The notes beneath the pieces were generated by a model that worked only from the letters and a program-made list of their open reading frames with translations, was not told the origin of the DNA and did not search any database. A stretch of DNA of 64,000 bases, taken from the NCBI RefSeq assembly GCF_006542355.1, contig NZ_CP038141.1:715001-779000 (forward strand). Reading direction: 5' to 3'. Shown here piece after piece: positions 1 to 64,000 of this stretch. Numbering within the stretch: the first letter of the stretch is position 1; each line of letters opens with the position of its first letter. Source of the stretch: Swingsia samuiensis. GTDB taxonomy: Bacteria; Pseudomonadota; Alphaproteobacteria; Acetobacterales; Acetobacteraceae. The translations under genes were made by a program, and so were the position numbers.

Positions 1-1929
<1,929 letters not shown>

Positions 1930-1938
1930 CGAATATCC

Positions 1939-3474
1939 TTAGGCTGAAAAGCGTTTACCAAAAGCTTCCAACAGCTCTTTTAGCTTGCTTTCTGTTTCTG
2001 GTGTTATTTGACGGTCATTACGAATAGCAGCAAGGATCTCCGATCCTGGGCCACGCATTTCGTTCAGAAGGGCAGCTTCATAAGCAACCACTTTATCAAC
2101 CGCAATCGGGTCAAGGTAACCGCGAGTTCCCGCAAACAAGACAACAACCTGTTCCTCCACAGGCAAAGGTGCTGTTTCTGGCTGCTTCAGAAGCTCTACC
2201 AAACGAGCACCACGTTCTAGCTGCTTACGTGTCGCTGGATCCAAATCAGAAGCAAACTGGGAGAAGGCTGCCATCTCACGATACTGAGCCAATTCCAACT
2301 TAATCTTACCTGCAACCTGCTTCATGGCTTTGATCTGTGCAGCGGATCCCACACGAGATACAGACCCACCCACATTCACAGCTGGACGAATTCCCTTATA
2401 GAACAAATCAGTCTCTAAGAAGATCTGCCCGTCAGTAATCGAAATAACGTTCGTTGGAATGTAAGCTGCTGTATCACCTGCTTGTGTTTCAATAACAGGC
2501 AGAGCTGTTAAAGAGCCACCGCCATTTGCATCGGATAGTTTTGCAGCACGCTCAAGCAAACGAGAATGTAGATAGAAAACATCCCCAGGGAAAGCTTCAC
2601 GAGCAGGAGGACGACGCAACAGCAGAGACATCTGACGATAAGCAACGGCTTGCTTTGACAAATCATCATAGCACACAAGTGCATGCATTCCGTTATCACG
2701 GAAATACTCACCCATTGCAGAGGCCGTATACGGTGCCAAATACTGCATTGGTGCAGCATCTGAAGCTGTTGCGGCAACAACAATGGAATACTCCATTGCA
2801 CCTTGCTCTGTCAGAGTACGCACCAAGTTTGCAACTGTAGAACGCTTCTGACCGATCGCAACATAAATACAGTAAAGTGATTTCTTAGGATCACCTTCTG
2901 CGTTAACAGGCTTCTGAGCAATAATCGTATCAACTAGAATGGATGTTTTTCCAGTCTGACGATCACCAATAATCAACTCACGCTGACCACGCCCAATCGG
3001 CACCAAAGCATCAATGGATTTAATGCCTGTTTGCATCGGCTCGCTAACCGATTGACGTGGCATAATACCAGGAGCTTTTACTTCTGCGCGACGATAATCA
3101 ACATCTGTTAATGGACCACGCCCGTCGATTGGATTACCTAAGCCGTCAACAACACGCCCCAACAATCCCTTCCCAACAGGAACTTCAACAACAGATTTGG
3201 TCCGCAGAACGGTATCGCCCTCACGGATTTCATCACCATCCCCAAAAACCACAACACCAACATTGTCGCTCTCAAGGTTCAAGGCCATACCTTTAAGGCC
3301 GCTACCTTCAAACTCAACCATTTCGCCGGCCATCACATCGGTTAGGCCGTAAACACGAGCAATACCATCTCCGATTGACAGCACCGTGCCTGTTTCTGAA
3401 ACAGTTTCAGGTTTGTCAAAAGACGCGATTTGTTGCTTGAGGATGTCCGAAATCTCAGCAGGGCGGATATCCAT
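1939..3474 (-). CDS. atpA: ATP synthase F1 subunit alpha
   Basis: This is the non-catalytic nucleotide-binding alpha subunit of F1. It is about 511 residues, the normal length. The P-loop GDRQTGKT is at about residue 170, and the signature [17 protein letters not shown] is present in the second half. The ATG at 3474 overlaps the atpH stop (TGATG), which fits translational coupling; a GTG one codon upstream (3477) is an alternative start. The N-terminus [16 protein letters not shown] is typical for the peripheral-stalk contact. Confidence 0.98.
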
Positions 3475-4022
3475 CACGCGGCTCCCTTCATGGCATTTTC
3501 TAAGCGGGCCAAACGCCCGGCAATCGAGGTATCAAACAACACAGAACCAACACGCACAACCAATCCACCAATCAGGCTCGGGTCAGTACGCTCGGTAATG
3601 GACACATGACGATAACCAGCTTCAGCCAAACGGCTTTTAAGCTGATCGCGTTGCGCATCATTAAGTGGCTGTACAGAACAGACTTCAGCAACTACTTCCC
3701 CACGCACCTGGGCGTCCATTTGTATGAACGCATAAAGAATGTCTGGAAGTATTGAAAGACGGTGATTTCGAGCGACAACGCCGACTAGGCGACGTAAAGA
3801 ATCCCCAAAACCCAACTGCTTCATTAAAGCTTCTATAATTTTTAATGAGCGTTGTTTATCTAATCGAGAATCGGCCAAAAAAGTGCGCAGTTCATGACTT
3901 TGCAGAATTGCCTCATGCAATCCCTGAACCTGCGTCAAAACACTCGGGATATCCCCTTGTTCTGATGCATAATCATAAAGTGCTCGGGCATAACGTTGCG
4001 CTACACCTTCCATGGGTCCCAT
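3474..4022 (-). CDS. atpH: ATP synthase F1 subunit delta
   Basis: This is the delta (OSCP) subunit that ties the F1 head to the peripheral stalk. The open frame extends to a TTG at 4136, but the extra N-terminal 38 residues do not resemble the family. Homology begins at [18 protein letters not shown], so I favour an ATG at 4022 (or 4013), giving about 180 residues, the usual size. The C-terminal family signature [25 protein letters not shown] is present (positions near 3510-3580). It is the first F1 gene here, so the promoter should lie in the gap to the tRNA-Gly gene. Confidence 0.93.
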
Positions 4023-4121
4023 TCGCGGCACCTGTGTCACCGTCACACGCGTGTTCCGTCTTACCTTAAACGCCGCCTTAGCGGCCAGAACCGGCCCATC
4101 CGATTCCTTGCGTCTTGTAAT

Positions 4122-4170
4122 ATCTGTACAGATCAAGCTTAAACAATCTCAAAAAAGATTGACTAAGCTT
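4122..4170. promoter_or_regulatory. Inverted repeats upstream of the atp genes
   Basis: The 376 bases between the likely atpH start and tRNA-Gly hold no convincing gene. Two dyads are visible: a perfect 12-base palindrome ATCTGTACAGAT (4122-4133), and a hairpin at 4135-4170 with AAGCTTA/TAAGCTT outer arms and CAATC/GATTG inner arms. They lie just upstream of the F1 genes on the strand that would be their leader. A role as leader structure or operator is inference; no clear -35/-10 pair was found. Confidence 0.3.
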
Positions 4171-4398
4171 CCTTATCTAGGCTGCACAGAGCCTCTAGCA
4201 CGCACATACACAAAAACGCAACCAAGCGTTATCTATAATTCACTATTATTTATCTTCGTTATAACGCTGATCTTAAATTAAGCGTGCAGATTAAGAGCAA
4301 AAAATCATCGCACAAAGACACTTCCTCGAAAGAAGACTTTATATCCTGAATGATATTTAATTTATAAGGAATAGTTGAACCGAATATTTTATAAATAG

Positions 4399-4472
4399 TG
4401 GAGCGGGCGAAGGGAATCGAACCCTCCTCAGAAGCTTGGAAGGCTACTGCATTACCACTATGCTACGCCCGC
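4399..4472 (-). tRNA. tRNA-Gly (anticodon TCC)
   Basis: On the minus strand the 7-bp acceptor stem GCGGGCG/CGCCCGC, D-arm, anticodon loop CTTCCAA and T-arm GGTTCGATTCC are all present, with an encoded CCA end (4399-4401). The anticodon TCC reads GGA and GGG glycine codons. It is divergent from the tRNA-Trp gene. Confidence 0.96.
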
Positions 4473-4645
4473 TCATTCGGTGCCTAGTTCCCTACTACAC
4501 CCAGCTTTGGCATGCAATAGAAAAAATGACGTTGCCTAATGATTTTATTATCTCTCTTCCCTATTGACTTTTTCTTCAGAACAATATCTTTATGCACCCG
4601 TTGTCATGGACACGATCTGATACGTTAGAGTGTGTTTATTGATGT

Positions 4646-4722
4646 AGGGGTGTAGCTCAATTGGCTAGAGTGCCGGTCTCCAAAACCGGAGGTTGTGGGT
4701 TCGAGACCCTCCACCCCTGCCA
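4646..4722 (+). tRNA. tRNA-Trp (anticodon CCA)
   Basis: The acceptor stem AGGGGTG/CACCCCT, anticodon loop CTCCAAA with anticodon CCA, T-loop GGGTTCGAGACC and an encoded CCA terminus are visible. It sits directly upstream of secE and nusG, a common bacterial arrangement, so it is probably processed from a shared transcript. Confidence 0.97.
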
Positions 4723-4788
4723 CCCACCCCGCTTGATCGGATTCTCCAATCACCGGGATACAGATTTTCACTTGATTTGAGGACGATA

Positions 4789-5040
4789 GTGTCGGTCAGT
4801 ACCCCGAAAGACGAGCCGCGCAAGACTGCGCCTCAGAAGAATGGATCCCCTTTTAATCTCGTTGCATACGTCAAAGATGTGCGCGCAGAAGCAAAACGGG
4901 TGACATGGCCTACGCGCCGGAACACTATCATAACCACGGCCGCTGTTCTTGCGATGGTCACTGTGGCCTGTATTTTCTTCTTTATTGTGGACCAAGTTAT
5001 TGGCCTTGGTGTCCGCGAACTTTTTGGCGTTGGAGGCTAA
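4789..5040 (+). CDS. secE: Preprotein translocase subunit SecE
   Basis: This is a small SecYEG translocon subunit in the inner membrane, about 83 residues from the GTG at 4789. That start is chosen because TGAGGAC lies about 6-8 bases upstream; longer frames would run into the tRNA-Trp gene. The conserved amphipathic segment VKDVRAEAKRVTWPTRRNTI is followed by one membrane helix (about residues 50-72). It is 9 bases before nusG, the classic secE-nusG pair. Single-helix SecE is the usual form outside the enterics. Confidence 0.95.
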   Translation: MSVSTPKDEPRKTAPQKNGSPFNLVAYVKDVRAEAKRVTWPTRRNTIITTAAVLAMVTVACIFFFIVDQVIGLGVRELFGVGG

Positions 5041-5049
5041 GTTAGCACC

Positions 5050-5580
5050 ATGGCTAAGCGCTGGTATGTTGTGCACGTTTATTCTGGATTTGAGAAAAAA
5101 ATAGCTTCTCATATTCAAGAGCAGGCAGCTCAAAAAGGATTATCAGATCACTTTGAACAAGTCCTTGTCCCTTCTGAAGGGGTAACGGAAATGCGTCGTG
5201 GCCGAAAGGTCAATGCTGAACGCAAATTTTTCCCTGGCTACGTTCTTGTTAAAATGGAACTGACTGACGAAGCTTGGCATTTGGTTAAAGATACTCCAAA
5301 AGTTACAGGCTTTCTTGGTACTCGTAACCGTCCAACTCCTATCAGCTCGGCTGAAGCTGATAGGATCATGAAACAAGCTCAAGAAGGTGTTGAACGCCCA
5401 CGCTCCACTCTTACATTCGAGGTTGGCGAGCAAATTCGTGTGGCGGACGGCCCATTCACTTCTTTCAACGGCATGATTGAAGAAGTTGATGATGAGCGCC
5501 AACGCTTGAAAGTCAGCGTTTCCATCTTTGGACGTTCCACACCAGTAGAACTAGACTATAATCAAGTTGAAAAATTATAA
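5050..5580 (+). CDS. nusG: Transcription termination/antitermination protein NusG
   Basis: This elongation factor binds RNA polymerase and links it to Rho or the ribosome. The 176 residues include the N-terminal NGN domain (KRWYVVHVYSGFEKKIASHI; FFPGYVLVKMEL; VTGFLGT) and a C-terminal KOW domain (GEQIRVADGPFTSFNGMIEEV). It is 9 bases after secE. Unusually, it is not followed by the rplK-rplA ribosomal protein genes: a terminator and a convergent pqi operon come next. Confidence 0.98.
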   Translation: MAKRWYVVHVYSGFEKKIASHIQEQAAQKGLSDHFEQVLVPSEGVTEMRRGRKVNAERKFFPGYVLVKMELTDEAWHLVKDTPKVTGFLGTRNRPTPISSAEADRIMKQAQEGVERPRSTLTFEVGEQIRVADGPFTSFNGMIEEVDDERQRLKVSVSIFGRSTPVELDYNQVEKL

Positions 5581-5592
5581 TCTACTCCTATT

Positions 5593-5633
5593 CCCATAAA
5601 AAAAGCCTCCATAACGGAGGCTTTTTTTATGGG
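5593..5633. terminator. Bidirectional rho-independent terminator between nusG and pqiC
   Basis: The arms CCCATAAAAAAAGCCTCC and GGAGGCTTTTTTTATGGG are perfectly complementary around a 5-base loop. The U-tract is present on both strands, which fits a shared terminator for the convergent nusG and pqiABC transcripts. Confidence 0.93.
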
Positions 5634-5644
5634 ATAATTACCAC

Positions 5645-6265
5645 TTAAAAGCGAGGTAAACTATTTAATTTTGCCACCGCATGATCTGCTAACACAGACA
5701 CCCCATCACTGAGTGCTGCCACCAATTTGTCTGAGTTATCCCCAACATATTGTGATGATCTCCACACAAAAGGTTCTGTCGATACAACCGCATTGCTCCC
5801 TGAAGCCGCTGAGTGCGCTGAAAGGGCCGCAATAATGATAGGGTATCCAGATGAATCAGATTCAAAATTTCTGATCGTAACTTCTACATATGCAGTAGGC
5901 GTTGTCGTTACAGCATCATTCTGAGCGATCACCGTACTCATCGGCATACGTTGCCCAATATCTGCTGCTAGCGTATGCCCTAACATATCTGGAAGAGCTT
6001 CACTCCAACTATTACCGCTCGCTAGCTCCGTGCGATACCCTTTGCTTTCCTGAACAATAGTATCTCGATCCAAACGCGCTGGAACAACTGGAGTGCGAAC
6101 CTCTACAACAGAAGATCCAGAACCTGCCACAGGTACCCCGGCCTTAGGAGCCAGGGTATATAATTGTGGACTACTACTACACGCAGAAAGACCCGCTGCC
6201 ATCCCGCCTAAAACACAGGTTACAATCGCTAATTGAACACCTGAAAAAACACCTCGTTTTGTCAT
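5645..6265 (-). CDS. pqiC: ABC-type transport auxiliary lipoprotein (PqiC-like)
   Basis: This outer-membrane lipoprotein partners the PqiAB lipid-transport bridge. The 206 residues start with a lipoprotein signal peptide whose lipobox LSAC puts the lipidated cysteine at residue 29. The segment SSPQLYTLAPKAG followed by VVEVRTPVVPARLDRDTIV matches the PqiC/YmbA (DUF330) fold. It begins 3 bases after pqiB ends and is the last gene of the operon. The exact lipid substrate is not known from sequence. Confidence 0.88.
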   Translation of the reverse strand: MTKRGVFSGVQLAIVTCVLGGMAAGLSACSSSPQLYTLAPKAGVPVAGSGSSVVEVRTPVVPARLDRDTIVQESKGYRTELASGNSWSEALPDMLGHTLAADIGQRMPMSTVIAQNDAVTTTPTAYVEVTIRNFESDSSGYPIIIAALSAHSAASGSNAVVSTEPFVWRSSQYVGDNSDKLVAALSDGVSVLADHAVAKLNSLPRF

Positions 6266-6268
6266 AAA

Positions 6269-7945
6269 TTAGTTCCTACGACCCGTAATCAAAGCAGATG
6301 GATGATGATCGATATAATCCGTTAAGAAGCGCAAGGATCTCATCATTTGTGTCATTTGCAAAACCATACTCTGCAAATTACGATGGAAATCTGTATCTCC
6401 ACCATAGCTACCCAAGACAGCCTGTGCATTTGTTAATGTAGCTTGCAGAGACTTCATAAGTGCAGGCATATTCTGCTGCGCTTGGTTACTTAAAGCATCC
6501 AAATGTCGCAGTGAGTTACGAAACGCAATTAAGGTGTCTGTAACTTGACGACTATTCACCCTCTGATCTGTGTGCGCTATCAAATCGTTAACGTGAACAC
6601 CGATCTTATCAAGAGGCATTGCAGCTATCTTATCTGTAATCGTCGCAACAGATTGCATAATTCCGTCAACACCACCGGCTTGACTTGGAATGACCGCAAA
6701 ATCACCCTCATACTGCAAAGGAGCAGACGAACCAGACTTAACAAATTGCAATGCTATAGCAGACTCACCCGTAATAAAACTGACGCTCTGTACAGATGCT
6801 GTCATGCCATTCTCAACATACGCTTTGAGATATTCTTGAATTTCTTTAAGCCGATTAATATCCTTTTCTGGAATAATGCGTTCAGGCTCTAACTCCATTT
6901 CCACTCGGACACGTGGCCGCTCATTTAAAGATAGCATCTGAAGCTTAACAGACGTGATGGATCCAACTTGCATGCCAAACAACATGACCTGACCACCAGC
7001 AGCCAGACCTTGAACCGAACTATCCAGATACGTAACAGCCTTTAAGCGCTTATGGTATTGTGCACTATCCGCATCCGCCTGACTTGCATACAACTTAAAG
7101 ACAGAATTTTCTGCTGCAAGAGGGGCTTCAACACCTCTTCTACGAGCTGGCAGGCCAAAAGCTACACCACCTGAAAGAAGAGCTTGAAACGATTGCACTT
7201 GTACTTTTAGACCACCAGCGCCTAGCCCGACCTGTATGCCAGAAACGTTCCAAAAACGACTATCTGTTCTCAAGTAATGATCATACGGCGCTTTAACAAA
7301 GACCTGTACCACAATTGGGCCAGAACCACCTGGTGGCATCGTATACCCCAGAACCTCACCCACTGTGATATCCCGGAAGAAAACAGGTGCCCCTTGTCCC
7401 AAAGAACCCAAAGAAGGGGTGACAAGCCAGAACGTTGAACCAGGCTGGTCGGAACGCACACCTGGGGCGGTTTCAAGACCACGGAATTCTGTTTTGTAAT
7501 GCCCACCGGGAGCCCCCGGATCAATCGCAATATAAGCACCAGACAACAGCGTATCGAGACCCGTTATACTCGCACCATTAATACGCGGCCTTACCACCCA
7601 AAAACGCGTATGATCTGTTAATATATGAGCACTACTTCCTGTCATTTGAACAACGACATTCACATGCTGCATATCGTCACTCAGCGTAACGTCTTGCACG
7701 GTTCCGAGCGTAACAGCTTTGTTTTTAACCTGCGTCTGACCAGGTGTCAGGCCATCAGCCGTATCAAACGTAATCGTAATTTCTGGCCCACGGGTGGCAA
7801 AGTGCTTCCATGCCAACCATCCTGAAATTAAAATAGCTATAATAGGGATCAGCAAAATCAAAGAAAAGCGGGTTCGCTTTACAGGCGCTTCTCTCGGAGA
7901 AATTGGTTGCTGTCCACGATCATAATCGTGTCGAGTATCGCTCAC
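6269..7945 (-). CDS. pqiB: Intermembrane transport protein PqiB (MCE domains)
   Basis: This is a periplasm-spanning MCE-family protein thought to form a tube carrying lipids between inner and outer membranes. The 558 residues comprise a short cytoplasmic tail, one membrane helix (about 26-47, FSLILLIPIIAILISGWLAW) and three MCE repeats, recognisable by ITFDTADGLTPGQTQVKNKAVTLG, APVFFRDITVGEVLGY and GGQVMLFGMQVGSITSV. A C-terminal helical region follows. It overlaps neither neighbour but sits 3-6 bases from each, so pqiABC is one operon. Confidence 0.93.
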   Translation of the reverse strand: MSDTRHDYDRGQQPISPREAPVKRTRFSLILLIPIIAILISGWLAWKHFATRGPEITITFDTADGLTPGQTQVKNKAVTLGTVQDVTLSDDMQHVNVVVQMTGSSAHILTDHTRFWVVRPRINGASITGLDTLLSGAYIAIDPGAPGGHYKTEFRGLETAPGVRSDQPGSTFWLVTPSLGSLGQGAPVFFRDITVGEVLGYTMPPGGSGPIVVQVFVKAPYDHYLRTDSRFWNVSGIQVGLGAGGLKVQVQSFQALLSGGVAFGLPARRRGVEAPLAAENSVFKLYASQADADSAQYHKRLKAVTYLDSSVQGLAAGGQVMLFGMQVGSITSVKLQMLSLNERPRVRVEMELEPERIIPEKDINRLKEIQEYLKAYVENGMTASVQSVSFITGESAIALQFVKSGSSAPLQYEGDFAVIPSQAGGVDGIMQSVATITDKIAAMPLDKIGVHVNDLIAHTDQRVNSRQVTDTLIAFRNSLRHLDALSNQAQQNMPALMKSLQATLTNAQAVLGSYGGDTDFHRNLQSMVLQMTQMMRSLRFLTDYIDHHPSALITGRRN

Positions 7946-7951
7946 GCAGTT

Positions 7952-9421
7952 TCAGGCTCCATATTGTGATTGAGAGGGAACAGAAGATAAGGCCTTACCC
8001 TCTTCCAATGATTTAACATCTTCGTTTTTTATACTCTGGCTTTGCCAAGTATCATTCAACCCTACAACATCCCAAATTTCCCTAGGGTCAAACGCTTCTG
8101 CTGCAAAAATAGTTAAAATCACAACAAATGCAAAACAAACCATCCCAGGATCAGCCGTAATATTAGCAATAAATCCAAAATGCACAACAGCACACAGGAT
8201 CGATATCATAAAAACGTCGATTAGGGACCAACGGCCGATCACTTCAACCATACGATATAACTTGCCTAAGAATGGCAAATTCCAACGGCTTTTTATTTTT
8301 ATACTCAAAATCATCGTGGCTAAAGATAAGATTTTCAGCACAGGGACAGTAATACTGGCAAATAATACAAGCAAAGAAAGTGGTATCATATTGGCTTTCC
8401 ACAGTTCTATTACACCACTGATAATAGTACTCGGCATGCCCGTACCAACTCTTGTATAAGTCATAACCGGGAGTATATTCGCTGGGATATAGAAAAAGAA
8501 ACCTGCCAACAAAAAGCATGTCGCATTTCTGATACTATTCGGTTTGCGCCTACGTACGATCTGATTACAACGCGGGCAGTCACCTATATCCATTTCTTGG
8601 GGAACAGAATGATCAAACCCCATAACCAGATGGCATGACCCACAAGAAATCATATTTTTAACTGGAGGCAGTCTGTCCTCTGACGCACTCAAACATTCAA
8701 CATCCAGAACATTACCTTGATGATCATTTGCTTCATGCTGCAAGGGGCGACGGCGCCAAATCATATCTTCGTCAAATGTTGAATCAACAGCAGCCATAGT
8801 TAACATTAATGCACCGAGCAAATAAATTCCCGGTTGCAGAATAACCAAGGCTAAGTCGACTAACTTGGTGTAGGCAACAAGCACACCAAGCACATAAACC
8901 TCAACCATTGACCATCCACGTAAGCGATGGTACCAGCTCAATAAACGTGGCGTCCAATCTGGCATTATGGGCCTAGAAGCCCCGTAAAGAATTGTTCCCA
9001 TTAAGGCAATAACAATCCCAGGCATTATAATAGTCGTTAATGCAACAAGAAACTCTATTTCTCCATAACCCTGTACTCCAAGCTCCAAAGGGCCAGAGAA
9101 CAACGAAACAGTATTTTCTCGTCCGTAAACGTTCAATACCATTAATGAATTCATCAAAAGAGAAACATAAATAGCAGCTGAGGCGACACAGAAAGCCGCT
9201 GGAGCCCCAATAACGGATGTCTTTCTTCTCCGAATTAAAGTGCTGCTACACCGCTCACATTTTACGACAAAACCCGGTTTAACCAAAGGTACTTTCTGGA
9301 AAAGACCACATGTTTTGCACTCTCGCATTCCACGAATAACACGCAAAGACGAATGTACATTCTGCGCTCCAGAAAAGCTCGTTGCTTGTTGCCAAAGACG
9401 CTTATGGAAACGATCAGACAT
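7952..9421 (-). CDS. pqiA: Inner-membrane protein PqiA (paraquat-inducible protein A family)
   Basis: This is a polytopic inner-membrane component of the Pqi lipid-transport system. The 489 residues contain two PqiA modules, each led by a zinc ribbon: CKTC at 35-38 with CERC at 55-58, and CGSC with CPRC around residue 260-285. Each ribbon is followed by four or so membrane helices. The double-module architecture and length match full-length PqiA. It is the first gene of the operon and is transcribed away from tRNA-Thr. Whether it is induced by oxidants here, as in Escherichia coli, cannot be seen. Confidence 0.92.
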   Translation of the reverse strand: MSDRFHKRLWQQATSFSGAQNVHSSLRVIRGMRECKTCGLFQKVPLVKPGFVVKCERCSSTLIRRRKTSVIGAPAAFCVASAAIYVSLLMNSLMVLNVYGRENTVSLFSGPLELGVQGYGEIEFLVALTTIIMPGIVIALMGTILYGASRPIMPDWTPRLLSWYHRLRGWSMVEVYVLGVLVAYTKLVDLALVILQPGIYLLGALMLTMAAVDSTFDEDMIWRRRPLQHEANDHQGNVLDVECLSASEDRLPPVKNMISCGSCHLVMGFDHSVPQEMDIGDCPRCNQIVRRRKPNSIRNATCFLLAGFFFYIPANILPVMTYTRVGTGMPSTIISGVIELWKANMIPLSLLVLFASITVPVLKILSLATMILSIKIKSRWNLPFLGKLYRMVEVIGRWSLIDVFMISILCAVVHFGFIANITADPGMVCFAFVVILTIFAAEAFDPREIWDVVGLNDTWQSQSIKNEDVKSLEEGKALSSVPSQSQYGA

Positions 9422-9586
9422 GTTGCTCCTAACTCAACGCAACCAAGGCAACACGAGCCAGTGTCGCTTTTCCCTAACATAGGGATTAATACATTGTGTG
9501 ATATCCCGATCAAACGGAATATTGCAAACAACATCCTTCAATATATTGAAAATCTTTTAAAGGAAAATATCTTTTTAACTCCTCAA

Positions 9587-9662
9587 TGGTGCCGGTGAAG
9601 AGATTCGAACTCCCGACCCCATCATTACGAATGACGTGCTCTACCAACTGAGCTACACCGGC
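9587..9662 (-). tRNA. tRNA-Thr (anticodon CGT)
   Basis: The minus strand folds with acceptor stem GCCGGTG/CACCGGC, D-arm AGCTCAGTTGGTAGAGC, anticodon loop TTCGTAA (CGT, reads ACG) and T-arm GAGTTCGAATCTC, ending in an encoded CCA. No integrase or duplicated 3' end is visible nearby. Confidence 0.97.
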
Positions 9663-9778
9663 ACTTGCACCATCGAGGTAGATTGCTACCTAGCGAACAA
9701 CTCAAAAATTTGCAATCCTTATACTTTAAATATTTTTATCAGTTGATTTTTATTATCAAACATAAGGCTTTTTTGCTT

Positions 9779-10885
9779 ATGCCATCCATAAATGGTGCTC
9801 TTATTTTACCAGATAAAATTATAAATGGGCAAATCGACTTCCAATCACATATTGAAAAAATCATCGAATTACCTCATACCCTCAATCAATATATCCTTCC
9901 CGGCTTTATTGATTGTCACGTACATGGCGGCAATGGATACGACACTATGGATGGTATTACGGCCATAAAACATATGTCTCATTTCCACATGTCTCATGGG
10001 ACAACCACTCTGCTCCCTACAACGATTACAGCCCCATGGTCAGATATTATCCATGCACTTCACTCAATTAAAGAAGTGATGGAACATAAAACTCTTAACG
10101 GCCCGAGAATTCATGGCGCACATTTAGAAGGACCGTTTATCAATCCTCTTAAGCGCGGTGCGCAGCCTCCTTTTTGTATTCTTCCTACACCTAGAAAAAT
10201 TCAAGAGGCCCTTCAAACCGAGTGTATTAAAATCATTACACTTGCTCCAGAGATCGAACACGCTCAGGAAGCTATGCAAACATTTTCTCAACATGGGATC
10301 CGTGTCAGCCTTGGGCATACTCTCGCCAGTTACGAAGAAACAAAGAACGCTATTTGCACTATTTGTTCATCAAGAGGCACTCCTGGAGCGACACACCTTT
10401 TTAACGCCATGCCATCCTTAAGCGCTCGAACCCCCGGCCCTATACCTGCTTTTCTATGTGACAGCGTAAGTTATGCAGAGTTAATCTTTGATAATCATCA
10501 TGTCCACCACGCCAACATGCAACTGGCATTACAAACCATGCAAGACAGATTATTCTTTGTTACAGATTCAATGCGAGGAGCCGGCCAACCTGATGGCTTA
10601 AGCACTCTTGGCGGACAGGGCGTCTTTATTAAAGATGGTGTTGCCAGATTAGAAAACGGCACACTTGCAGGCAGTGTCCTAACGCTCGATCAAGCCCTAC
10701 GTAATGCCATCAAGAAAGGCAAAAACTTATTGGAAGCAGCCAAACTTGTCAGCACAAATGCTGCACATTATCTTGGCTTAAAAGACCGAGGTGAAATAAA
10801 AGAAGGACTCTTAGCAGACTTCACTATTCTCAATGAAAAACTTGAAGTCTGCGAAGTTTGGATAAATGGTCAACGTAAAGTTTAA
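9779..10885 (+). CDS. nagA: N-acetylglucosamine-6-phosphate deacetylase
   Basis: This enzyme deacetylates GlcNAc-6-P to glucosamine-6-P in cell-wall amino sugar recycling or chitin sugar use. About 368 residues. I place the start at the ATG 9779 with AAGG about 12 bases upstream; the longer open frame would begin at the tRNA gene edge. Amidohydrolase signatures are present in order: PGFIDCHVHGGNGYDTM, the metal-site segment HLEGPF, SLGHT, HLFNAM and the catalytic VTDSM. No nagB or NAG transporter is adjacent, so it stands alone here. A weak hairpin follows. Confidence 0.93.
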   Translation: MPSINGALILPDKIINGQIDFQSHIEKIIELPHTLNQYILPGFIDCHVHGGNGYDTMDGITAIKHMSHFHMSHGTTTLLPTTITAPWSDIIHALHSIKEVMEHKTLNGPRIHGAHLEGPFINPLKRGAQPPFCILPTPRKIQEALQTECIKIITLAPEIEHAQEAMQTFSQHGIRVSLGHTLASYEETKNAICTICSSRGTPGATHLFNAMPSLSARTPGPIPAFLCDSVSYAELIFDNHHVHHANMQLALQTMQDRLFFVTDSMRGAGQPDGLSTLGGQGVFIKDGVARLENGTLAGSVLTLDQALRNAIKKGKNLLEAAKLVSTNAAHYLGLKDRGEIKEGLLADFTILNEKLEVCEVWINGQRKV

Positions 10886-10912
10886 GTGGTTCTTTTAGAT
10901 AAGAAGAACCAC
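10886..10912 (+). terminator. Possible terminator hairpin after nagA
   Basis: Nine-base perfect arms GTGGTTCTT and AAGAACCAC with a 9-base loop lie immediately after the nagA stop. No clear T-run follows, so termination here is uncertain. Confidence 0.45.
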
Positions 10913-10929
10913 ACCACCCTCTCACGTTC

Positions 10930-11193
10930 TTAGTCAGAAGAATCTGCACTACCAAATAACACACGATACGCGATCAATAGAATAATTGCCCCAACAATGG
11001 ACGCAATAAAGCCCACGGGCTGGCCGGGCTGATACAAATGAAGGGCGCGTCCCAAATAACCCGCAACAACAGACCCTGCTACACCCAACAAAGCGGTGAT
11101 AATAAACCCTCCAGGATCACGTCCTGGCATCAAAAGTTTAGCAATTGTGCCAACAACAAGGCCAATTATCGCTGTATAAATAAGATGAAGCAT
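10930..11193 (-). CDS. GlsB/YeaQ/YmgE family stress-response membrane protein
   Basis: A small integral membrane protein of 87 residues with three predicted helices separated by glycine-rich turns. The family pattern is clear: IYTAIIGLVVGTIAKLLMPG near the N-terminus, then GGFIITALLGVAGSVVAGYLG and VGFIASIVGAIILLIAYR. The family is often called transglycosylase-associated protein, and members are commonly stress-induced; the molecular role is not established. It is a single-gene unit, convergent with nagA. Confidence 0.9.
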   Translation of the reverse strand: MLHLIYTAIIGLVVGTIAKLLMPGRDPGGFIITALLGVAGSVVAGYLGRALHLYQPGQPVGFIASIVGAIILLIAYRVLFGSADSSD

Positions 11194-11304
11194 GCGGACT
11201 TCCTATTAGAAAGGGTTAGGTCTTTCTCTAAAACGCGACACTCTTATTGTCGTTCCAAAAAGGATAGGATCTTCCCCACCAAGAGAAGACCCTATTACTC
11301 CAGC

Positions 11305-12351
11305 TTAGAAATTTGATTTTTTCATATCAACGACAAAGCGATATTTCACATCACCTTTTTCCAAACGAACAAAAGCGTCGTTAATATCTTCCATTTTAAT
11401 CATTTCACAGTCGGCTAAAATGTTCTTTCTGCCACAAAAATCAAGCAATTCTTGGGTTTGTTCAATTCCCCCAATCAAAGACCCTGTTAAATGACGGCGT
11501 CCAAAAACTAATGGAAGCGTATTAAATCCTGGAGCAGGACCAATCTGTCCCACCATTGCGATCGTTCCGCCAAGATCTAAAAGTGGAAAATATTCGGAAA
11601 CATCATGCTCTACAGGAATTGTATCAATAATCACATCAAAGCTAGAGGCAGCTTCTTCCATCTGTTTTGCATCAGAAGAAACAAGATATTTGTCCGCTCC
11701 CAACTCAAATGCTGTGCTTTCTTTCGACTTTGAGCGACTAATCACTGTAACTTCTGCACCTAGAGCAGAGGCCAATTTGACAGCCATATGGCCAAGACCA
11801 CCAAGACCGGCGACAGCAACACGACTGCCAGGACCGACACCATAATTCCGAAGCGGTGCATAGGTTGTAATACCCGCACACAAGATAGGAGCTACACGAG
11901 CTATATCCAAATTCTCTGGAACAGAAAGAACAAATTGCTCTCTTACAACAATATGCTGTGAATACCCGCCATAGGTTATTTCTTTCGTGATCCGGTCTGG
12001 ACTATTATATGTGAAAGTAGCCCCTTCCAAACAAAACTGCTCTTCATTTGCACGGCAGTGCTTACATTGCTGACAGCTATCAACCATACATCCGACAGCA
12101 ACTGTATCACCTTTTTTGAATTTTTTTACGTCAGAGCCAACGTCTACTACTCGGCCAACAATTTCATGCCCAGGAACAACAGGATAAATTGAATTTTTCC
12201 AATCATTATGAGCCTGATGCAGGTCACTATGACACACACCACAATACAAAACCTCTATCGCAACATCATTCGGACGAACATCACGTCGTTCAAACGTGAA
12301 CGGCCGCATAGGAGATTCTGCACTCTCTGCAAAAAAGCCACGTGTTTGCAT
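11305..12351 (-). CDS. Zinc-dependent NAD(P)-linked alcohol dehydrogenase (cinnamyl-alcohol/YahK type)
   Basis: A medium-chain alcohol/aldehyde oxidoreductase of about 348 residues. The start at 12351 is chosen because GAGGAA lies 8-9 bases upstream; an ATG 15 bases earlier overlaps that site. Visible features: catalytic-zinc ligands in YCGVCHSDLH and GHEIVGRV, the structural zinc cluster with four cysteines in CMVDSCQQCKHCRANEEQFC, and the nucleotide fold GLGGLGHMAVKLA. The ISRSKSK stretch after it is typical of NADP-preferring relatives, though cofactor choice is inference. It may act in alcohol or aldehyde turnover, common in acetic acid bacteria. Substrate unknown. Confidence 0.92.
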   Translation of the reverse strand: MQTRGFFAESAESPMRPFTFERRDVRPNDVAIEVLYCGVCHSDLHQAHNDWKNSIYPVVPGHEIVGRVVDVGSDVKKFKKGDTVAVGCMVDSCQQCKHCRANEEQFCLEGATFTYNSPDRITKEITYGGYSQHIVVREQFVLSVPENLDIARVAPILCAGITTYAPLRNYGVGPGSRVAVAGLGGLGHMAVKLASALGAEVTVISRSKSKESTAFELGADKYLVSSDAKQMEEAASSFDVIIDTIPVEHDVSEYFPLLDLGGTIAMVGQIGPAPGFNTLPLVFGRRHLTGSLIGGIEQTQELLDFCGRKNILADCEMIKMEDINDAFVRLEKGDVKYRFVVDMKKSNF

Positions 12352-12448
12352 GGAATATTTCCTCATATAAGTTAATGTTTGAAGTATACTCTATTTTTTG
12401 TATCTTTTACAATCATAAAGACACTTTTTAATAGTATCGAATAGTTAA

Positions 12449-13945
12449 TTAAAATATTTCAACATGACTTCTAAAGCCCAACATCCACGCATCCTTCAAA
12501 TTTACCTGCCCATTAGGGTTATGATAATATTGAATATCTGGCTCAAACGTAATTGCGCCTGTAACAGAAAGCGTATAATTCAATTCTGCTACTTCCTGAT
12601 GAGATTGAATACCTGTCGCACGATAGGGAAGAGACCTTTTTGCTTGATAGAGCATTCTTTCCGTTCGCTGCACACCCGGTGCTATATGAACATAAGATAA
12701 ACCTAGGCCAATACTATCTGCAGGCCTCTGCTTCCAGAAGCCTTTCCAAACCAATCCAATATATAACTGTCGATCTCGTAAAGCTGTTTTCCGATCATTA
12801 AAAACAGCCCCTCCCAAAAGGAAGACACCACCATTGGGGTTATACGCAGAACCTTTTACGCACTGATCCCCCATAAGCCAGATAGACCACGCTCCACTAT
12901 GCCGTGCAGCAGTATATCCACTATCTTCATACAGATTCCCCAAAGAGTTATAAAAATTCTCCTGTCGGGCCATTGTCTCTACAGCAACACCTAACTTGTA
13001 GTGTCCAGAATATTTATAGCGATGTGATTTCCTCCAAAAGGTTGGCTGCCACCCCACCTCTGTAGGAAAAATCTCTCCTACAATATTAGAGCCATTCAAT
13101 TTAAATCCTGTTCGATGTTGGGCTGTTGAATAAATACCTTCTTCAGCAAAATATATTCCCGTTTGAATATATATATCCCGGCGCCACGGCCTACCACGAA
13201 CTCTTAAGGCCCAGACGGAGGCAGGGTAAGAACTATAATATGAACTATCTCCTGCTCCTTTAGGTCTTCCACAAAAGCTATTATTTATAAAAGTACAAAA
13301 CATTGTCCCTGACGCGAAATCAGATAATTGCGCCATACGCCCCGCCGCGATAGCCAATCTATTATTAAATAGATGCTGCTCCCCGTATGCCATCACCATA
13401 TGCACAACAACATTTCCACCGCCACCATATGTTTCCTGACTGTGAGCCAGCCAATCCCCAAACATTCGGTTCGCAGTTGTTCCGTAACGCCCTATAAAAA
13501 TTGCATGCGTCGTAAACCCTTTTAGTCCTACCAAAGAACTCCAATCCGTAAAGACATTGAATGCATACTGACCTGCATTCGATGCTCCTTGCCTATAACC
13601 ATGCCCCTTCGTGGGAGATGTCACCGCCCCCATAAATTCATTAAGATTATCCAGCTGTGCAATGGTTCCATGGCGTCTCAACCACCCATCCGAAGCGTTC
13701 AAAAAAGGGAAAAGAGAGGGTGGTGCGGAAAGCCTCTTCTCCATATTTTCAAACACAGAAGCTTTCGGTAACTGCTCAGCCGCATCAATCAATAATGACG
13801 ATGCCTCAGTTTCCGCATTCTGCTCGGATGCGGTTGTACCTTCTGAGGGTATTTTTATCTCTTGCGTATAGCCCTCACAAGGCAGGCCTAAAAAACCTCC
13901 TAATGCGATTGCAAATCTATAAGAATAAATTCCTGCTATTCTCAT
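12449..13945 (-). CDS. Carbohydrate-selective porin, OprB family
   Basis: An outer-membrane porin of 498 residues for diffusion of sugars. A signal peptide occupies roughly residues 1-27 (cleavage near EGYTQE). The mature chain has many alternating beta segments rich in Tyr/Trp/Gly and ends in an aromatic residue (HVEIF), the outer-membrane sorting signal. OprB hallmarks include WLRRHGTIAQLDNLNEF, the DWLAHSQETYGGGG stretch and LGLSYVHIAPGVQ. It is divergent from flgH. OprB paralogues are abundant in acetic acid bacteria, which supports the host assignment. Confidence 0.87.
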   Translation of the reverse strand: MRIAGIYSYRFAIALGGFLGLPCEGYTQEIKIPSEGTTASEQNAETEASSLLIDAAEQLPKASVFENMEKRLSAPPSLFPFLNASDGWLRRHGTIAQLDNLNEFMGAVTSPTKGHGYRQGASNAGQYAFNVFTDWSSLVGLKGFTTHAIFIGRYGTTANRMFGDWLAHSQETYGGGGNVVVHMVMAYGEQHLFNNRLAIAAGRMAQLSDFASGTMFCTFINNSFCGRPKGAGDSSYYSSYPASVWALRVRGRPWRRDIYIQTGIYFAEEGIYSTAQHRTGFKLNGSNIVGEIFPTEVGWQPTFWRKSHRYKYSGHYKLGVAVETMARQENFYNSLGNLYEDSGYTAARHSGAWSIWLMGDQCVKGSAYNPNGGVFLLGGAVFNDRKTALRDRQLYIGLVWKGFWKQRPADSIGLGLSYVHIAPGVQRTERMLYQAKRSLPYRATGIQSHQEVAELNYTLSVTGAITFEPDIQYYHNPNGQVNLKDAWMLGFRSHVEIF

Positions 13946-14081
13946 CGAATATTTACACAGCCTAGATTAATAAAAAATTCCTCTAACATTAAAGTCTATT
14001 TTACCCCTTCAGGTTTAACTAATTTTTGATCTTTTTTTTAGATATTCACATTTAATATCAATAGACGGTTTTAGGCTTCCC

Positions 14082-14828
14082 ATGTTTCGCATTTCTCCAA
14101 AAACCGTAAAGTATTTTTCTTTGAGTATCCTATTATCATCAACAGCTGCATGCTCATCACTAGCACAACTCTCTGAAGTTGGCCGCCCTCCACGAATGAC
14201 GGCTATATCTGACCCAACATTAGCCGCAAGCTACCGCCCCATTACAATGCCTATGCCTCCTCTACGTCCCCCCCCAGAAGAGGAAGCAAGTCTTTGGCAA
14301 AGCGGTAGCAAAGCCTTTTTTAAGGATCAAAGAGCATCGCAAGTGGGTGATCTTGTTACAATCATCGTTGATATTACTGATAATGCTGCGTTTAATAATG
14401 GAACAACCGCAAATAGAGCCGCAACTGAAAAGTTTGGTATTCCAAACTTCTTCGGAATCAAAGGCAAAATAGTCGATGCTCTTACGGGGGCAAACAGCTT
14501 ACAAACCAGTAGCAGCAGCAACAACAACGCTACGGGCAAAATTGCGCGAAATGAAACTGTGACACTGCGCTTGGCGGGCACCATTACACAAGTGCTTCCA
14601 AACGGCAATTTTGTTGTTATGGGAAAACAGGAAGTCCGCGTAAATAGTGAACTACGCGAGCTTGGGGTGAGTGGTATTGTGCGTCCTCAAGATATTACAG
14701 CCGATAATACAGTCACACACGATCGCATGGCCGAAGCGCGCATTGCCTATGGCGGGCGCGGTACCCTATCTCAGCTTCAAACCCCTCGATACGGTCAACA
14801 GATTATAGGAAACATCTTACCATTCTAG
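14082..14828 (+). CDS. flgH: Flagellar L-ring protein FlgH
   Basis: This lipoprotein forms the flagellar L-ring in the outer membrane. The 248 residues start with a lipoprotein signal peptide with cysteine 24 in STAACSS. The conserved core SLWQSGSKAFFKDQRASQVGDLVTIIVDI, the GNFVVMGKQEVRVNSELREL segment and the C-terminal FlgH block (VRPQDITADNTV ... IAYGGRGTLSQLQTPRYGQQI) are all present. It is intact but alone: no other flagellar gene occurs in the window. It is divergent from the OprB gene and convergent with the TPR gene. Confidence 0.94.
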   Translation: MFRISPKTVKYFSLSILLSSTAACSSLAQLSEVGRPPRMTAISDPTLAASYRPITMPMPPLRPPPEEEASLWQSGSKAFFKDQRASQVGDLVTIIVDITDNAAFNNGTTANRAATEKFGIPNFFGIKGKIVDALTGANSLQTSSSSNNNATGKIARNETVTLRLAGTITQVLPNGNFVVMGKQEVRVNSELRELGVSGIVRPQDITADNTVTHDRMAEARIAYGGRGTLSQLQTPRYGQQIIGNILPF

Positions 14829-14831
14829 TAA

Positions 14832-14860
14832 ATAGGTCGAACTCTTTAAGTCCGACCTAT
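14832..14860. terminator. Terminator hairpin between flgH and the TPR gene
   Basis: ATAGGTCG (14832-14839) pairs with CGACCTAT (14853-14860), and the stem extends inward by ACT/AGT after one mismatch. CCAATTTT follows on the plus strand. It sits between convergent genes and could serve both. Confidence 0.7.
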
Positions 14861-14866
14861 CCAATT

Positions 14867-16111
14867 TTAATGTATTGAACGCTCTAGCAATAAACCCCAC
14901 AATTCTGCGACATCCTTTGTAGCGCCTTGATCCGAAATCGCATTTAACGTTTTGATTGCTTCTGCTTTATGGCCACCATCCATTTGCGCCATACCGTATT
15001 GCAACTGGGCTAAAGCAGGGTAGCGTGGATTTTTTGCAAGCCCTCGACGCATCAAAGCAAGGCCTTGGTCAACTTTACCATTAAGAACCAAGTTATAACC
15101 CGCCGTTAGAGGAGCAGCTGCATTCGTTGATGTCCCCGCAGCTTCCACAAGCTGAGGCAATTGAGCACGTTCTGTTGCCGCATGTTGAGCAACAAATGAA
15201 CGGAACTTTGCATCCGCTTGAGCAGTAGAACCACTACCAAGAACTTTATTCGCATATCCTTGATCAAGTAAGTTCAAGCCCAGCTGAGATAAACCCATTT
15301 GCACCGCCCGTTCTCCCATATCCTGATAATCGGATGGGTTTTTCAGAACACCTGTGGCCAACCTCAACCGCTCAACATAAAAAACAAGAGACGGAGAAAG
15401 ATTAGGGTTCGCGACCAAGTCATGAACCAACACGCTCCAATAGTCCGGCTTGGAGTAGTATTTGGCAAGAAGAACATACACATGCGTTTTCGCATTTGTA
15501 TCTTTTAAATTGGTGTAAGCTGTGGCCAACATCTGAAGCTGACTTTCTACAGGAATGCGATGAGCTTTCAATGTTGAATCAACAACTTCCTGCGCTACAC
15601 GTGCTGTATTTTTCCAATCGCTCTGAAGATAATAACTTTGAATCAACATGGTTTGCATACGTGCATCAGACCCATGTTGATTCAAATATTTTTCAATTGC
15701 TTTAATGGCAACTGGATAATTCTTTGCATTATAAGCCAAAGAAGCCTCAGCCATCAGCATTTGAGCTTTAGCTTCCTTAGGTGTCCGTGAACTTGCGATT
15801 AAGACATCATAAGCTTTAATTGCTGCCTCAACATCACCAGACTGAGCAGCTACTGCTGCACGCATTTGCGCTGTCGTATAGGCTTCATAGTCTGTTTTGC
15901 CCTTAACCGCATCGGCCGCATTTACAGCTGACATCGCTTTCGTGTAGTTTTTAGCAGCCAAAGCCGCTTGAGCTTGCTGCAAATCTTTACCGACAACTTG
16001 CCCTAATACATCATCTGCGTGTGCAACAGCTCCCGACAAAACTCCCGCACTCACAATTCCTGTAAGCAGTAAAGAGCGAACACTGACATAACGGTTAAGG
16101 TACAAAAACAC
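14867..16111 (-). CDS. Secreted tetratricopeptide-repeat protein of the TonB operon
   Basis: A periplasmic protein of 414 residues. The signal peptide ends near GAVAHA|DDVLG (about residue 32). The rest is helical with TPR-like repeats, for example DLQQAQAALAAKNYTKAMSA, VEAAIKAYDVLIASSRTPKEA, ALAYNAKNYPVAIKAIEKY and LNGKVDQGLALMRRGLAKNP. It is the last gene after tonB-exbB-exbD-exbD, 3 bases after the second exbD. A role as a periplasmic scaffold for the energy-transducing complex is inference; the biochemical function is not known. Confidence 0.85.
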   Translation of the reverse strand: MFLYLNRYVSVRSLLLTGIVSAGVLSGAVAHADDVLGQVVGKDLQQAQAALAAKNYTKAMSAVNAADAVKGKTDYEAYTTAQMRAAVAAQSGDVEAAIKAYDVLIASSRTPKEAKAQMLMAEASLAYNAKNYPVAIKAIEKYLNQHGSDARMQTMLIQSYYLQSDWKNTARVAQEVVDSTLKAHRIPVESQLQMLATAYTNLKDTNAKTHVYVLLAKYYSKPDYWSVLVHDLVANPNLSPSLVFYVERLRLATGVLKNPSDYQDMGERAVQMGLSQLGLNLLDQGYANKVLGSGSTAQADAKFRSFVAQHAATERAQLPQLVEAAGTSTNAAAPLTAGYNLVLNGKVDQGLALMRRGLAKNPRYPALAQLQYGMAQMDGGHKAEAIKTLNAISDQGATKDVAELWGLLLERSIH

Positions 16112-16114
16112 GAT

Positions 16115-16549
16115 TTACTGTCCTTCCATAAATTGATCCGCACCCACAATTCCTAACTGCGTAATGCCTAACCGTTGAGCATCAGCAAGGACATGCGCAA
16201 CCGTTTTATAATCTGACAAACGATTAGGATGAATGTGCATCTCTGGCTGTTTCGCCTCTGCTGCTGCGGCACGGAAATGCTCCTGCAAAGCAGCTTCTGA
16301 TGTTATCGGCTCATCATTCCACGTAATACTATTATCATAGCCGATACTTACCGTAACCAAGTGAGGCTGCTCTGTAGAAGGTGGTGGATTACCTTGTGGC
16401 AAATCAATAGAAACAGAATGCGTCTGAAGAGGTATAGTGATGATTAACATAATCAATAACACCAACATCACATCAATAAGTGGTGTGGTATTGATATCCA
16501 CAATACCTTCATCTTCGTGAGTACTATCAGTCCCGATATTCATACCCAT
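16115..16549 (-). CDS. Biopolymer transport protein ExbD (second copy)
   Basis: A TolR/ExbD-family inner-membrane protein of 144 residues. A short cytoplasmic N-terminus contains the family motif DINTTPLIDVMLVLLIMLIIT, whose aspartate (DVML) is the proton-coupling residue in the single membrane helix. A periplasmic domain follows. It lies downstream of a first exbD with 23 bases between them. Two ExbD paralogues in tandem are seen in several TonB-type operons and could form a heterodimer around ExbB. Confidence 0.93.
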   Translation of the reverse strand: MGMNIGTDSTHEDEGIVDINTTPLIDVMLVLLIMLIITIPLQTHSVSIDLPQGNPPPSTEQPHLVTVSIGYDNSITWNDEPITSEAALQEHFRAAAAEAKQPEMHIHPNRLSDYKTVAHVLADAQRLGITQLGIVGADQFMEGQ

Positions 16550-16572
16550 AATTCTGGCCTCCCCAGAACAAC

Positions 16573-16992
16573 CTAGTGTGGTTGTTCTGTGATAAAATCA
16601 ACATGTGCAATACCAGCCTGCTGGCATGCAGTAACAATCTGTCCTACCGCCAAGTATTTCACAGAAGCATCTCCGCGAATTTGTACTTGTGGTTGAGGCC
16701 GTTGCTTGGCAGCCTCGGTTAAACGATCAACGAGTTCATGTTGAGACCGTACAGGAATTGTATTCCAATATGTCTGCCCATCAGACGTAACCGCCAAGAC
16801 GATATTCCCTGGTTTGGTCTGTGTCGGCTGATTAGCATCAACCGGCAACTTGACCTTTACAGTATGAGTGGCCACAGGAATGGTGATCAAAAAAATGATC
16901 AACAAAACCAACATAACGTCAACGAGAGGTGTGGTGTTGATTGCCGACACCACCTCGTCGTCACCGCTGCCTCCTCCGACGTTCATTGCCAT
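16573..16992 (-). CDS. exbD: Biopolymer transport protein ExbD (first copy)
   Basis: An ExbD/TolR-type protein of 139 residues. The signature AINTTPLVDVMLVLLIIFLIT carries the conserved membrane aspartate. The periplasmic domain has the usual VQIRGDASVKYLAVGQIVTAC end. It starts 4 bases after exbB stops. It differs clearly from the second copy in the periplasmic part, so the duplication is not recent. Confidence 0.94.
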   Translation of the reverse strand: MAMNVGGGSGDDEVVSAINTTPLVDVMLVLLIIFLITIPVATHTVKVKLPVDANQPTQTKPGNIVLAVTSDGQTYWNTIPVRSQHELVDRLTEAAKQRPQPQVQIRGDASVKYLAVGQIVTACQQAGIAHVDFITEQPH

Positions 16993-16996
16993 ATTA

Positions 16997-18025
16997 TTAG
17001 ATCCGATTTGTTGTGGTTATCGTTGTGGGAGCAGCCATTGAGCCTTCTTCTGGAGAAACACCATGACGGAAGCCACCAATCAAAACGGACTGAAGATCAG
17101 ACGCAAAATTACGAACCCGATCCATAGACGCTTTGTTACGACGGACTAAAAGGTTATACCCCAACACCGCAGGAACAGCCGTTGCAAGGCCAATCGCTGT
17201 CATAATGAGAGATTCACCAACAGGGCCTGCCACTTTATCAATTGATGCCTGCCCAGCAATACCGATTGCAGTCAACGCATGGTAAATACCCCATACTGTT
17301 CCAAACAATCCAATAAATGGAGAGGTTGATCCTACTGTACCCAAAAAGGCCAATCCACCTTGCAGACGAACATTAATGGTTTCGACCGCACGGGAAATGG
17401 ACATCGCGGTCCAAGAATTCAAATCAATTGAATCCCGCATTGATCCTTCATGATGCTCTGCAGCAACAATCCCTGTTTCTGCAATATATCGGAAAGGCGA
17501 AGACACTTTGAGTGCTTCTGCCCCTTCGTGAACTGTTGGCTTAGACCAAAATACACGTGAAGCTTCTTTAGCAGAACTCAATAAACGGCTCTGCTCAAAA
17601 AACTTCAGAACCATGATAATCCATGTTCCCAAGGACATCAGAGCCATAATAATCAAAACGCTACGCGCAATAACATCCCCATTCGCCCAAAGAGCACCTA
17701 AACCATAAGGGTTTCCCTGAGGGGCCGCAGCTTCTGGCGTTGCTGTAGCACTCTCTCCTGGAGTGGCTGCCGCTGCTGGCGTCTGAGTAGCAGACGGTGC
17801 AACCGATGCCGCCGGAGCAGACGTGTCATTCGCAGCAGAAGAAGAAGCGCCTGCTGCTGAAGATGAGGACGCAGCTGCGGACGCACCCTGAGCAAAAGCT
17901 CCACCAGGAAAAGATACGCCTGCTGCCAATACAAGCATCAAAGCCATGGCCGTACGTTTAGAAAGGCGAGCATTCGTCGAAACGACGGTCTCAGAAGATT
18001 GGAAAAATCTAGTCATCAACTTCAT
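16997..18025 (-). CDS. exbB: MotA/TolQ/ExbB proton channel protein with long Ala/Ser-rich N-terminus
   Basis: The proton channel subunit of the TonB-ExbB-ExbD energiser, about 342 residues. The start at 18025 (or 18016) is uncertain: AAGGA lies 1 base before the former and 10 before the latter. After a signal-like segment ending GGAFAQ there is a low-complexity Ala/Ser/Thr/Pro stretch of about 70 residues. The channel part then follows: RSVLIIMALMSLGTWIIMVLKF, then GLAFLGTVGSTSPFIGLFGTVWGIYHAL and GESLIMTAIGLATAVPAVLGYN. This extended periplasmic N-terminus is found in the larger ExbB subclass. Confidence 0.93.
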   Translation of the reverse strand: MKLMTRFFQSSETVVSTNARLSKRTAMALMLVLAAGVSFPGGAFAQGASAAASSSSAAGASSSAANDTSAPAASVAPSATQTPAAAATPGESATATPEAAAPQGNPYGLGALWANGDVIARSVLIIMALMSLGTWIIMVLKFFEQSRLLSSAKEASRVFWSKPTVHEGAEALKVSSPFRYIAETGIVAAEHHEGSMRDSIDLNSWTAMSISRAVETINVRLQGGLAFLGTVGSTSPFIGLFGTVWGIYHALTAIGIAGQASIDKVAGPVGESLIMTAIGLATAVPAVLGYNLLVRRNKASMDRVRNFASDLQSVLIGGFRHGVSPEEGSMAAPTTITTTNRI

Positions 18026-18066
18026 ATCCTTGTTAGCGGTAATCAACGTTAAGCGCTTTTTTCAGG

Positions 18067-18753
18067 TCAATCATCACCCAGAGTAAAATCAACATGCAAA
18101 ATATGATGATGCTCTATAACTGGGACACCATTCTGAACAGCCGGCTGGTAGCGTGCACGATGAAGAAATTCGAGAGCACTATCTGAAAACTCCGGCCCAC
18201 CACTCGATGACACAATGGAACAATTTGCCGTGCGACCGTTCGGCAAAATATCACATGAAGCTGTGACTTTACCTTCACGGCTTTCTTCCTGCGCTTCCTC
18301 TGGATAGTCAGGCTTAGCTCCGTTTATAGGATGCGCTCCAGCACTGTGATCGGGTACCGATGGTGCGGGAGGTGCCTTAGGCGCAGCTGCCTGCGTAGGC
18401 GCTACCGGAACAGGTGATGGGATAGGATTTTCACTTGGTGGAACCGGGTGTGGCGGTTTGACATGCGTAACACGCTTTATAGCCTTTGGTGGAGGCTGAA
18501 CGTTAATCCTAGGGGGCGGAATATACGGTGGCGGTGGCGGCACCATCTGTGGTGGTGGTGGCGGTGGAGGGGGAGGTGGCGGCTTAGGCACCTCTGTTAT
18601 GACCTCAGTTTTGATAGGAGGTCGCTCCTGAGTCATTTTAGTTACTTTTCCACTTATAAGTGCGTACCCCACCGCACCCATAGCCAGTACAGCCACGACG
18701 ATCGCGACAATATAGTCCGTCGGCTTACGCTGTTGTGCGCCGTAGCTCTTCAT
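18067..18753 (-). CDS. tonB: Energy transducer TonB
   Basis: TonB couples inner-membrane proton flow to outer-membrane receptors for siderophores, metals or other substrates. 228 residues: a short cytoplasmic start, one membrane helix (about 14-34, YIVAIVVAVLAMGAVGYALI), then a long proline-rich spacer with an uninterrupted run of 11 prolines near residues 58-68. The C-terminal TonB domain includes KPDYPEEAQEESREGKV and FLHRARYQPAVQNG. An AAGAAGG ribosome site lies 7 bases before the ATG. It is the first gene of a five-gene operon. No receptor gene is adjacent. Confidence 0.95.
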   Translation of the reverse strand: MKSYGAQQRKPTDYIVAIVVAVLAMGAVGYALISGKVTKMTQERPPIKTEVITEVPKPPPPPPPPPPPQMVPPPPPYIPPPRINVQPPPKAIKRVTHVKPPHPVPPSENPIPSPVPVAPTQAAAPKAPPAPSVPDHSAGAHPINGAKPDYPEEAQEESREGKVTASCDILPNGRTANCSIVSSSGGPEFSDSALEFLHRARYQPAVQNGVPVIEHHHILHVDFTLGDD

Positions 18754-19065
18754 GTCGTAACCTTCTTACCTTACTCACCGACAGATATTATATTCTGTTC
18801 GGCAACTCTTTTCTGATCAGTCTCAAAACACACCTCATTTATAGCATGCTCGAAACACATATCCGATATGTTATTTGGGCAACGTCAGAACGTTTATGTC
18901 AAGTTGATTATGATCAAAAGAATACTAAAAACAAAAATAATTCACTTGCAAACGTTATATAAATGTTTTTTTGCACAAAAAACTATTGTTTATAGTTTTA
19001 TAAACCAAGCCTAGAGAGCACTTTATTCACACAAAGCCCTCCCTAGTTTTAATGATATCTGAAAC
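18754..19065. other. Intergenic region upstream of tonB
   Basis: A 312-base AT-rich gap between the prfB stop and the tonB start, both leftward. It contains the prfB terminator candidate at 18979-18999 and an imperfect hairpin at about 19010-19048 (CTAGAGAGCACTTT against AAAGCCCTCCCTAG). The tonB promoter must lie here. I could not identify a convincing iron-box operator, and no small gene is supported. Confidence 0.5.
18979..18999 (-). terminator. Probable prfB terminator
   Basis: AAAACTAT and ATAGTTTT pair around a 5-base loop. Read on the minus strand the hairpin is followed by a T-run (ATAGTTTTTTG), as expected for rho-independent termination of prfB. Confidence 0.55.
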
Positions 19066-20197
19066 TTATTGCGCCGTTGCACTCGCTTCTGATCGTGTAG
19101 CACCTACACGCTGTGCCAATGATGCCGACATAAAATCATCCAAAGCACCATCAAGCACCGCATCCGGATTCCCGGTTTCAACACCTGTCCGCAAATCTTT
19201 TACAAGCTGGTAAGGTGCCAGCACATACGACCGAATTTGATGCCCCCAACCGATATCCGTTTTAGAAGATTCGGTCTGCGCAGCGGCTGCCTCACGCTTT
19301 TGCAGCTCTGCTTCATACAAACGAGCCCTCAACATCTCCATCGCTTTTGCCCGGTTACGATGCTGTGAACGATCCGTCTGGCAAGCAACAACAATCCCTG
19401 TAGGAATATGCGTAATACGAATAGCCGAATCTGTTTTATTAACGTGCTGCCCACCTGCGCCAGAAGCGCGGAATGTATCCACCCTTAAGTCGGAATCATT
19501 GACCTCAACTTCAATCGAATCATCAACAACAGGATAAACCCATACAGAAGCAAACGACGTTTGACGCCGTGCAGCAGAATCAAATGGTGATATTCTTACC
19601 AGCCTATGCACCCCTGCCTCGGTCTTTAACCAGCCATAGGCATTCGCACCACTGATTTGAACGGTAACAGATTTAATACCCGCCTGCTCACCTTCAGTGC
19701 TTTCAATGAAAGAGACTTTATACCCTCGTTGCTCCGCCCAGCGCGTATACATCCGGAGTAACATTTCAGCCCAGTCCTGAGCTTCTGTTCCTCCTGCGCC
19801 TGAGTTCACCTCAAGATAGCAATCATTACCATCAGCTTCACCAGACAGCAGACTTTCAATTTCTCTTTTATGAACTTCTTCAGCCAACTTCCGGAGCGTT
19901 ACGACAGCTTCCTGAACGAGATCCGTATCTTCTTCCATCTCTGCAAGCTCTACAAGCTCCAGAGTGCTTTGAACTTCACTCTCAATCTGCTCAACGCCTT
20001 CAACTTGGTTCGCTAAAGTCGTCCGTTCGCGCATAATCTTTTGCGCTGCCTCCGCATCATTCCACAGATCAGGATCTTCTACGCGATGATTTAATTCCTC
20101 AAGGCGTGTAATCGCGACATCCCAGTTAAAGATGCCTCCTTAGCAGCGCTACCGACTGCTTAATCTGTTCAGAAAGTGCTTCTGTTTCCGCTGACAT
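19066..20197 (-). CDS. prfB: Peptide chain release factor 2, with programmed +1 frameshift
   Basis: RF2 releases finished proteins at UGA and UAA codons. The gene starts at the ATG 20197 behind a strong GGAGGAA. Frame 0 encodes 23 residues (MSAETEAL ... LLRRHL) and stops at a UAA (20126-20128). A +1 shift at CTT TAA C restores the frame (NWDVAITRLEELNHRVEDPD...) for a total of 376 residues, the normal RF2 length. The RF2 tripeptide SPF (in VRISPFDSAARRQTSF) and the catalytic GGQ (ASGAGGQHVNKTDSAI) are present. The downstream open frame alone (from 20034) would lack the N-terminus. Confidence 0.95.
20125..20140 (-). promoter_or_regulatory. prfB programmed +1 frameshift site with UAA
   Basis: On the minus strand the site reads AGGAGG CAT CTT TAA C. 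The internal Shine-Dalgarno (20135-20140) is spaced 3 bases from the CTT slip codon, as in the classic RF2 site. The in-frame stop is UAA rather than the usual UGA. Confidence 0.92.
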
Positions 20198-20233
20198 AAT
20201 GTTTCCTCCACTCGGCAGGACGATTTAGCGCAA

Positions 20234-22858
20234 TCAGTACAGCCCACCTACACCGATGTCACCCTCTGATGCACTACTTTTCTGAGATTGTGTTCCATTA
20301 GCATCAGTAGAGTGTTCACTCTCTGATCCTGATGCAGCACTTCCCATCTCACTCTCAGAATCAGAAATTACAGCGTCTGCTCCCGTATCAGATGCTGTCA
20401 GAGCTTCTGTTCCAGCCCCAAACCCATGCAATGCAACAGATGCCCCAGGAACCTGATCCGTCTTAAACCCATCAACAGCCGATATACGCCCAGTATTATA
20501 AGACGCTAACGTAATACCGTCTGGAACTCGGAAATCGAGCTTAGGTCGGTTTTCAAAGGCCGCCTTCATGATACGGTTCCAAATAGGTGCAGCAATTCGC
20601 CCACCATCTGCATTGCGCCCTAAACTTTCTGGCGTATCAAATCCAACCCAAACGACAGTCACCAAATCTGGAGAAAAACCAGCGAACCATGCATCATGAA
20701 AATCCTGACTGGTTCCTGTCTTGCCAGCAATCGGCCGATCAATCCCAACACCCGCTGCACGTCCCGTTCCACGCGCAATTACATCTTTCATCATTTGAAT
20801 AATCTGGAACGAACTTTCCTCACTCGCCAAAGTCGGACGGTTATCCAAAAGAGAAGGTACATTCACATTATCTGCCGGCACAGGAGCCACAGTCTGTGGT
20901 TGATCAGGAGAAGATGGCGCTACCCCTTTAGGCGCTGCTGTCTGATCTGCTGGCACAGCAACGCCCGCAGCAGGCTGCACGGCTGTGCCTAATGTTAAGT
21001 TAGAAGCCTGCCAAACCAAATTCCCTTGCCGATCCTGAATATCATCAATGAGAGAAGGTGTTACAATATGGCCGCCATTTGCAATGGTTGCGTATGCTGC
21101 TGCCTCTTTAATAATAGTCGTCTCAACCGCACCAAGAGCCGCCGGCAAAACATGCGGCATCTGATCCACTAATCCAGCCTTAATGGCGGTATCTGCAACC
21201 GCTTTCATTCCGAGGTGGGCCGCAACACGAATCGTAACAAGGTTACGACTTTCTCTTAACGCATCATGTAAGGTTGTGGGACCCCAGTTATCGTGTTCAT
21301 AGTTTTGAGGATGCCAATCACCATAGGAAATAGGTGAGTCATCAAATTTCTCTGACGGTGAAATCCCCTTTTCCATCGCGGCTAGATAAACAAATGGTTT
21401 AAAAGAGGACCCAGGCTGCCTCATAGCTTGTGTCGTTCTGTTAAACTGGCTTTCATGGAAAGACCAACCACCGACCATCGCCAATACACGGCCTGTGCGC
21501 ACATCCATAGTAATCGCCGCCCCCTCAACATGAGGGATTTGTCGCAACATCACAGAGCCTGTGCTTTGGGGTTCAATCATGATGATGTCCCCCGCCCGAA
21601 GCGCTGCTCTACGCCGCGCCCAAGCCACATCACTACTTGCTAATGTTCCTTTTTTTGAAACGCCATCTTCCAGCCACCCAACTTGTCTGCCTCCGGGAAG
21701 AACAATAGCAAGTCGCCATTCACGCAACATCCCCGCTGGAGAAGTCACAGCCTTAAGCGCCTGCTCCCAGCCTACTGAAGAAACATCATCAAGGTGTTTT
21801 ACCGGGCCGCGCCAACCACTTCTACTTCGATCATAGTTCATCAAGCCTTCGCGCAAAATACGCGTTTCTTTTTTCTGTAAATCAGGTTCAAGGCTGGTAT
21901 GAACCTCTAATCCACCTTGAAGGGCCTTAACTTCTCCATACTGCGAAATTAATTGACGCCGCACCTCTGCTCCAAACCACTCCGTTTCTGGCAACGGCCC
22001 AAAACGTAACTTCTTTTGAGGAACAAGAGGCTCACTCTTATCCTGCTGAGCCTGCTCTTGAGTAATGACACCATTTTCGGCCATCAGCTGCAGAACAAGG
22101 TTCCGGCGCATTAAAGCCATTTTCGGGTGTAAAAAAGGATTATAATTTGTAGGCGATTTAGGAAGTGCGGCTAGAGAAGCGGCTTCCGCATCATCTAATT
22201 GGTCTATAGGTTTATTAAAATACGTTTGAGCAGCCGCGGCTACTCCGAATGCTCCATTTCCTAAATAAATTCCATTAAGGTATATTTCTAATATTTTATC
22301 TTTTGATAAAACCTGCTCCATTTTTTCGGCTAAAAGAGCTTCTTTTATTTTTCGATCAAACGATAAAACATTACTATTAAGCAACATCACCTTGGCAACT
22401 TGCTGAGTAATGGTCGATGCGCCTAAGGGACGACGGCCGTGCCGTGCAAAAACATCAGTAACAGCAGCACGTGCGATGGCCAGAACATCAACACCGCCGT
22501 GCGTGTAAAAATTATGATCTTCCGTTGCGATAAAAGCTTTTTTGACTTTATCTGGAATCGCATCAATAGGAACAAAAATACGACGTTCATTCGCAAGCTG
22601 AGCCATCAACTGATCATCAGACGTATAAATACGACTTACGGTTGGTGGTTGGTATGCACGCAAGCTGTCAATACTTGGCAGATCAGACTGGAACTTGGCG
22701 TAGGTGGCCCATATAAGCACACCTCCCCCAGTTACCCCAAGCAAACCAATCCCTGCAAAAACAGCAATGATCTGCCGAAAACGACGAAAACGAGGCCCAC
22801 GAGGAGAACTTGCTCTGGGAGCCATTGGATTACGAGAACTAGAATAACGTCGCGTCAT
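20234..22858 (-). CDS. mrcA: Penicillin-binding protein 1A (bifunctional peptidoglycan synthase)
   Basis: A class A PBP anchored in the inner membrane that polymerises and cross-links peptidoglycan. 874 residues: a short basic cytoplasmic tail, a membrane helix (about 30-52), and a GT51 transglycosylase domain with ATEDHNFYTHGGVD and GASTITQQVAK. An OB-like linker and a transpeptidase domain follow, with the active serine in PGSSFKPFVY, the SRN motif (RESRNLVTIR) and KTGTS near residue 710. The last 80 residues are a Ser/Asp/Glu-rich tail without a known domain. It is upstream of prfB on the same strand with a 36-base gap. Confidence 0.95.
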   Translation of the reverse strand: MTRRYSSSRNPMAPRASSPRGPRFRRFRQIIAVFAGIGLLGVTGGGVLIWATYAKFQSDLPSIDSLRAYQPPTVSRIYTSDDQLMAQLANERRIFVPIDAIPDKVKKAFIATEDHNFYTHGGVDVLAIARAAVTDVFARHGRRPLGASTITQQVAKVMLLNSNVLSFDRKIKEALLAEKMEQVLSKDKILEIYLNGIYLGNGAFGVAAAAQTYFNKPIDQLDDAEAASLAALPKSPTNYNPFLHPKMALMRRNLVLQLMAENGVITQEQAQQDKSEPLVPQKKLRFGPLPETEWFGAEVRRQLISQYGEVKALQGGLEVHTSLEPDLQKKETRILREGLMNYDRSRSGWRGPVKHLDDVSSVGWEQALKAVTSPAGMLREWRLAIVLPGGRQVGWLEDGVSKKGTLASSDVAWARRRAALRAGDIIMIEPQSTGSVMLRQIPHVEGAAITMDVRTGRVLAMVGGWSFHESQFNRTTQAMRQPGSSFKPFVYLAAMEKGISPSEKFDDSPISYGDWHPQNYEHDNWGPTTLHDALRESRNLVTIRVAAHLGMKAVADTAIKAGLVDQMPHVLPAALGAVETTIIKEAAAYATIANGGHIVTPSLIDDIQDRQGNLVWQASNLTLGTAVQPAAGVAVPADQTAAPKGVAPSSPDQPQTVAPVPADNVNVPSLLDNRPTLASEESSFQIIQMMKDVIARGTGRAAGVGIDRPIAGKTGTSQDFHDAWFAGFSPDLVTVVWVGFDTPESLGRNADGGRIAAPIWNRIMKAAFENRPKLDFRVPDGITLASYNTGRISAVDGFKTDQVPGASVALHGFGAGTEALTASDTGADAVISDSESEMGSAASGSESEHSTDANGTQSQKSSASEGDIGVGGLY

Positions 22859-22996
22859 AGGATCCGCATAGCATTGAAGTATTCCTTTCGTCGCCCCATA
22901 AAGACAACAATATTTTTATAGCAGCATCTCTCGGACAGCGATAACCCAAAAACACCATCAAAGTTCGGTTTAATTTCACACAGCGATCTTGCAAGA

Positions 22997-24067
22997 CTAG
23001 CTAAACAAACGCCCCATCATCTTAGCCGTATAATCAACAACAGGAACGATGCGCCCATAATTTAAACGTGTTGGCCCGATAACACCTAAAGCCCCCACGA
23101 TCTTCTGGGCTTCGTTGCGAGCAGGTGCAACAATCATGGACAAACCTGACATACCAAACAACCCACTTTCACGCCCAACATAAATGCGCACCCCTTCAGA
23201 CTCTTCTGTAAGCTGTAAAAGCTGCAACATCATTTCTTGTGTTTCTAACTGCTCAAAAAGCATTTGTATGGCCGTCAAACGCTCAATTTCTGTAATATCG
23301 GATAAGAGATTCCCCTGCCCTCGAACAAATAACGTGCCCGCTTGCGCATCCCATGTGGCCAGACCTCGTTCGATCACATGGGCGGCCAACACATCAATTT
23401 CATGACGATTCTCTTCCAACTCACCACCGATCCGCTCCCTCAAAGAGGCTAGCGTCAAATCACCTAAACGCGCATTGAGATAATTCCCCGCCTCTATAAG
23501 AGCAGAAGGTGGAACGCCGATAGGCAGTTCAATAATACGATTTTCAACTTGCCCATTTGAGCTAACAAGAATAACCAAACCACGATTAGCCCCCAACAGA
23601 ACAAACTCAATATGCTTAAGTGTTGCTTCAAACTTGGGGGCCAAAACCAGACCAGCTGCAGATGATAAGCTCGATAATACAGACGAAACCTCAGCAAAAG
23701 TCTCCTTATATGACCGTCCATGCACATCTAAGCGTGTATTAATATGTTCTTTGTCTTCTTCTTTTAATGAGCCAAATTGAAGCAACCCATCGACAAAAAG
23801 CTTTAATCCTTTTTCCGTCGGCAAACGACCAGCAGACACATGGGGACTAAACAACAGTCCAGCACGCGCCAAATCTGCCATAACGTTCCTTATCGTTGCG
23901 GAAGATAATGCTGGTTGCAAACGCTGTGATACGGTCTGACTTCCGACCGGCTCGCCTGTTTCAACATATTCTTCTACTATTTCTCTTAAAATCGCGGCCT
24001 CACGTTCCCTTAGCCCACTTAAGAACGATGATTTTTTACCAAAAAAATATGAATCAGATTTATTCAT
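22997..24067 (-). CDS. hrcA: Heat-inducible transcription repressor HrcA
   Basis: HrcA represses chaperone genes through CIRCE operators in many bacteria. The 356 residues include a winged-helix N-terminus (LREREAAILREIVEEYVETGEPVGSQTV ... LSSATIRNVMADL ... SAGRLPTEKGLKLFVD) and the GAF-like C-terminal domain ending LNYGRIVPVVDYTAKMMG. It is head-to-head with rdgB, as in many alphaproteobacteria, but grpE/dnaK do not follow here. No CIRCE element was seen in its own upstream region. Confidence 0.96.
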   Translation of the reverse strand: MNKSDSYFFGKKSSFLSGLREREAAILREIVEEYVETGEPVGSQTVSQRLQPALSSATIRNVMADLARAGLLFSPHVSAGRLPTEKGLKLFVDGLLQFGSLKEEDKEHINTRLDVHGRSYKETFAEVSSVLSSLSSAAGLVLAPKFEATLKHIEFVLLGANRGLVILVSSNGQVENRIIELPIGVPPSALIEAGNYLNARLGDLTLASLRERIGGELEENRHEIDVLAAHVIERGLATWDAQAGTLFVRGQGNLLSDITEIERLTAIQMLFEQLETQEMMLQLLQLTEESEGVRIYVGRESGLFGMSGLSMIVAPARNEAQKIVGALGVIGPTRLNYGRIVPVVDYTAKMMGRLFS

Positions 24068-24241
24068 AATTGATCACATTCCTAGCAAAAAACAGCCGTC
24101 AAACGAGAGTAGAACATGTTCCACCACAAGATCACATAGCATGCTGCTACAAAATAAAAACCATCATACATTGTAAGATAAGCAGCCGTCATGTTTAATC
24201 CTATGAATACATTTCAATTTCTATCTTACTTAAGAGTCACT

Positions 24242-24841
24242 ATGAAACGCTTGAAGCCTGGATCTAAAATCGTTCTTGCTAGCCACAATTCCGGAAAATT
24301 ACGTGAATTTTCTATGCTATTTGCAGATAAAGATATTCAGGTTATTTCTGCTGCAGAACTCAAGCTTCCTGAACCTGAAGAAACAGAAAATACCTTTGTA
24401 GGAAATGCCACTATCAAAGCAAAAGCAGCTGCTGCAGCCTCTGGTTTACCGGCTTTAGCAGATGACTCCGGGTTTTGTGTCGAGGCTTTAAGTGGACAAC
24501 CCGGTGTTTATTCCGCTCGGTGGGGTGGCCCGACAAAAGATATGAATGTTGCGATGCAACGTGTGCATACCGAGATGGGAAATACAGATAATTATTCGGC
24601 TTCTTTTATTGCCGCATTATGTCTTGCATGGCCGGATGGAGAAACCCAATCCGTCGTAGGGGAATGTCATGGCCAAACGGTATGGCCTCCACGTGGCGAG
24701 CATGGACATGGCTATGACCCAATTTTTGTTCCAGATGGAGAAACCCGCACTTTTGCAGAAATGCCTGAGCATGAAAAAAATAAAATGAGCCATAGAGCAA
24801 AAGCTTTAGAGCTTTTTATGAAAGAATGTGTCGAAAAATAA
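24242..24841 (+). CDS. rdgB: XTP/dITP diphosphatase (RdgB/HAM1 family)
   Basis: This enzyme hydrolyses non-canonical purine triphosphates (dITP, XTP) and so cleans the nucleotide pool. About 199 residues from the ATG at 24242; a longer frame from 24191 adds 17 unconserved residues. Motifs in order: IVLASHNSGKLREF, FVGNATIKAKAAA, LADDSGFCVEAL, GVYSARWGG, GHGYDPIFVPDG and the C-terminal KNKMSHRAKAL. It is divergent from hrcA. Confidence 0.95.
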   Translation: MKRLKPGSKIVLASHNSGKLREFSMLFADKDIQVISAAELKLPEPEETENTFVGNATIKAKAAAAASGLPALADDSGFCVEALSGQPGVYSARWGGPTKDMNVAMQRVHTEMGNTDNYSASFIAALCLAWPDGETQSVVGECHGQTVWPPRGEHGHGYDPIFVPDGETRTFAEMPEHEKNKMSHRAKALELFMKECVEK

Positions 24842-24875
24842 ATAGAACAAATATTCATATAAGGCCTAATTAATA

Positions 24876-27275
24876 ATGATAAATACAAAATATAAAAAGA
24901 TATCTTCACTCGACTTTGGAGGCGTTCTTAAGAAATCAATCCATATAGTTCTTCTTATTATATTACTAGGTGTGGTAGGATTTTCTGTTAATACGGCTTT
25001 AGCAGATTCAACATCTTCCCTTGATACTCCGCTTACTAAACAGGAAGCCCAAAAGCTTCTTACCATTCTTAATGACCCCAAAGAACGAGAAGCTTTTTCT
25101 CATACTCTCTCTTTAATGGCGCGCGCTGCTCCCTCGAACAATCATACCGCATTAAAAAACAAAACAGATATCCATAATGGTCTAGAGAGCTTACATGCTC
25201 AGTCTTTAAGTTATTTCCATAATTTCTTGGGTCTATTTATCGATCTAAGATTTTTGATGTATGAAATACACGATCAATTCAGCAGTCAAAATGCCCGAAA
25301 AATTATTTATACTACAACACTACTCTCTATCATATTTGTTGCACTCGGATTAGGGATTGAACACCTCACCACTTTTATTTTGAAAAACCCGATCCAACGT
25401 ATTTCTCTGCGGGTCGATGAAAAAGAAAAAACACACGATCGATATATTCAAAAAAAAGAAGAGCAAAACTCTCCACCACCTTCCCCTGAGGACATTTCTG
25501 ATAAAACAACAGCTACACGCACAACAGATCAAAAAAGGCGCGTAGAGACTTTACGGTTCCTTGCGCGTGTTCCTTATGCATTCATCCTTTTTCTTCTCAA
25601 AATATTTCCTGTAGGCGTTTTTTTCTTACTTGTTACATTATCTACTCTTCTTTTTCCCTTTCTATCAGACTCAAAAGCCGGTTCCATTATTATGACACTA
25701 GCCAGTTGCTATGCTGGTGCACGGTGTTTATATTTTGCTATTGAAACGATCTTTTCGCCTCACAACCCTAATATTAGACTTATCCCTACGACAAACCTTA
25801 TTGCAGCACGTTTTACGCGATGGCTGGGCTGCCTTATCCTCGCCCCTACCCTTATTATTTGTTTTATAAATTTAAATACTCAACTGAATATATCCTCCCG
25901 TGCTTTAGATGCACTTATTCGGGCGATCGTCCTTATTGAACATATTCTTATCGCTCTCTTCATTTGGCGCATGCGGCACGTTGTAAGTAACGCGTTAACG
26001 CCTACTGCTGCAGGTAAATCTAAAAAATTATGGTCCTTTTTTGCCACCATTGCCAAAGCATGGTGGATACCGGCCATGTTTATCGACATCTCTTTATGGA
26101 TTGTCTGGGCAGCGCACTTATCTGGGGGATATCACTGGATTCTAACAACGACAGGCATTACGGTCGCTATTCTTATCGTTTCACGTATCGTAGCCGTGCT
26201 CGCATACGGTCTACAAGACCGCTTTTTCCGACTCAATCCAGCTCTAAACGAACGTTTCCCAGACCTTCAAAAAAGAGCTGACCATTATTACCCTCTTGCA
26301 CATGCAACACTAACTGGAATTATTGTCTTTCTAACCATTATATCCATTGTTGAGGCATGGGGCTTCCCAATATTTGGCTTTTTCTTAAAGAACTCACTTG
26401 GTCAACATATTTCAAATACCGGGGTCATTACAATCGTATCCATTATTATAGCTATATTAATATGGGAAACTATCAACATTATTTTAATAAACCAAATTAA
26501 TCACTTCCAGAATGCTGGTTTTAGTTCTCGTGCAACACGCCTCAAAACAATCCTCCCTATTATCCGGACTGTTTTTCTCATCATCATTATCGTGACTGTT
26601 ATCGTAACCATCTTAGCTCAAATCGGCATCAATATTACTCCCCTCCTTACTGGTGCAGGAATTATGGGAGCCGCTATTGCTTTTGGTTCACAAAGCCTTG
26701 TTAAAGACTTTATCACAGGCTTTTTCATGCTTGTTGAAGATGCCATACAAGTGGGCGATTGGGTAACGACCGGAGGGGTATCAGGTATTGTTGAAAACCT
26801 TTCGATCCGTACTGTCAAAATAAGAGATACAGATGGTGACCTTCACATTATCCCATTTTCTTCAGTCACTTCCATTGCGAATACAGCCCGCGGCTATAAT
26901 AAAATCATCATCAAACAACAGCTGGATCTTTCAGAAGACTTTAGCCGTGTCGTTTCTATTATGACAAAAGTTGTAAAAGATATGCGCGCCGACGATGTTT
27001 TCGGTCCTCTGATCTTGTCAGATTATAATGATCTTGGAGTTGATAAAACCGATAGCAGCGGCGCAACATTACGCGGTGAGATATGGACAACCCCCATGAT
27101 GAAATGGAAGGTTCAAAGAGAGTTCTACAAAAGAATTGCTAATCTATTCGCTGCCGAGAAAATTAAATTTTACACCGGAACGTCTTATTTCACGACACCA
27201 CCCGGAAGCCCGATGCAAGTCAAATCAATTCAAATCGCGAATGATGTAACACCAACTACACCACAAGATTCGTAA
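24876..27275 (+). CDS. Large MscS-family mechanosensitive ion channel
   Basis: A multi-pass inner-membrane protein of 799 residues. It has a signal-like first helix, a periplasmic stretch and many membrane helices. The conserved MscS core near residues 580-770 shows the pore-lining Gly/Ala helix GIMGAAIAFGSQSLVKDFITGFFML, then VEDAIQVGDWV and GIVENLSIRTVKIRDTDGDLHIIPFSSV. The size and extra N-terminal helices resemble the YbiO/MscM class rather than small MscS. Its role is probably relief of osmotic pressure. It follows rdgB by 34 bases and is closed by a terminator hairpin. Confidence 0.9.
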   Translation: MINTKYKKISSLDFGGVLKKSIHIVLLIILLGVVGFSVNTALADSTSSLDTPLTKQEAQKLLTILNDPKEREAFSHTLSLMARAAPSNNHTALKNKTDIHNGLESLHAQSLSYFHNFLGLFIDLRFLMYEIHDQFSSQNARKIIYTTTLLSIIFVALGLGIEHLTTFILKNPIQRISLRVDEKEKTHDRYIQKKEEQNSPPPSPEDISDKTTATRTTDQKRRVETLRFLARVPYAFILFLLKIFPVGVFFLLVTLSTLLFPFLSDSKAGSIIMTLASCYAGARCLYFAIETIFSPHNPNIRLIPTTNLIAARFTRWLGCLILAPTLIICFINLNTQLNISSRALDALIRAIVLIEHILIALFIWRMRHVVSNALTPTAAGKSKKLWSFFATIAKAWWIPAMFIDISLWIVWAAHLSGGYHWILTTTGITVAILIVSRIVAVLAYGLQDRFFRLNPALNERFPDLQKRADHYYPLAHATLTGIIVFLTIISIVEAWGFPIFGFFLKNSLGQHISNTGVITIVSIIIAILIWETINIILINQINHFQNAGFSSRATRLKTILPIIRTVFLIIIIVTVIVTILAQIGINITPLLTGAGIMGAAIAFGSQSLVKDFITGFFMLVEDAIQVGDWVTTGGVSGIVENLSIRTVKIRDTDGDLHIIPFSSVTSIANTARGYNKIIIKQQLDLSEDFSRVVSIMTKVVKDMRADDVFGPLILSDYNDLGVDKTDSSGATLRGEIWTTPMMKWKVQREFYKRIANLFAAEKIKFYTGTSYFTTPPGSPMQVKSIQIANDVTPTTPQDS

Positions 27276-27284
27276 TAACAAACC

Positions 27285-27324
27285 TTATTAACACTCCTTA
27301 ATTTATTAGAGGGAGTGTTAATAA
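27285..27324 (+). terminator. Terminator hairpin after the MscS gene
   Basis: Thirteen-base perfect arms TTATTAACACTCC and GGAGTGTTAATAA with a 14-base loop. It separates the channel gene from the peptide-export locus. Confidence 0.75.
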
Positions 27325-27382
27325 TATTAAAACAAATTATATTTCTAAATAAACCATTCTTTATTTGAAAATAAACATTAGC

Positions 27383-27414
27383 ATAATAATCCTTATTACA
27401 TTATAGATTATTAT
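27383..27414 (+). promoter_or_regulatory. Inverted repeat just upstream of the adaptor gene
   Basis: ATAATAATC (27383-27391) and GATTATTAT (27406-27414) are perfect 9-base arms separated by 14 bases, ending 3 bases before the ATG at 27418. There is no recognisable ribosome site in front of that ATG. The dyad could be an operator or sequester the start; this is inference. Confidence 0.35.
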
Positions 27415-27417
27415 ATT

Positions 27418-28719
27418 ATGAGTTCACTCTTCCGTCGCGAAGCTTTAGAAGCGCGCCAAATTAGTTGGTTAGGCAACGTCCAAATTAGCCAGCCATTACC
27501 TGTACGTATTGTTTCAGGCTTTTGTATTGTCTTAGTCATTGCCTCAGCCTTGCTCGTTATATTTTGCAACTATACACGACGGGTACACGCCACCGGACAA
27601 GTCATGCCTGAAAGTGGCCTTCTAACCATCAGCGCCACTCAACCCGGAACCATTACTGCAATCAAAGCCAAAGAAGGGCAGCATGTCCATCGAGGCGATA
27701 TACTCTTTATTGAAGATCTCGACATTATTTCTTCTAATGGATCTACACAAAAACAAGTTCTGAACGATTTATTAAGGCAAAAAGAACTCCTACAAAACCA
27801 ACGTGAGCTCCGGGAAAAATCTGCCCCCCTCGAGAAACAGGCACTTTTAAACCAAGTGCAGTTTCTCAACCAACAACACACGGAGATTAATGCTCAAATT
27901 ATATCGGATAACAAAGTTCTACCATTAGTCGAGCAAGCCCTGAACAAAATGTATATGGCGCAAAGCAGCCACCTTATTACAGAAGAGCAATTCCAAAGTC
28001 AGTTATCAACCTACGCACAGCTTCTCTCAACACATTCTCAAACACTACAGTCCCAAACAACAACTGAAGGTAAACTCTCTGACATTGTTTCCAAAATAAC
28101 ACGCTTTAATTCTGACCTTACTCATGATCTTAATGATCTTGATAAACAAATTGCCTCAGTCGACCAGCAAATAGCCGAGAATGAAGGCCGCCAAAGTAAC
28201 ATTATTCTTGCGCCAGAAGATGGCACTCTCACCAGCCTGCGTGGATATTTAGGGCAGCAAGTGAGTGCTAATACACCCTTAATCACTTTATTACCCAATA
28301 ATGATAAATTACAGGTAGAGCTTTATGTGAATAGTTCTTCCATTGGTTTTCTAAAAGTCAATCAACCTGTACTTCTTCGCTATGATGCCTTCCCTTACCA
28401 AAAATTTGGTTTACAACATGGCCATATTATTGAAATCACCCACGCTCCTGTAACATCAGATACTGTCGCAAATAGAGCAGCCGCGTCTGCGCCCCAAGGA
28501 AAGCAAGGGATACCCTCTACGTCTGGTCAGGATATTTACCGCATCCGCGTTCTTCCAGACCGCTCCTATATTCAGACCTATTCCGAAAAACACCCTCTAG
28601 AGGCCGGAATGACAGTCTCCGCAGATATTGCAACGGATAGACGCCCCCTCTGGCAATGGATCCTCGATCCAGTCATCAGCATCAAAAACACAATCTCCAC
28701 AACAACAATTGGCCCATAA
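27418..28719 (+). CDS. HlyD-family periplasmic adaptor of a peptide/bacteriocin exporter
   Basis: A membrane-fusion protein linking an inner-membrane ABC exporter to an outer-membrane channel. 433 residues: a cytoplasmic N-terminus with LFRREALEARQISWLG, a form typical of CvaA-like adaptors, and one membrane helix (about 31-52). A lipoyl half-motif follows (VHATGQVMPESGLLTISAT ... GTITAIKAKEGQHVHRGD), then a long coiled-coil hairpin (about 95-255) and the second lipoyl half (NIILAPEDGTLTSLRGYLGQ). It is followed directly by the C39 ABC transporter, 16 bases to its likely start. No TolC gene is nearby. Confidence 0.92.
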   Translation: MSSLFRREALEARQISWLGNVQISQPLPVRIVSGFCIVLVIASALLVIFCNYTRRVHATGQVMPESGLLTISATQPGTITAIKAKEGQHVHRGDILFIEDLDIISSNGSTQKQVLNDLLRQKELLQNQRELREKSAPLEKQALLNQVQFLNQQHTEINAQIISDNKVLPLVEQALNKMYMAQSSHLITEEQFQSQLSTYAQLLSTHSQTLQSQTTTEGKLSDIVSKITRFNSDLTHDLNDLDKQIASVDQQIAENEGRQSNIILAPEDGTLTSLRGYLGQQVSANTPLITLLPNNDKLQVELYVNSSSIGFLKVNQPVLLRYDAFPYQKFGLQHGHIIEITHAPVTSDTVANRAAASAPQGKQGIPSTSGQDIYRIRVLPDRSYIQTYSEKHPLEAGMTVSADIATDRRPLWQWILDPVISIKNTISTTTIGP

Positions 28720-28735
28720 GAGCAAAGATAGAAAT

Positions 28736-30862
28736 ATGCTTCGCGACCTTCAATTCGGCTTTGGAAAACGCACTCCTGTTATTTTGCAATCAGAATCTTC
28801 TGAATGTGGAATGGCATGCCTTGCCATGTCTATGGGCTATTATGGTCATTTTATTGATATTTCTACGTTTCGCCGTCAATACGGTGCATCAACACAAGGC
28901 GCCACCCTTAAAGAACTCATCTCCGTTTCAAGTCGTGTGGGGCTCAACTCACGCGCTGTAAGGCTAGAGTTGGATGAACTTGATAAACTAACGCTACCCA
29001 GTATTCTCCATTGGGGCCTTAATCACTTTGTCGTTCTGGTTGAACGCCGCTCCAAGAGTGTGATCGTCCACGATCCTGCTATTGGCCGTCGCGAAATCGG
29101 TTTGAAAGAACTTTCCCGCGAATTTACAGGGATTGCACTCGAAATTACGCCAACAGAACGGTTTGAACGTAAAGACGAACGTAAAACCTTAACATTACGT
29201 GACATGTTTCGTCATGTCTCAGGCCTAAAGCCCGCTCTTGCTTATCTTTTCGCTCTTTCTTTAGGGCTTGAACTTATTGCATTAGCGATGCCCATGGTGA
29301 GCCAAGTTATTATTGATGAAGTGATTGTTATTGGTGACCATGATCTTTTAGTCACGATCGCCTGTAGTATGGCCATTCTATTACTATTCCAGCTTTTCAT
29401 TTCCACTGTGAGAAGCTGGGCTGTCATTATGTTTAGTACCCGTGTCTCTTTAAAATGGAATGGTTCTCTCTTTGACCATCTAACACGCCTTCCTCTTGAT
29501 TACTTTATTCGTCGTCATATTGGGGACGTTATTTCTCGTTTTGGGTCTCTTGGGAGCATCCAACGTACTATTACAACAGACCTCGTCCAAACTATTCTAG
29601 ATGGTATTATGGCCATCGGAATGGGAGTAATGTTGTTTTTATACGGTGGATGGCTAGGAGCCATTGCCTGTATTGCAATCGCACTTGACGTCCTTTTACG
29701 TCTGGTCACATACGGTACCTACAAGCGAGCCTCTGAAGAAGGGGTTATTCAAGATGCGAAAAGTCAAACCTATTTCATAGAAACGCTACGCAATATTGCT
29801 ACCGTAAAACTTCTTAATTTACGTGAACGCCGGCAAACTGTTTGGCTAAACAGTGTCATTGATTCAATGAATATTCATTTACGCCTCCAAAGATTTGACC
29901 TCATTTTCGGGCGCCTTGGGGATCTAATTTTTAGTTCAGACCGACTAATTATGCTCGTTCTTGGCGCAAAAATGGTCATGAACAACCATATGTCCGTTGG
30001 TATGCTCGTGGCTTTCCTCTCTTATAAAGATCAGTTTGCTAGCCGTGTTGGAAATTTAATTAATACAGGCTTCAAACTTAGGATGTTAAGCATTCAAACG
30101 GGCCGTTTATCAGATATTGTTATGACCGAACCCGAAGAGCCAGGCCTTCCTCTTCCTCCGCCATCCCCTCAAGAAATGGGACATACAGGCGCCATCACGG
30201 TAAGAGATCTTTCTGTGCGTTATAGCCCTGAAAGCCCTTGGATTTTTCGTAATCTTTCTTTCAATATTCCAGCCGGAAAAAATATTGCCATCGTTGGCCC
30301 TTCAGGCTGCGGCAAAACGACACTTCTCAAAACTCTTATGGGATTACTTGAACCCACAGAAGGCGATATTGCCTTAGATAATATTTCCATTAAGTCACTT
30401 ACACTTGACGGCTACCGCTCCCGTATTGCTGGGGTATTACAAGATGATGGACTTTTTTCAGGGTCTTTATCTGATAATATCAGCGGGTTTGCCGAACATA
30501 TCAACCAACCGCTTGTGGAGGCATGCGCACAATATGCTGCCATCCATGACGATATTCAGCGCCTCCCCATGCGTTATGAAACACTCGTTGGCGATATGGG
30601 CTCCAATCTTTCAGGAGGGCAAAAGCAACGCGTTATTCTTGCTCGTGCTCTTTATCGTTCACCGCAAATCCTATTTTTAGATGAAGCAACCAGCAATCTA
30701 GATGAAGCGACAGAAGCACGCGTTGCACAAGCCTTAAGAATGCTAAACATCACCCGTGTTATTGTTGCACACCGCCCTGCCACCATCGCTCACGCAGATG
30801 TTATATTACACATGACCCCTCAAGGGTTACAAATTGAAACACGCAATATGGAGAAATCCTAA
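28736..30862 (+). CDS. Peptidase-domain (C39) ABC exporter for double-glycine peptides
   Basis: A PCAT-type transporter that cleaves leader peptides after Gly-Gly and exports the product. About 708 residues from the ATG 28736; an open frame from 28628 overlaps the adaptor and is less likely. The C39 domain is intact: Gln18 and Cys24 in QSESSECGMACLAM, His97 in LNHFVVLVE, Asp113 in VHDPAIG. Membrane helices span about 160-430. The ATPase has Walker A GPSGCGKTT, signature LSGGQKQR, Walker B ILFLDEATSNLD and H-loop VAHRPATI. Together with the adjacent leader-bearing precursor it forms a coherent export system. Confidence 0.95.
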   Translation: MLRDLQFGFGKRTPVILQSESSECGMACLAMSMGYYGHFIDISTFRRQYGASTQGATLKELISVSSRVGLNSRAVRLELDELDKLTLPSILHWGLNHFVVLVERRSKSVIVHDPAIGRREIGLKELSREFTGIALEITPTERFERKDERKTLTLRDMFRHVSGLKPALAYLFALSLGLELIALAMPMVSQVIIDEVIVIGDHDLLVTIACSMAILLLFQLFISTVRSWAVIMFSTRVSLKWNGSLFDHLTRLPLDYFIRRHIGDVISRFGSLGSIQRTITTDLVQTILDGIMAIGMGVMLFLYGGWLGAIACIAIALDVLLRLVTYGTYKRASEEGVIQDAKSQTYFIETLRNIATVKLLNLRERRQTVWLNSVIDSMNIHLRLQRFDLIFGRLGDLIFSSDRLIMLVLGAKMVMNNHMSVGMLVAFLSYKDQFASRVGNLINTGFKLRMLSIQTGRLSDIVMTEPEEPGLPLPPPSPQEMGHTGAITVRDLSVRYSPESPWIFRNLSFNIPAGKNIAIVGPSGCGKTTLLKTLMGLLEPTEGDIALDNISIKSLTLDGYRSRIAGVLQDDGLFSGSLSDNISGFAEHINQPLVEACAQYAAIHDDIQRLPMRYETLVGDMGSNLSGGQKQRVILARALYRSPQILFLDEATSNLDEATEARVAQALRMLNITRVIVAHRPATIAHADVILHMTPQGLQIETRNMEKS

Positions 30863-30954
30863 CACTTAATAGATAGACCCTTTGAGAAAAACCATTGTAT
30901 TAAAACAAATTTTTATCTAACAACCACAGATTATAAAAAGTAAACAACGGTTTA

Positions 30955-30992
30955 TTATAAATAAACTTGATTTATGTCAAGTTTATTTATAA
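30955..30992. promoter_or_regulatory. Perfect 16-bp inverted repeat upstream of the precursor gene
   Basis: TTATAAATAAACTTGA (30955-30970) is an exact complement of 30977-30992, with a 6-base loop. It lies between the ABC exporter and the peptide gene, about 100 bases before the latter. No T-run follows on the plus strand, so it may be an operator or an mRNA structure as well as a terminator. The decamer ACTTGATTTA recurs at 31058-31067, just before the peptide gene. Confidence 0.5.
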
Positions 30993-31088
30993 GCTTATAC
31001 AAATATAATACTTACATTATTTCAATACATATTATAGCATATATTTGAATCGATTCGACTTGATTTAAACTTGACTATAAAAGAGACG

Positions 31089-31463
31089 ATGATGCGTGAA
31101 CTAACCACTCTTGAGCTCAATGAAGTTTCAGGCGGAGCAACCACTCCACAAATTGGAACAGGTACAGCGTCTGATCTTGGAGACGCTCTTTTAGGTGCCC
31201 TCGCAGGCGCTGCTATGCTTGGTGCAACCGGAATGACCATCGGCGGAATTCACGGCGGTGACGGTGGCGGAATTCTAGGTTTTGGTTCAATCGGACAAGC
31301 TGTTGGCTTGGTTATTCCAACGATTGAAGGAGCTGCTACGGGCTTTGTACTCGGCGGTATATATGGCTTCCATAATTTCCAACCTTGGATCAACCAATTG
31401 CTATTAGGGGCCTCCAACGGCACTCTCGGACAAGGCGGCAATGCAGCGGGTATCCGGGTCTAA
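31089..31463 (+). CDS. Double-glycine-leader, glycine-rich secreted peptide precursor (bacteriocin-like)
   Basis: About 124 residues from the ATG at 31089, or one codon later; the frame opens at a TTG, 31071. The leader MMRELTTLELNEVSGG fits the class II consensus: L at -12, E at -8, L at -7, V at -4, and GG at -2/-1. The predicted mature product is 108 residues, no cysteine, 29 glycines, with GxxxG-like hydrophobic stretches such as GDALLGALAGAAMLGATG and EGAATGFVLGGIYGF that could insert in membranes. It sits directly downstream of the C39 exporter that would process it. It resembles a large microcin or class IIb-type peptide, but the target and activity are unknown and no immunity gene was recognised. 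Confidence 0.85.
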   Translation: MMRELTTLELNEVSGGATTPQIGTGTASDLGDALLGALAGAAMLGATGMTIGGIHGGDGGGILGFGSIGQAVGLVIPTIEGAATGFVLGGIYGFHNFQPWINQLLLGASNGTLGQGGNAAGIRV

Positions 31464-31482
31464 TAGGCTGTAAAGGTCTAAG

Positions 31483-31527
31483 AAGACATTTCTCAGCATT
31501 TTTTATATTAGTGTTGAGAAGTGTCTT
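31483..31527 (+). terminator. Terminator hairpin after the peptide precursor
   Basis: AAGACATTTCTCAGCA (31483-31498) pairs with TGTTGAGAAGTGTCTT (31512-31527) with two wobble positions around a T-rich loop, followed by TTCCTT. Placed 20 bases after the precursor stop. Confidence 0.7.
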
Positions 31528-31533
31528 TTCCTT

Positions 31534-31586
31534 ATCATTTATAATAATCAAATAACGATCCCGTATACTTGGTTATTATAAATGAT
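31534..31586. promoter_or_regulatory. 14-bp inverted repeat upstream of the Hint-protein gene
   Basis: ATCATTTATAATAA (31534-31547) and TTATTATAAATGAT (31573-31586) are perfect complements 25 bases apart. The right arm shares TTATTATAAAT with 30952-30962 upstream of the peptide gene, and a related palindrome ATTATTTATAAT occurs at 31605-31616. This suggests a common regulator for both genes; it is inference. Confidence 0.4.
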
Positions 31587-31639
31587 CCAGCATCTTAATG
31601 TTGCATTATTTATAATACTCCCAAATAAATGGATCGAAA

Positions 31640-33202
31640 ATGGCTATTACATGGAGCAAAGACACCACTTATAGCATAGAAAATGCTAATATTTCTGAAG
31701 CAGATGGCAGTGTCCGTATCCCTCCCGCTCTAAACAAGGGCTACCCACCAGGAACCAATCAAACCAATACTGTGTTTGGAACCTATCCTGGCTCTATTTT
31801 AGGAATAGCGTCTATCACCATCCCCAAAGGAACAACAATCTCAAGTGTAAACGATGTTGTCCCCGCAACTATCACTTTTAATAGTTTAAATCCTCTTTAT
31901 GCTAATCAAACTTTCCAAGTTTTATTGAAATATTACGGCTATAATACCTATGCCAAACAAGAAAGCCCATCTGGTACGACCAGACTTGGATTGCCAGCAG
32001 GGGGAGCCAGCACCCCTGACTTTAACAACATTCAAGATGCTCTCAATTTTAGCTTCGTGAGGGTTGTCCCCAACTCCCTGACAGGGGGACGAAATTTAGA
32101 CACAACAACACTCAACAAATTTGCACGAATGAGTGATGTTTCTTTATTACCAACTTATACAACAGGATCTGTTTCTACATATCCAGATGGAACTCTCTAT
32201 AGAGATATTCCCTCATTGGATATTTGTTTCTTATCTGGAACGGAAATAAAAACATCCTCAGGTTTCAAAAAGGTTGAAGATATTCAAGTTGGAGATTTTA
32301 TTCTTTCCCCAATAAACGGAATAGAAACTCCTAAAGCGGTAACGTCCATTCAAAGAAATCGGATCGCTTGTCTCTCCAAAAAAGATATGCCCGTCTGCTT
32401 TAAACAAAACTCAATTGCAGATGGCGTACCTTACAAAGACCTTTATGTTACAAACGAACATTGCCTTTTCTTCAATAATAAGCTGATCCCCGCAAGAATG
32501 CTCGTGAACGGTTTATCTATTATCGTTGATGAGTCATTTTCAGAGTATGATTCTTATCATATTGAATGCGAGGAACACTGCCTTCTCATTGCAAATGGTG
32601 CGTATACGGAAAGCTATTTAGATACTACCCATACGTTTGAACACCATCACAATATTATACAGTTTGGTCAAAAAACATGGGAAAAAGATGCGGTATTCCC
32701 ACTTACAACGAATAGAGGAGAAGTAGAGCCTATATTCGCCTCTTTGCGTTCAAGAGCAACATCTCTTAACTACCCTAATGTTCTAAAAAATAAGCACCTT
32801 ACCCATGACCCAGATGTAAAACTTTATACATCCAACAACACAGAAATCCTTCCTCTTCGAGTCAACGAAGGCAGGTATATCTTCCATATTCCAGCAAATC
32901 ACAACTCAATACGTCTATCATCTCGAGCCAGCCAGCCCAGTGAAACAATTGGCCCTTTTGTAGATGATCGTCGTTTTCTGGGAGTCTTGGTTGGCGAGGT
33001 TCTCTGTTTCCAAGAAAAAGAAACGTATAAAATTAATGATCATCTTATAGAACCCACCCTATCCGGCTGGCACTCTATAGAGAATAGTCAACATCGGTGG
33101 ACAAAAGGAGATGCCTTTATTCCATTAAATGAAGTAAAAAATCCCAATAAAGAAAAATTAATTTCAATTCAAATTTCTAATAACAATGCGTATATTTTAT
33201 AA
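31640..33202 (+). CDS. Hint (hedgehog/intein) domain protein next to the peptide exporter
   Basis: 520 residues, no signal peptide and no double-glycine leader. Residues 1-190 are an undefined Asn/Thr/Tyr-rich beta-type region. A Hint_2 domain spans about 195-330: the start DICFLSGTEIKTSSGFKKVEDIQVGDFIL has cysteine 196 as the potential nucleophile, the block-B-like VTNEHCLFF carries Thr271 and His274, and CLLIANGAYTESYLD is the family end. Residues about 420-520 (RLSSRASQPSETIGPFVDD, then RRFLGVLVG) match a module I associate with alphaproteobacterial surface or sugar-related proteins. Autocleavage at Cys196 is plausible from the motifs but unproven. Its partner role in peptide export is unknown. 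Confidence 0.82.
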   Translation: MAITWSKDTTYSIENANISEADGSVRIPPALNKGYPPGTNQTNTVFGTYPGSILGIASITIPKGTTISSVNDVVPATITFNSLNPLYANQTFQVLLKYYGYNTYAKQESPSGTTRLGLPAGGASTPDFNNIQDALNFSFVRVVPNSLTGGRNLDTTTLNKFARMSDVSLLPTYTTGSVSTYPDGTLYRDIPSLDICFLSGTEIKTSSGFKKVEDIQVGDFILSPINGIETPKAVTSIQRNRIACLSKKDMPVCFKQNSIADGVPYKDLYVTNEHCLFFNNKLIPARMLVNGLSIIVDESFSEYDSYHIECEEHCLLIANGAYTESYLDTTHTFEHHHNIIQFGQKTWEKDAVFPLTTNRGEVEPIFASLRSRATSLNYPNVLKNKHLTHDPDVKLYTSNNTEILPLRVNEGRYIFHIPANHNSIRLSSRASQPSETIGPFVDDRRFLGVLVGEVLCFQEKETYKINDHLIEPTLSGWHSIENSQHRWTKGDAFIPLNEVKNPNKEKLISIQISNNNAYIL

Positions 33203-33254
33203 AAAAATATTCTTATATAGTATTTGAAACTAATCACCTCTTAAAACTTTAATA

Positions 33255-33294
33255 TAATTGGTGATAGAGACTCACTCCCCTCTATCACCAATTA
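33255..33294. terminator. Bidirectional terminator between the Hint gene and the MarR-type gene
   Basis: TAATTGGTGATAGAG (33255-33269) and CTCTATCACCAATTA (33280-33294) are perfect 15-base arms with a 10-base loop, in the gap between two convergent genes. Confidence 0.8.
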
Positions 33295-33337
33295 ATATAA
33301 ATCCACAAAAAATTTAGCGCTTAGCAATAACGCAGCT

Positions 33338-33790
33338 TCAACTTCGGCTAGATTCTGACAAGACTTGACGCATATTCTGCAACTTCTGCGTAAGAGCAGC
33401 AACATCTTGCGCGCTAAGGCCTGTGTGAGCAAGAAGCGTTTCATTAATGCACGGAACGACCGATTGAAGCATACGCCCCTTATCCGTAAGACGCACCAAT
33501 ACTTGTCGCTCATCACTACTTTCACGCGTACGCACAACCAAACCACTTTTTTCCAAACGTTTAATCAAAGGAGTAATTGTACTCGGTTCAAGCAAAAGAC
33601 GGGTAGCAAGCTGACCTATGCGCTGCCCATCCATCTGCCAAAGCAACTGCAAGACAAGATATTGCGGATAGGTGAGGCTGAACGGATCAAGCGCAGCCTT
33701 ATAGGCACGCGCCATTTCCATAGCAGTACTATAAAGCGCAAAACAAAGTTGCTCTTCGACTGGAGGAAGTTGAATCGGCGGATCGCTCAT
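33338..33790 (-). CDS. ohrR: MarR-family regulator of the OhrR (organic hydroperoxide) type
   Basis: A cytoplasmic winged-helix repressor, about 150 residues from the ATG 33790; an upstream ATG at 33826 adds 12 residues. The redox cysteine sits in EEQLCFALYSTAMEMARAY, the OhrR signature, and the DNA-binding helix is PSTITPLIKRLEKSGLVVR with the wing ESSDERQVLVRLTDKG. A second cysteine (VVPCINETL) fits the 2-Cys OhrR subtype. It is divergent from a disulfide-reductase-like flavoprotein rather than from ohr itself, so the regulated gene is probably that neighbour. Confidence 0.88.
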   Translation of the reverse strand: MSDPPIQLPPVEEQLCFALYSTAMEMARAYKAALDPFSLTYPQYLVLQLLWQMDGQRIGQLATRLLLEPSTITPLIKRLEKSGLVVRTRESSDERQVLVRLTDKGRMLQSVVPCINETLLAHTGLSAQDVAALTQKLQNMRQVLSESSRS

Positions 33791-33857
33791 ACCCTCACAT
33801 ATATACATTTTTTCTGATTTTAGCACGAGATTATAAATTGCTTTTGCGAAATTAATT

Positions 33858-33880
33858 ATTGCGATAATATTTATCTCGAT
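33858..33880. promoter_or_regulatory. Candidate operator between the OhrR-type gene and the flavoprotein
   Basis: ATTGCGATAA-TAT-TTATCTCGAT is an imperfect palindrome (8 of 10 positions match) in the 192-base divergent intergenic region. MarR/OhrR proteins bind such AT-rich dyads. No experimental-type evidence is available here, so this is tentative. Confidence 0.35.
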
Positions 33881-33982
33881 ATATTTTAGAGCGTCTTATT
33901 TCTGGCCGTGCTCGCAAAAGCGTCTTTCCGCCTTTGCTGTCACAGCTGGATACAACCTGTTGAGAACAAAGGAGTGTCAGTC

Positions 33983-35332
33983 ATGGCGCAATATGATGTC
34001 ATTTGCATTGGTGGTGGACATGCTTCATGGCCCGTAGCGGCTACGCTACAAAAACAAGGTCTACAGACACTTCTAATCGCCAATGACCGTCTCGGAGGCA
34101 CCTGCACCAGTTGGGGCTGCGACCCGAAGATTTTGCTGGATGCCCCTTTTGAGATCATGGCGGAGGCCGCGCGCTACCGTGATATTGGTCTTGAGGGAAA
34201 CCTCAAACTAAATTGGGAGGCCTTACAAGCCTATAACAGGAAGGTTATCGCCCCCCTACCCGGTATGCTTCAAAATATGATCGAGCAAAGCGGTGCACAA
34301 ATTGTGTTTGGGTCTGCTCGTCTGACCAGTCCTCACACGGTTCTGGTCAACGGTAAAGAACACCATGCAAAAAAAATCGTTATTGCCACAGGCCGGCGCG
34401 CTGCAACTCTTAATATTCCAGGCGCAGAATATATCCGCAATAGTTCAGATTTTCTTTATACCGAACATTTCCCTGAGCGAATTGTCTTTATTGGCGCCGG
34501 AATAATTTCTCTTGAATTCGCCTCAATGGCCGTCCGTATGGCACGTGAGGTCGTCATTATTACGAATGGCAATACCATTTTACCTCAGTATTACGATCGC
34601 TATAGCCGTAAACTTCTTGCTCAATTAGAAGCCGAAGGGGTAAAATTCCACTTTGATCAAACTCTATCCTCTGTCGTAAAAAGAGATGAAGAATATCTGG
34701 TAAAAACCCAGTCTGGACTTGAGATAAAAACTGATTATGTTTTGGGTGCCAGCGGACGAATCCCAAATGTCGAGGGACTAGGTTTAGAAGAAGCCGGGGT
34801 CATTTTCAGCCAACGAGGGATACCCACTGACGAGCAATTTCGTACCAATGTTCCGCATATATATGCCAGTGGAGATATCCGGGATACCTCCATTCCACGC
34901 TTAACACCCACGGCTTTTTTCGAGGCAGGCTGTATCGTGCAGCACATTCTAGGCGAGGCAATGCCTATGACTTATCCAGCAGTGCCGAATGTTGTGTTTA
35001 CTATTCCACGTATTGCTCAAGTAGGGATAAGCCAAAAAGAAGCAAAAAACTCCGATGCTTATCGAAGTGTGGATATTGATTATGGTAAGCAAATGCTCTT
35101 CCAAACACGCAATGAAAAAGAAGCGGAAGTTGCTGTAGTTCTGAACAAGGAAGGGTATCTCGTAGGTGCCGATATATATGGAGATTTCAGCGGAGAACTA
35201 ATCAACTTCCTAACCCTTGTCATCAATTTGAAATTAACAGCTCGTGATCTGCGAGGAATGATTTTTGCTTTTCCAACTCATTCCTTTGGTGCAGTTAAAT
35301 TCGCTTTGGAAAACCTTTTGAGACAGGAATAG
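33983..35332 (+). CDS. NAD(P)/FAD-dependent disulfide-reductase-like oxidoreductase
   Basis: A flavoprotein of the glutathione reductase/dihydrolipoyl dehydrogenase fold, about 449 residues from the ATG 33983 (MAQYDVICIGGGHA); a longer frame from 33908 adds unconserved residues. It has the FAD-binding GGGHASWP, a redox disulfide in GGTCTSWGCDPK (C-x4-C), an ATG motif (IVIATGRRA), the NAD(P) fold IVFIGAGIISLEFASMA and the second FAD motif IYASGDIRD. At the C-terminus, where relatives carry HPT..E, this protein reads FAFPTHSFG, so the His-Glu proton relay is missing. Substrate unknown. Probably controlled by the divergent OhrR-type protein. Confidence 0.88.
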   Translation: MAQYDVICIGGGHASWPVAATLQKQGLQTLLIANDRLGGTCTSWGCDPKILLDAPFEIMAEAARYRDIGLEGNLKLNWEALQAYNRKVIAPLPGMLQNMIEQSGAQIVFGSARLTSPHTVLVNGKEHHAKKIVIATGRRAATLNIPGAEYIRNSSDFLYTEHFPERIVFIGAGIISLEFASMAVRMAREVVIITNGNTILPQYYDRYSRKLLAQLEAEGVKFHFDQTLSSVVKRDEEYLVKTQSGLEIKTDYVLGASGRIPNVEGLGLEEAGVIFSQRGIPTDEQFRTNVPHIYASGDIRDTSIPRLTPTAFFEAGCIVQHILGEAMPMTYPAVPNVVFTIPRIAQVGISQKEAKNSDAYRSVDIDYGKQMLFQTRNEKEAEVAVVLNKEGYLVGADIYGDFSGELINFLTLVINLKLTARDLRGMIFAFPTHSFGAVKFALENLLRQE

Positions 35333-35357
35333 AGGCTCTTTAATCACCACTCTTCCA

Positions 35358-35422
35358 TGTAAAGCTGATACCTTCACTAATCTCTACATAAAGAGAAAAA
35401 CTTTGATAGTATCAGCTTTACA
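35358..35422. repeat. 14-bp inverted repeat pair
   Basis: TGTAAAGCTGATAC (35358-35371) and GTATCAGCTTTACA (35409-35422) are perfect complements 37 bases apart. They lie between the flavoprotein stop and the VOC remnant. This may be a terminator-like structure or the ends of a decayed miniature element. Confidence 0.5.
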
Positions 35423-35432
35423 CGCTGTATTT

Positions 35433-35569
35433 TTATGCAAATCGCTTCATAGCCACTTCCACTCCATTAGGATCAGAAAAGAGGAAACTACGCCCTTCAG
35501 AGGAACCCAAAACTGGCTTGTAATAATACCTACTGCCTTACAAATCGCCTCGTAGGTAACGTCACCGTT
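35433..35569 (-). pseudogene. VOC/glyoxalase-family gene remnant
   Basis: On the minus strand one frame reads GDVTYEAICKAVG and a shifted frame continues KPVLGSSEGRSFLFSDPNG followed by VEVAMKRFA and a stop at 35433. This is the typical C-terminal end of a VOC metalloenzyme. The two halves are in different frames (shift near 35512-35535), an in-frame stop precedes the first half, and the N-terminal half is absent. It is a truncated, frameshifted relic abutting the ABC transporter gene. Confidence 0.75.
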
Positions 35570-35584
35570 TTATTCCAAAGCTGG

Positions 35585-37486
35585 TTATCCCTCCAGAGAT
35601 TGGAGTTCGAAAAGACGGCGGTAAATTCCGTTTTCTTTCGAGATTAAATCAGAATGTGTTCCGTCTTCTTTCAATTCACCATAACTAAACACCAAAATAC
35701 GATCCAACTCCATAACGGTTGATAATCGATGAGCAATTACAATCACCGTTCTGTTTTGCATTAACCGCTTCATAGCATCTTGAACCAATGATTCAGATTC
35801 AGAATCAAGGCTGGAAGTCGCTTCATCAAAAATCAAAATTGGAGCATCTGCTAAAAAGGCGCGTGCGATTGCGACACGTTGCCGCTCCCCTCCCGAAAGT
35901 TTAACCCCTCTTTCCCCCACCATCGTATTATACCCTTGCGGCAAACGTTCTATAAAGGCAGATGCATTTGCCAAACGAGCAGCCTCTTCTATCTCACTTA
36001 ATGATGCTTCTGGGCGAGCATATGCGATATTTTCTGCTAAACTTCTGTGAAACAAAATTGGCTCTTGAGGAACAATTGCAATATGAGCCCTCAAAGAGGA
36101 TTGCGTTATTTGGGAAATATCTTGCCCATCAATGACAATATGCCCCTCATTCACATCATATAAACGCTGCAAAAGCTTCGTGAGAGTTGTTTTGCCAGAT
36201 CCGCTCGGTCCCACTAAAGCCACACGTGATCCAGAGGCAATATGCAGGTTCAGATCCTGATAAAGCGCTTTTTCCTGACCGGGATACTGAAACTTTATGT
36301 GTTTAAAATGAATATCTCCATTCGTAAAATGGGCTTCCTGTGCATTCGGACTATCCTGAATGGCAGGCTCTCGACGAAAAACAGCAATCAACTCTTCCAT
36401 TTCATTAACGGAACGTTGCACTTGACTAACTTGCTGCCCAAGATCACGCAAATATCCCTGAACAAGAAACATCATGGTTAATATATAAGCAACATCACCA
36501 GGACCTGCTTTACCCTGCCACCACAGAAAAACAGATAATGCAATCATGAGCATGCGCATAATAAGAGATGCTAATGCTTGCAGGTTTGCGCTGTTCGTCC
36601 CCCTCACCCATGTGAGAAGGGTGCGTTCTCGCCACCCTTGAATAACAAGATCTAACCGTTTTTCTTCTCGTACCTCTGCTCCAAAAGCCTTTACGACAGG
36701 ATTACACGTAACAGAGTCTGCCATTGCTGCGCCCATTTTTGTGTCCCACTCATTCGACGCACGGGCACTCGGTGCTACATATTTGAGCGTCAAAGTAATG
36801 GACATCCACGCAAACAAGCAAACTGAAACAGCCAAGACGCTTCCCATAAGCGGAGAACGAAACATTAATACTATTGTCGTTCCACCAAGGACCAATATTT
36901 CAGGCGCAATCAGAAGTAATAACGTATCATCAAGCGTATCAAGCGCCCACATACCACGCGTTAAACGCCGGACTGTTGATCCAGCAAATGTATTCGCATG
37001 CCAATCTGTTGAAAAACGCTGTATTCGTGCAAAAGCCTGATTGGCAATGCGGTGCATAATCGCAAGTGTTAAATACGAAATACCAAGGAATGATGAACGG
37101 CGCCCAAAAAGACCAATCAAGCCGAGAGTAATCAACCCTCCTACCATGAAAAATGCATCATTCCTTAATGCAAGAAGAGTATTTACATCTGGAAAATTTG
37201 CTCCTCCTGCGTGTTTAGAAATATCCGAAACCAAGCGCCCCGCTAAAATCGGAGTTAACACATCTGCTAGCGTTGCCAGCACTACTCCAGCCAACGTCCA
37301 GGCAAGAAGACGTGGGTGTTGCATCCAGCGGCGAGCAACAAACGAAAGCACCTCTGTAAAAGAAACGTCTATTTTTCGATTTTCTTGTTCTTGACTGTTC
37401 ATAGACAATGAAGTTTTTTTATCAGACACTAAAAGCTCCGCCTGCATGTTCGTATGAACATCTGCTTGATAACGTGAAATTTTCAA
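35585..37486 (-). CDS. ABC half-transporter (fused permease and ATPase, MsbA/multidrug type)
   Basis: An inner-membrane exporter half-transporter, 633 residues in the longest frame; the true start may be an internal Met near residue 29. A six-helix permease domain covers about 60-350. The ATPase domain contains Walker A GPSGSGKTT, Q-loop IVPQEPILF, signature LSGGERQR, Walker B ILIFDEATSSLD and H-loop IAHRLSTV. It would act as a homodimer. The substrate (lipid, drug or peptide) cannot be told. It is divergent from nth and lies beside the VOC remnant, not in an operon with the peptide exporter. Confidence 0.9.
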   Translation of the reverse strand: MKISRYQADVHTNMQAELLVSDKKTSLSMNSQEQENRKIDVSFTEVLSFVARRWMQHPRLLAWTLAGVVLATLADVLTPILAGRLVSDISKHAGGANFPDVNTLLALRNDAFFMVGGLITLGLIGLFGRRSSFLGISYLTLAIMHRIANQAFARIQRFSTDWHANTFAGSTVRRLTRGMWALDTLDDTLLLLIAPEILVLGGTTIVLMFRSPLMGSVLAVSVCLFAWMSITLTLKYVAPSARASNEWDTKMGAAMADSVTCNPVVKAFGAEVREEKRLDLVIQGWRERTLLTWVRGTNSANLQALASLIMRMLMIALSVFLWWQGKAGPGDVAYILTMMFLVQGYLRDLGQQVSQVQRSVNEMEELIAVFRREPAIQDSPNAQEAHFTNGDIHFKHIKFQYPGQEKALYQDLNLHIASGSRVALVGPSGSGKTTLTKLLQRLYDVNEGHIVIDGQDISQITQSSLRAHIAIVPQEPILFHRSLAENIAYARPEASLSEIEEAARLANASAFIERLPQGYNTMVGERGVKLSGGERQRVAIARAFLADAPILIFDEATSSLDSESESLVQDAMKRLMQNRTVIVIAHRLSTVMELDRILVFSYGELKEDGTHSDLISKENGIYRRLFELQSLEG

Positions 37487-37547
37487 AGATATATTCCATC
37501 TTGCCGGATAACCCTATGCCAACGCAACTACCTCACCGGAGCTCTTC

Positions 37548-38237
37548 ATGAAAAAACAAACAAAACGTATGAGCAAAGTTGCGGCAAAAGCATTTATTAC
37601 GGCCTTAGCCGAAGCGAACCCCAATGCAGAAAGCGAGCTTATTTTTCACAATAATTTTGAGCTACTCGTCAGTGTTGTTCTCTCTGCACAAGCCACCGAT
37701 AAATCCGTTAACAAAGCAACTGAGCCTCTTTTCAAGGTCGCTCCCGGGCCAAAAGAAATGGCTGAATTAGGAGAAGATGGAATTGCTCATTTCATTAAGA
37801 CAATTGGCTTATGGCGCGCCAAAGCACGAAATGTAGCACTTCTCTCCAATCAACTCTTACAAAAGCACAATGGCGAAGTTCCTTCCGACCGCACATCCTT
37901 AGAAGCGCTGCCAGGAGTTGGACGAAAAACAGCGAATGTCGTCATGAATGTGGCCTTTGGGGCTGACACCATGGCTGTGGATACGCATATTTTTCGGATT
38001 GGAAACAGAACAGGATTGGCTCCCGGAAAAACCACTTTACAAGTTGAAGAGGGGCTAATCTCTCAAATCCCCAAAGCAATGCTTCGCCCAGCGCACCATT
38101 GGCTTATTCTTCATGGACGTTATGTATGTAAAGCGCGTTCACCAGAATGTTCAAAATGTAATGCAACTCAATGGTGCCTATACCCCGAAAAAAATCTGCC
38201 TGAAAAAGAGCTTCATACCAAAAGAAGCTTATCTTAA
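37548..38237 (+). CDS. nth: Endonuclease III (DNA glycosylase/AP lyase)
   Basis: Removes oxidised pyrimidines in base-excision repair. 229 residues, with GGAG 7 bases before the ATG. The helix-hairpin-helix LEALPGVGRKTANVVMN holds the catalytic lysine (GRKTA), and the conserved aspartate follows in VDTHIFRIGNRTGL. The 4Fe-4S cluster cysteines are spaced C-x6-C-x2-C-x5-C in CKARSPECSKCNATQWC. The N-terminal VLSAQATDKSVNKAT is also diagnostic. It is convergent with the beta-glucosidase gene across a perfect hairpin. Confidence 0.97.
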   Translation: MKKQTKRMSKVAAKAFITALAEANPNAESELIFHNNFELLVSVVLSAQATDKSVNKATEPLFKVAPGPKEMAELGEDGIAHFIKTIGLWRAKARNVALLSNQLLQKHNGEVPSDRTSLEALPGVGRKTANVVMNVAFGADTMAVDTHIFRIGNRTGLAPGKTTLQVEEGLISQIPKAMLRPAHHWLILHGRYVCKARSPECSKCNATQWCLYPEKNLPEKELHTKRSLS

Positions 38238-38253
38238 CTCAAGATAAGCTTCT
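38223..38253. terminator. Hairpin overlapping the nth stop codon
   Basis: AGAAGCTTATCTT (38223-38235) pairs perfectly with AAGATAAGCTTCT (38241-38253), 13 bp with a 5-base loop. It overlaps the nth stop and lies 7 bases from the end of the convergent GH3 gene, so it probably terminates both. Confidence 0.75.
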
Positions 38254-38259
38254 CAAACC

Positions 38260-40512
38260 TTAATCACCAAAGGCCATGTCTTTTACAATAAGATGAGCGG
38301 TAATACCCGGATCATTGACGGAAGATGCCGCGGTTAAGCGGTAAGTTCCAGCAACCACATGCCACTGATTATCTTGCTCTGAAAACTTGGCAATCATCTT
38401 AGGGTCGATGTGTATACTGACTTCCGTAGATTGATGCCCCATCAAATCCACTCGTTTCCATCCAACCAAACGTTTTATTAACCTATTCCCATCAGCATAA
38501 ACCTGAACAACGTCACTTCCTGAACGTTCCCCATCATTTTTAACTCTTACATTAATATCCCAAGGCTCATCTGGCATGACATTTAAATGACTATACGCAA
38601 AATGCGTGTAAGAAAGGCCAAAACCAAATGGAAATAAAACAGGTTTGCCTGTTTTTATAAACCACTTGTAACCAACGTTTTCCTCTTCATTAAAAACAAG
38701 AGGGAATGTGTGCGGCCGACCATCAAGAGGTAATGGAGGCGCTTTTGGCAGTTCTGGTCGGGGCAATTCTTGTTCAGACAAAGGAAAGGTTAGAGGAAGA
38801 TGCCCGGATGGATTCACATCCCCAAATAAAATCTGAGCAATTGCCTGGCCGCCAGCTATTCCCGGATACCATGCTTCAACTACAGCACTCACCCGATCTA
38901 ACCATGGCATCAAAACAGCCCCTTCTGTTTCCAGAACAACGGTTACATGCGGGTTAACGTGTGCCACAGCTTCAATGAGTTGGTTTTGCTCCTCTGTGAG
39001 AGACAAATTAGCACGATCTCTCCCTTCCAAAGACCACTGCGGGACAAACACAACAACATCATCAGCCGTCTGTGCCGCCTGAACAGCTTTCTCCTGATCT
39101 TGCTCTGAAAAATATGAAATACTAGACGTGGGCGCTAAACGTCGCATTTCTTCTAATGGCGATGATGGGTCCCATATCTGAGTCGCCATAGCATTCTCGC
39201 CCGCTATAGGAACCGCATTCCCTCCAAATGGCAAAACAGACGGAGAGCCTCCTCCTGAGAGAACGCCAACATCAGCATGGCCTCCAATCACAACTATTCG
39301 TTTTGATTTCTTATCTAAAGGCAAAGTCCTTGAATTATTCTTCAATAAAACAATACCCTGCTGTGCGGCGTGAAGCGCTGTTTGATAGCCTGCCTTTTTA
39401 TCAACCGGTTTTCTGAGCCTGATTTCATCCACCCCTGTTGAAAACCAACTTGTCAAAATCGGACGTGCCATTCCACGCAATTGATCGTCTGAAACCACAC
39501 CTTGAAGCTGGGGTGGAGCAAAAAAAGCGTTCCTAAATAATATTCCGTTTGCTTTAGCCGAAGCAATTCTTGTTTGTGTACTAGGCGGCAGATCTACATT
39601 TTGTAACATGCCACTTCCGCCTAAGCTCATAGCATAATCAAGCTCTGCCCCTGATTCCTGATTCAACCCAGCTTGGATTGCTTTTCGTGTGCTATGAACA
39701 GCCCCCCAATCGGACATAACATATCCGTGGTAATGCCACTGATCACGTAAAATGTCTTGTAATAGAACTTTACTCTCACACGTATAATCTCCCCACACTT
39801 GACTATACGCACACATTACTGCACCCGGCTTTCCCAACTTTAAAGCGATATCAAAGGCCAGTAAGTCTGACTCCATCGCCCCTTTTCGAGATATCAATAC
39901 ATTATATTGTGTCCGAGCCGTCTCATAATCATTCAAAGCAAAGTGTTTGACCGTAGCAAGGATATGGTTTGTTTGCGCTCCATGAGTATACCATCCCGCT
40001 AAAGTTCCTACCAAAAGTGGATCTTCACCAAGATATTCAAAATTTCTTCCACCTCGCGGATCCCGCGTTAAATTTGTTCCCCCGGAAAGAAGAATATTGA
40101 ACCCTCGATTGCTCGCATCCCGTCCAACAGAATATCCCAGTTCCTGTAAAAGGGTAGGGTTCCAAGAAGAGGCACTGGCAAGAGCCGCTGGATAAGCCGT
40201 ACTGGCATAACGTTCATCCATGACACGCGCGCCAATCCCTATCGTCCCGTCCGTCTCTGTAATCTCTGGAATTTGTACATCCGATAATGCAGCAGACCAC
40301 CCTGCCCCTTGAGCATATCTCCCCGCCACAGATGGATGCTGCATCATAGCTGGCAAATGAGTAACAATCACGGCTTCCAGCTGAGCGCGTGTCATATGTG
40401 ATAATGTTTTATCTACACGCTCTGACACAGATAGCGATGGATCTGCCAAAACCACATTTGGAAAGAGAAAAAAACTTGTTGTAAGTAAAACTACCTTTAA
40501 CCGAGAAGACAC
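38260..40512 (-). CDS. bglX: Glycoside hydrolase family 3 beta-glucosidase (periplasmic)
   Basis: A secreted beta-glucosidase or related glycosidase of 750 residues. The signal peptide ends near VVLADP (about residue 24). The GH3 N-terminal barrel shows RDPRGGRNFEYLGEDPLL, KHFALNDYE and the nucleophile aspartate in VMSDWGAVHST. The second alpha/beta domain begins IVLLKNNSRTLPLDKK, and a C-terminal fibronectin III-like domain includes LFPFGFGLSYTHF. The SLEGRDRANLSL segment carries the usual acid/base region. Single-gene unit; substrate specificity is inferred from family only. Confidence 0.93.
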   Translation of the reverse strand: MSSRLKVVLLTTSFFLFPNVVLADPSLSVSERVDKTLSHMTRAQLEAVIVTHLPAMMQHPSVAGRYAQGAGWSAALSDVQIPEITETDGTIGIGARVMDERYASTAYPAALASASSWNPTLLQELGYSVGRDASNRGFNILLSGGTNLTRDPRGGRNFEYLGEDPLLVGTLAGWYTHGAQTNHILATVKHFALNDYETARTQYNVLISRKGAMESDLLAFDIALKLGKPGAVMCAYSQVWGDYTCESKVLLQDILRDQWHYHGYVMSDWGAVHSTRKAIQAGLNQESGAELDYAMSLGGSGMLQNVDLPPSTQTRIASAKANGILFRNAFFAPPQLQGVVSDDQLRGMARPILTSWFSTGVDEIRLRKPVDKKAGYQTALHAAQQGIVLLKNNSRTLPLDKKSKRIVVIGGHADVGVLSGGGSPSVLPFGGNAVPIAGENAMATQIWDPSSPLEEMRRLAPTSSISYFSEQDQEKAVQAAQTADDVVVFVPQWSLEGRDRANLSLTEEQNQLIEAVAHVNPHVTVVLETEGAVLMPWLDRVSAVVEAWYPGIAGGQAIAQILFGDVNPSGHLPLTFPLSEQELPRPELPKAPPLPLDGRPHTFPLVFNEEENVGYKWFIKTGKPVLFPFGFGLSYTHFAYSHLNVMPDEPWDINVRVKNDGERSGSDVVQVYADGNRLIKRLVGWKRVDLMGHQSTEVSIHIDPKMIAKFSEQDNQWHVVAGTYRLTAASSVNDPGITAHLIVKDMAFGD

Positions 40513-40604
40513 AGCCCCTCTCCTTTAATTTTCAGGTAATCACTTCTCTATATTTCAGAAGAACAGTCTAAACATTACTCCGTGATATCACACAAACTTT
40601 AATA

Positions 40605-41021
40605 CTAACTCATCTTGTGCATTCTGATGTATTTTTGAGATTTTTTAGAAAAAACACTCCCTTGCTTCATAAAGCCGTGTTTCTCATAAAAGCCAATGGC
40701 TGTTAAACGCGCATCAAGGACAACCCGAAGAGACGAAATATCTTTTATTTGTTGAAGGATATGCATAAGAAGAAAGCTCCCCGCTCCACGACCTTGCATT
40801 TCAGGTAAAATGGCGAATTTACGTATCTGAAAAAAATCATTTTCTACTTTAAAGACCGAAGCACTGCCTACAATACGCTCCGATATATATACACCATAAT
40901 GACTTCCGTCTTCATCATGTGCAACACGGCATTCATCTATTCCTAAAGATGGCCATAACACCTTTTGACGAATAGGAAGACAATCCTCAAGCGAGATCTC
41001 TCTAACACAATAATCCGTCAT
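40605..41021 (-). CDS. GNAT-family N-acetyltransferase
   Basis: A small acetyltransferase of 138 residues. The acetyl-CoA binding segment is FQIRKFAILPEMQGRGAGSFLL, with the Q/R-x-x-G-x-G/A core as QGRGAG, and the C-terminal LDARLTAIGFYEKHGFMKQG is typical. The acceptor is unknown. It starts 12 bases after comEC ends and may be translated from the same transcript. Confidence 0.87.
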   Translation of the reverse strand: MTDYCVREISLEDCLPIRQKVLWPSLGIDECRVAHDEDGSHYGVYISERIVGSASVFKVENDFFQIRKFAILPEMQGRGAGSFLLMHILQQIKDISSLRVVLDARLTAIGFYEKHGFMKQGSVFSKKSQKYIRMHKMS

Positions 41022-41033
41022 TTTATCTTATCT

Positions 41034-43133
41034 CTACTCTGATAAAGCCAAAGGCAAATTCGGCACACCTTTAAAACCAGGTTGCGGGATCCACGAGTGC
41101 GCCCCACGATACGTACGATCAGAAAGAATGCGGCTTTTATCTTTATTAACGTAAATGGCAAACGCTCCCTCACGCCACACAGAAAAACGATCGATTACAC
41201 GCGCATTATGACATTTTCCTTCGATAGGAACAGCACTCACAATAATCTGTTCCTTCAAACACTCCTCTGCGGACGGCGAAAAATCGTCACGCCCCTTTTT
41301 GTATAAAACAATCAGCACTCTTTGTTGCGCCCGTGTGATATGACACACACCATCCGTACAGTTCTGAGATAACGTTGCAACAGGCTTGGCAAAAACCTGC
41401 ACCCAATCTTTTAGCACCGGATTTTCCAGACTATTATGCTCACTCACTAAAAGCTGGCTCTTCTCATTTACCGCGATCAACCCACCATCTGATGAAATTA
41501 ATATATCTGGAAGCGTAACAAATAAGAATGAAACACTACCGATCAATATTGGTAATATACCCCATAGTCTTTGCTGACCGCGCCATACGCACAACCAACA
41601 CAAACCCAGAAAATAAATAAATAACCCCCACCCCGGCATTACCGATACAGGTTGGTGTGCCATCGGAAGGGACGAGACGATATAAGCTAAATATTGAACA
41701 CCACTAATTCCCCACCCCATAATCATCAATGGGAAATATTCTAAGTGAAAGGGCATCAAAACTAATGCCAATATTCCGACTGGCATGATCCACAACGCAG
41801 CGATCGGAACAGCTACTAAATTAGCAATCACAAACCATGGCTGAAACGCTCCAAAATAATACATGGATATAGGAAGTGTCGCTAACCCCGCCAGTAAACT
41901 GGTTAACAATAATAAAACGCCATGCCTAAAGAGATACCGAAAAAAACTTTGTTCAGCATCCCGTATCTTCTTGAGTGGTTCCTTCAGAGCATCATAGCCC
42001 GCAATTAACGCCATCACCGCAGCAAATGACATTTGAAACGAAATACTCAAAACAGAAACAGGAGAAATGAGCAAAATCAACAACGCTACAAAAGCAAGGG
42101 ACCGCATAGGCATAACATGCCGACGCATTAACAGCGCCATTGTAATAAAGGCTGCCATTCCTAAAGCTCGAACACTTGGGAGATGGCATCCTGTTAATAC
42201 TACATAGCCCACTCCTACAACAAAACCAATCAAAACGGATATTTCTCGAGAAGGCCAATATAAAGTGATATACTCAGAACGGGCACACAAAAAACGTACC
42301 ATCATAACAACGGTGGCCATGACAATACCCAAATGCAATCCAGCTACAGCAAGCAGATGCGCTAAGCCAGACGCTGCAAAATCCTGCCTAGTCTTTTGAT
42401 TGATATTGTGTGTCTCACCAACCAACAATGTTGAAGCGATTGCTCCCTTTTGCCCCGACAAATCTCTTTCAATCTTTTGGGAAATAATGTCCCTTAATTG
42501 TTGCCAACCTTGCAGCTTCTGTGAGTGCTCAACATATTCAACGGGCCCAAGCGCATACCCACTCCCCGCAGTACCAGAAAACCAAGCATCTCTTTGAAAA
42601 TCCTGTCCCAAAGGCCACGATGAGCTTGATGGCGCGTGCACCATCACACGTATGCGAATAATATCACCAGTCTTTACAGGTGTATTATCATCTGGACGCA
42701 TCTTTATTTTCAATGTGCGTTGAAGGGGAAGCATCCCCATATCAACAGGCGTTTCAAAAACAGCGTTCGATAGAATAAAATGCTGATTAGAAATCTTTTC
42801 TTGCAAAGCTGCTTGCGAAAACTCTTCTACACGACCAGTCACAAACGCTGCATGAGATGGAAGCGCAGGCATTGGGTATTGTCGTAAAGTTTGCCATGCA
42901 GCGCTGCTAGCACCTGCAAAAAACGCACATATTGCAAGCAACAAAGAACGAAAAACGATTTTTCTCCACTCTATCGCAAGGAGAAGAAATGTAATTGCGC
43001 ATAATTCCAAAAGAAAAGAAAAACGTAGTTCTATATGTGTTTCAAAATAAACAAGGGCACCCATCCCTATGAAAAAAGGAACCCAGCAAAACAAATATCG
43101 GCCTTGTTTCGCCAGAATTCCTTCAATCCACAA
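41034..43133 (-). CDS. comEC: ComEC/Rec2-type DNA-uptake channel protein
   Basis: An inner-membrane protein thought to pass single-stranded DNA during natural transformation. 699 residues: N-terminal membrane helices and a DUF4131/OB-like region. The competence core follows with GLAHLLAVAGLHLGIVMA, GCHLPSVRALGMAAF and ISPVSVLSISFQMSFAAVMAL. The C-terminal 170 residues have no metallo-beta-lactamase motif (no HxHxDH), as is common in short alphaproteobacterial ComEC. dprA lies in the same window, so a competence pathway is conceivable, but pilus genes are not visible. Confidence 0.92.
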   Translation of the reverse strand: MWIEGILAKQGRYLFCWVPFFIGMGALVYFETHIELRFSFLLELCAITFLLLAIEWRKIVFRSLLLAICAFFAGASSAAWQTLRQYPMPALPSHAAFVTGRVEEFSQAALQEKISNQHFILSNAVFETPVDMGMLPLQRTLKIKMRPDDNTPVKTGDIIRIRVMVHAPSSSSWPLGQDFQRDAWFSGTAGSGYALGPVEYVEHSQKLQGWQQLRDIISQKIERDLSGQKGAIASTLLVGETHNINQKTRQDFAASGLAHLLAVAGLHLGIVMATVVMMVRFLCARSEYITLYWPSREISVLIGFVVGVGYVVLTGCHLPSVRALGMAAFITMALLMRRHVMPMRSLAFVALLILLISPVSVLSISFQMSFAAVMALIAGYDALKEPLKKIRDAEQSFFRYLFRHGVLLLLTSLLAGLATLPISMYYFGAFQPWFVIANLVAVPIAALWIMPVGILALVLMPFHLEYFPLMIMGWGISGVQYLAYIVSSLPMAHQPVSVMPGWGLFIYFLGLCWLCVWRGQQRLWGILPILIGSVSFLFVTLPDILISSDGGLIAVNEKSQLLVSEHNSLENPVLKDWVQVFAKPVATLSQNCTDGVCHITRAQQRVLIVLYKKGRDDFSPSAEECLKEQIIVSAVPIEGKCHNARVIDRFSVWREGAFAIYVNKDKSRILSDRTYRGAHSWIPQPGFKGVPNLPLALSE

Positions 43134-43216
43134 TGTCCAGACTAGCCTTGTTAATATGTCTTTAAAAAAGAATTGCTCATCAAATTATTTACTCTGCTCC
43201 CTATAAGACCTCGAGC

Positions 43217-43942
43217 CTAAAGATGCAAAGCTTGCTTCAAACCTGCAGCACTTTCTTTTACCTCAAAGCCGTCGCTTCCGGGTTGAAATAAACGGGCCTT
43301 ATCTAATCCACCAACCAGAACAGGCTCAAAACCCGCAACCGTCACCAGCTGTTCTACTTGATGAACAGCGTGTGCATCATCTCCTGCAACAGGAATCGCC
43401 AGTAACGGTGCAGAACGATGCGCTTCCTCTCTTAAGGTAGACATATCAATCGAATTGAATGCTCGCACGACATGAGCTGATGGAAAATAACGCTGTGTTA
43501 CAACTCCAGCACCTAACTTCAACGCTTCTTGCGCTATTTCACCGTCCCGCCATGGATAAGGATTGCTTGGATCAATCACAATTTTATCCATCAATGTTCG
43601 GTTAAGAGCCTGCCCCAGTTCTGGAATCGCTTTGTACGGCACCGCCAGAACAATAATAGACGCTTTATTTGCCACCTCTACTGGGGTGCCAGCAGATGCC
43701 AAAGAGCCTAATATCTGCGCTTCTTTCTGTGCATCAGCCTCGTCTCTGGCCGATAAGATCACCTGATATCCAGCTTTAACCCAAAGCTCTGCAAGAGTTG
43801 AGCCAACATCACCAACACCAATAATTCCAATAGTGATGGACGGAGCGGCCTCCACTTCAGATAAGCCTGATGCGACATTTATTGCTGCCAAACCAGCCAT
43901 AGCGGCTAAGAAAGGACGTCTCCTTAAAGGAAATGTAGTCAT
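43217..43942 (-). CDS. Tat-exported-looking Rossmann-fold protein (F420/NADP oxidoreductase-like)
   Basis: About 241 residues from the ATG 43942, which overlaps the cupin stop in ATGA; an ATG at 43954 is an alternative start. The N-terminus has the twin-arginine-like RRRPFLAAMAGLAA with cleavage near VEAAP. The body has a dinucleotide fold IGIIGVGDVGSTLAELWVKA, then ASIIVLAVPYKAIPEL, DPSNPYPWRDG, VVRAFNSI and PVAGDDAHA. This is the pattern of the NADP-dependent F420 reductase/NADP_Rossmann family. Export of such a fold is unusual, and the cofactor and substrate are unknown. Translationally coupled to the cupin. Confidence 0.8.
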   Translation of the reverse strand: MTTFPLRRRPFLAAMAGLAAINVASGLSEVEAAPSITIGIIGVGDVGSTLAELWVKAGYQVILSARDEADAQKEAQILGSLASAGTPVEVANKASIIVLAVPYKAIPELGQALNRTLMDKIVIDPSNPYPWRDGEIAQEALKLGAGVVTQRYFPSAHVVRAFNSIDMSTLREEAHRSAPLLAIPVAGDDAHAVHQVEQLVTVAGFEPVLVGGLDKARLFQPGSDGFEVKESAAGLKQALHL

Positions 43943-44526
43943 AAAGTATGCCATTCTCGTGTTAGAGGACCCGTCTTTCCTTGGACCGGATCAATATTGG
44001 GAAAAGATAATGTCTGAATGCGCGATAACTGCTCAGGCGTAGGAGAAGACCTTAAAATATCGAATGTTTGCTCTGGCGGATATGCGCCAATAACCGTAAA
44101 ATCTTCATCTGATCCCAAATTACAATGGCCGGTGCCAGCTGGGAGCAATGCAATATCACCTCCACGCACGGTCACAACATGCCCGTTTTCGCCCCCCAAC
44201 ATCAAACGGGCTGAACCATTAGAAAACCCTAAAACTTCATGCCCCAAGCTATGATAATGATGAAAAGAATACACACCATTGCGCCAACGAGCAGGCCAAT
44301 CATTCTGATTAAATAACGCCTCGTAAATATCTTCTTTTTCAGGCCCTGATTCTAAAAAATTACGATACACAATAACTGGCAATCGCTCATTATTGGGAAC
44401 CCAGCCATTTTTTTTCAACATAAAGGTTTCAACACGCGTATCACTAGCCATAGCCTTCCGGATACGCCCATTCCCCAAAGATAGTCCTACCCCAGCGAGA
44501 AGAACGTTAAAATCACGCCTGTCCAT
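43939..44526 (-). CDS. Cupin-domain protein with Tat-like signal
   Basis: 195 residues. The start DRRDFNVLLAGVGLSLG is a twin-arginine-like export signal. The cupin core reads VYSFHHYHSLGHEVLGFSNG (metal-ligand histidines; G-x-H-x-H-like) and then GGDIALLPAGTGHCNLG. The C-terminal half is not characterised. It resembles YjlB-type cupins of unknown function. It is the first gene of a two-gene unit with the Rossmann protein and is divergent from gltX. Nothing further can be said of its substrate. Confidence 0.8.
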   Translation of the reverse strand: MDRRDFNVLLAGVGLSLGNGRIRKAMASDTRVETFMLKKNGWVPNNERLPVIVYRNFLESGPEKEDIYEALFNQNDWPARWRNGVYSFHHYHSLGHEVLGFSNGSARLMLGGENGHVVTVRGGDIALLPAGTGHCNLGSDEDFTVIGAYPPEQTFDILRSSPTPEQLSRIQTLSFPNIDPVQGKTGPLTREWHTL

Positions 44527-44738
44527 GTGTCACCTGCTAGCAAACCAAGAACACGATAGAGGGGATCTGGCGCCAATCAAAATCACAGCCGCTTGAAACA
44601 CAGGATTCGTAAAGGGATGTCACTCACTTGTGAGACAATTCTGGTCCCAATTAATTGACTATATCAATTTCACAACGGCAAAAATATAAAATGATCCAGA
44701 TATAGCCCCTCTAGCATGAGCATGATATGCAGAACATT

Positions 44739-46142
44739 ATGACCATCCGTACACGCTTTGCTCCATCCCCCACGGGTCTTCTACATATTGGTAATGCCCG
44801 GGCTGCCCTTTTTAACTTCCTCTTTGCACGCCATCATGGCGGTCAGTTCCTTCTTAGAATCGAAGACACTGATAAAGAGAGATCCACCCAAAAAGCTGTG
44901 GATGTCATCTTTGATGGTCTCGCTTGGATGGGACTAACGCCTGACGAAGAACCTGTCTTCCAGTCCTCACGGCAAGAACGCCATACGGAAATGGCACTCA
45001 AGCTTCTTGACCAAGGCATGGCCTATAAGTGCTTCTCCACGCCAGAAGAGCTTACAGCCATGCGTGAAAAAGCAATCGCTGAAAAACGTGCACCACGTTA
45101 TGATGGAACATGGCGTGACCGTGATCCGTCTGAGGCCCCTGCCGGCGCCCCTTATGTTATTCGCCTCAAAGCCCCTCGTGAGGGAGAGACGGTCATTAAA
45201 GACCTCGTTCAAGGTGAAGTCCGCGTTGCGAATGCGGAAATGGACGACCTCATTATTCTACGTTCTGATGGCACACCAACGTATCTACACGCTGTCGTGT
45301 GCGATGATCATGACATGAACATCACACATGTCATTCGTGGGGATGATCATCTTACCAACACCTTCCGCCAAGCCATGATTTACCGTGCACTTGGCTGGGA
45401 ACTACCACAGTTTGCTCATCTCCCTCTTATCCACGGTCCAGATGGTGCCAAACTCTCCAAACGCCACGGCGCACAGTCTGTTGTTGAATTTAGAGACGAA
45501 GGCTATCTCCCTGAAGCCCTCAATAACTATCTTCTGCGCTTAGGCTGGGGTCATGGCGATGCAGAAATCCTTTCCCGCGAAGAACAAATACAACTGTTCG
45601 ATCTTGACGGTGTTGGCCAATCCCCATCTCGTATGGATTATGCGAAATTAACACACCTCAACGGTGTCTGGATGCGCCGTGCCGATGATGAGCGCCTCAC
45701 CAATGATGTTATGGAGCGGTTGCAAAACCGTGAAGGCATCATCGCGAACGATAAAACACGCGCTCGCATCCTTACCATGATGCCCGGATTAAAAGAACGC
45801 GCCAAAACGCTTGTTGAACTTACCGATAGCGCCGCATTTGCTGGCTTTACACTCCCTCTCACATTCACACCAAAAGCAGAAAAGCTTCTGGATGAAAATG
45901 GACGTGCAATCCTTGCAGGAATTGGCAAAGACTTAGCCGAACTATCAAGCTTTACCCCTGAAGAAATTGATAAAACACTCCGCGCTTATGCTGAAAAACA
46001 TGAACTAAAGCTTGGAGCTGTCGCTCAACCTCTTCGTGCGGCCATGACAGGGTCCACCACCTCTCCGGGAATTGACCTTACCCTTTATGCTTTAGGTCGT
46101 GACGAGGTTCTCGCACGTATCGCGAGTGTCCTCAGTGCTTGA
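44739..46142 (+). CDS. gltX: Glutamate--tRNA ligase
   Basis: Charges tRNA-Glu with glutamate, and in many alphaproteobacteria one such enzyme also feeds tRNA-Gln through amidation. About 467 residues from the ATG 44739 ([20 protein letters not shown]); an ATG at 44727 is also possible. The HIGH motif is LLHIGN, the KMSKS equivalent is KLSKRHG near residue 240, and RIEDTDKER is conserved. It is followed by pyrB, which overlaps its last 8 bases. It starts a tightly packed plus-strand cluster that reaches topA. Confidence 0.97.
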
Positions 46143-47076
46143 GCGTTCTTTTCTTCCTCGGCACTTATTAGGCATTGAGGGCCTAACAGCAGATCAGATT
46201 GTCCCTTTCCTTGATCTGGCGGAGAGCTATGTCCTTCTAAGCCGCTCGCGTTCAGCCCCGCGCGATGCTTTGCGAGGACAAACGGTCATTAATCTTTTCT
46301 TTGAAGATAGTACCCGCACCCGTACAAGTTTCGAACTTGCAGGGAAACGTCTTGGTGCAGATGTTATCAACATGACCGTCGCCACCAGTTCGGTCAATAA
46401 AGGTGAAACCCTTCTTGATACGGCCTCCACACTTAACGCCATGCGCTGTGATCTTCTTGTCGTAAGGCATGCTCAGTCAGGAGCGCCAGCCCTTTTATCT
46501 CAAAAAGTAGAAGCCAGCGTAATCAACGCTGGCGATGGAACGCATGAACACCCCACCCAAGCTCTTCTCGATGCGCTTACCATCCGACGGCGCCTCGGAC
46601 GTTTAAATGATCTGACAATTACAATTTGTGGAGATATTGGACACAGCCGTGTAGCACGCTCCAATATTCATCTTCTTTCCACAATGGGCAACTCAATCCG
46701 ACTGGTCGGGCCACCCACTTTACTTCCCTCAACAATGGCCCAACTAGGGAATGTCTCTCTTTATTCAGATATGGATGAAGCCGTCCGAGGGGCGGATGTT
46801 GTCATGTCTCTCCGTCTGCAGAAAGAGCGTATGGGCGCAGGCCTCATTCCTAGCACACGTGAATATTTCCGCTTTTTTGGACTAGATAAACGCCGTCTAG
46901 GGCTAGCGGCACCCAATGCTTTGGTTATGCACCCTGGCCCAATGAACCGTGGAGTTGAGATTTCTTCTGACGTTGCTGATTCAGATCAGAGTGTCATTTC
47001 AGAACAGGTTGAAATGGGTGTCGCCATTCGTATGGCTGTACTTGATCGTCTTTCACGGGCCCGGATGTCTCCATGA
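46135..47076 (+). CDS. pyrB: Aspartate carbamoyltransferase catalytic subunit
   Basis: First committed step of pyrimidine synthesis: carbamoyl phosphate plus aspartate to carbamoyl aspartate. About 313 residues from a GTG at 46135 that overlaps gltX by 8 bases; an in-frame GTG at 46099 is less likely because homology begins with [12 protein letters not shown]. Carbamoyl phosphate motif [13 protein letters not shown], then [14 protein letters not shown] and the aspartate site [12 protein letters not shown] are present. No regulatory PyrI. It is coupled by ATGA to the following pseudo-dihydroorotase, typical for non-catalytic PyrC partners. Confidence 0.96.
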
Positions 47077-48347
47077 CCAATATTTTCTTTGAAAACGTCC
47101 GTATTATCGACCCTGCCTCCAAGCGCGATTCGCTAGGCACTCTTACGGTTGAAAACGGCCTTATTCGTGCTCTCGATAGTAAAGAGCCTCCCCCAAACGC
47201 CCAGCGCATTGACGGAAAAGGAGCTGTTTTATGCCCTGGCCTCGTGGATATGCGCGTCGCAATTGGTGAGCCTGGTTTTGAATATCGGGAAAGTATTAAA
47301 TCTGGCGCTTTGGCGGCTGTTGCTGGCGGCATCACAACACTCGCCATATTACCCAACACTTCCCCAGCCATTGATGATCCAGCCCTCGTTCATTTCATTA
47401 AAGCGCGCGCTGAAGAAACTGGCATCATTTCTATCCACCCATATGGGGCACTTACCCGCGGATGCAATGGAACAGAAATGGCCGAACTTGGCCTCCTTCA
47501 TGATGCGGGGGCTGTTGCATTCACAGATGGAACTCGCGCCATCTCTGATGCCAAACAGATGCGAAATTTGCTCGCCTATTCCAGTTTTCTTAACACATTA
47601 ATTATTCAACACCCGGAAGAACCATCTCTTGCCAAAGGTGCATGTGCAACAGCTGGTGCACGCGCAGTCCGCATGGGCCTTCCTCAAGTTCCAGCCGCCG
47701 CTGAAGCTATTATGATAGCTCGTGATATTCGTCTTGCTGAAATGACAAACGCACGCTTGCATTTCGCTCATGTGTCAACAGCTGAAGGGCTGGACCTTAT
47801 TCGCCAAGCAAAAGCCAAGGGACTGAAAATTACCTGTGATACGGCTCCCCCTTATTTTTCAATGACAGAAGAAGACATTGGGGATTTCAGAACCTACGCA
47901 AAGCTCTCTCCTCCTCTACGTAATGAAACAGACCGCTTGGCGGTATGTCAGGCGCTTGCCGATGGCACAATTGATGCCGTCGCGTCTGATCACGCCCCAG
48001 CAGATGCAGATGACAAGCGCTTACCCTTTGCTCAGGCGCGTGCTGGCGGCACCGGCTTGGTGACCCTACTCAGTGTGACGCTTGGCGCAGGCTTACCCCT
48101 TATTGATGCGCTGCGCCTTATAACCTCAGCCCCAGCGCAACTTCTCAATCTTGAGGCAGGCACTCTTGCCGTTGGGAAAGAAGCCGATCTCTGTTTGTTT
48201 GATCCCGAACAAACATGGGTTGTAAAATCAGGGGAACTCCTTGGGCGAGCACAAAATACACCCTTCGATCGTCAGGAACTAAAAGGACGCGTCCTAAAAA
48301 CCTTCCGTCGTGGAAAAGAAGTTTTCACTGCTCAAGGCATTGCATAA
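47073..48347 (+). CDS. pyrC: Dihydroorotase-like protein lacking the first metal motif (PyrC-like, PyrX type)
   Basis: A class I dihydroorotase fold of 424 residues. In active enzymes the first metal site is DxHVHLREPG. Here it reads [18 protein letters not shown], so both histidines are gone. Other positions remain: [22 protein letters not shown] and the catalytic-aspartate segment [13 protein letters not shown]. This matches the non-catalytic PyrC' (PyrX) subunits that stabilise aspartate carbamoyltransferase, and its start overlaps pyrB by ATGA. The true dihydroorotase is probably elsewhere in the genome. Confidence 0.9.
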
Positions 48348-48350
48348 TCT

Positions 48351-48959
48351 ATGATCCTCAACATTCCTATCATTAGCGTTATAGCGTATTTTCTCGGCAG
48401 CATTCCTTTTGGTCTCATTTTAACCGCCATCAGCGGTGGCGGGGACATCCGAAAAATTGGCTCTGGTAATATTGGTGCCACCAATGTGCTCCGTACCGGA
48501 AAAAAAGGGATTGCTGCGGCAACGTTACTACTTGATGCTCTGAAGGGAAGCGTGGCTGTCATCCTTGCAGACTATCTCTCCCATCCAACGCAAACAATTC
48601 CAGCTATGGCTTGCGCGGCCTTTATCGTTGTCATTGGTCATTGCTTTCCTATCTGGCTAGGTTTCAAAGGCGGAAAAGGTGTTGCGACCAGCCTTGGAGC
48701 CATTTGGATTCTCGCTTGGCCTGTTGGCCTCATTTGTTGCGCCGTATGGCTCTTAACTGCACGAATAACACGCATATCTTCCGCTGGAGCTTTAGTTGCA
48801 TTTCTTATTGCTCCATTCATCATGCTTTTATTCGCCCCATACCATGCTTTTTTAGATTTTCCGCTGGCAACGCTGTGTATCACCCTCCTCGTCTTAGTCC
48901 GACACACGAGCAATATTAAACGCCTGATCCACGGCGAAGAGCCTCAAATTAAAAGCTAA
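48351..48959 (+). CDS. plsY: Acyl-phosphate glycerol-3-phosphate acyltransferase
   Basis: An inner-membrane enzyme that makes lysophosphatidate from acyl-phosphate, the first step of phospholipid synthesis. 202 residues with about five helices. Family motifs: YFLGSIPFGLILT, IGSGNIGATNVLRTG, GHCFPIWLGFKGGKGVATSLG. Starts 3 bases after the pyrC stop, so probably part of the same transcript. Confidence 0.96.
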   Translation: MILNIPIISVIAYFLGSIPFGLILTAISGGGDIRKIGSGNIGATNVLRTGKKGIAAATLLLDALKGSVAVILADYLSHPTQTIPAMACAAFIVVIGHCFPIWLGFKGGKGVATSLGAIWILAWPVGLICCAVWLLTARITRISSAGALVAFLIAPFIMLLFAPYHAFLDFPLATLCITLLVLVRHTSNIKRLIHGEEPQIKS

Positions 48960-49026
48960 AAAACTCCCGGATCAGTCCACTCATTCCATAAAGGGTTTTT
49001 TAAGGAAGTATCTCTAGGTTGGCGAG

Positions 49027-50214
49027 ATGACCACATCGCCAACCCACCACTTTACTCTGTCTGATCAATCCCGACTTGACGCTCTTCGTCTTTCCCGGGT
49101 TGCCGGCGTTGGTCCTATCAATTTCTGTAAATTGCTCTGTCAATATGGCAGCCCAGCGAATGCCTTAAAAGCATTACCAGAGCGCATGAAGCGTGCAGGA
49201 CGCTTAGAAAACCCTACTATCCCCCCACAATCCGATATTGAAAAAGAGATAGAGCAGCTCCATCATTTAGGAGGGCAAATGCTCATCCGAGGGGATGATG
49301 ACTATCCTCACCTTCTATCTCTTATTCCAGATGCACCGCCAGTCCTCTTTGTTAAAGGCAATCTTTCTAAACTCTCTATGCGGTCAATCGGGATTGTCGG
49401 CGCACGGAATGCCTCTGCGGCTGGAATTCGCATTGCTGAAAGCATTTCAGCAGAACTCTCTCATGAAGGGATATGTGTTGTTTCAGGGCTAGCACGAGGA
49501 ATCGATTCGGCAGCTCATGAAGCAGCGCTTTTTTCTAATCTCACCGTTGCTGCCATCGCGGGTGGGTTAGACACCACATACCCTTTCGAAAATGCCAAAC
49601 TTCAAGAAAAAATCAGTGAAAATGGATGCCTTATTACCGAAGCGCCCATGGGAACGATCCCTCAAGCACGTCATTTTCCAAGACGGAATCGCTTAATCGC
49701 TGGCTTATCGCTCGGTTGCCTTGTAATCGAAGCGACTTTGCACTCTGGAACCCTAATCACAGCAGATCTCGCCGCAAGCTATAATCGTGAACTCTTTTCT
49801 GTTCCGGGCTCCCCTTTAGACCCACGATCACGCGGAAGTAATAATTTAATTCGCAACGGAGCAATTTTAACCGAAAGCATACAAGATATTCTGCCATATC
49901 TCCCCTCTCAGCTCCCACCTAAAATGGCTGCTCCATGGCAGAATTCTGTTGTTTTTAATAACTCTACCTCTGGTTTTTCGGAGCCTATAATGACTTGGAA
50001 TTCCATTCAGACTTTTACTCCTGAAGACCCATCACTTATGCTCGAAAATGTGCAATCTTTGCTCTCAATCACACCAGTAACAGTTGACGAGGTGGTGCAG
50101 CGCTGTCAGTTCTCCGTTTCGGCAGTCTTATCGATCCTTGCAGAACTCGAGCTCGGCGGGGTTGTTGAATTTGTGCCCGGCGGACGCGTAGCGTTGCTGC
50201 CGAATCGAAATTAG
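49027..50214 (+). CDS. dprA: DNA-processing protein DprA
   Basis: Binds incoming single-stranded DNA and loads RecA during transformation. 395 residues: an N-terminal helical segment with GVGPINFCKLL, the Rossmann core SIGIVGARNASAAGIRIAE, VVSGLARGIDSAAHEAAL and FPRRNRLIAGLSLG, and a C-terminal winged helix near residues 335-395 (SLLSITPVTVDEVVQRCQFS). It sits between plsY and topA as in many proteobacteria. Confidence 0.96.
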   Translation: MTTSPTHHFTLSDQSRLDALRLSRVAGVGPINFCKLLCQYGSPANALKALPERMKRAGRLENPTIPPQSDIEKEIEQLHHLGGQMLIRGDDDYPHLLSLIPDAPPVLFVKGNLSKLSMRSIGIVGARNASAAGIRIAESISAELSHEGICVVSGLARGIDSAAHEAALFSNLTVAAIAGGLDTTYPFENAKLQEKISENGCLITEAPMGTIPQARHFPRRNRLIAGLSLGCLVIEATLHSGTLITADLAASYNRELFSVPGSPLDPRSRGSNNLIRNGAILTESIQDILPYLPSQLPPKMAAPWQNSVVFNNSTSGFSEPIMTWNSIQTFTPEDPSLMLENVQSLLSITPVTVDEVVQRCQFSVSAVLSILAELELGGVVEFVPGGRVALLPNRN

Positions 50215-50235
50215 TAATGCGAAACCGGAGTGGCA

Positions 50236-52890
50236 ATGACAGACGTTGTGGTAGTCGAAAGCCCAGCTAAAGCTAAGACAATCAACAAATATCTGGGCAG
50301 CGGGTACACAGTACTGGCGTCATTTGGCCACGTACGTGACCTCCCCCCCAAAGATGGAAGTGTGCGCCCGGATGAGAATTTTGCCATGTCATGGCAAACA
50401 GATGAACGCGGCGCCAAGCAAATTGCAGCCATTGCCAAAGCTCTTAAAGGTGCAAAGAATCTATATCTCGCCACTGACCCGGATCGTGAAGGTGAAGCCA
50501 TTTCATGGCATGTCCGCAGTGTTCTGGAAGATAAAAAGCTTCTTAAAAATATTAATGTTCATCGTGTTACATTTAATGAAATTACGAAATCCGCGGTCGA
50601 AACAGCAATGGCTGGACCACGAAACCTCGACCAGCCCTTAATCGATGCATATCTTGCCCGCCGCGCACTGGATTACCTTGTTGGTTTTACGCTTTCTCCC
50701 GTTCTATGGCGTAAACTTCCAGGAAGCCGCAGTGCAGGACGTGTTCAATCCGTTGCATTACGTCTTATATGTGAACGTGAAGCCGAAATTGAGGTCTTTA
50801 AAGCCCGTGAATATTGGACTGTCACAGGTAATTTCTCCACTCCGAAAAATGCAAACTTTCAAGCGCGCTTAACACACCTTAATGGACAAAAATTAAGCCA
50901 ATTCGATTTAAACAATGAATCGCTTGCCTTTGCAGCCCGTGATAAAGTTCAGTCATCTCAATTCACCGTTCAATCGGTTGAAAAAAAACGCGTTAAACGT
51001 AATCCTCCTGCACCATTCACGACCTCTACCTTGCAACAAGAAGCTTCCCGTAAGCTCGGTATGAGTGCTCAAGTCACAATGCGTACAGCTCAACAACTTT
51101 ATGAGGGCGTCGATTTATCGGGGGAAACAGTTGGTCTCATCACCTACATGCGAACTGACGGCGTTACCATGGCTCAAGAAGCAGTCAGTTCTATCCGGTC
51201 ACATATCCAAAGCACCTTAGGGGCTGAATATGTTCCTCAGCATGCCCGTCTCTATGCAACTAAAGCAAAGAATGCCCAAGAAGCACACGAAGCCATTCGT
51301 CCAACATCTGTTCAGTACACTCCAAAAGATGTGGCTCATGCTCTAACCACCGATCAGAAAAAACTATACGACCTGATCTGGAAAAGATCTGTTGCATCAC
51401 AAATGCAATCGGCTGAGCTTGATCAAGTTGCCATCACATTAGCAGATGCCCAAAAACAAACTCTTTTACGCGCTACGGGCTCTACCATTGCGTTTGAAGG
51501 TTTTCTTAAACTTTATATTGAAGGTCGTGACGATAATACCGAAGAAGAAGAAGGCAAGCTTCTTCCCTCTATGACAGAAGGCGATCGCCTTTCAACAGGC
51601 GCTGTCTCTGCAGAACAGCACTTTACACAGCCTCCACCTCGTTACTCTGAGGCTTCTCTTGTCAAAAAAATGGAAGAAATTGGGATTGGCCGTCCCTCTA
51701 CTTATGCATCCATCCTCAGCGTTTTGCGCGATCGTAATTATGTAAAGTTAGAAGCACGTCGCTTTTTACCTGAAGATCGGGGGAGACTGGTCACAGCCTT
51801 CTTAACATCCTTCTTTGAACGGTATGTTGATACAGGCTTTACAGCCTCTCTTGAGGAGCAGCTGGATGATATTTCCGGAGGCCGCGCAGATTGGCATGAT
51901 GTGATGGCAGCCTTCTGGCAAGATTTCTCAAATGCCGTTGAACAGACCAAAGATCTGAAAATTTCAGATGTTATTGATGCTTTAGATGAAGACCTTGGCG
52001 AGCATTTCTTTCCGACAAAATCCGATGGAGGTGATCCACGACTATGTACCGCATGTGGGACAGGCCGCTTAGGCCTCCGATTAGGAAAGTTTGGTGCCTT
52101 TATTGGGTGCTCTAATTACCCAACGTGCCAATTTACACGCCGGTTAGTTGTGGATGAGGCTGAAGCAGAAGAAGGACTGAACGACGGCCCTAAAATGTTG
52201 GGAGAAGATCCTGAAACAGGGGAAAATATTACAATCCGCCGTGGTCCCTATGGGCTATATATTCAAAAAGGCGAGCCCAACCCAGAAGACAAGAAAGCAA
52301 AGCCAAAAAGAACAACGATCCCCAAAGGGATAGATGGTAATCATATTACTCTTGAGCAAGCTCTCGGCCTTCTATCTTTACCACGCTTTGTGGGCCTCCA
52401 CCCAGAAACGGGCGAAAAGATAGAAGCTGGACTAGGACGGTTTGGGCCTTTCGTAAAAATGGGAAGCATTTACGGCGCATTAGACAAAGATGATGATGTT
52501 CTCACCCTTGGTCTTAACAGAGCGGTAGACAGCCTTGCCAAAAAACTTGCCTCCATTCGTAATTTAGGAGCTCACCCTAAAGACAAAGAAACCGTTATGG
52601 TCCGCAAAGGGCGCTTTGGCCCTTACGTACAACACGGACAAACTATCGCTAACTTACCAAAAGATAGTGATATGGACGCCGTAACACTCGAAGAGGCGAT
52701 TGATTTACTCGCTGAAAAAGGGAAACCCCTTAAAGGCAAAGTAAAAAAAACCACGTCCAAAACCAAAAAAAGCAAAGAAAAGGCCACTTCAACCAAAGCG
52801 ACAGACGAGAAAAAAATGCCTACCCCTCGATCAACCAAGAAAAAAAATACACCAACCAAAAAGAAGGTATCTAAAAAAGAAGCGGAATAA
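50236..52890 (+). CDS. topA: DNA topoisomerase I
   Basis: Relaxes negative supercoils through a single-strand break. About 884 residues from the ATG 50236, with GGAG 5 bases upstream; a GTG two codons earlier is the alternative. The TOPRIM domain begins DVVVVESPAKAKTINKYLG and has the acidic site ATDPDREGEAIS. The active tyrosine lies in VGLITYMRTDG near residue 315. One C-terminal zinc ribbon (CTACGTG ... CSNYPTC) is followed by several topoisomerase C-terminal repeats and a lysine-rich tail of about 60 residues. Confidence 0.97.
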   Translation: MTDVVVVESPAKAKTINKYLGSGYTVLASFGHVRDLPPKDGSVRPDENFAMSWQTDERGAKQIAAIAKALKGAKNLYLATDPDREGEAISWHVRSVLEDKKLLKNINVHRVTFNEITKSAVETAMAGPRNLDQPLIDAYLARRALDYLVGFTLSPVLWRKLPGSRSAGRVQSVALRLICEREAEIEVFKAREYWTVTGNFSTPKNANFQARLTHLNGQKLSQFDLNNESLAFAARDKVQSSQFTVQSVEKKRVKRNPPAPFTTSTLQQEASRKLGMSAQVTMRTAQQLYEGVDLSGETVGLITYMRTDGVTMAQEAVSSIRSHIQSTLGAEYVPQHARLYATKAKNAQEAHEAIRPTSVQYTPKDVAHALTTDQKKLYDLIWKRSVASQMQSAELDQVAITLADAQKQTLLRATGSTIAFEGFLKLYIEGRDDNTEEEEGKLLPSMTEGDRLSTGAVSAEQHFTQPPPRYSEASLVKKMEEIGIGRPSTYASILSVLRDRNYVKLEARRFLPEDRGRLVTAFLTSFFERYVDTGFTASLEEQLDDISGGRADWHDVMAAFWQDFSNAVEQTKDLKISDVIDALDEDLGEHFFPTKSDGGDPRLCTACGTGRLGLRLGKFGAFIGCSNYPTCQFTRRLVVDEAEAEEGLNDGPKMLGEDPETGENITIRRGPYGLYIQKGEPNPEDKKAKPKRTTIPKGIDGNHITLEQALGLLSLPRFVGLHPETGEKIEAGLGRFGPFVKMGSIYGALDKDDDVLTLGLNRAVDSLAKKLASIRNLGAHPKDKETVMVRKGRFGPYVQHGQTIANLPKDSDMDAVTLEEAIDLLAEKGKPLKGKVKKTTSKTKKSKEKATSTKATDEKKMPTPRSTKKKNTPTKKKVSKKEAE

Positions 52891-53042
52891 TTTTTTATGT
52901 GTTTTTAATACACTTTAAAAAATAATGTATCAGGGGTCTCTTTACTGATGGCTTCTTTTGTGGCGTGCTGCTCAAACAAAAGGTCAGAATGTTACCCTTA
53001 TACAATTTGAAAGCTTCATTTTAGAATTATGTTATACGCCTT

Positions 53043-54665
53043 ATGACTATATTTCAGGATAAAGTTCGTAAGGCCACGCATTGTTCTTGGCTTATTGTGA
53101 CCTTTTTTTGTATCGGTTTATCAGGAATAAGTTCAACCGCTTACGCTCAACTCACGACAACACCTTCGCAGTCGACCTCTTTTTCTGAACCCATGGCACG
53201 AGATGTTCTTTTCTCTGCGTTAGGGTTCTTAAAACCACGCACCCTTGAGCCACACTCTATACGGGAGTTCTGCCTATGGGGATTAGACGGTCTAACAGCA
53301 ATCGATCCATCCATTATTGTTTCAGAGAAGCCCGGCAACAACTCCCCCGATCATCCCCTACCTGAAACTCTCATTATTACCCAAAATCAAAATATTCTCT
53401 TCCAACACCCTATCCCTCATAGTGAAGACAAGAAGAGTTGGGCAGAGCTTATTGCCCACGCGATGAAATTAGCATGGGAACATTCCTCGACCATCCGTGA
53501 CGCAGGAAATGATGCTCTCTTACAAGGATTTTTTGACGAATTATTTAATCATCTTGACCCTTACTCCCGCTACCTTGGCCCAGAAACGGCTTCAACAGAC
53601 CGCATGAAGCGTACAGGGAACAAGGGGAATATTGGCATCACGCTGGAGAAAAAAAATCGCTCTGTTTTCATCTCTGCCATCAATACAAATGGCCCAGCAT
53701 GGGAAGCGGGGCTGGATCTTAATCAAAAGGTAATTGCCATTAACGGGCAAGCTACCCGCAATAAACCCTTAGACGTCCTTCAGAATTTACTGGATGGAGA
53801 CGATCAGACCGACGTCTCAATTACAGTCTCTGTAGCCCCTCACCGCGAACAGACTTTTAAATTAACCCGCTCACAAGTCCCTCCAGAAACTGTTTTCTTT
53901 TCTACATTAGGGCCATTTTCAATTTTAACGATCCATTCCTTCTCCACCCAAACTGCTGAAGAAATTAGCCAATATCTCGATCAAATTATTAATACCCCCT
54001 CCTCACACAAAAACTCCCCCGCTCCTGGCATTATTCTTGATTTAAGAGGCGATCGAGGCGGTGTTCTTCAACAAGCTGTAACAGCGGCGGCCCTTTTCCT
54101 TGACCACGGGATTGCAGTTACTACCCATGGTCGTGATCCTCAGGCTAATCATGTGTGGGCTGTGCAGGGCGGCGACATGACGAATGGGACACCAATTGTT
54201 ATCCTTGTCGATGGCAGAACAGCCAGTGCTGCCGAAATCCTTGCGGCCGCACTAGCAGACCATCGTCGCGCCGTCATTGTCGGGAGTGAAACCTTTGGTA
54301 AAGGCTTGGTGCAGATTATCGGCCAAATGCCCAATGGAGGGGAACTATTTGTTACATGGAGTCGAAATCAAGCTCCTCTTGGATGGCCCATTCAAAGCCT
54401 TGGGGTCATGCCCCAAATTTGTACGTCTAATGGAACGGACAACCTCAAGAAACAACTTCACAGCCTTCTATCAGGTATAAACCTTCAACAAGATGCTATT
54501 CTTTTAGCACGAAACAGCCGTTATCCGGCCCCGGTCGACAAAATCCTTGCCATTCGCCGTCATTGCCCGGCCGCCCTTGGAAGTGACCTTGATATAGATG
54601 CTGCAAAATTTTTATTATCTTCCAAAATTGCTTATAATGCAGCTTTAAACACCATTCCTGATTAA
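53043..54665 (+). CDS. S41-family carboxy-terminal processing protease
   Basis: A periplasmic PDZ serine protease of 540 residues. The signal peptide ends near SSTAYAQ (about residue 36). A PDZ region (about 195-275) shows GNIGITLEKKNRSVFI ... GPAWEAGLDLNQKVIAINGQ. The S41 core has GIILDLRGDRGGVLQQAV, the catalytic serine in GRTASAAEILAAAL and the lysine in ETFGKGLVQ. It probably trims or quality-controls envelope proteins. It is followed 8 bases later by the DUF1491 gene. Confidence 0.92.
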   Translation: MTIFQDKVRKATHCSWLIVTFFCIGLSGISSTAYAQLTTTPSQSTSFSEPMARDVLFSALGFLKPRTLEPHSIREFCLWGLDGLTAIDPSIIVSEKPGNNSPDHPLPETLIITQNQNILFQHPIPHSEDKKSWAELIAHAMKLAWEHSSTIRDAGNDALLQGFFDELFNHLDPYSRYLGPETASTDRMKRTGNKGNIGITLEKKNRSVFISAINTNGPAWEAGLDLNQKVIAINGQATRNKPLDVLQNLLDGDDQTDVSITVSVAPHREQTFKLTRSQVPPETVFFSTLGPFSILTIHSFSTQTAEEISQYLDQIINTPSSHKNSPAPGIILDLRGDRGGVLQQAVTAAALFLDHGIAVTTHGRDPQANHVWAVQGGDMTNGTPIVILVDGRTASAAEILAAALADHRRAVIVGSETFGKGLVQIIGQMPNGGELFVTWSRNQAPLGWPIQSLGVMPQICTSNGTDNLKKQLHSLLSGINLQQDAILLARNSRYPAPVDKILAIRRHCPAALGSDLDIDAAKFLLSSKIAYNAALNTIPD

Positions 54666-54673
54666 AAGAAGAA

Positions 54674-55015
54674 ATGTTTCAATCCCTTAAAAGTGGCTTA
54701 TGGGTTCGTGCCCTTATTCGACAAATGGCCAGCTCCAACATCTTTGCTACGATCCTCCATAAGGGAGATGAAGATGCCGGAGCCATATTAATCGTATTGC
54801 GGGACCGTGATAGTAATTGTGTAATTCTGAGAGAAAATCAAAACAAGTGGGATCGATCCGACACCCAATCCTTTACAGACACGGATGATTATTTAAAACG
54901 CCAAACGAAATATGATCCAGATTTATGGATTTTAGAACTCGATGTTGATAATATTTCATCTGCTATTGAAAAAACGTTTAGTCCACGGCAACTTGGTGAA
55001 GATGTATTCGACTAA
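54674..55015 (+). CDS. DUF1491 family protein
   Basis: 113 residues, cytoplasmic-looking. Family-typical start LKSGLWVRALIRQMASSNIF with ATILHKGDEDAGAILIVLRD, and a C-terminal WILELDVD. DUF1491 proteins are widespread in alphaproteobacteria and have no assigned function. It overlaps nothing but is close behind the S41 protease, so they are probably co-transcribed. Confidence 0.88.
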   Translation: MFQSLKSGLWVRALIRQMASSNIFATILHKGDEDAGAILIVLRDRDSNCVILRENQNKWDRSDTQSFTDTDDYLKRQTKYDPDLWILELDVDNISSAIEKTFSPRQLGEDVFD

Positions 55016-55156
55016 ACTGTGGGAAAGAAGCCACACAGAATAAACTTGTGGTTTATTAACGCTAAAAAATCCGTCTCTAAGGAATAATGCTCGTTGCCAT
55101 TATCGACACTTTCAGCAAAAAGAATGTTTAATTTGGGTTGGTTGGAGAGAATTGAC

Positions 55157-56311
55157 ATGAAGCAGCGATCCGTCTTCAGGACCTGCCTTGCCCGGGCTGG
55201 GCTCACTGCAAGCGTATCGATGCTTGCGATCGGCTTTGCGCATGCACAACCTGTTCAAGGGTTGTATATTGCTGGCGAAGGTGGTGCCAACTTCAAGCAA
55301 GACCAGACCGTTCGTCTTTCCCCTATTTTTCCAAGTGGTAAAGACCGTTACCACACAGGTGTTACTGGCTTAGGAAGCATCGGTTGGGGCTTCGGAAACG
55401 GTTTTCGTGTAGAAGTCGAAGGCAACTACCGTAACAGTCGTTACCAAGGTTTCCGCAGCAGTGGGAATTTATTCTCATCTAATGTGTGGGGACACCAACA
55501 CAATTACGGTGCAATGGCCAACGCCCTGTTCGATATGGATATCGGTTATTCTTGGGTATATCCATATTTTGGTGGCGGTATTGGTTATGGCCGTCAAAAA
55601 ACACACACAATGATTGAAGGCACCAACGCTGAGTTTGACCAAATTACGGGCGGCACACGAGGTGGCTTTGCTTATCAAGCCATGTTTGGTCTTGCGTTCC
55701 CTGTTCCATGGGTTGTTGGTCTTTCTGCAACAGCTGAATATCGATTCTACTCTCAAGTGGGCACGACTCACCACTCTTCATTTGCCGTTGGTGAGATCGG
55801 CGGATGGAACACACGCAGAAATACCACAGAATGGGCATCTGGAAGCCGTGACACACGGACAGACTTTAACCATTCTTTGATGCTTGGCTTGCGTTACGAG
55901 TTTAATCCTGCGCCACCTCCACCACCTGTTGTCACCACAACAGCTCCACCTGCTCCATCTGCAAGCAGACAATACCTTGTTTTCTTTGATTGGAGCTCTG
56001 CAACACTCAGTGCCCGTGCACGAGCTGTTGTTGCCGCAGCGGCAAAGAGTTCTTCTGCAACACAAGTAACTCACATTTTGGTTAATGGGTATACAGACAG
56101 CTCTGCTGCACACCCTGGAGTTCGTGGACAAAACTACAATCTACAACTCTCTGAGCGTCGCGCACAAAGTGTTAAAGCGGAGCTTATCCGTGATGGTGTC
56201 TCTGCAGGCCTTATAACAACCAAAGGCTTTGGTGAAAGTAACCCTCTTGTTTCCACAAAGCCTAACACACGTGAGCCTCAAAACAGACGCGTAGAAATTG
56301 ATTTCCAATAA
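55157..56311 (+). CDS. OmpA-family outer-membrane protein
   Basis: 384 residues from the ATG 55157, chosen because GGAGAG lies 7 bases upstream and a clear signal peptide follows (cleavage near AHAQPVQG). An eight-strand-type beta-barrel covers about 30-245, followed by a Pro/Ala hinge (PAPPPPPVVTTTAPPAPSA). The C-terminal peptidoglycan-binding OmpA domain has ILVNGYTDSS, LSERRAQSVKAELIRDGV and NRRVEIDF. It anchors the outer membrane to the wall. It ends at a strong terminator. Confidence 0.94.
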   Translation: MKQRSVFRTCLARAGLTASVSMLAIGFAHAQPVQGLYIAGEGGANFKQDQTVRLSPIFPSGKDRYHTGVTGLGSIGWGFGNGFRVEVEGNYRNSRYQGFRSSGNLFSSNVWGHQHNYGAMANALFDMDIGYSWVYPYFGGGIGYGRQKTHTMIEGTNAEFDQITGGTRGGFAYQAMFGLAFPVPWVVGLSATAEYRFYSQVGTTHHSSFAVGEIGGWNTRRNTTEWASGSRDTRTDFNHSLMLGLRYEFNPAPPPPPVVTTTAPPAPSASRQYLVFFDWSSATLSARARAVVAAAAKSSSATQVTHILVNGYTDSSAAHPGVRGQNYNLQLSERRAQSVKAELIRDGVSAGLITTKGFGESNPLVSTKPNTREPQNRRVEIDFQ

Positions 56312-56342
56312 TTTCTTCCATCTGTAGAGACTAATATCTCAT

Positions 56343-56382
56343 AAAAAAGACCGGCATCAGTTTTGATAGCCGGTCTTTTTTT
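56343..56382 (+). terminator. Rho-independent terminator after the OmpA-family gene
   Basis: AAAAAAGACCGGC pairs with GCCGGTCTTTTTTT around a 13-base loop, ending in a long T-run on the plus strand. It also has an A-run on the other arm and could serve the convergent lipoprotein gene. Confidence 0.92.
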
Positions 56383-56445
56383 ATTCTATTTTTTTAAGGG
56401 TTAAGCCACTAAAAAAGCGACTTAACCCGCTTTACACTGATAGAA

Positions 56446-57024
56446 TTAGCGATGCTTAGCCCGTCTGTGTGTTACATGACGTACCGCTCTTTTGCTCCGC
56501 GTTGCCTTTGTCGCTGCTGGAGCAACTGCTGGTTTTGCAGCTACAACACCCGTTGCATCAACCGTTATATGGGCAACCAAATGGTCGCGCTTCTTACCTG
56601 GACCAGCAACCAATTCAGCCGTAAAGGTATCTGAGCCAGCATACGCTGTTTCTGCCGTGTATGTAAGATAAGTATGGTTATCATAATTATAGAAAAATGC
56701 TTTACCATGCTCTGGAGCAGGGTTCACACCAAACGAAGCGTAATTTCCACCACCCGTTTGCTGTAGGGAAAGCGCACAAAGACCATCATCGCTACGAATA
56801 GCAATATTTACACTCATCGTGCCATCAGGTGCTGTTGTTACTGGCGAAACGCGGCAAACAGCGGAAAGCTTTTGATATCCAAACGGATTCGGTGGGATAA
56901 CACGCTGCACAACTGGTTTTTGGACACAACCAGAGAGAAGAAGAGAGGCCGCAAAAACCGACCCCAAAGAAATGGCGGAACCGAACAGACGCACAAGCAT
57001 CTCCAACGCATTATGATAAAACAC
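56446..57024 (-). CDS. Putative lipoprotein with basic C-terminal tail
   Basis: 192 residues; an internal ATG at 57000 could be the start. The signal peptide has a lipobox LSGC. The mature part contains two more cysteines (KLSAVCRVSP, GLCALSLQ), which could form a disulfide. The last 20 or so residues are rich in Arg, Lys and His (TRSKRAVRHVTHRRAKHR). No known domain is recognised. It is divergent from another secreted protein with a similar basic tail. A role at the outer membrane or in binding anionic polymers is a guess. Confidence 0.75.
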   Translation of the reverse strand: MFYHNALEMLVRLFGSAISLGSVFAASLLLSGCVQKPVVQRVIPPNPFGYQKLSAVCRVSPVTTAPDGTMSVNIAIRSDDGLCALSLQQTGGGNYASFGVNPAPEHGKAFFYNYDNHTYLTYTAETAYAGSDTFTAELVAGPGKKRDHLVAHITVDATGVVAAKPAVAPAATKATRSKRAVRHVTHRRAKHR

Positions 57025-57285
57025 ATCGCTTTCCCAGCGACGAATGAATTGTGAGATGTAGAACAGGAATACATTCTATGAAAGAAGATTACGAAAGAAT
57101 ATCAGCGTTTTAAGTATTTTTTTTTACTACCCCCATTATGCCCCTTTTCCGCCATCTATTTATGTTTGAACCCCACACCTGATAAATAATGTCTTCACAA
57201 GATACATGACCCCTTCTCCAGGGCATGATATCTGGACTATACAACGGCTCGTTCCCAACTTCTTTTCTGCGTTTCGGAGTTTTTA

Positions 57286-57837
57286 ATGCCTTCTCTGTTC
57301 CGACGTTCTTCAGCTCGCTTGATTGCTCTTGGTCTTTCATGTGCAGCTTTTGTTTCAACGCAGAGCGTATCTGCAGCAGACTGTAACAATTCCCCCATAC
57401 ATGAAGCATTCGCAGTCGAAGGCTTAAAGTCTGAACTGATGGTTACAGCTTTGTCTTGCAAAACGCAGGATCAATATAATGCTTTTGTCGCAAAATTCCG
57501 CCCTCAATTGACAGAAGCAGAGCATAGCATTGATGGATATTTCCGTTCCACTTACGGACGTCGTGCTCAATCCGCTCATGATGATTACATCACCCAGTTG
57601 GCAGATATTCAATCTCTTGGTGGCTTAAAATCTGGCACAATCTTTTGCCAACAACGTGAAGCCATGTTTGACGAAATCAATTCTCTCGAAACAGGGGCTG
57701 ACCTTGCCCATTATGCAGCAGCAAAAGACGTTGCTCAGCCTGCTTCGTTTGAAAGCTGCTCGTCATCATCTTCTGAGCGGCACTCTCGTCACGGCATTGC
57801 TCATCGCTCCAGCCGCAAGCGTAGCCATCGTTCATAA
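57286..57837 (+). CDS. Secreted protein of unknown function with Ser/His/Arg-rich tail
   Basis: 183 residues, with GGAG about 6 bases before the ATG. A signal peptide ends at SVSA|ADC (about residue 30). The mature protein has four cysteines (ADCNN, ALSCKT, IFCQQ, ESCSS), enough for two disulfides, in a helical body around FRPQLTEAEHSIDGYFRSTYG. The C-terminus is a low-complexity SSSSSERHSRHGIAHRSS plus RKRSHRS. No family recognised. It is followed by parE after 73 bases. Confidence 0.75.
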   Translation: MPSLFRRSSARLIALGLSCAAFVSTQSVSAADCNNSPIHEAFAVEGLKSELMVTALSCKTQDQYNAFVAKFRPQLTEAEHSIDGYFRSTYGRRAQSAHDDYITQLADIQSLGGLKSGTIFCQQREAMFDEINSLETGADLAHYAAAKDVAQPASFESCSSSSSERHSRHGIAHRSSRKRSHRS

Positions 57838-57910
57838 GTTTTATATATAAATTGATCAAACTTCATCTAGATCGCTTGACGTTCTCTCATAGGCCAGCGA
57901 CAACGAATAT

Positions 57911-59929
57911 ATGAGCGATCTGTTTGAATCAGACAAAACAAAGAAGTCCAAACGTGCTGACAAACGCAAAAACGTTGTCAGCACCAATTATGATGCCCAT
58001 GACATTGAAGTTCTGGAAGGCCTTGAACCAGTTCGTCGGCGTCCGGGCATGTATATTGGTGGAACAGACGATAATGCCTACCACCATCTAGCCTCTGAAA
58101 TCCTCGATAATGCTATGGATGAAGCCGTCGCGGGCCATGCAAGTAGCATTGACGTTTTTCTTGAAAATTCACGAACATTGATGGTGCGGGATAATGGTCG
58201 AGGCGTACCAACAGACCCTCACCCCAAATTCCCAGACAAATCGGCTCTTGAAGTAATTTTCACCACTCTCCACGCCGGGGGAAAGTTCTCCAGTAAAGCA
58301 TACGACACATCTGGCGGATTACATGGGGTTGGTAGTTCTGTCGTCAATGCGCTATCAGAACAACTCATCGTTGAGGTTGCCCGAGATCGCACCCTTTATC
58401 GTCAGGTTTTCTCACGCGGAACCCCCAGCGGACCGCTTGAAAATGTCGGTAATGCACCCAACCGACGAGGAACGACGGTACGCTTCACGCCGGATGCAGA
58501 AATTTTTGGGAATCACATTTTTTCTGCTGCTCGGCTTTATAAATTATGTGCCTCAAAGGCAGCTCTTTTCCGTGGGGTTACCATCCATTGGAAATGTGAG
58601 CCCAACCTGATTAAAACCGGGGATGACAGCACACCTTCAGATAAACTCATCCAGTTTCCCAATGGTCTAGAAGATGCCTTAACAGCAGAATTGGGTGATT
58701 CTCCTGCTCTGATTGCTCCTGTATGGGCTGGAGAGGCTGAACTTCCCCTTGCTGCAGACGGACGAACGGGCGGAAAAGTGGAATGGGCAGTTGCTTTCCT
58801 TGAGAACAGCATAAGCACCCTCACGTCCTACTGTAATACCATTCCAACCCCTCAAGGGGGTACACACGAAAATGGCTTCCGCTCTGCCCTTGTTAAAGGT
58901 TTTCGTGCGTGGGGTGATCAACGAAAAATCAAACGGGCATCTGCCATTACAGCCGAAGATATTTTAGGCACTGTAAGCGCTAAACTATCCGTTTTCATTC
59001 GAGACCCCCAGTTTCAGGGGCAGACAAAAGACAAACTCACAACACACGAAGCCGCTCGACTCGTTGAAGGGGCCTTACGTGATAGAATCGATCATTGGTT
59101 AGGGGGAAATCCTCAACAGGCAGATAATCTTCTCGCTGTTATGATTGAGCGAGCAGAAGATCGCCTCCGCCGCCGAGAAGTAAAAGAAACGGCTCGTAAA
59201 AGTGCGACTCGTAAACTAAGGCTTCCCGGAAAGCTTACGGATTGTACGCGTGAGAATGCTGCTGAGACAGAAATCTTTCTTGTTGAAGGGGAATCGGCCG
59301 GTGGGTCCGCACGACAAGCACGGGACCGTGAAACACAAGCGGTTCTTCCCCTCCGTGGTAAAATTCTAAATGTTGCATCCGCAACGGCTGACAAATTACG
59401 TGCCAACCAAGAGTTACGAGACCTAACAGAAGCATTAGGCTGCGGTGTAGGCTCTTCTTGTAATGTCAAAAATTTACGTTATGGGCGCGTCATTATCATG
59501 ACTGATGCTGACGTCGATGGCGCTCATATTGCATCCCTTTTAATGACATTCTTTTATCGGGAAATGGGAGAGCTTGTTCGCAGTGGCCATCTCTACCTTG
59601 CTCAACCACCGCTATACCGCCTGACGCATGGCTCTAAGACGGTCTATGCCATGAACGATCAGGATCGTGATCGACGCATCAAATCAGACTTTAAGGCGAA
59701 CGCTAAAGTGGAAGTATCTCGCTTTAAAGGACTTGGCGAAATGCCTGTAAAAGATCTGAAGCAGACAACAATGGATCCCGCTAAAAGGACTCTTTTACGC
59801 GTTGTGGCTCTCCCAGAAGACAGGCTTATGACAAGCGACCGAGTAGAAAGCCTAATGGGACGCAAGCCAGAACTACGTTTCCGTTTTATTCAGGAACATG
59901 CTCGTTCTGTTGAAGATTTGGATGTTTAA
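57911..59929 (+). CDS. parE: DNA topoisomerase IV subunit B
   Basis: The ATPase subunit that, with ParC, unlinks replicated chromosomes. 672 residues, a size between short ParE and GyrB. The GHKL ATP site has SEILDNAMDEAVAG and RDNGRGVPTDPHPKF, then YDTSGGLHGVGSSVVNALS. The TOPRIM domain has LVEGESAGGSARQARDRE and IIMTDADVDGAHIASLLM. The FKGLGEM motif and C-terminal VESLMGRKPELRFRFIQEH are diagnostic. ParE rather than GyrB is preferred because of RDRETQAVLPLRGKILNV and the length, but this is by pattern only. Confidence 0.95.
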   Translation: MSDLFESDKTKKSKRADKRKNVVSTNYDAHDIEVLEGLEPVRRRPGMYIGGTDDNAYHHLASEILDNAMDEAVAGHASSIDVFLENSRTLMVRDNGRGVPTDPHPKFPDKSALEVIFTTLHAGGKFSSKAYDTSGGLHGVGSSVVNALSEQLIVEVARDRTLYRQVFSRGTPSGPLENVGNAPNRRGTTVRFTPDAEIFGNHIFSAARLYKLCASKAALFRGVTIHWKCEPNLIKTGDDSTPSDKLIQFPNGLEDALTAELGDSPALIAPVWAGEAELPLAADGRTGGKVEWAVAFLENSISTLTSYCNTIPTPQGGTHENGFRSALVKGFRAWGDQRKIKRASAITAEDILGTVSAKLSVFIRDPQFQGQTKDKLTTHEAARLVEGALRDRIDHWLGGNPQQADNLLAVMIERAEDRLRRREVKETARKSATRKLRLPGKLTDCTRENAAETEIFLVEGESAGGSARQARDRETQAVLPLRGKILNVASATADKLRANQELRDLTEALGCGVGSSCNVKNLRYGRVIIMTDADVDGAHIASLLMTFFYREMGELVRSGHLYLAQPPLYRLTHGSKTVYAMNDQDRDRRIKSDFKANAKVEVSRFKGLGEMPVKDLKQTTMDPAKRTLLRVVALPEDRLMTSDRVESLMGRKPELRFRFIQEHARSVEDLDV

Positions 59930-60014
59930 TAACTCATAAAAGGTAAGGACTATGGAAAACCATACCTCATCCATTATTTATTCTTTCCTAATATTCATGT
60001 TATAATTGAATATA

Positions 60015-61331
60015 ATGCGGTCTGAGACAACATTCCAAAGAATAATAAGCAACACTGGAATACTTGCTATCAGCAGAATTGTTAATGCTGCCCTAAGTTT
60101 TATCTATATTCCACTCAGTATTCAGGCTTTAGGGTTAACCGAATATGGTTACCTTCTAATTATTATCGAATTTGTTACGCTCGTCTCTGATATTACACAA
60201 TTAAAGTCCTGGCAGACACTTCTTCATTATGGCACGGACTTTTGGAAACATAAAAATATAGCAGCATTCCAACATATTCTTGGTTTAAGTATACGATTTG
60301 ACCTGATTAGTTCTTTTGCTGGAGCAGGGATCAGCTTCCTGTGTATTCACTATTTTAACCAATACATGCTTTGGCCCAGTTCTTATCAACATCTCGCTGA
60401 GCTAGCCACATTCACAATTCTTTTTATGAATACGGGGTGGTCAAATGGCATTTTGCAGCTGGACGAGAAATTTAAAGCAATCTCATTATTTCAGGCCATT
60501 AGTTCCTGTATCCAAACAACTGGATGTTTTATCGGATCTTTATTTCACCTCAAAATCGATTATTTTTTAATAATATGGATGGCAACACAAATATCTTTGT
60601 TCATTTTTACATCGGCTTATGCAGCTTTTTTAGTCAAAGATAAAATTACTTTTAGAAAGTTTTTATCTCTCCCCTTACAAAAAATCGAATACCCGTCTGG
60701 TATTGTCTCTTTCACCATTAAAACAAGTTTAAGCGATATTATTGATGAGGTTTTTCAAAAAGGAAGCTTCCTCTTTATTAGCAAGTTCTTAGGCCCACAA
60801 AATGCAGCGATATACAGAGTAACCCGCAAAGTCAGCACCGGAATATCTCACCTCTCTCAACTCATGGTTCCCACGATTTATCCTGTCTTTGTTCAGCTTA
60901 GAAACAAAAATGAATGGGCCCTCATAAACAAAAGCCTTTCTAAATTCTTAGCTCTTTTCTCCAAAATATCTTTTGTCTGCTTGGGGATCGCTATCTTTTT
61001 CGGAAACTTCATCATGTATAAAATGATGAATATTCAATACTCATTCGAAAAAAACTTTTTGATTCTTTTACTCATCAGCTCACTGATAGATATGTACTTT
61101 GTACCAGTAAGGGCAATACTCATTGTCTCGGGCAAAGTGTCTCTCGTTTTACTCATCCGTTCAATCGTTATTACGCTCTATTTTCCCGTAAGCTTCTTTG
61201 CCATGAAATACTTCCAGCTCATGGGAACGGCTTATTCAGCCGTTCTCTCATCAGCCATAATTTTTATATACTCATTTGCATATACCAAGGTCTTTTTATC
61301 TCAAAAAACAAATGAGCTTTTAAACTCTTAA
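60015..61331 (+). CDS. Polysaccharide/lipopolysaccharide flippase-like membrane protein
   Basis: About 438 residues from the ATG 60015. Twelve or more membrane helices and the MATE/Wzx-like start TGILAISRIVNAALSFIYIP, with LGLTEYGYLLIIIEF, suggest an undecaprenyl-linked oligosaccharide flippase. The central KKGSFLFISKFLGPQNAAIY-like stretch (written QKGSFLFISKFLG) is typical. It stands alone without glycosyltransferases. Codon usage looks more AT-rich than in parE. Its stop overlaps the stop of the convergent permease gene. Substrate unknown. Confidence 0.8.
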   Translation: MRSETTFQRIISNTGILAISRIVNAALSFIYIPLSIQALGLTEYGYLLIIIEFVTLVSDITQLKSWQTLLHYGTDFWKHKNIAAFQHILGLSIRFDLISSFAGAGISFLCIHYFNQYMLWPSSYQHLAELATFTILFMNTGWSNGILQLDEKFKAISLFQAISSCIQTTGCFIGSLFHLKIDYFLIIWMATQISLFIFTSAYAAFLVKDKITFRKFLSLPLQKIEYPSGIVSFTIKTSLSDIIDEVFQKGSFLFISKFLGPQNAAIYRVTRKVSTGISHLSQLMVPTIYPVFVQLRNKNEWALINKSLSKFLALFSKISFVCLGIAIFFGNFIMYKMMNIQYSFEKNFLILLLISSLIDMYFVPVRAILIVSGKVSLVLLIRSIVITLYFPVSFFAMKYFQLMGTAYSAVLSSAIIFIYSFAYTKVFLSQKTNELLNS

Positions 61332-62638
61332 GCCAATCTCTTCTTTACAAACAACATGCCCAGCACGCCAAAAGCAAGAGTACTTCCCAATGCCAACAAC
61401 GCATCATATCGGGCAGCATGATTAGCCAACATAATTAGAAAAAACACAACGACCAAAGCACTTGATATAAGTGCGAGTAGATAATGTGGCGTTAAAGCTT
61501 CTTTTCTATGCACTTTGATAAAGGCAAAGCACACTAAAAAATACACAATCATTATAACCCCTCCAGACGCCTCCAAAAGAACGGAATAAATATGCGAAGG
61601 CGAATAAAGAGCTGATCCAACAATGAGTAACTCTGCCACGGATGTCAGTATGACAGCATAAACAGGCACACTTCCTTCGCTCGATTTTTGTAAGCGCGTT
61701 GGAGCACACCCTATTCCTGATAATTCATTAACAACTCTTGAAACAACATACTTAGCTGAGTTCAAGCATGAAATAACGGCTAATAACGTCACCCCCATCG
61801 CGATATACTCCGCAATAGGAATCCCTATCTTTTGCATGACATATAAGAATGGAGATTGCCCTGAGATAATACTCGTCCAGGAAACAACTGAAAGAATAAC
61901 AAGCACAGAACCAAAATAAAAAAGCAAAATTAAAAACGGTAAGCGCTTTACGGCCCGTTTAATGTTCTCTAACGGGTTCATACTATCGGATGCAGCCACA
62001 ACAGCAATTTCACATCCACTAAATGTCTGCACAATCATGGGGACAACCGTTAAAACACCCCATACTCCCATTGGAGAAAACCCACCTCCATCGTGGAATA
62101 AGTGTTGATCCACCAATTGCAGAGATCCAGATGTGGTAAAGAGCCACTCAAACCCAACGCATGCAAAAAGCGCCAAGGCTAATAACTTCAAAATAGAAAG
62201 AAAAGCTTCTGCTGACCCATAGGCTTTCACAGGCATAATATTTAAAACCAAGCCTAAAATAATAAAGCCAACAGCACCTATGCTAACGGGTAACCCCATA
62301 ATAGCTTTAAGAAGTAAACCACCTGCTATTGCTTGTGCGCCAGCCGTGACAACCCACAAAAAGGCATAACTCCATCCCGTAACAAAAGCAGCTTGACGCC
62401 CCAAGCTCTCTTCAACCCACGTTATGAATGAACCTTTACGCCTAGATTGACTGGCTAATTTCCCCATTACAAGCATAACAGCCCAAACAAATAATCCTGC
62501 CAATATATAGGCAAGCAATACGGCTGGGCCAGCTGATGAAATTGTAGCAGAGGTCCCCACAAAGAGACCCGCTCCCATGATTCCTCCAACAGAAATCATG
62601 GTTACTTGCCAAGAGGCAAGACGATTATGCGATGAAAT
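61328..62638 (-). CDS. APC-superfamily amino acid permease, probable AUU start
   Basis: An inner-membrane amino acid transporter with twelve helices. The first ATG in frame (62599) falls at the start of helix 1 (MISVGGIMGAGLFVG), where relatives have an extra 10-25 cytoplasmic residues. Upstream, the frame stays open to a TGA with no ATG, GTG or TTG, but it contains an ATT at 62638 exactly 8 bases after AAAGGA. That start gives SSHNRLASWQVT before helix 1, close to the LSHRLKSRHVT-type N-terminus of the family, and a total of 436 residues. The central motif FSGCEIAVVAASDS is conserved. Substrate unknown (GABA/basic amino acid type). It follows the dioxygenase gene. Confidence 0.82.
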   Translation of the reverse strand: MSSHNRLASWQVTMISVGGIMGAGLFVGTSATISSAGPAVLLAYILAGLFVWAVMLVMGKLASQSRRKGSFITWVEESLGRQAAFVTGWSYAFLWVVTAGAQAIAGGLLLKAIMGLPVSIGAVGFIILGLVLNIMPVKAYGSAEAFLSILKLLALALFACVGFEWLFTTSGSLQLVDQHLFHDGGGFSPMGVWGVLTVVPMIVQTFSGCEIAVVAASDSMNPLENIKRAVKRLPFLILLFYFGSVLVILSVVSWTSIISGQSPFLYVMQKIGIPIAEYIAMGVTLLAVISCLNSAKYVVSRVVNELSGIGCAPTRLQKSSEGSVPVYAVILTSVAELLIVGSALYSPSHIYSVLLEASGGVIMIVYFLVCFAFIKVHRKEALTPHYLLALISSALVVVFFLIMLANHAARYDALLALGSTLAFGVLGMLFVKKRLA

Positions 62639-62658
62639 AAGCTCAGTCCTTTCTGTGA

Positions 62659-62677
62659 AAGGCTCTCAAAGAGCCTT
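62659..62677 (-). terminator. Short hairpin overlapping the dioxygenase stop
   Basis: AAGGCTCT and AGAGCCTT pair perfectly around a 3-base loop, overlapping the stop codon at 62676-62678 and lying 20-40 bases before the permease start. No T-run follows, so it may be an attenuator or mRNA processing signal rather than a full terminator. Confidence 0.45.
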
Positions 62678-63593
62678 AAGTAATACTCGGCCCTACAGGT
62701 TTATCTCCTAAAATAGTTACTCTATGCATGATACGCCGATGTGGGCGGTAGTCGTCAATTGCATAATGCTGCGTAACGCGATTATCCCAAAAGGCCACGT
62801 CCCCATCTTGCCAGCGCCAACGCAGGGAAAAATCTGGTTTACTGATATGCTGAAACAAATAATTGAGCAGTGCATCACTTTCATCACGCTCAATTCCACA
62901 AATTTCAGTTGTGAAACCTTGGTTCACATATAATGCACGCTCTCCAGTTTCAGGATGAACCCGAATAACCGGATGCTCCACAGGAGGATTTTTACGTCTT
63001 GTTTCCTCCCACAACTCACGTTCTTTTTCTGTCCGACCAAACCGAGATAACGGAAAAGAACGTGTAAAGTCATGAATAGCGGTCAAGTGCTCCAAGTGTC
63101 TTTTCATTTCTGAAGAAAGAGCACGATAAGCCGCTGTCCCACTCGCCCACAACGTATCTCCTCCACATTGAGGCAATTGACGCGCGGCCAAAACAGCACC
63201 CAGCGGAGGAGTTGGTGAAAAGCTTACATCGATATGCCAAAGCGCATTATCTTTAAGGTCGTTCTGCGCCGTATCCAGAATAATCGCTTCTGGCACATCT
63301 GGAAGCGACGGATAGACGGGATGAATATGCAATTCACCAAAAGCTCGCGCAAAATCTCGCTGTTTGCTCGGTGCTAAATTCTGATTTCGAAAAAACAACA
63401 CCTGATATTGCAAGAACAATTCGTTAATCTGCGATAAAACCGTAGAGGTTAAGGGCTGCGACAAATCAAAATTATGGATTATCGCCCCAATAGCAGGAGA
63501 AATCGGCTCAACATTTAATGAATGTATATAGTTTGGCTTTTCGCCATGTAACGCCACGTTATTTTCCGACGTATTGAGAACCTTCGTCGTCAT
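62676..63593 (-). CDS. TauD/TfdA-family 2-oxoglutarate/Fe(II) dioxygenase
   Basis: 305 residues. The iron-binding facial triad is complete: His120 and Asp122 in LWHIDVSFS, and His276 in WDNRVTQHYAIDDYRPHRR. The two arginines after it (286-287) bind 2-oxoglutarate. Usual substrates are taurine or related sulfonates, but chlorophenoxy-type acids and others occur in the family. No sulfonate transporter is adjacent; an amino acid permease lies 37 bases downstream, which suggests an amino-acid-like substrate. That link is inference. Confidence 0.9.
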   Translation of the reverse strand: MTTKVLNTSENNVALHGEKPNYIHSLNVEPISPAIGAIIHNFDLSQPLTSTVLSQINELFLQYQVLFFRNQNLAPSKQRDFARAFGELHIHPVYPSLPDVPEAIILDTAQNDLKDNALWHIDVSFSPTPPLGAVLAARQLPQCGGDTLWASGTAAYRALSSEMKRHLEHLTAIHDFTRSFPLSRFGRTEKERELWEETRRKNPPVEHPVIRVHPETGERALYVNQGFTTEICGIERDESDALLNYLFQHISKPDFSLRWRWQDGDVAFWDNRVTQHYAIDDYRPHRRIMHRVTILGDKPVGPSIT

Positions 63594-63754
63594 ACTTTTT
63601 GTCCTTGTGGCTGAGATTATATTTATCTCTCATAATTCGGTATTTAAGATATAACCACCACATAGCACCGTAAGTCAAATTAAAAACAAAAAATATGTAT
63701 GTTTTTTTATAATAACTATTTATTATAGTTTATCTTTTGTGAGGATCAAATGGA

Positions 63755-63798
63755 AAGGGCTTTGTTACTACGGTATGAAACGTAGTGACAAAGCCCTT
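63755..63798. terminator. Long hairpin before the right-edge gene
   Basis: AAGGGCTTTGTTACTACG (63755-63772) pairs with CGTAGTGACAAAGCCCTT (63781-63798), 18 bp with one G-U pair and an 8-base loop. On the minus strand it follows the partial gene at the right edge by 76 bases, so it is probably its terminator. The 280 bases 63594-63873 hold no gene; the dioxygenase promoter should lie in its left part. Confidence 0.75.
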
Positions 63799-63873
63799 AT
63801 TTCACCATTCTTCGGGTTAGAAAGAAGAACCCTGACGGTTCATTCCCTCTAACGCGAGAGCATCAGAAATCCA

Positions 63874-64000
63874 TTAGGCACTGATGGAAGCAACAGAAGA
63901 GACACTCGCATCTTCTTCAAGAACATACGGACCAGCCGCAAGAACCTGAACACTGAAAAGACTGAAGTCTTTGCCTGTCTTCACAGGGACATACGCATTC
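63874..64000 (-). CDS. 3' end of an unidentified gene
   Basis: The minus-strand frame from the right edge reads NAYVPVKTGKDFSLFSVQ, then VLAAGPYVLEEDASVSSVAS, and ends ISA followed by TAA at 63874-63876. About 41 residues are visible, a fragment too short to assign a family. It is followed by the hairpin at 63755-63798. Confidence 0.55.
   Translation of the reverse strand, partial: NAYVPVKTGKDFSLFSVQVLAAGPYVLEEDASVSSVASISA

Follow-up and report, generated by a model that had tools for sequence, protein, structure and literature searches.

A glycine-zipper peptide export locus of Swingsia samuiensis with a Hint-domain protein as the likely cognate partner of the peptide

The locus described here raises the question of what a large Hint-domain protein does beside the gene of a small exported peptide. 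It lies in a window of 64,000 nucleotides, the whole stretch of Swingsia samuiensis DNA that was analyzed, and contains four plus-strand genes, which encode an HlyD-family periplasmic adaptor (433 aa, 27418-28719), a CvaB-like C39 peptidase/ABC exporter (708 aa, 28736-30862), a double-glycine precursor (124 aa, 31089-31463), and the Hint protein (520 aa, 31640-33202). An earlier note on this DNA had presented them as one unit, possibly of the microcin type, and had left the fourth gene unexplained. Our best explanation for the whole, to which we assign a probability of about 0.5, is that an exported peptide is accompanied by a specific Hint partner that would be released by autocleavage and act in an immunity-like manner.

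The assignment to microcin-type export is supported by the exporter, the adaptor, and the double-glycine precursor. The ATG of the exporter (28736) is 16 nt past the HlyD stop, and the protein matches the Pfam domains Peptidase_C39 (3e-34), ABC_membrane, and ABC_tran, with Walker A at residue 521, LSGGQ at 625, and Walker B at 645. The peptidase residues noted earlier as kept, Gln18, Cys24, His97, and Asp113, are present, and all four are found in each of the 25 aligned exporter relatives. The adaptor matches Pfam HlyD_3 (2e-13) and the NCBIfam model type_I_hlyD at 2.5e-39, which is under the cut-off of that model. No other C39 exporter was found in the 2.19-Mb, two-contig genome. The unit contains no TolC gene, as had been stated, though 10 OEP/TolC-type frames (20 matches, two per frame) are present elsewhere in the genome. 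The exporter is matched by 934 plasmid records at E <= 1e-100, 741 of which are from Escherichia (367), Klebsiella (201), and Salmonella (173). CvaB-like exporter clusters in which no Hint gene was detected were also seen on a Gluconobacter thailandicus plasmid (NZ_CP043044.1, L312:5878-12583), with a gene for a 463-aa hypothetical protein 3' of the exporter and two other double-glycine peptides, and on a Kozakia baliensis plasmid (L313:2305-7288), where a gene annotated as a retropepsin-like aspartic protease sits ahead of HlyD. At a further locus (L130:8454-11868, genome G126), the exporter and HlyD are split into several broken frames, and the locus is apparently decayed.

The two hairpins that had been taken for bounding terminators (27285-27324 and 33255-33294, plus strand) are real as hairpins, the first with 13-bp perfect arms (MFE -17.7, z -5.6) and the second with arms at 33248-33269 and 33280-33301 (z -9.3), but a clear U-run is present in neither. 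Two more lie within the locus on the same strand, one between exporter and precursor (30955-30992; 16-bp perfect arms, z -5.9) and a strong one between precursor and Hint gene (31481-31529; z -6.6), in which UUUU ends the 3' arm. Because of these two strong internal hairpins, the precursor and the Hint gene probably do not form one simple operon with the exporter, and the Hint partner and the peptide may therefore be produced at different levels. A single four-gene operon is countered also by the gene order, which differs across genera. The four genes themselves are real and lie on the plus strand. When the intervals between precursor and partner were checked elsewhere without shuffles, strong hairpins were found in L116 (two) and L125 and a weaker one in L119, while none was seen in L254.

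The precursor starts with the leader MMRELTTLELNEVSGG (31089-31136, plus strand; alternative start 31092), which fits the C39 cleavage rule, as proposed earlier, and is conserved in the precursor alignment A1. A double-glycine leader (MRELTTLELNEVSGG, conserved across A1) and a nearby C39 ABC exporter plus adaptor are both features of class II microcins. The 108-residue core (31137-31460, plus strand) has a calculated mass of 10218.5 Da and consists of 27% Gly with 13 GxxxG motifs, compared with 7.3 in shuffled sequences, 12 of 2000 of which reach 13. It thus has the glycine-zipper character of Cdz-type proteins, and at least six GxxxG motifs occur in 11 of 13 paired cores. DUF5862 is matched by six of ten A1 members (best 1.1e-9) and weakly, under the cut-off, by the window core (2.3e-5), whereas the Pfam MccV model gave no match to the window core and matches one of the ten A1 members (3e-4). 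The A1 profile matches 45 of 397 family genomes, 21 of the rows listed having no leader. Three tandem glycine-zipper precursors adjoin one Hint gene in genome G013 (L119:8738-9888), and five differing double-glycine precursor-like frames lie upstream of an exporter in G091 (L127:5133-7362), with no Hint gene in the 12 kb covered.

In all likelihood, the exporter and HlyD, together with a TolC-type protein encoded elsewhere, would cut this precursor after Gly-Gly, and the 10-kDa glycine-zipper peptide would be exported and act in the manner of class II microcins or Cdz proteins. By analogy with microcin V and the Cdz proteins, the core is probably antibacterial and may act on the membranes of competitors. 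The microcin V system (CvaA/CvaB/CvaC/Cvi with TolC) also combines a double-glycine leader and a glycine-rich core with an adaptor plus C39 ABC exporter; it differs in that here no small membrane immunity gene was found and a 520-aa Hint protein adjoins the peptide. In the Cdz system of Caulobacter crescentus, likewise an alphaproteobacterium, small glycine-zipper proteins use type I export; the accessible text gives CdzC and CdzD as 86 and 84 aa and CdzI as a small inner-membrane immunity protein with three TM segments (PMC5380434). The present system has a Hint partner, and no small CdzI-like frame with three TM segments was seen beside the window precursor.

The Hint protein can be divided into three parts, namely an N-terminal passenger, here called type A (residues 1-195, 31640-32224), the Hint domain (residues 196-328, 32225-32623), and a conserved C-terminal domain with GPFVDDRR, GW, and RWT motifs (residues 329-520, 32624-33199), all on the plus strand. 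Pfam Hint_2 matches residues 195-329 of the 520 at 8e-25. The self-processing residues ascribed to this protein were found as Cys196 (32225-32227), Thr271, His274, and His307, and the Hint Cys1 and TxxH residues are invariant in 43 of 43 aligned rows. With Cys1, TxxH, and the HINT fold, in which the aligned ranges start at Cys196 (equivalent to position 1 in inteins and to 258 in hedgehog), the domain has the defining features of the HINT superfamily. The post-Hint part is common to the 43 rows, which were recruited partly by motifs in this very part, and the pre-Hint part varies. In cholesterol transfer of the hedgehog type, Hint is followed by an adduct-recognition region that binds a sterol; here Hint is followed by the C-terminal domain, a model of which gave no confident structural match. 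A crude hydropathy check saw no signal peptide or TM segment in the passenger or the Hint protein. A splicing intein was considered and rejected, since the domain ends in G320..T-E324-S (E324 in 43 of 43 rows) with no C-terminal Asn plus Cys, Ser, or Thr; without Asn plus a nucleophile at this end, protein splicing is not expected. This end sets the domain apart from bacterial intein-like (BIL) domains and hedgehog Hint, as do its own C-terminal domain and a passenger matched to a bacteriocin-like peptide.

The earlier note had tied the reality of the unit to conservation of the precursor frame and to the Hint gene staying with the exporter in relatives. The precursor is indeed conserved across genera. 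Of 25 exporter relatives, a few of whose stretches stop at contig ends, only three (L121, L125, L262) have a Hint gene at 2 kb or less from the exporter unit, and six more, of genus g33 (L124, L246-L250), have one 4-5 kb away. The idea that the Hint gene always belongs to that unit was therefore rejected. The gene is, however, linked to the precursor. A Hint-family gene lies within 1.2 kb in 14 of 35 precursor clusters, compared with 0.48 expected from the Hint density of each genome, in 10 of 25 after pruning of near-copies (0.36 expected), and in 9 of 24 when a contig-end case is also removed (0.35 expected). These loci are the window, L116 (two pairs), L119, L121, L125, L251, L254, L262, L264, and L298-L301; at L245 the start of a passenger lies beside a precursor at a contig end. 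The orientation of precursor and Hint gene may be co-directional, divergent, or convergent. In the remaining 21 of 35 clusters there is no Hint gene within 1.2 kb, and an adjacent one is therefore not indispensable to the peptide. The Hint_2 proteins encoded elsewhere in acetic acid bacteria also have the Hint domain and, in most of those aligned here, the same C-terminal domain; they differ in their passengers, which are often repeat-rich, and neither precursor nor exporter was found within up to 9 kb on each side at any of 80 named Hint loci. As judged from this distribution, the Hint protein is a partner of the peptide and no constant member of the unit formed with the exporter.

The type of passenger follows the type of peptide. 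Strong matches to passenger A occur in 6 of 397 family genomes (G000, the source genome, G013, G030, G070, G101, and G316) and weak ones in two, and in five of the six an A-type peptide is encoded no more than 1 kb away; a further A pair, in G246 (L251), was missed by the profile. Since this profile had been built from most of these passengers, the test was repeated leaving out one genome at a time (G000, G013, G030, G070, G101, G246), and all six were recovered, with best E-values per genome of 6.6e-21 to 2.8e-5; among the decoys listed, competition comes only from copies of A members and from the A-like passengers of genus g33. For passenger B, strong matches were obtained in 2 of 397 genomes, namely G013 and G040, from which its profile had been built, and in both it adjoins a B-type peptide. 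The two B-type peptides are 55% identical over 87 residues, their genera and gene orders differ, and the two B passengers match only each other among 144 passengers. A third matched type, D, is kept at a distance from the exporter in five g33 genomes (L264, L298-L301).

In genome G013, which holds both an A pair and a B pair, the three peptides next to passenger A reach 26-31 bits with an A-core profile from which they had been left out, versus 6-14 with B and 1-5 with D. As the two pairs are matched within one genome, shared ancestry alone is not the cause of the match. The similarity of the peptides is correlated with that of the passengers over 13 pairs (rho 0.46, P 0.0007) and also in reduced sets of nine (0.34, P 0.037) and eight pairs (0.39, P 0.030). 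In a quick tree of Hint plus C-terminal domain, 15 labelled proteins require 7 label changes versus 14.4 when shuffled (0 of 500 as low), a result that near-copies help. Some observations run counter to this picture. Type A is a loose family, and several of its pairs do not resemble each other one to one; the single A-type Hint gene of G013 is accompanied by three A-type peptides, the A-like passengers of genus g33 lie apart from its A-type peptide (100.9 bits), and G118 has an A-like passenger without a detected peptide. Taken together, the sequences make it highly likely that Hint passenger and peptide form cognate pairs, and pairs matched in this way are seen in other acetic acid bacteria as well.

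How the partner might work is indicated by the cluster of G070, where the order is precursor, precursor, passenger alone (197 aa), passenger-Hint, OEP/TolC on the other strand, HlyD, and exporter. The stand-alone passenger A (L125:12254-12844) ends within two residues of the start of the Hint Cys of its sister, and downstream of it no confident Hint remnant was detected (best E 0.35). Because a natural stand-alone passenger stops at the position of the Hint Cys, the comparison suggests that it is the free passenger that works and that a cut at Cys196 generates it. The Hint domain would thus cleave off the passenger through Cys196, and the released passenger would recognise its own peptide.

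Immunity proteins of microcins are small membrane proteins. According to PMC13174018, an immunity protein is typically expressed by microcin producers. No classical immunity gene was found here, in line with the earlier remark; the window has one 56-codon frame with a TTG start and a single crude TM segment (31385-31552), which overlaps the end of the precursor, and no TM-type frame of at least 28 aa is common to the A-type loci (window, L116, L119, L125, L251). Saccharibacter sp. 17.LH.SD (G101) has four passenger-A Hint genes, one with an in-frame stop, and neither a C39 exporter nor a peptide was detected in it; by analogy, these genes resemble orphan immunity genes. On account of the missing shared membrane frame and the orphan copies in one genome, we favor protection of the producer and tentatively propose, at somewhat less than even odds, that the passenger binds its cognate peptide and serves as an unusual immunity protein. 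Against this speak the large size of the Hint protein, which has no visible signal or TM segment, and the fact that immunity leaves the need for a Hint domain unexplained. If it is correct, the passenger would belong to an immunity protein that processes itself, in contrast to the small membrane proteins that are known to confer immunity to such bacteriocins.

A serious rival, less likely than protection, is that the released passenger is a co-exported second component, which keeps the peptide on the surface or delivers it to a target, as in a two-part or contact-dependent weapon. It has to be weighed because the Hint protein uses a Hint domain and has no signal or membrane segment. The pairing and type matching fit co-export as well, an OEP/TolC gene lies within the G070 cluster, and other Hint proteins of the family carry repeat passengers that look adhesin-like by eye; in addition, Cdz glycine-zipper proteins are retained on the producer surface according to the accessible text (PMC5380434). 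On the other hand, the lack of an export signal in the Hint protein also counts against this proposal, as does Saccharibacter sp. 17.LH.SD, which retains its passenger-A genes without exporter or detected peptide. A passenger of this kind would make the system a new two-part bacteriocin. More speculatively, and rather improbably, the Hint domain may form a thioester at the end of the passenger and hand the activated passenger to an acceptor (possibly a surface lipid, a glycan, or the exported peptide), so that a receptor or shield specific for the peptide would be fixed to the surface of the producer. This would amount to Hedgehog-like logic in bacterial antagonism, with each glycine-zipper bacteriocin having its own Hint protein.

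We consider it quite unlikely that the genes merely share a neighborhood, mobile and fast-evolving envelope genes gathering in the same genomic islands and the Hint protein having an unrelated, adhesive role. Hint relatives are far more widespread (118 of 150 family genomes) than the exporter (36 of 150 at E <= 1e-60), no precursor was found within up to 9 kb of any of the 80 named Hint loci, and orientation varies among loci, all of which would agree with such islands. However, peptide type tracks passenger type across genera and inside one genome, and the labelled Hint proteins cluster on the quick tree (7 versus 14.4 changes, with help from near-copies); since the types match, mere shared islands are unlikely. 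In MafB-type systems, Hint is a processing domain. A MafB-like polymorphic toxin released by the Hint domain is very improbable and was rejected for its reversed domain order, the post-Hint part being common to the 43 rows, recruited partly by its motifs, and the pre-Hint part varying, and no toxin domain was matched in Pfam, even if the term Hint domain occurs in the accessible text of MafB papers.

For the preferred reading of an exported peptide with a specific, immunity-like Hint partner, no precedent was found: searches of openly licensed papers gave no description of a microcin-like peptide that has a Hint protein as its partner, and no assigned role for Hint_2 proteins of acetic acid bacteria was found in the literature searched. 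A Hint protein of unknown function is listed among mutations of a cellulose producer in one study (PMC11999647). The accessible text of a survey of specialised metabolism in the family mentions hint-domain proteins beside a PKS in Asaia and reports no RiPP clusters in Asaia or in the Saccharibacter-Bombella clades (PMC8776678), so such peptides may have been overlooked there. Through the matched pairs, one branch of the Hint_2 proteins, which acetic acid bacteria have in abundance, gains a partner and a function that can be tested. Some of the hosts are associated with insects or inhabit fermented food, settings in which such competition matters.

The source genome encodes 11 Hint_2 proteins. 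From about position 63877 onward, at the edge of the window (G000:C1:778877-791661), lie three tandem giant Hint genes with frames of 1029, 1636, and 1446 aa and equal Hint-domain scores, and the genome has similar triplets at around 620-627 kb and 891-897 kb. The equal scores suggest that the genes were duplicated recently or underwent gene conversion. The source genome also has a second HlyD-type gene (487 aa) behind a 739-aa frame that by eye appears to encode an ABC protein (L290:6515-10197, G000:C1), and the two are a candidate export route for Hint proteins.
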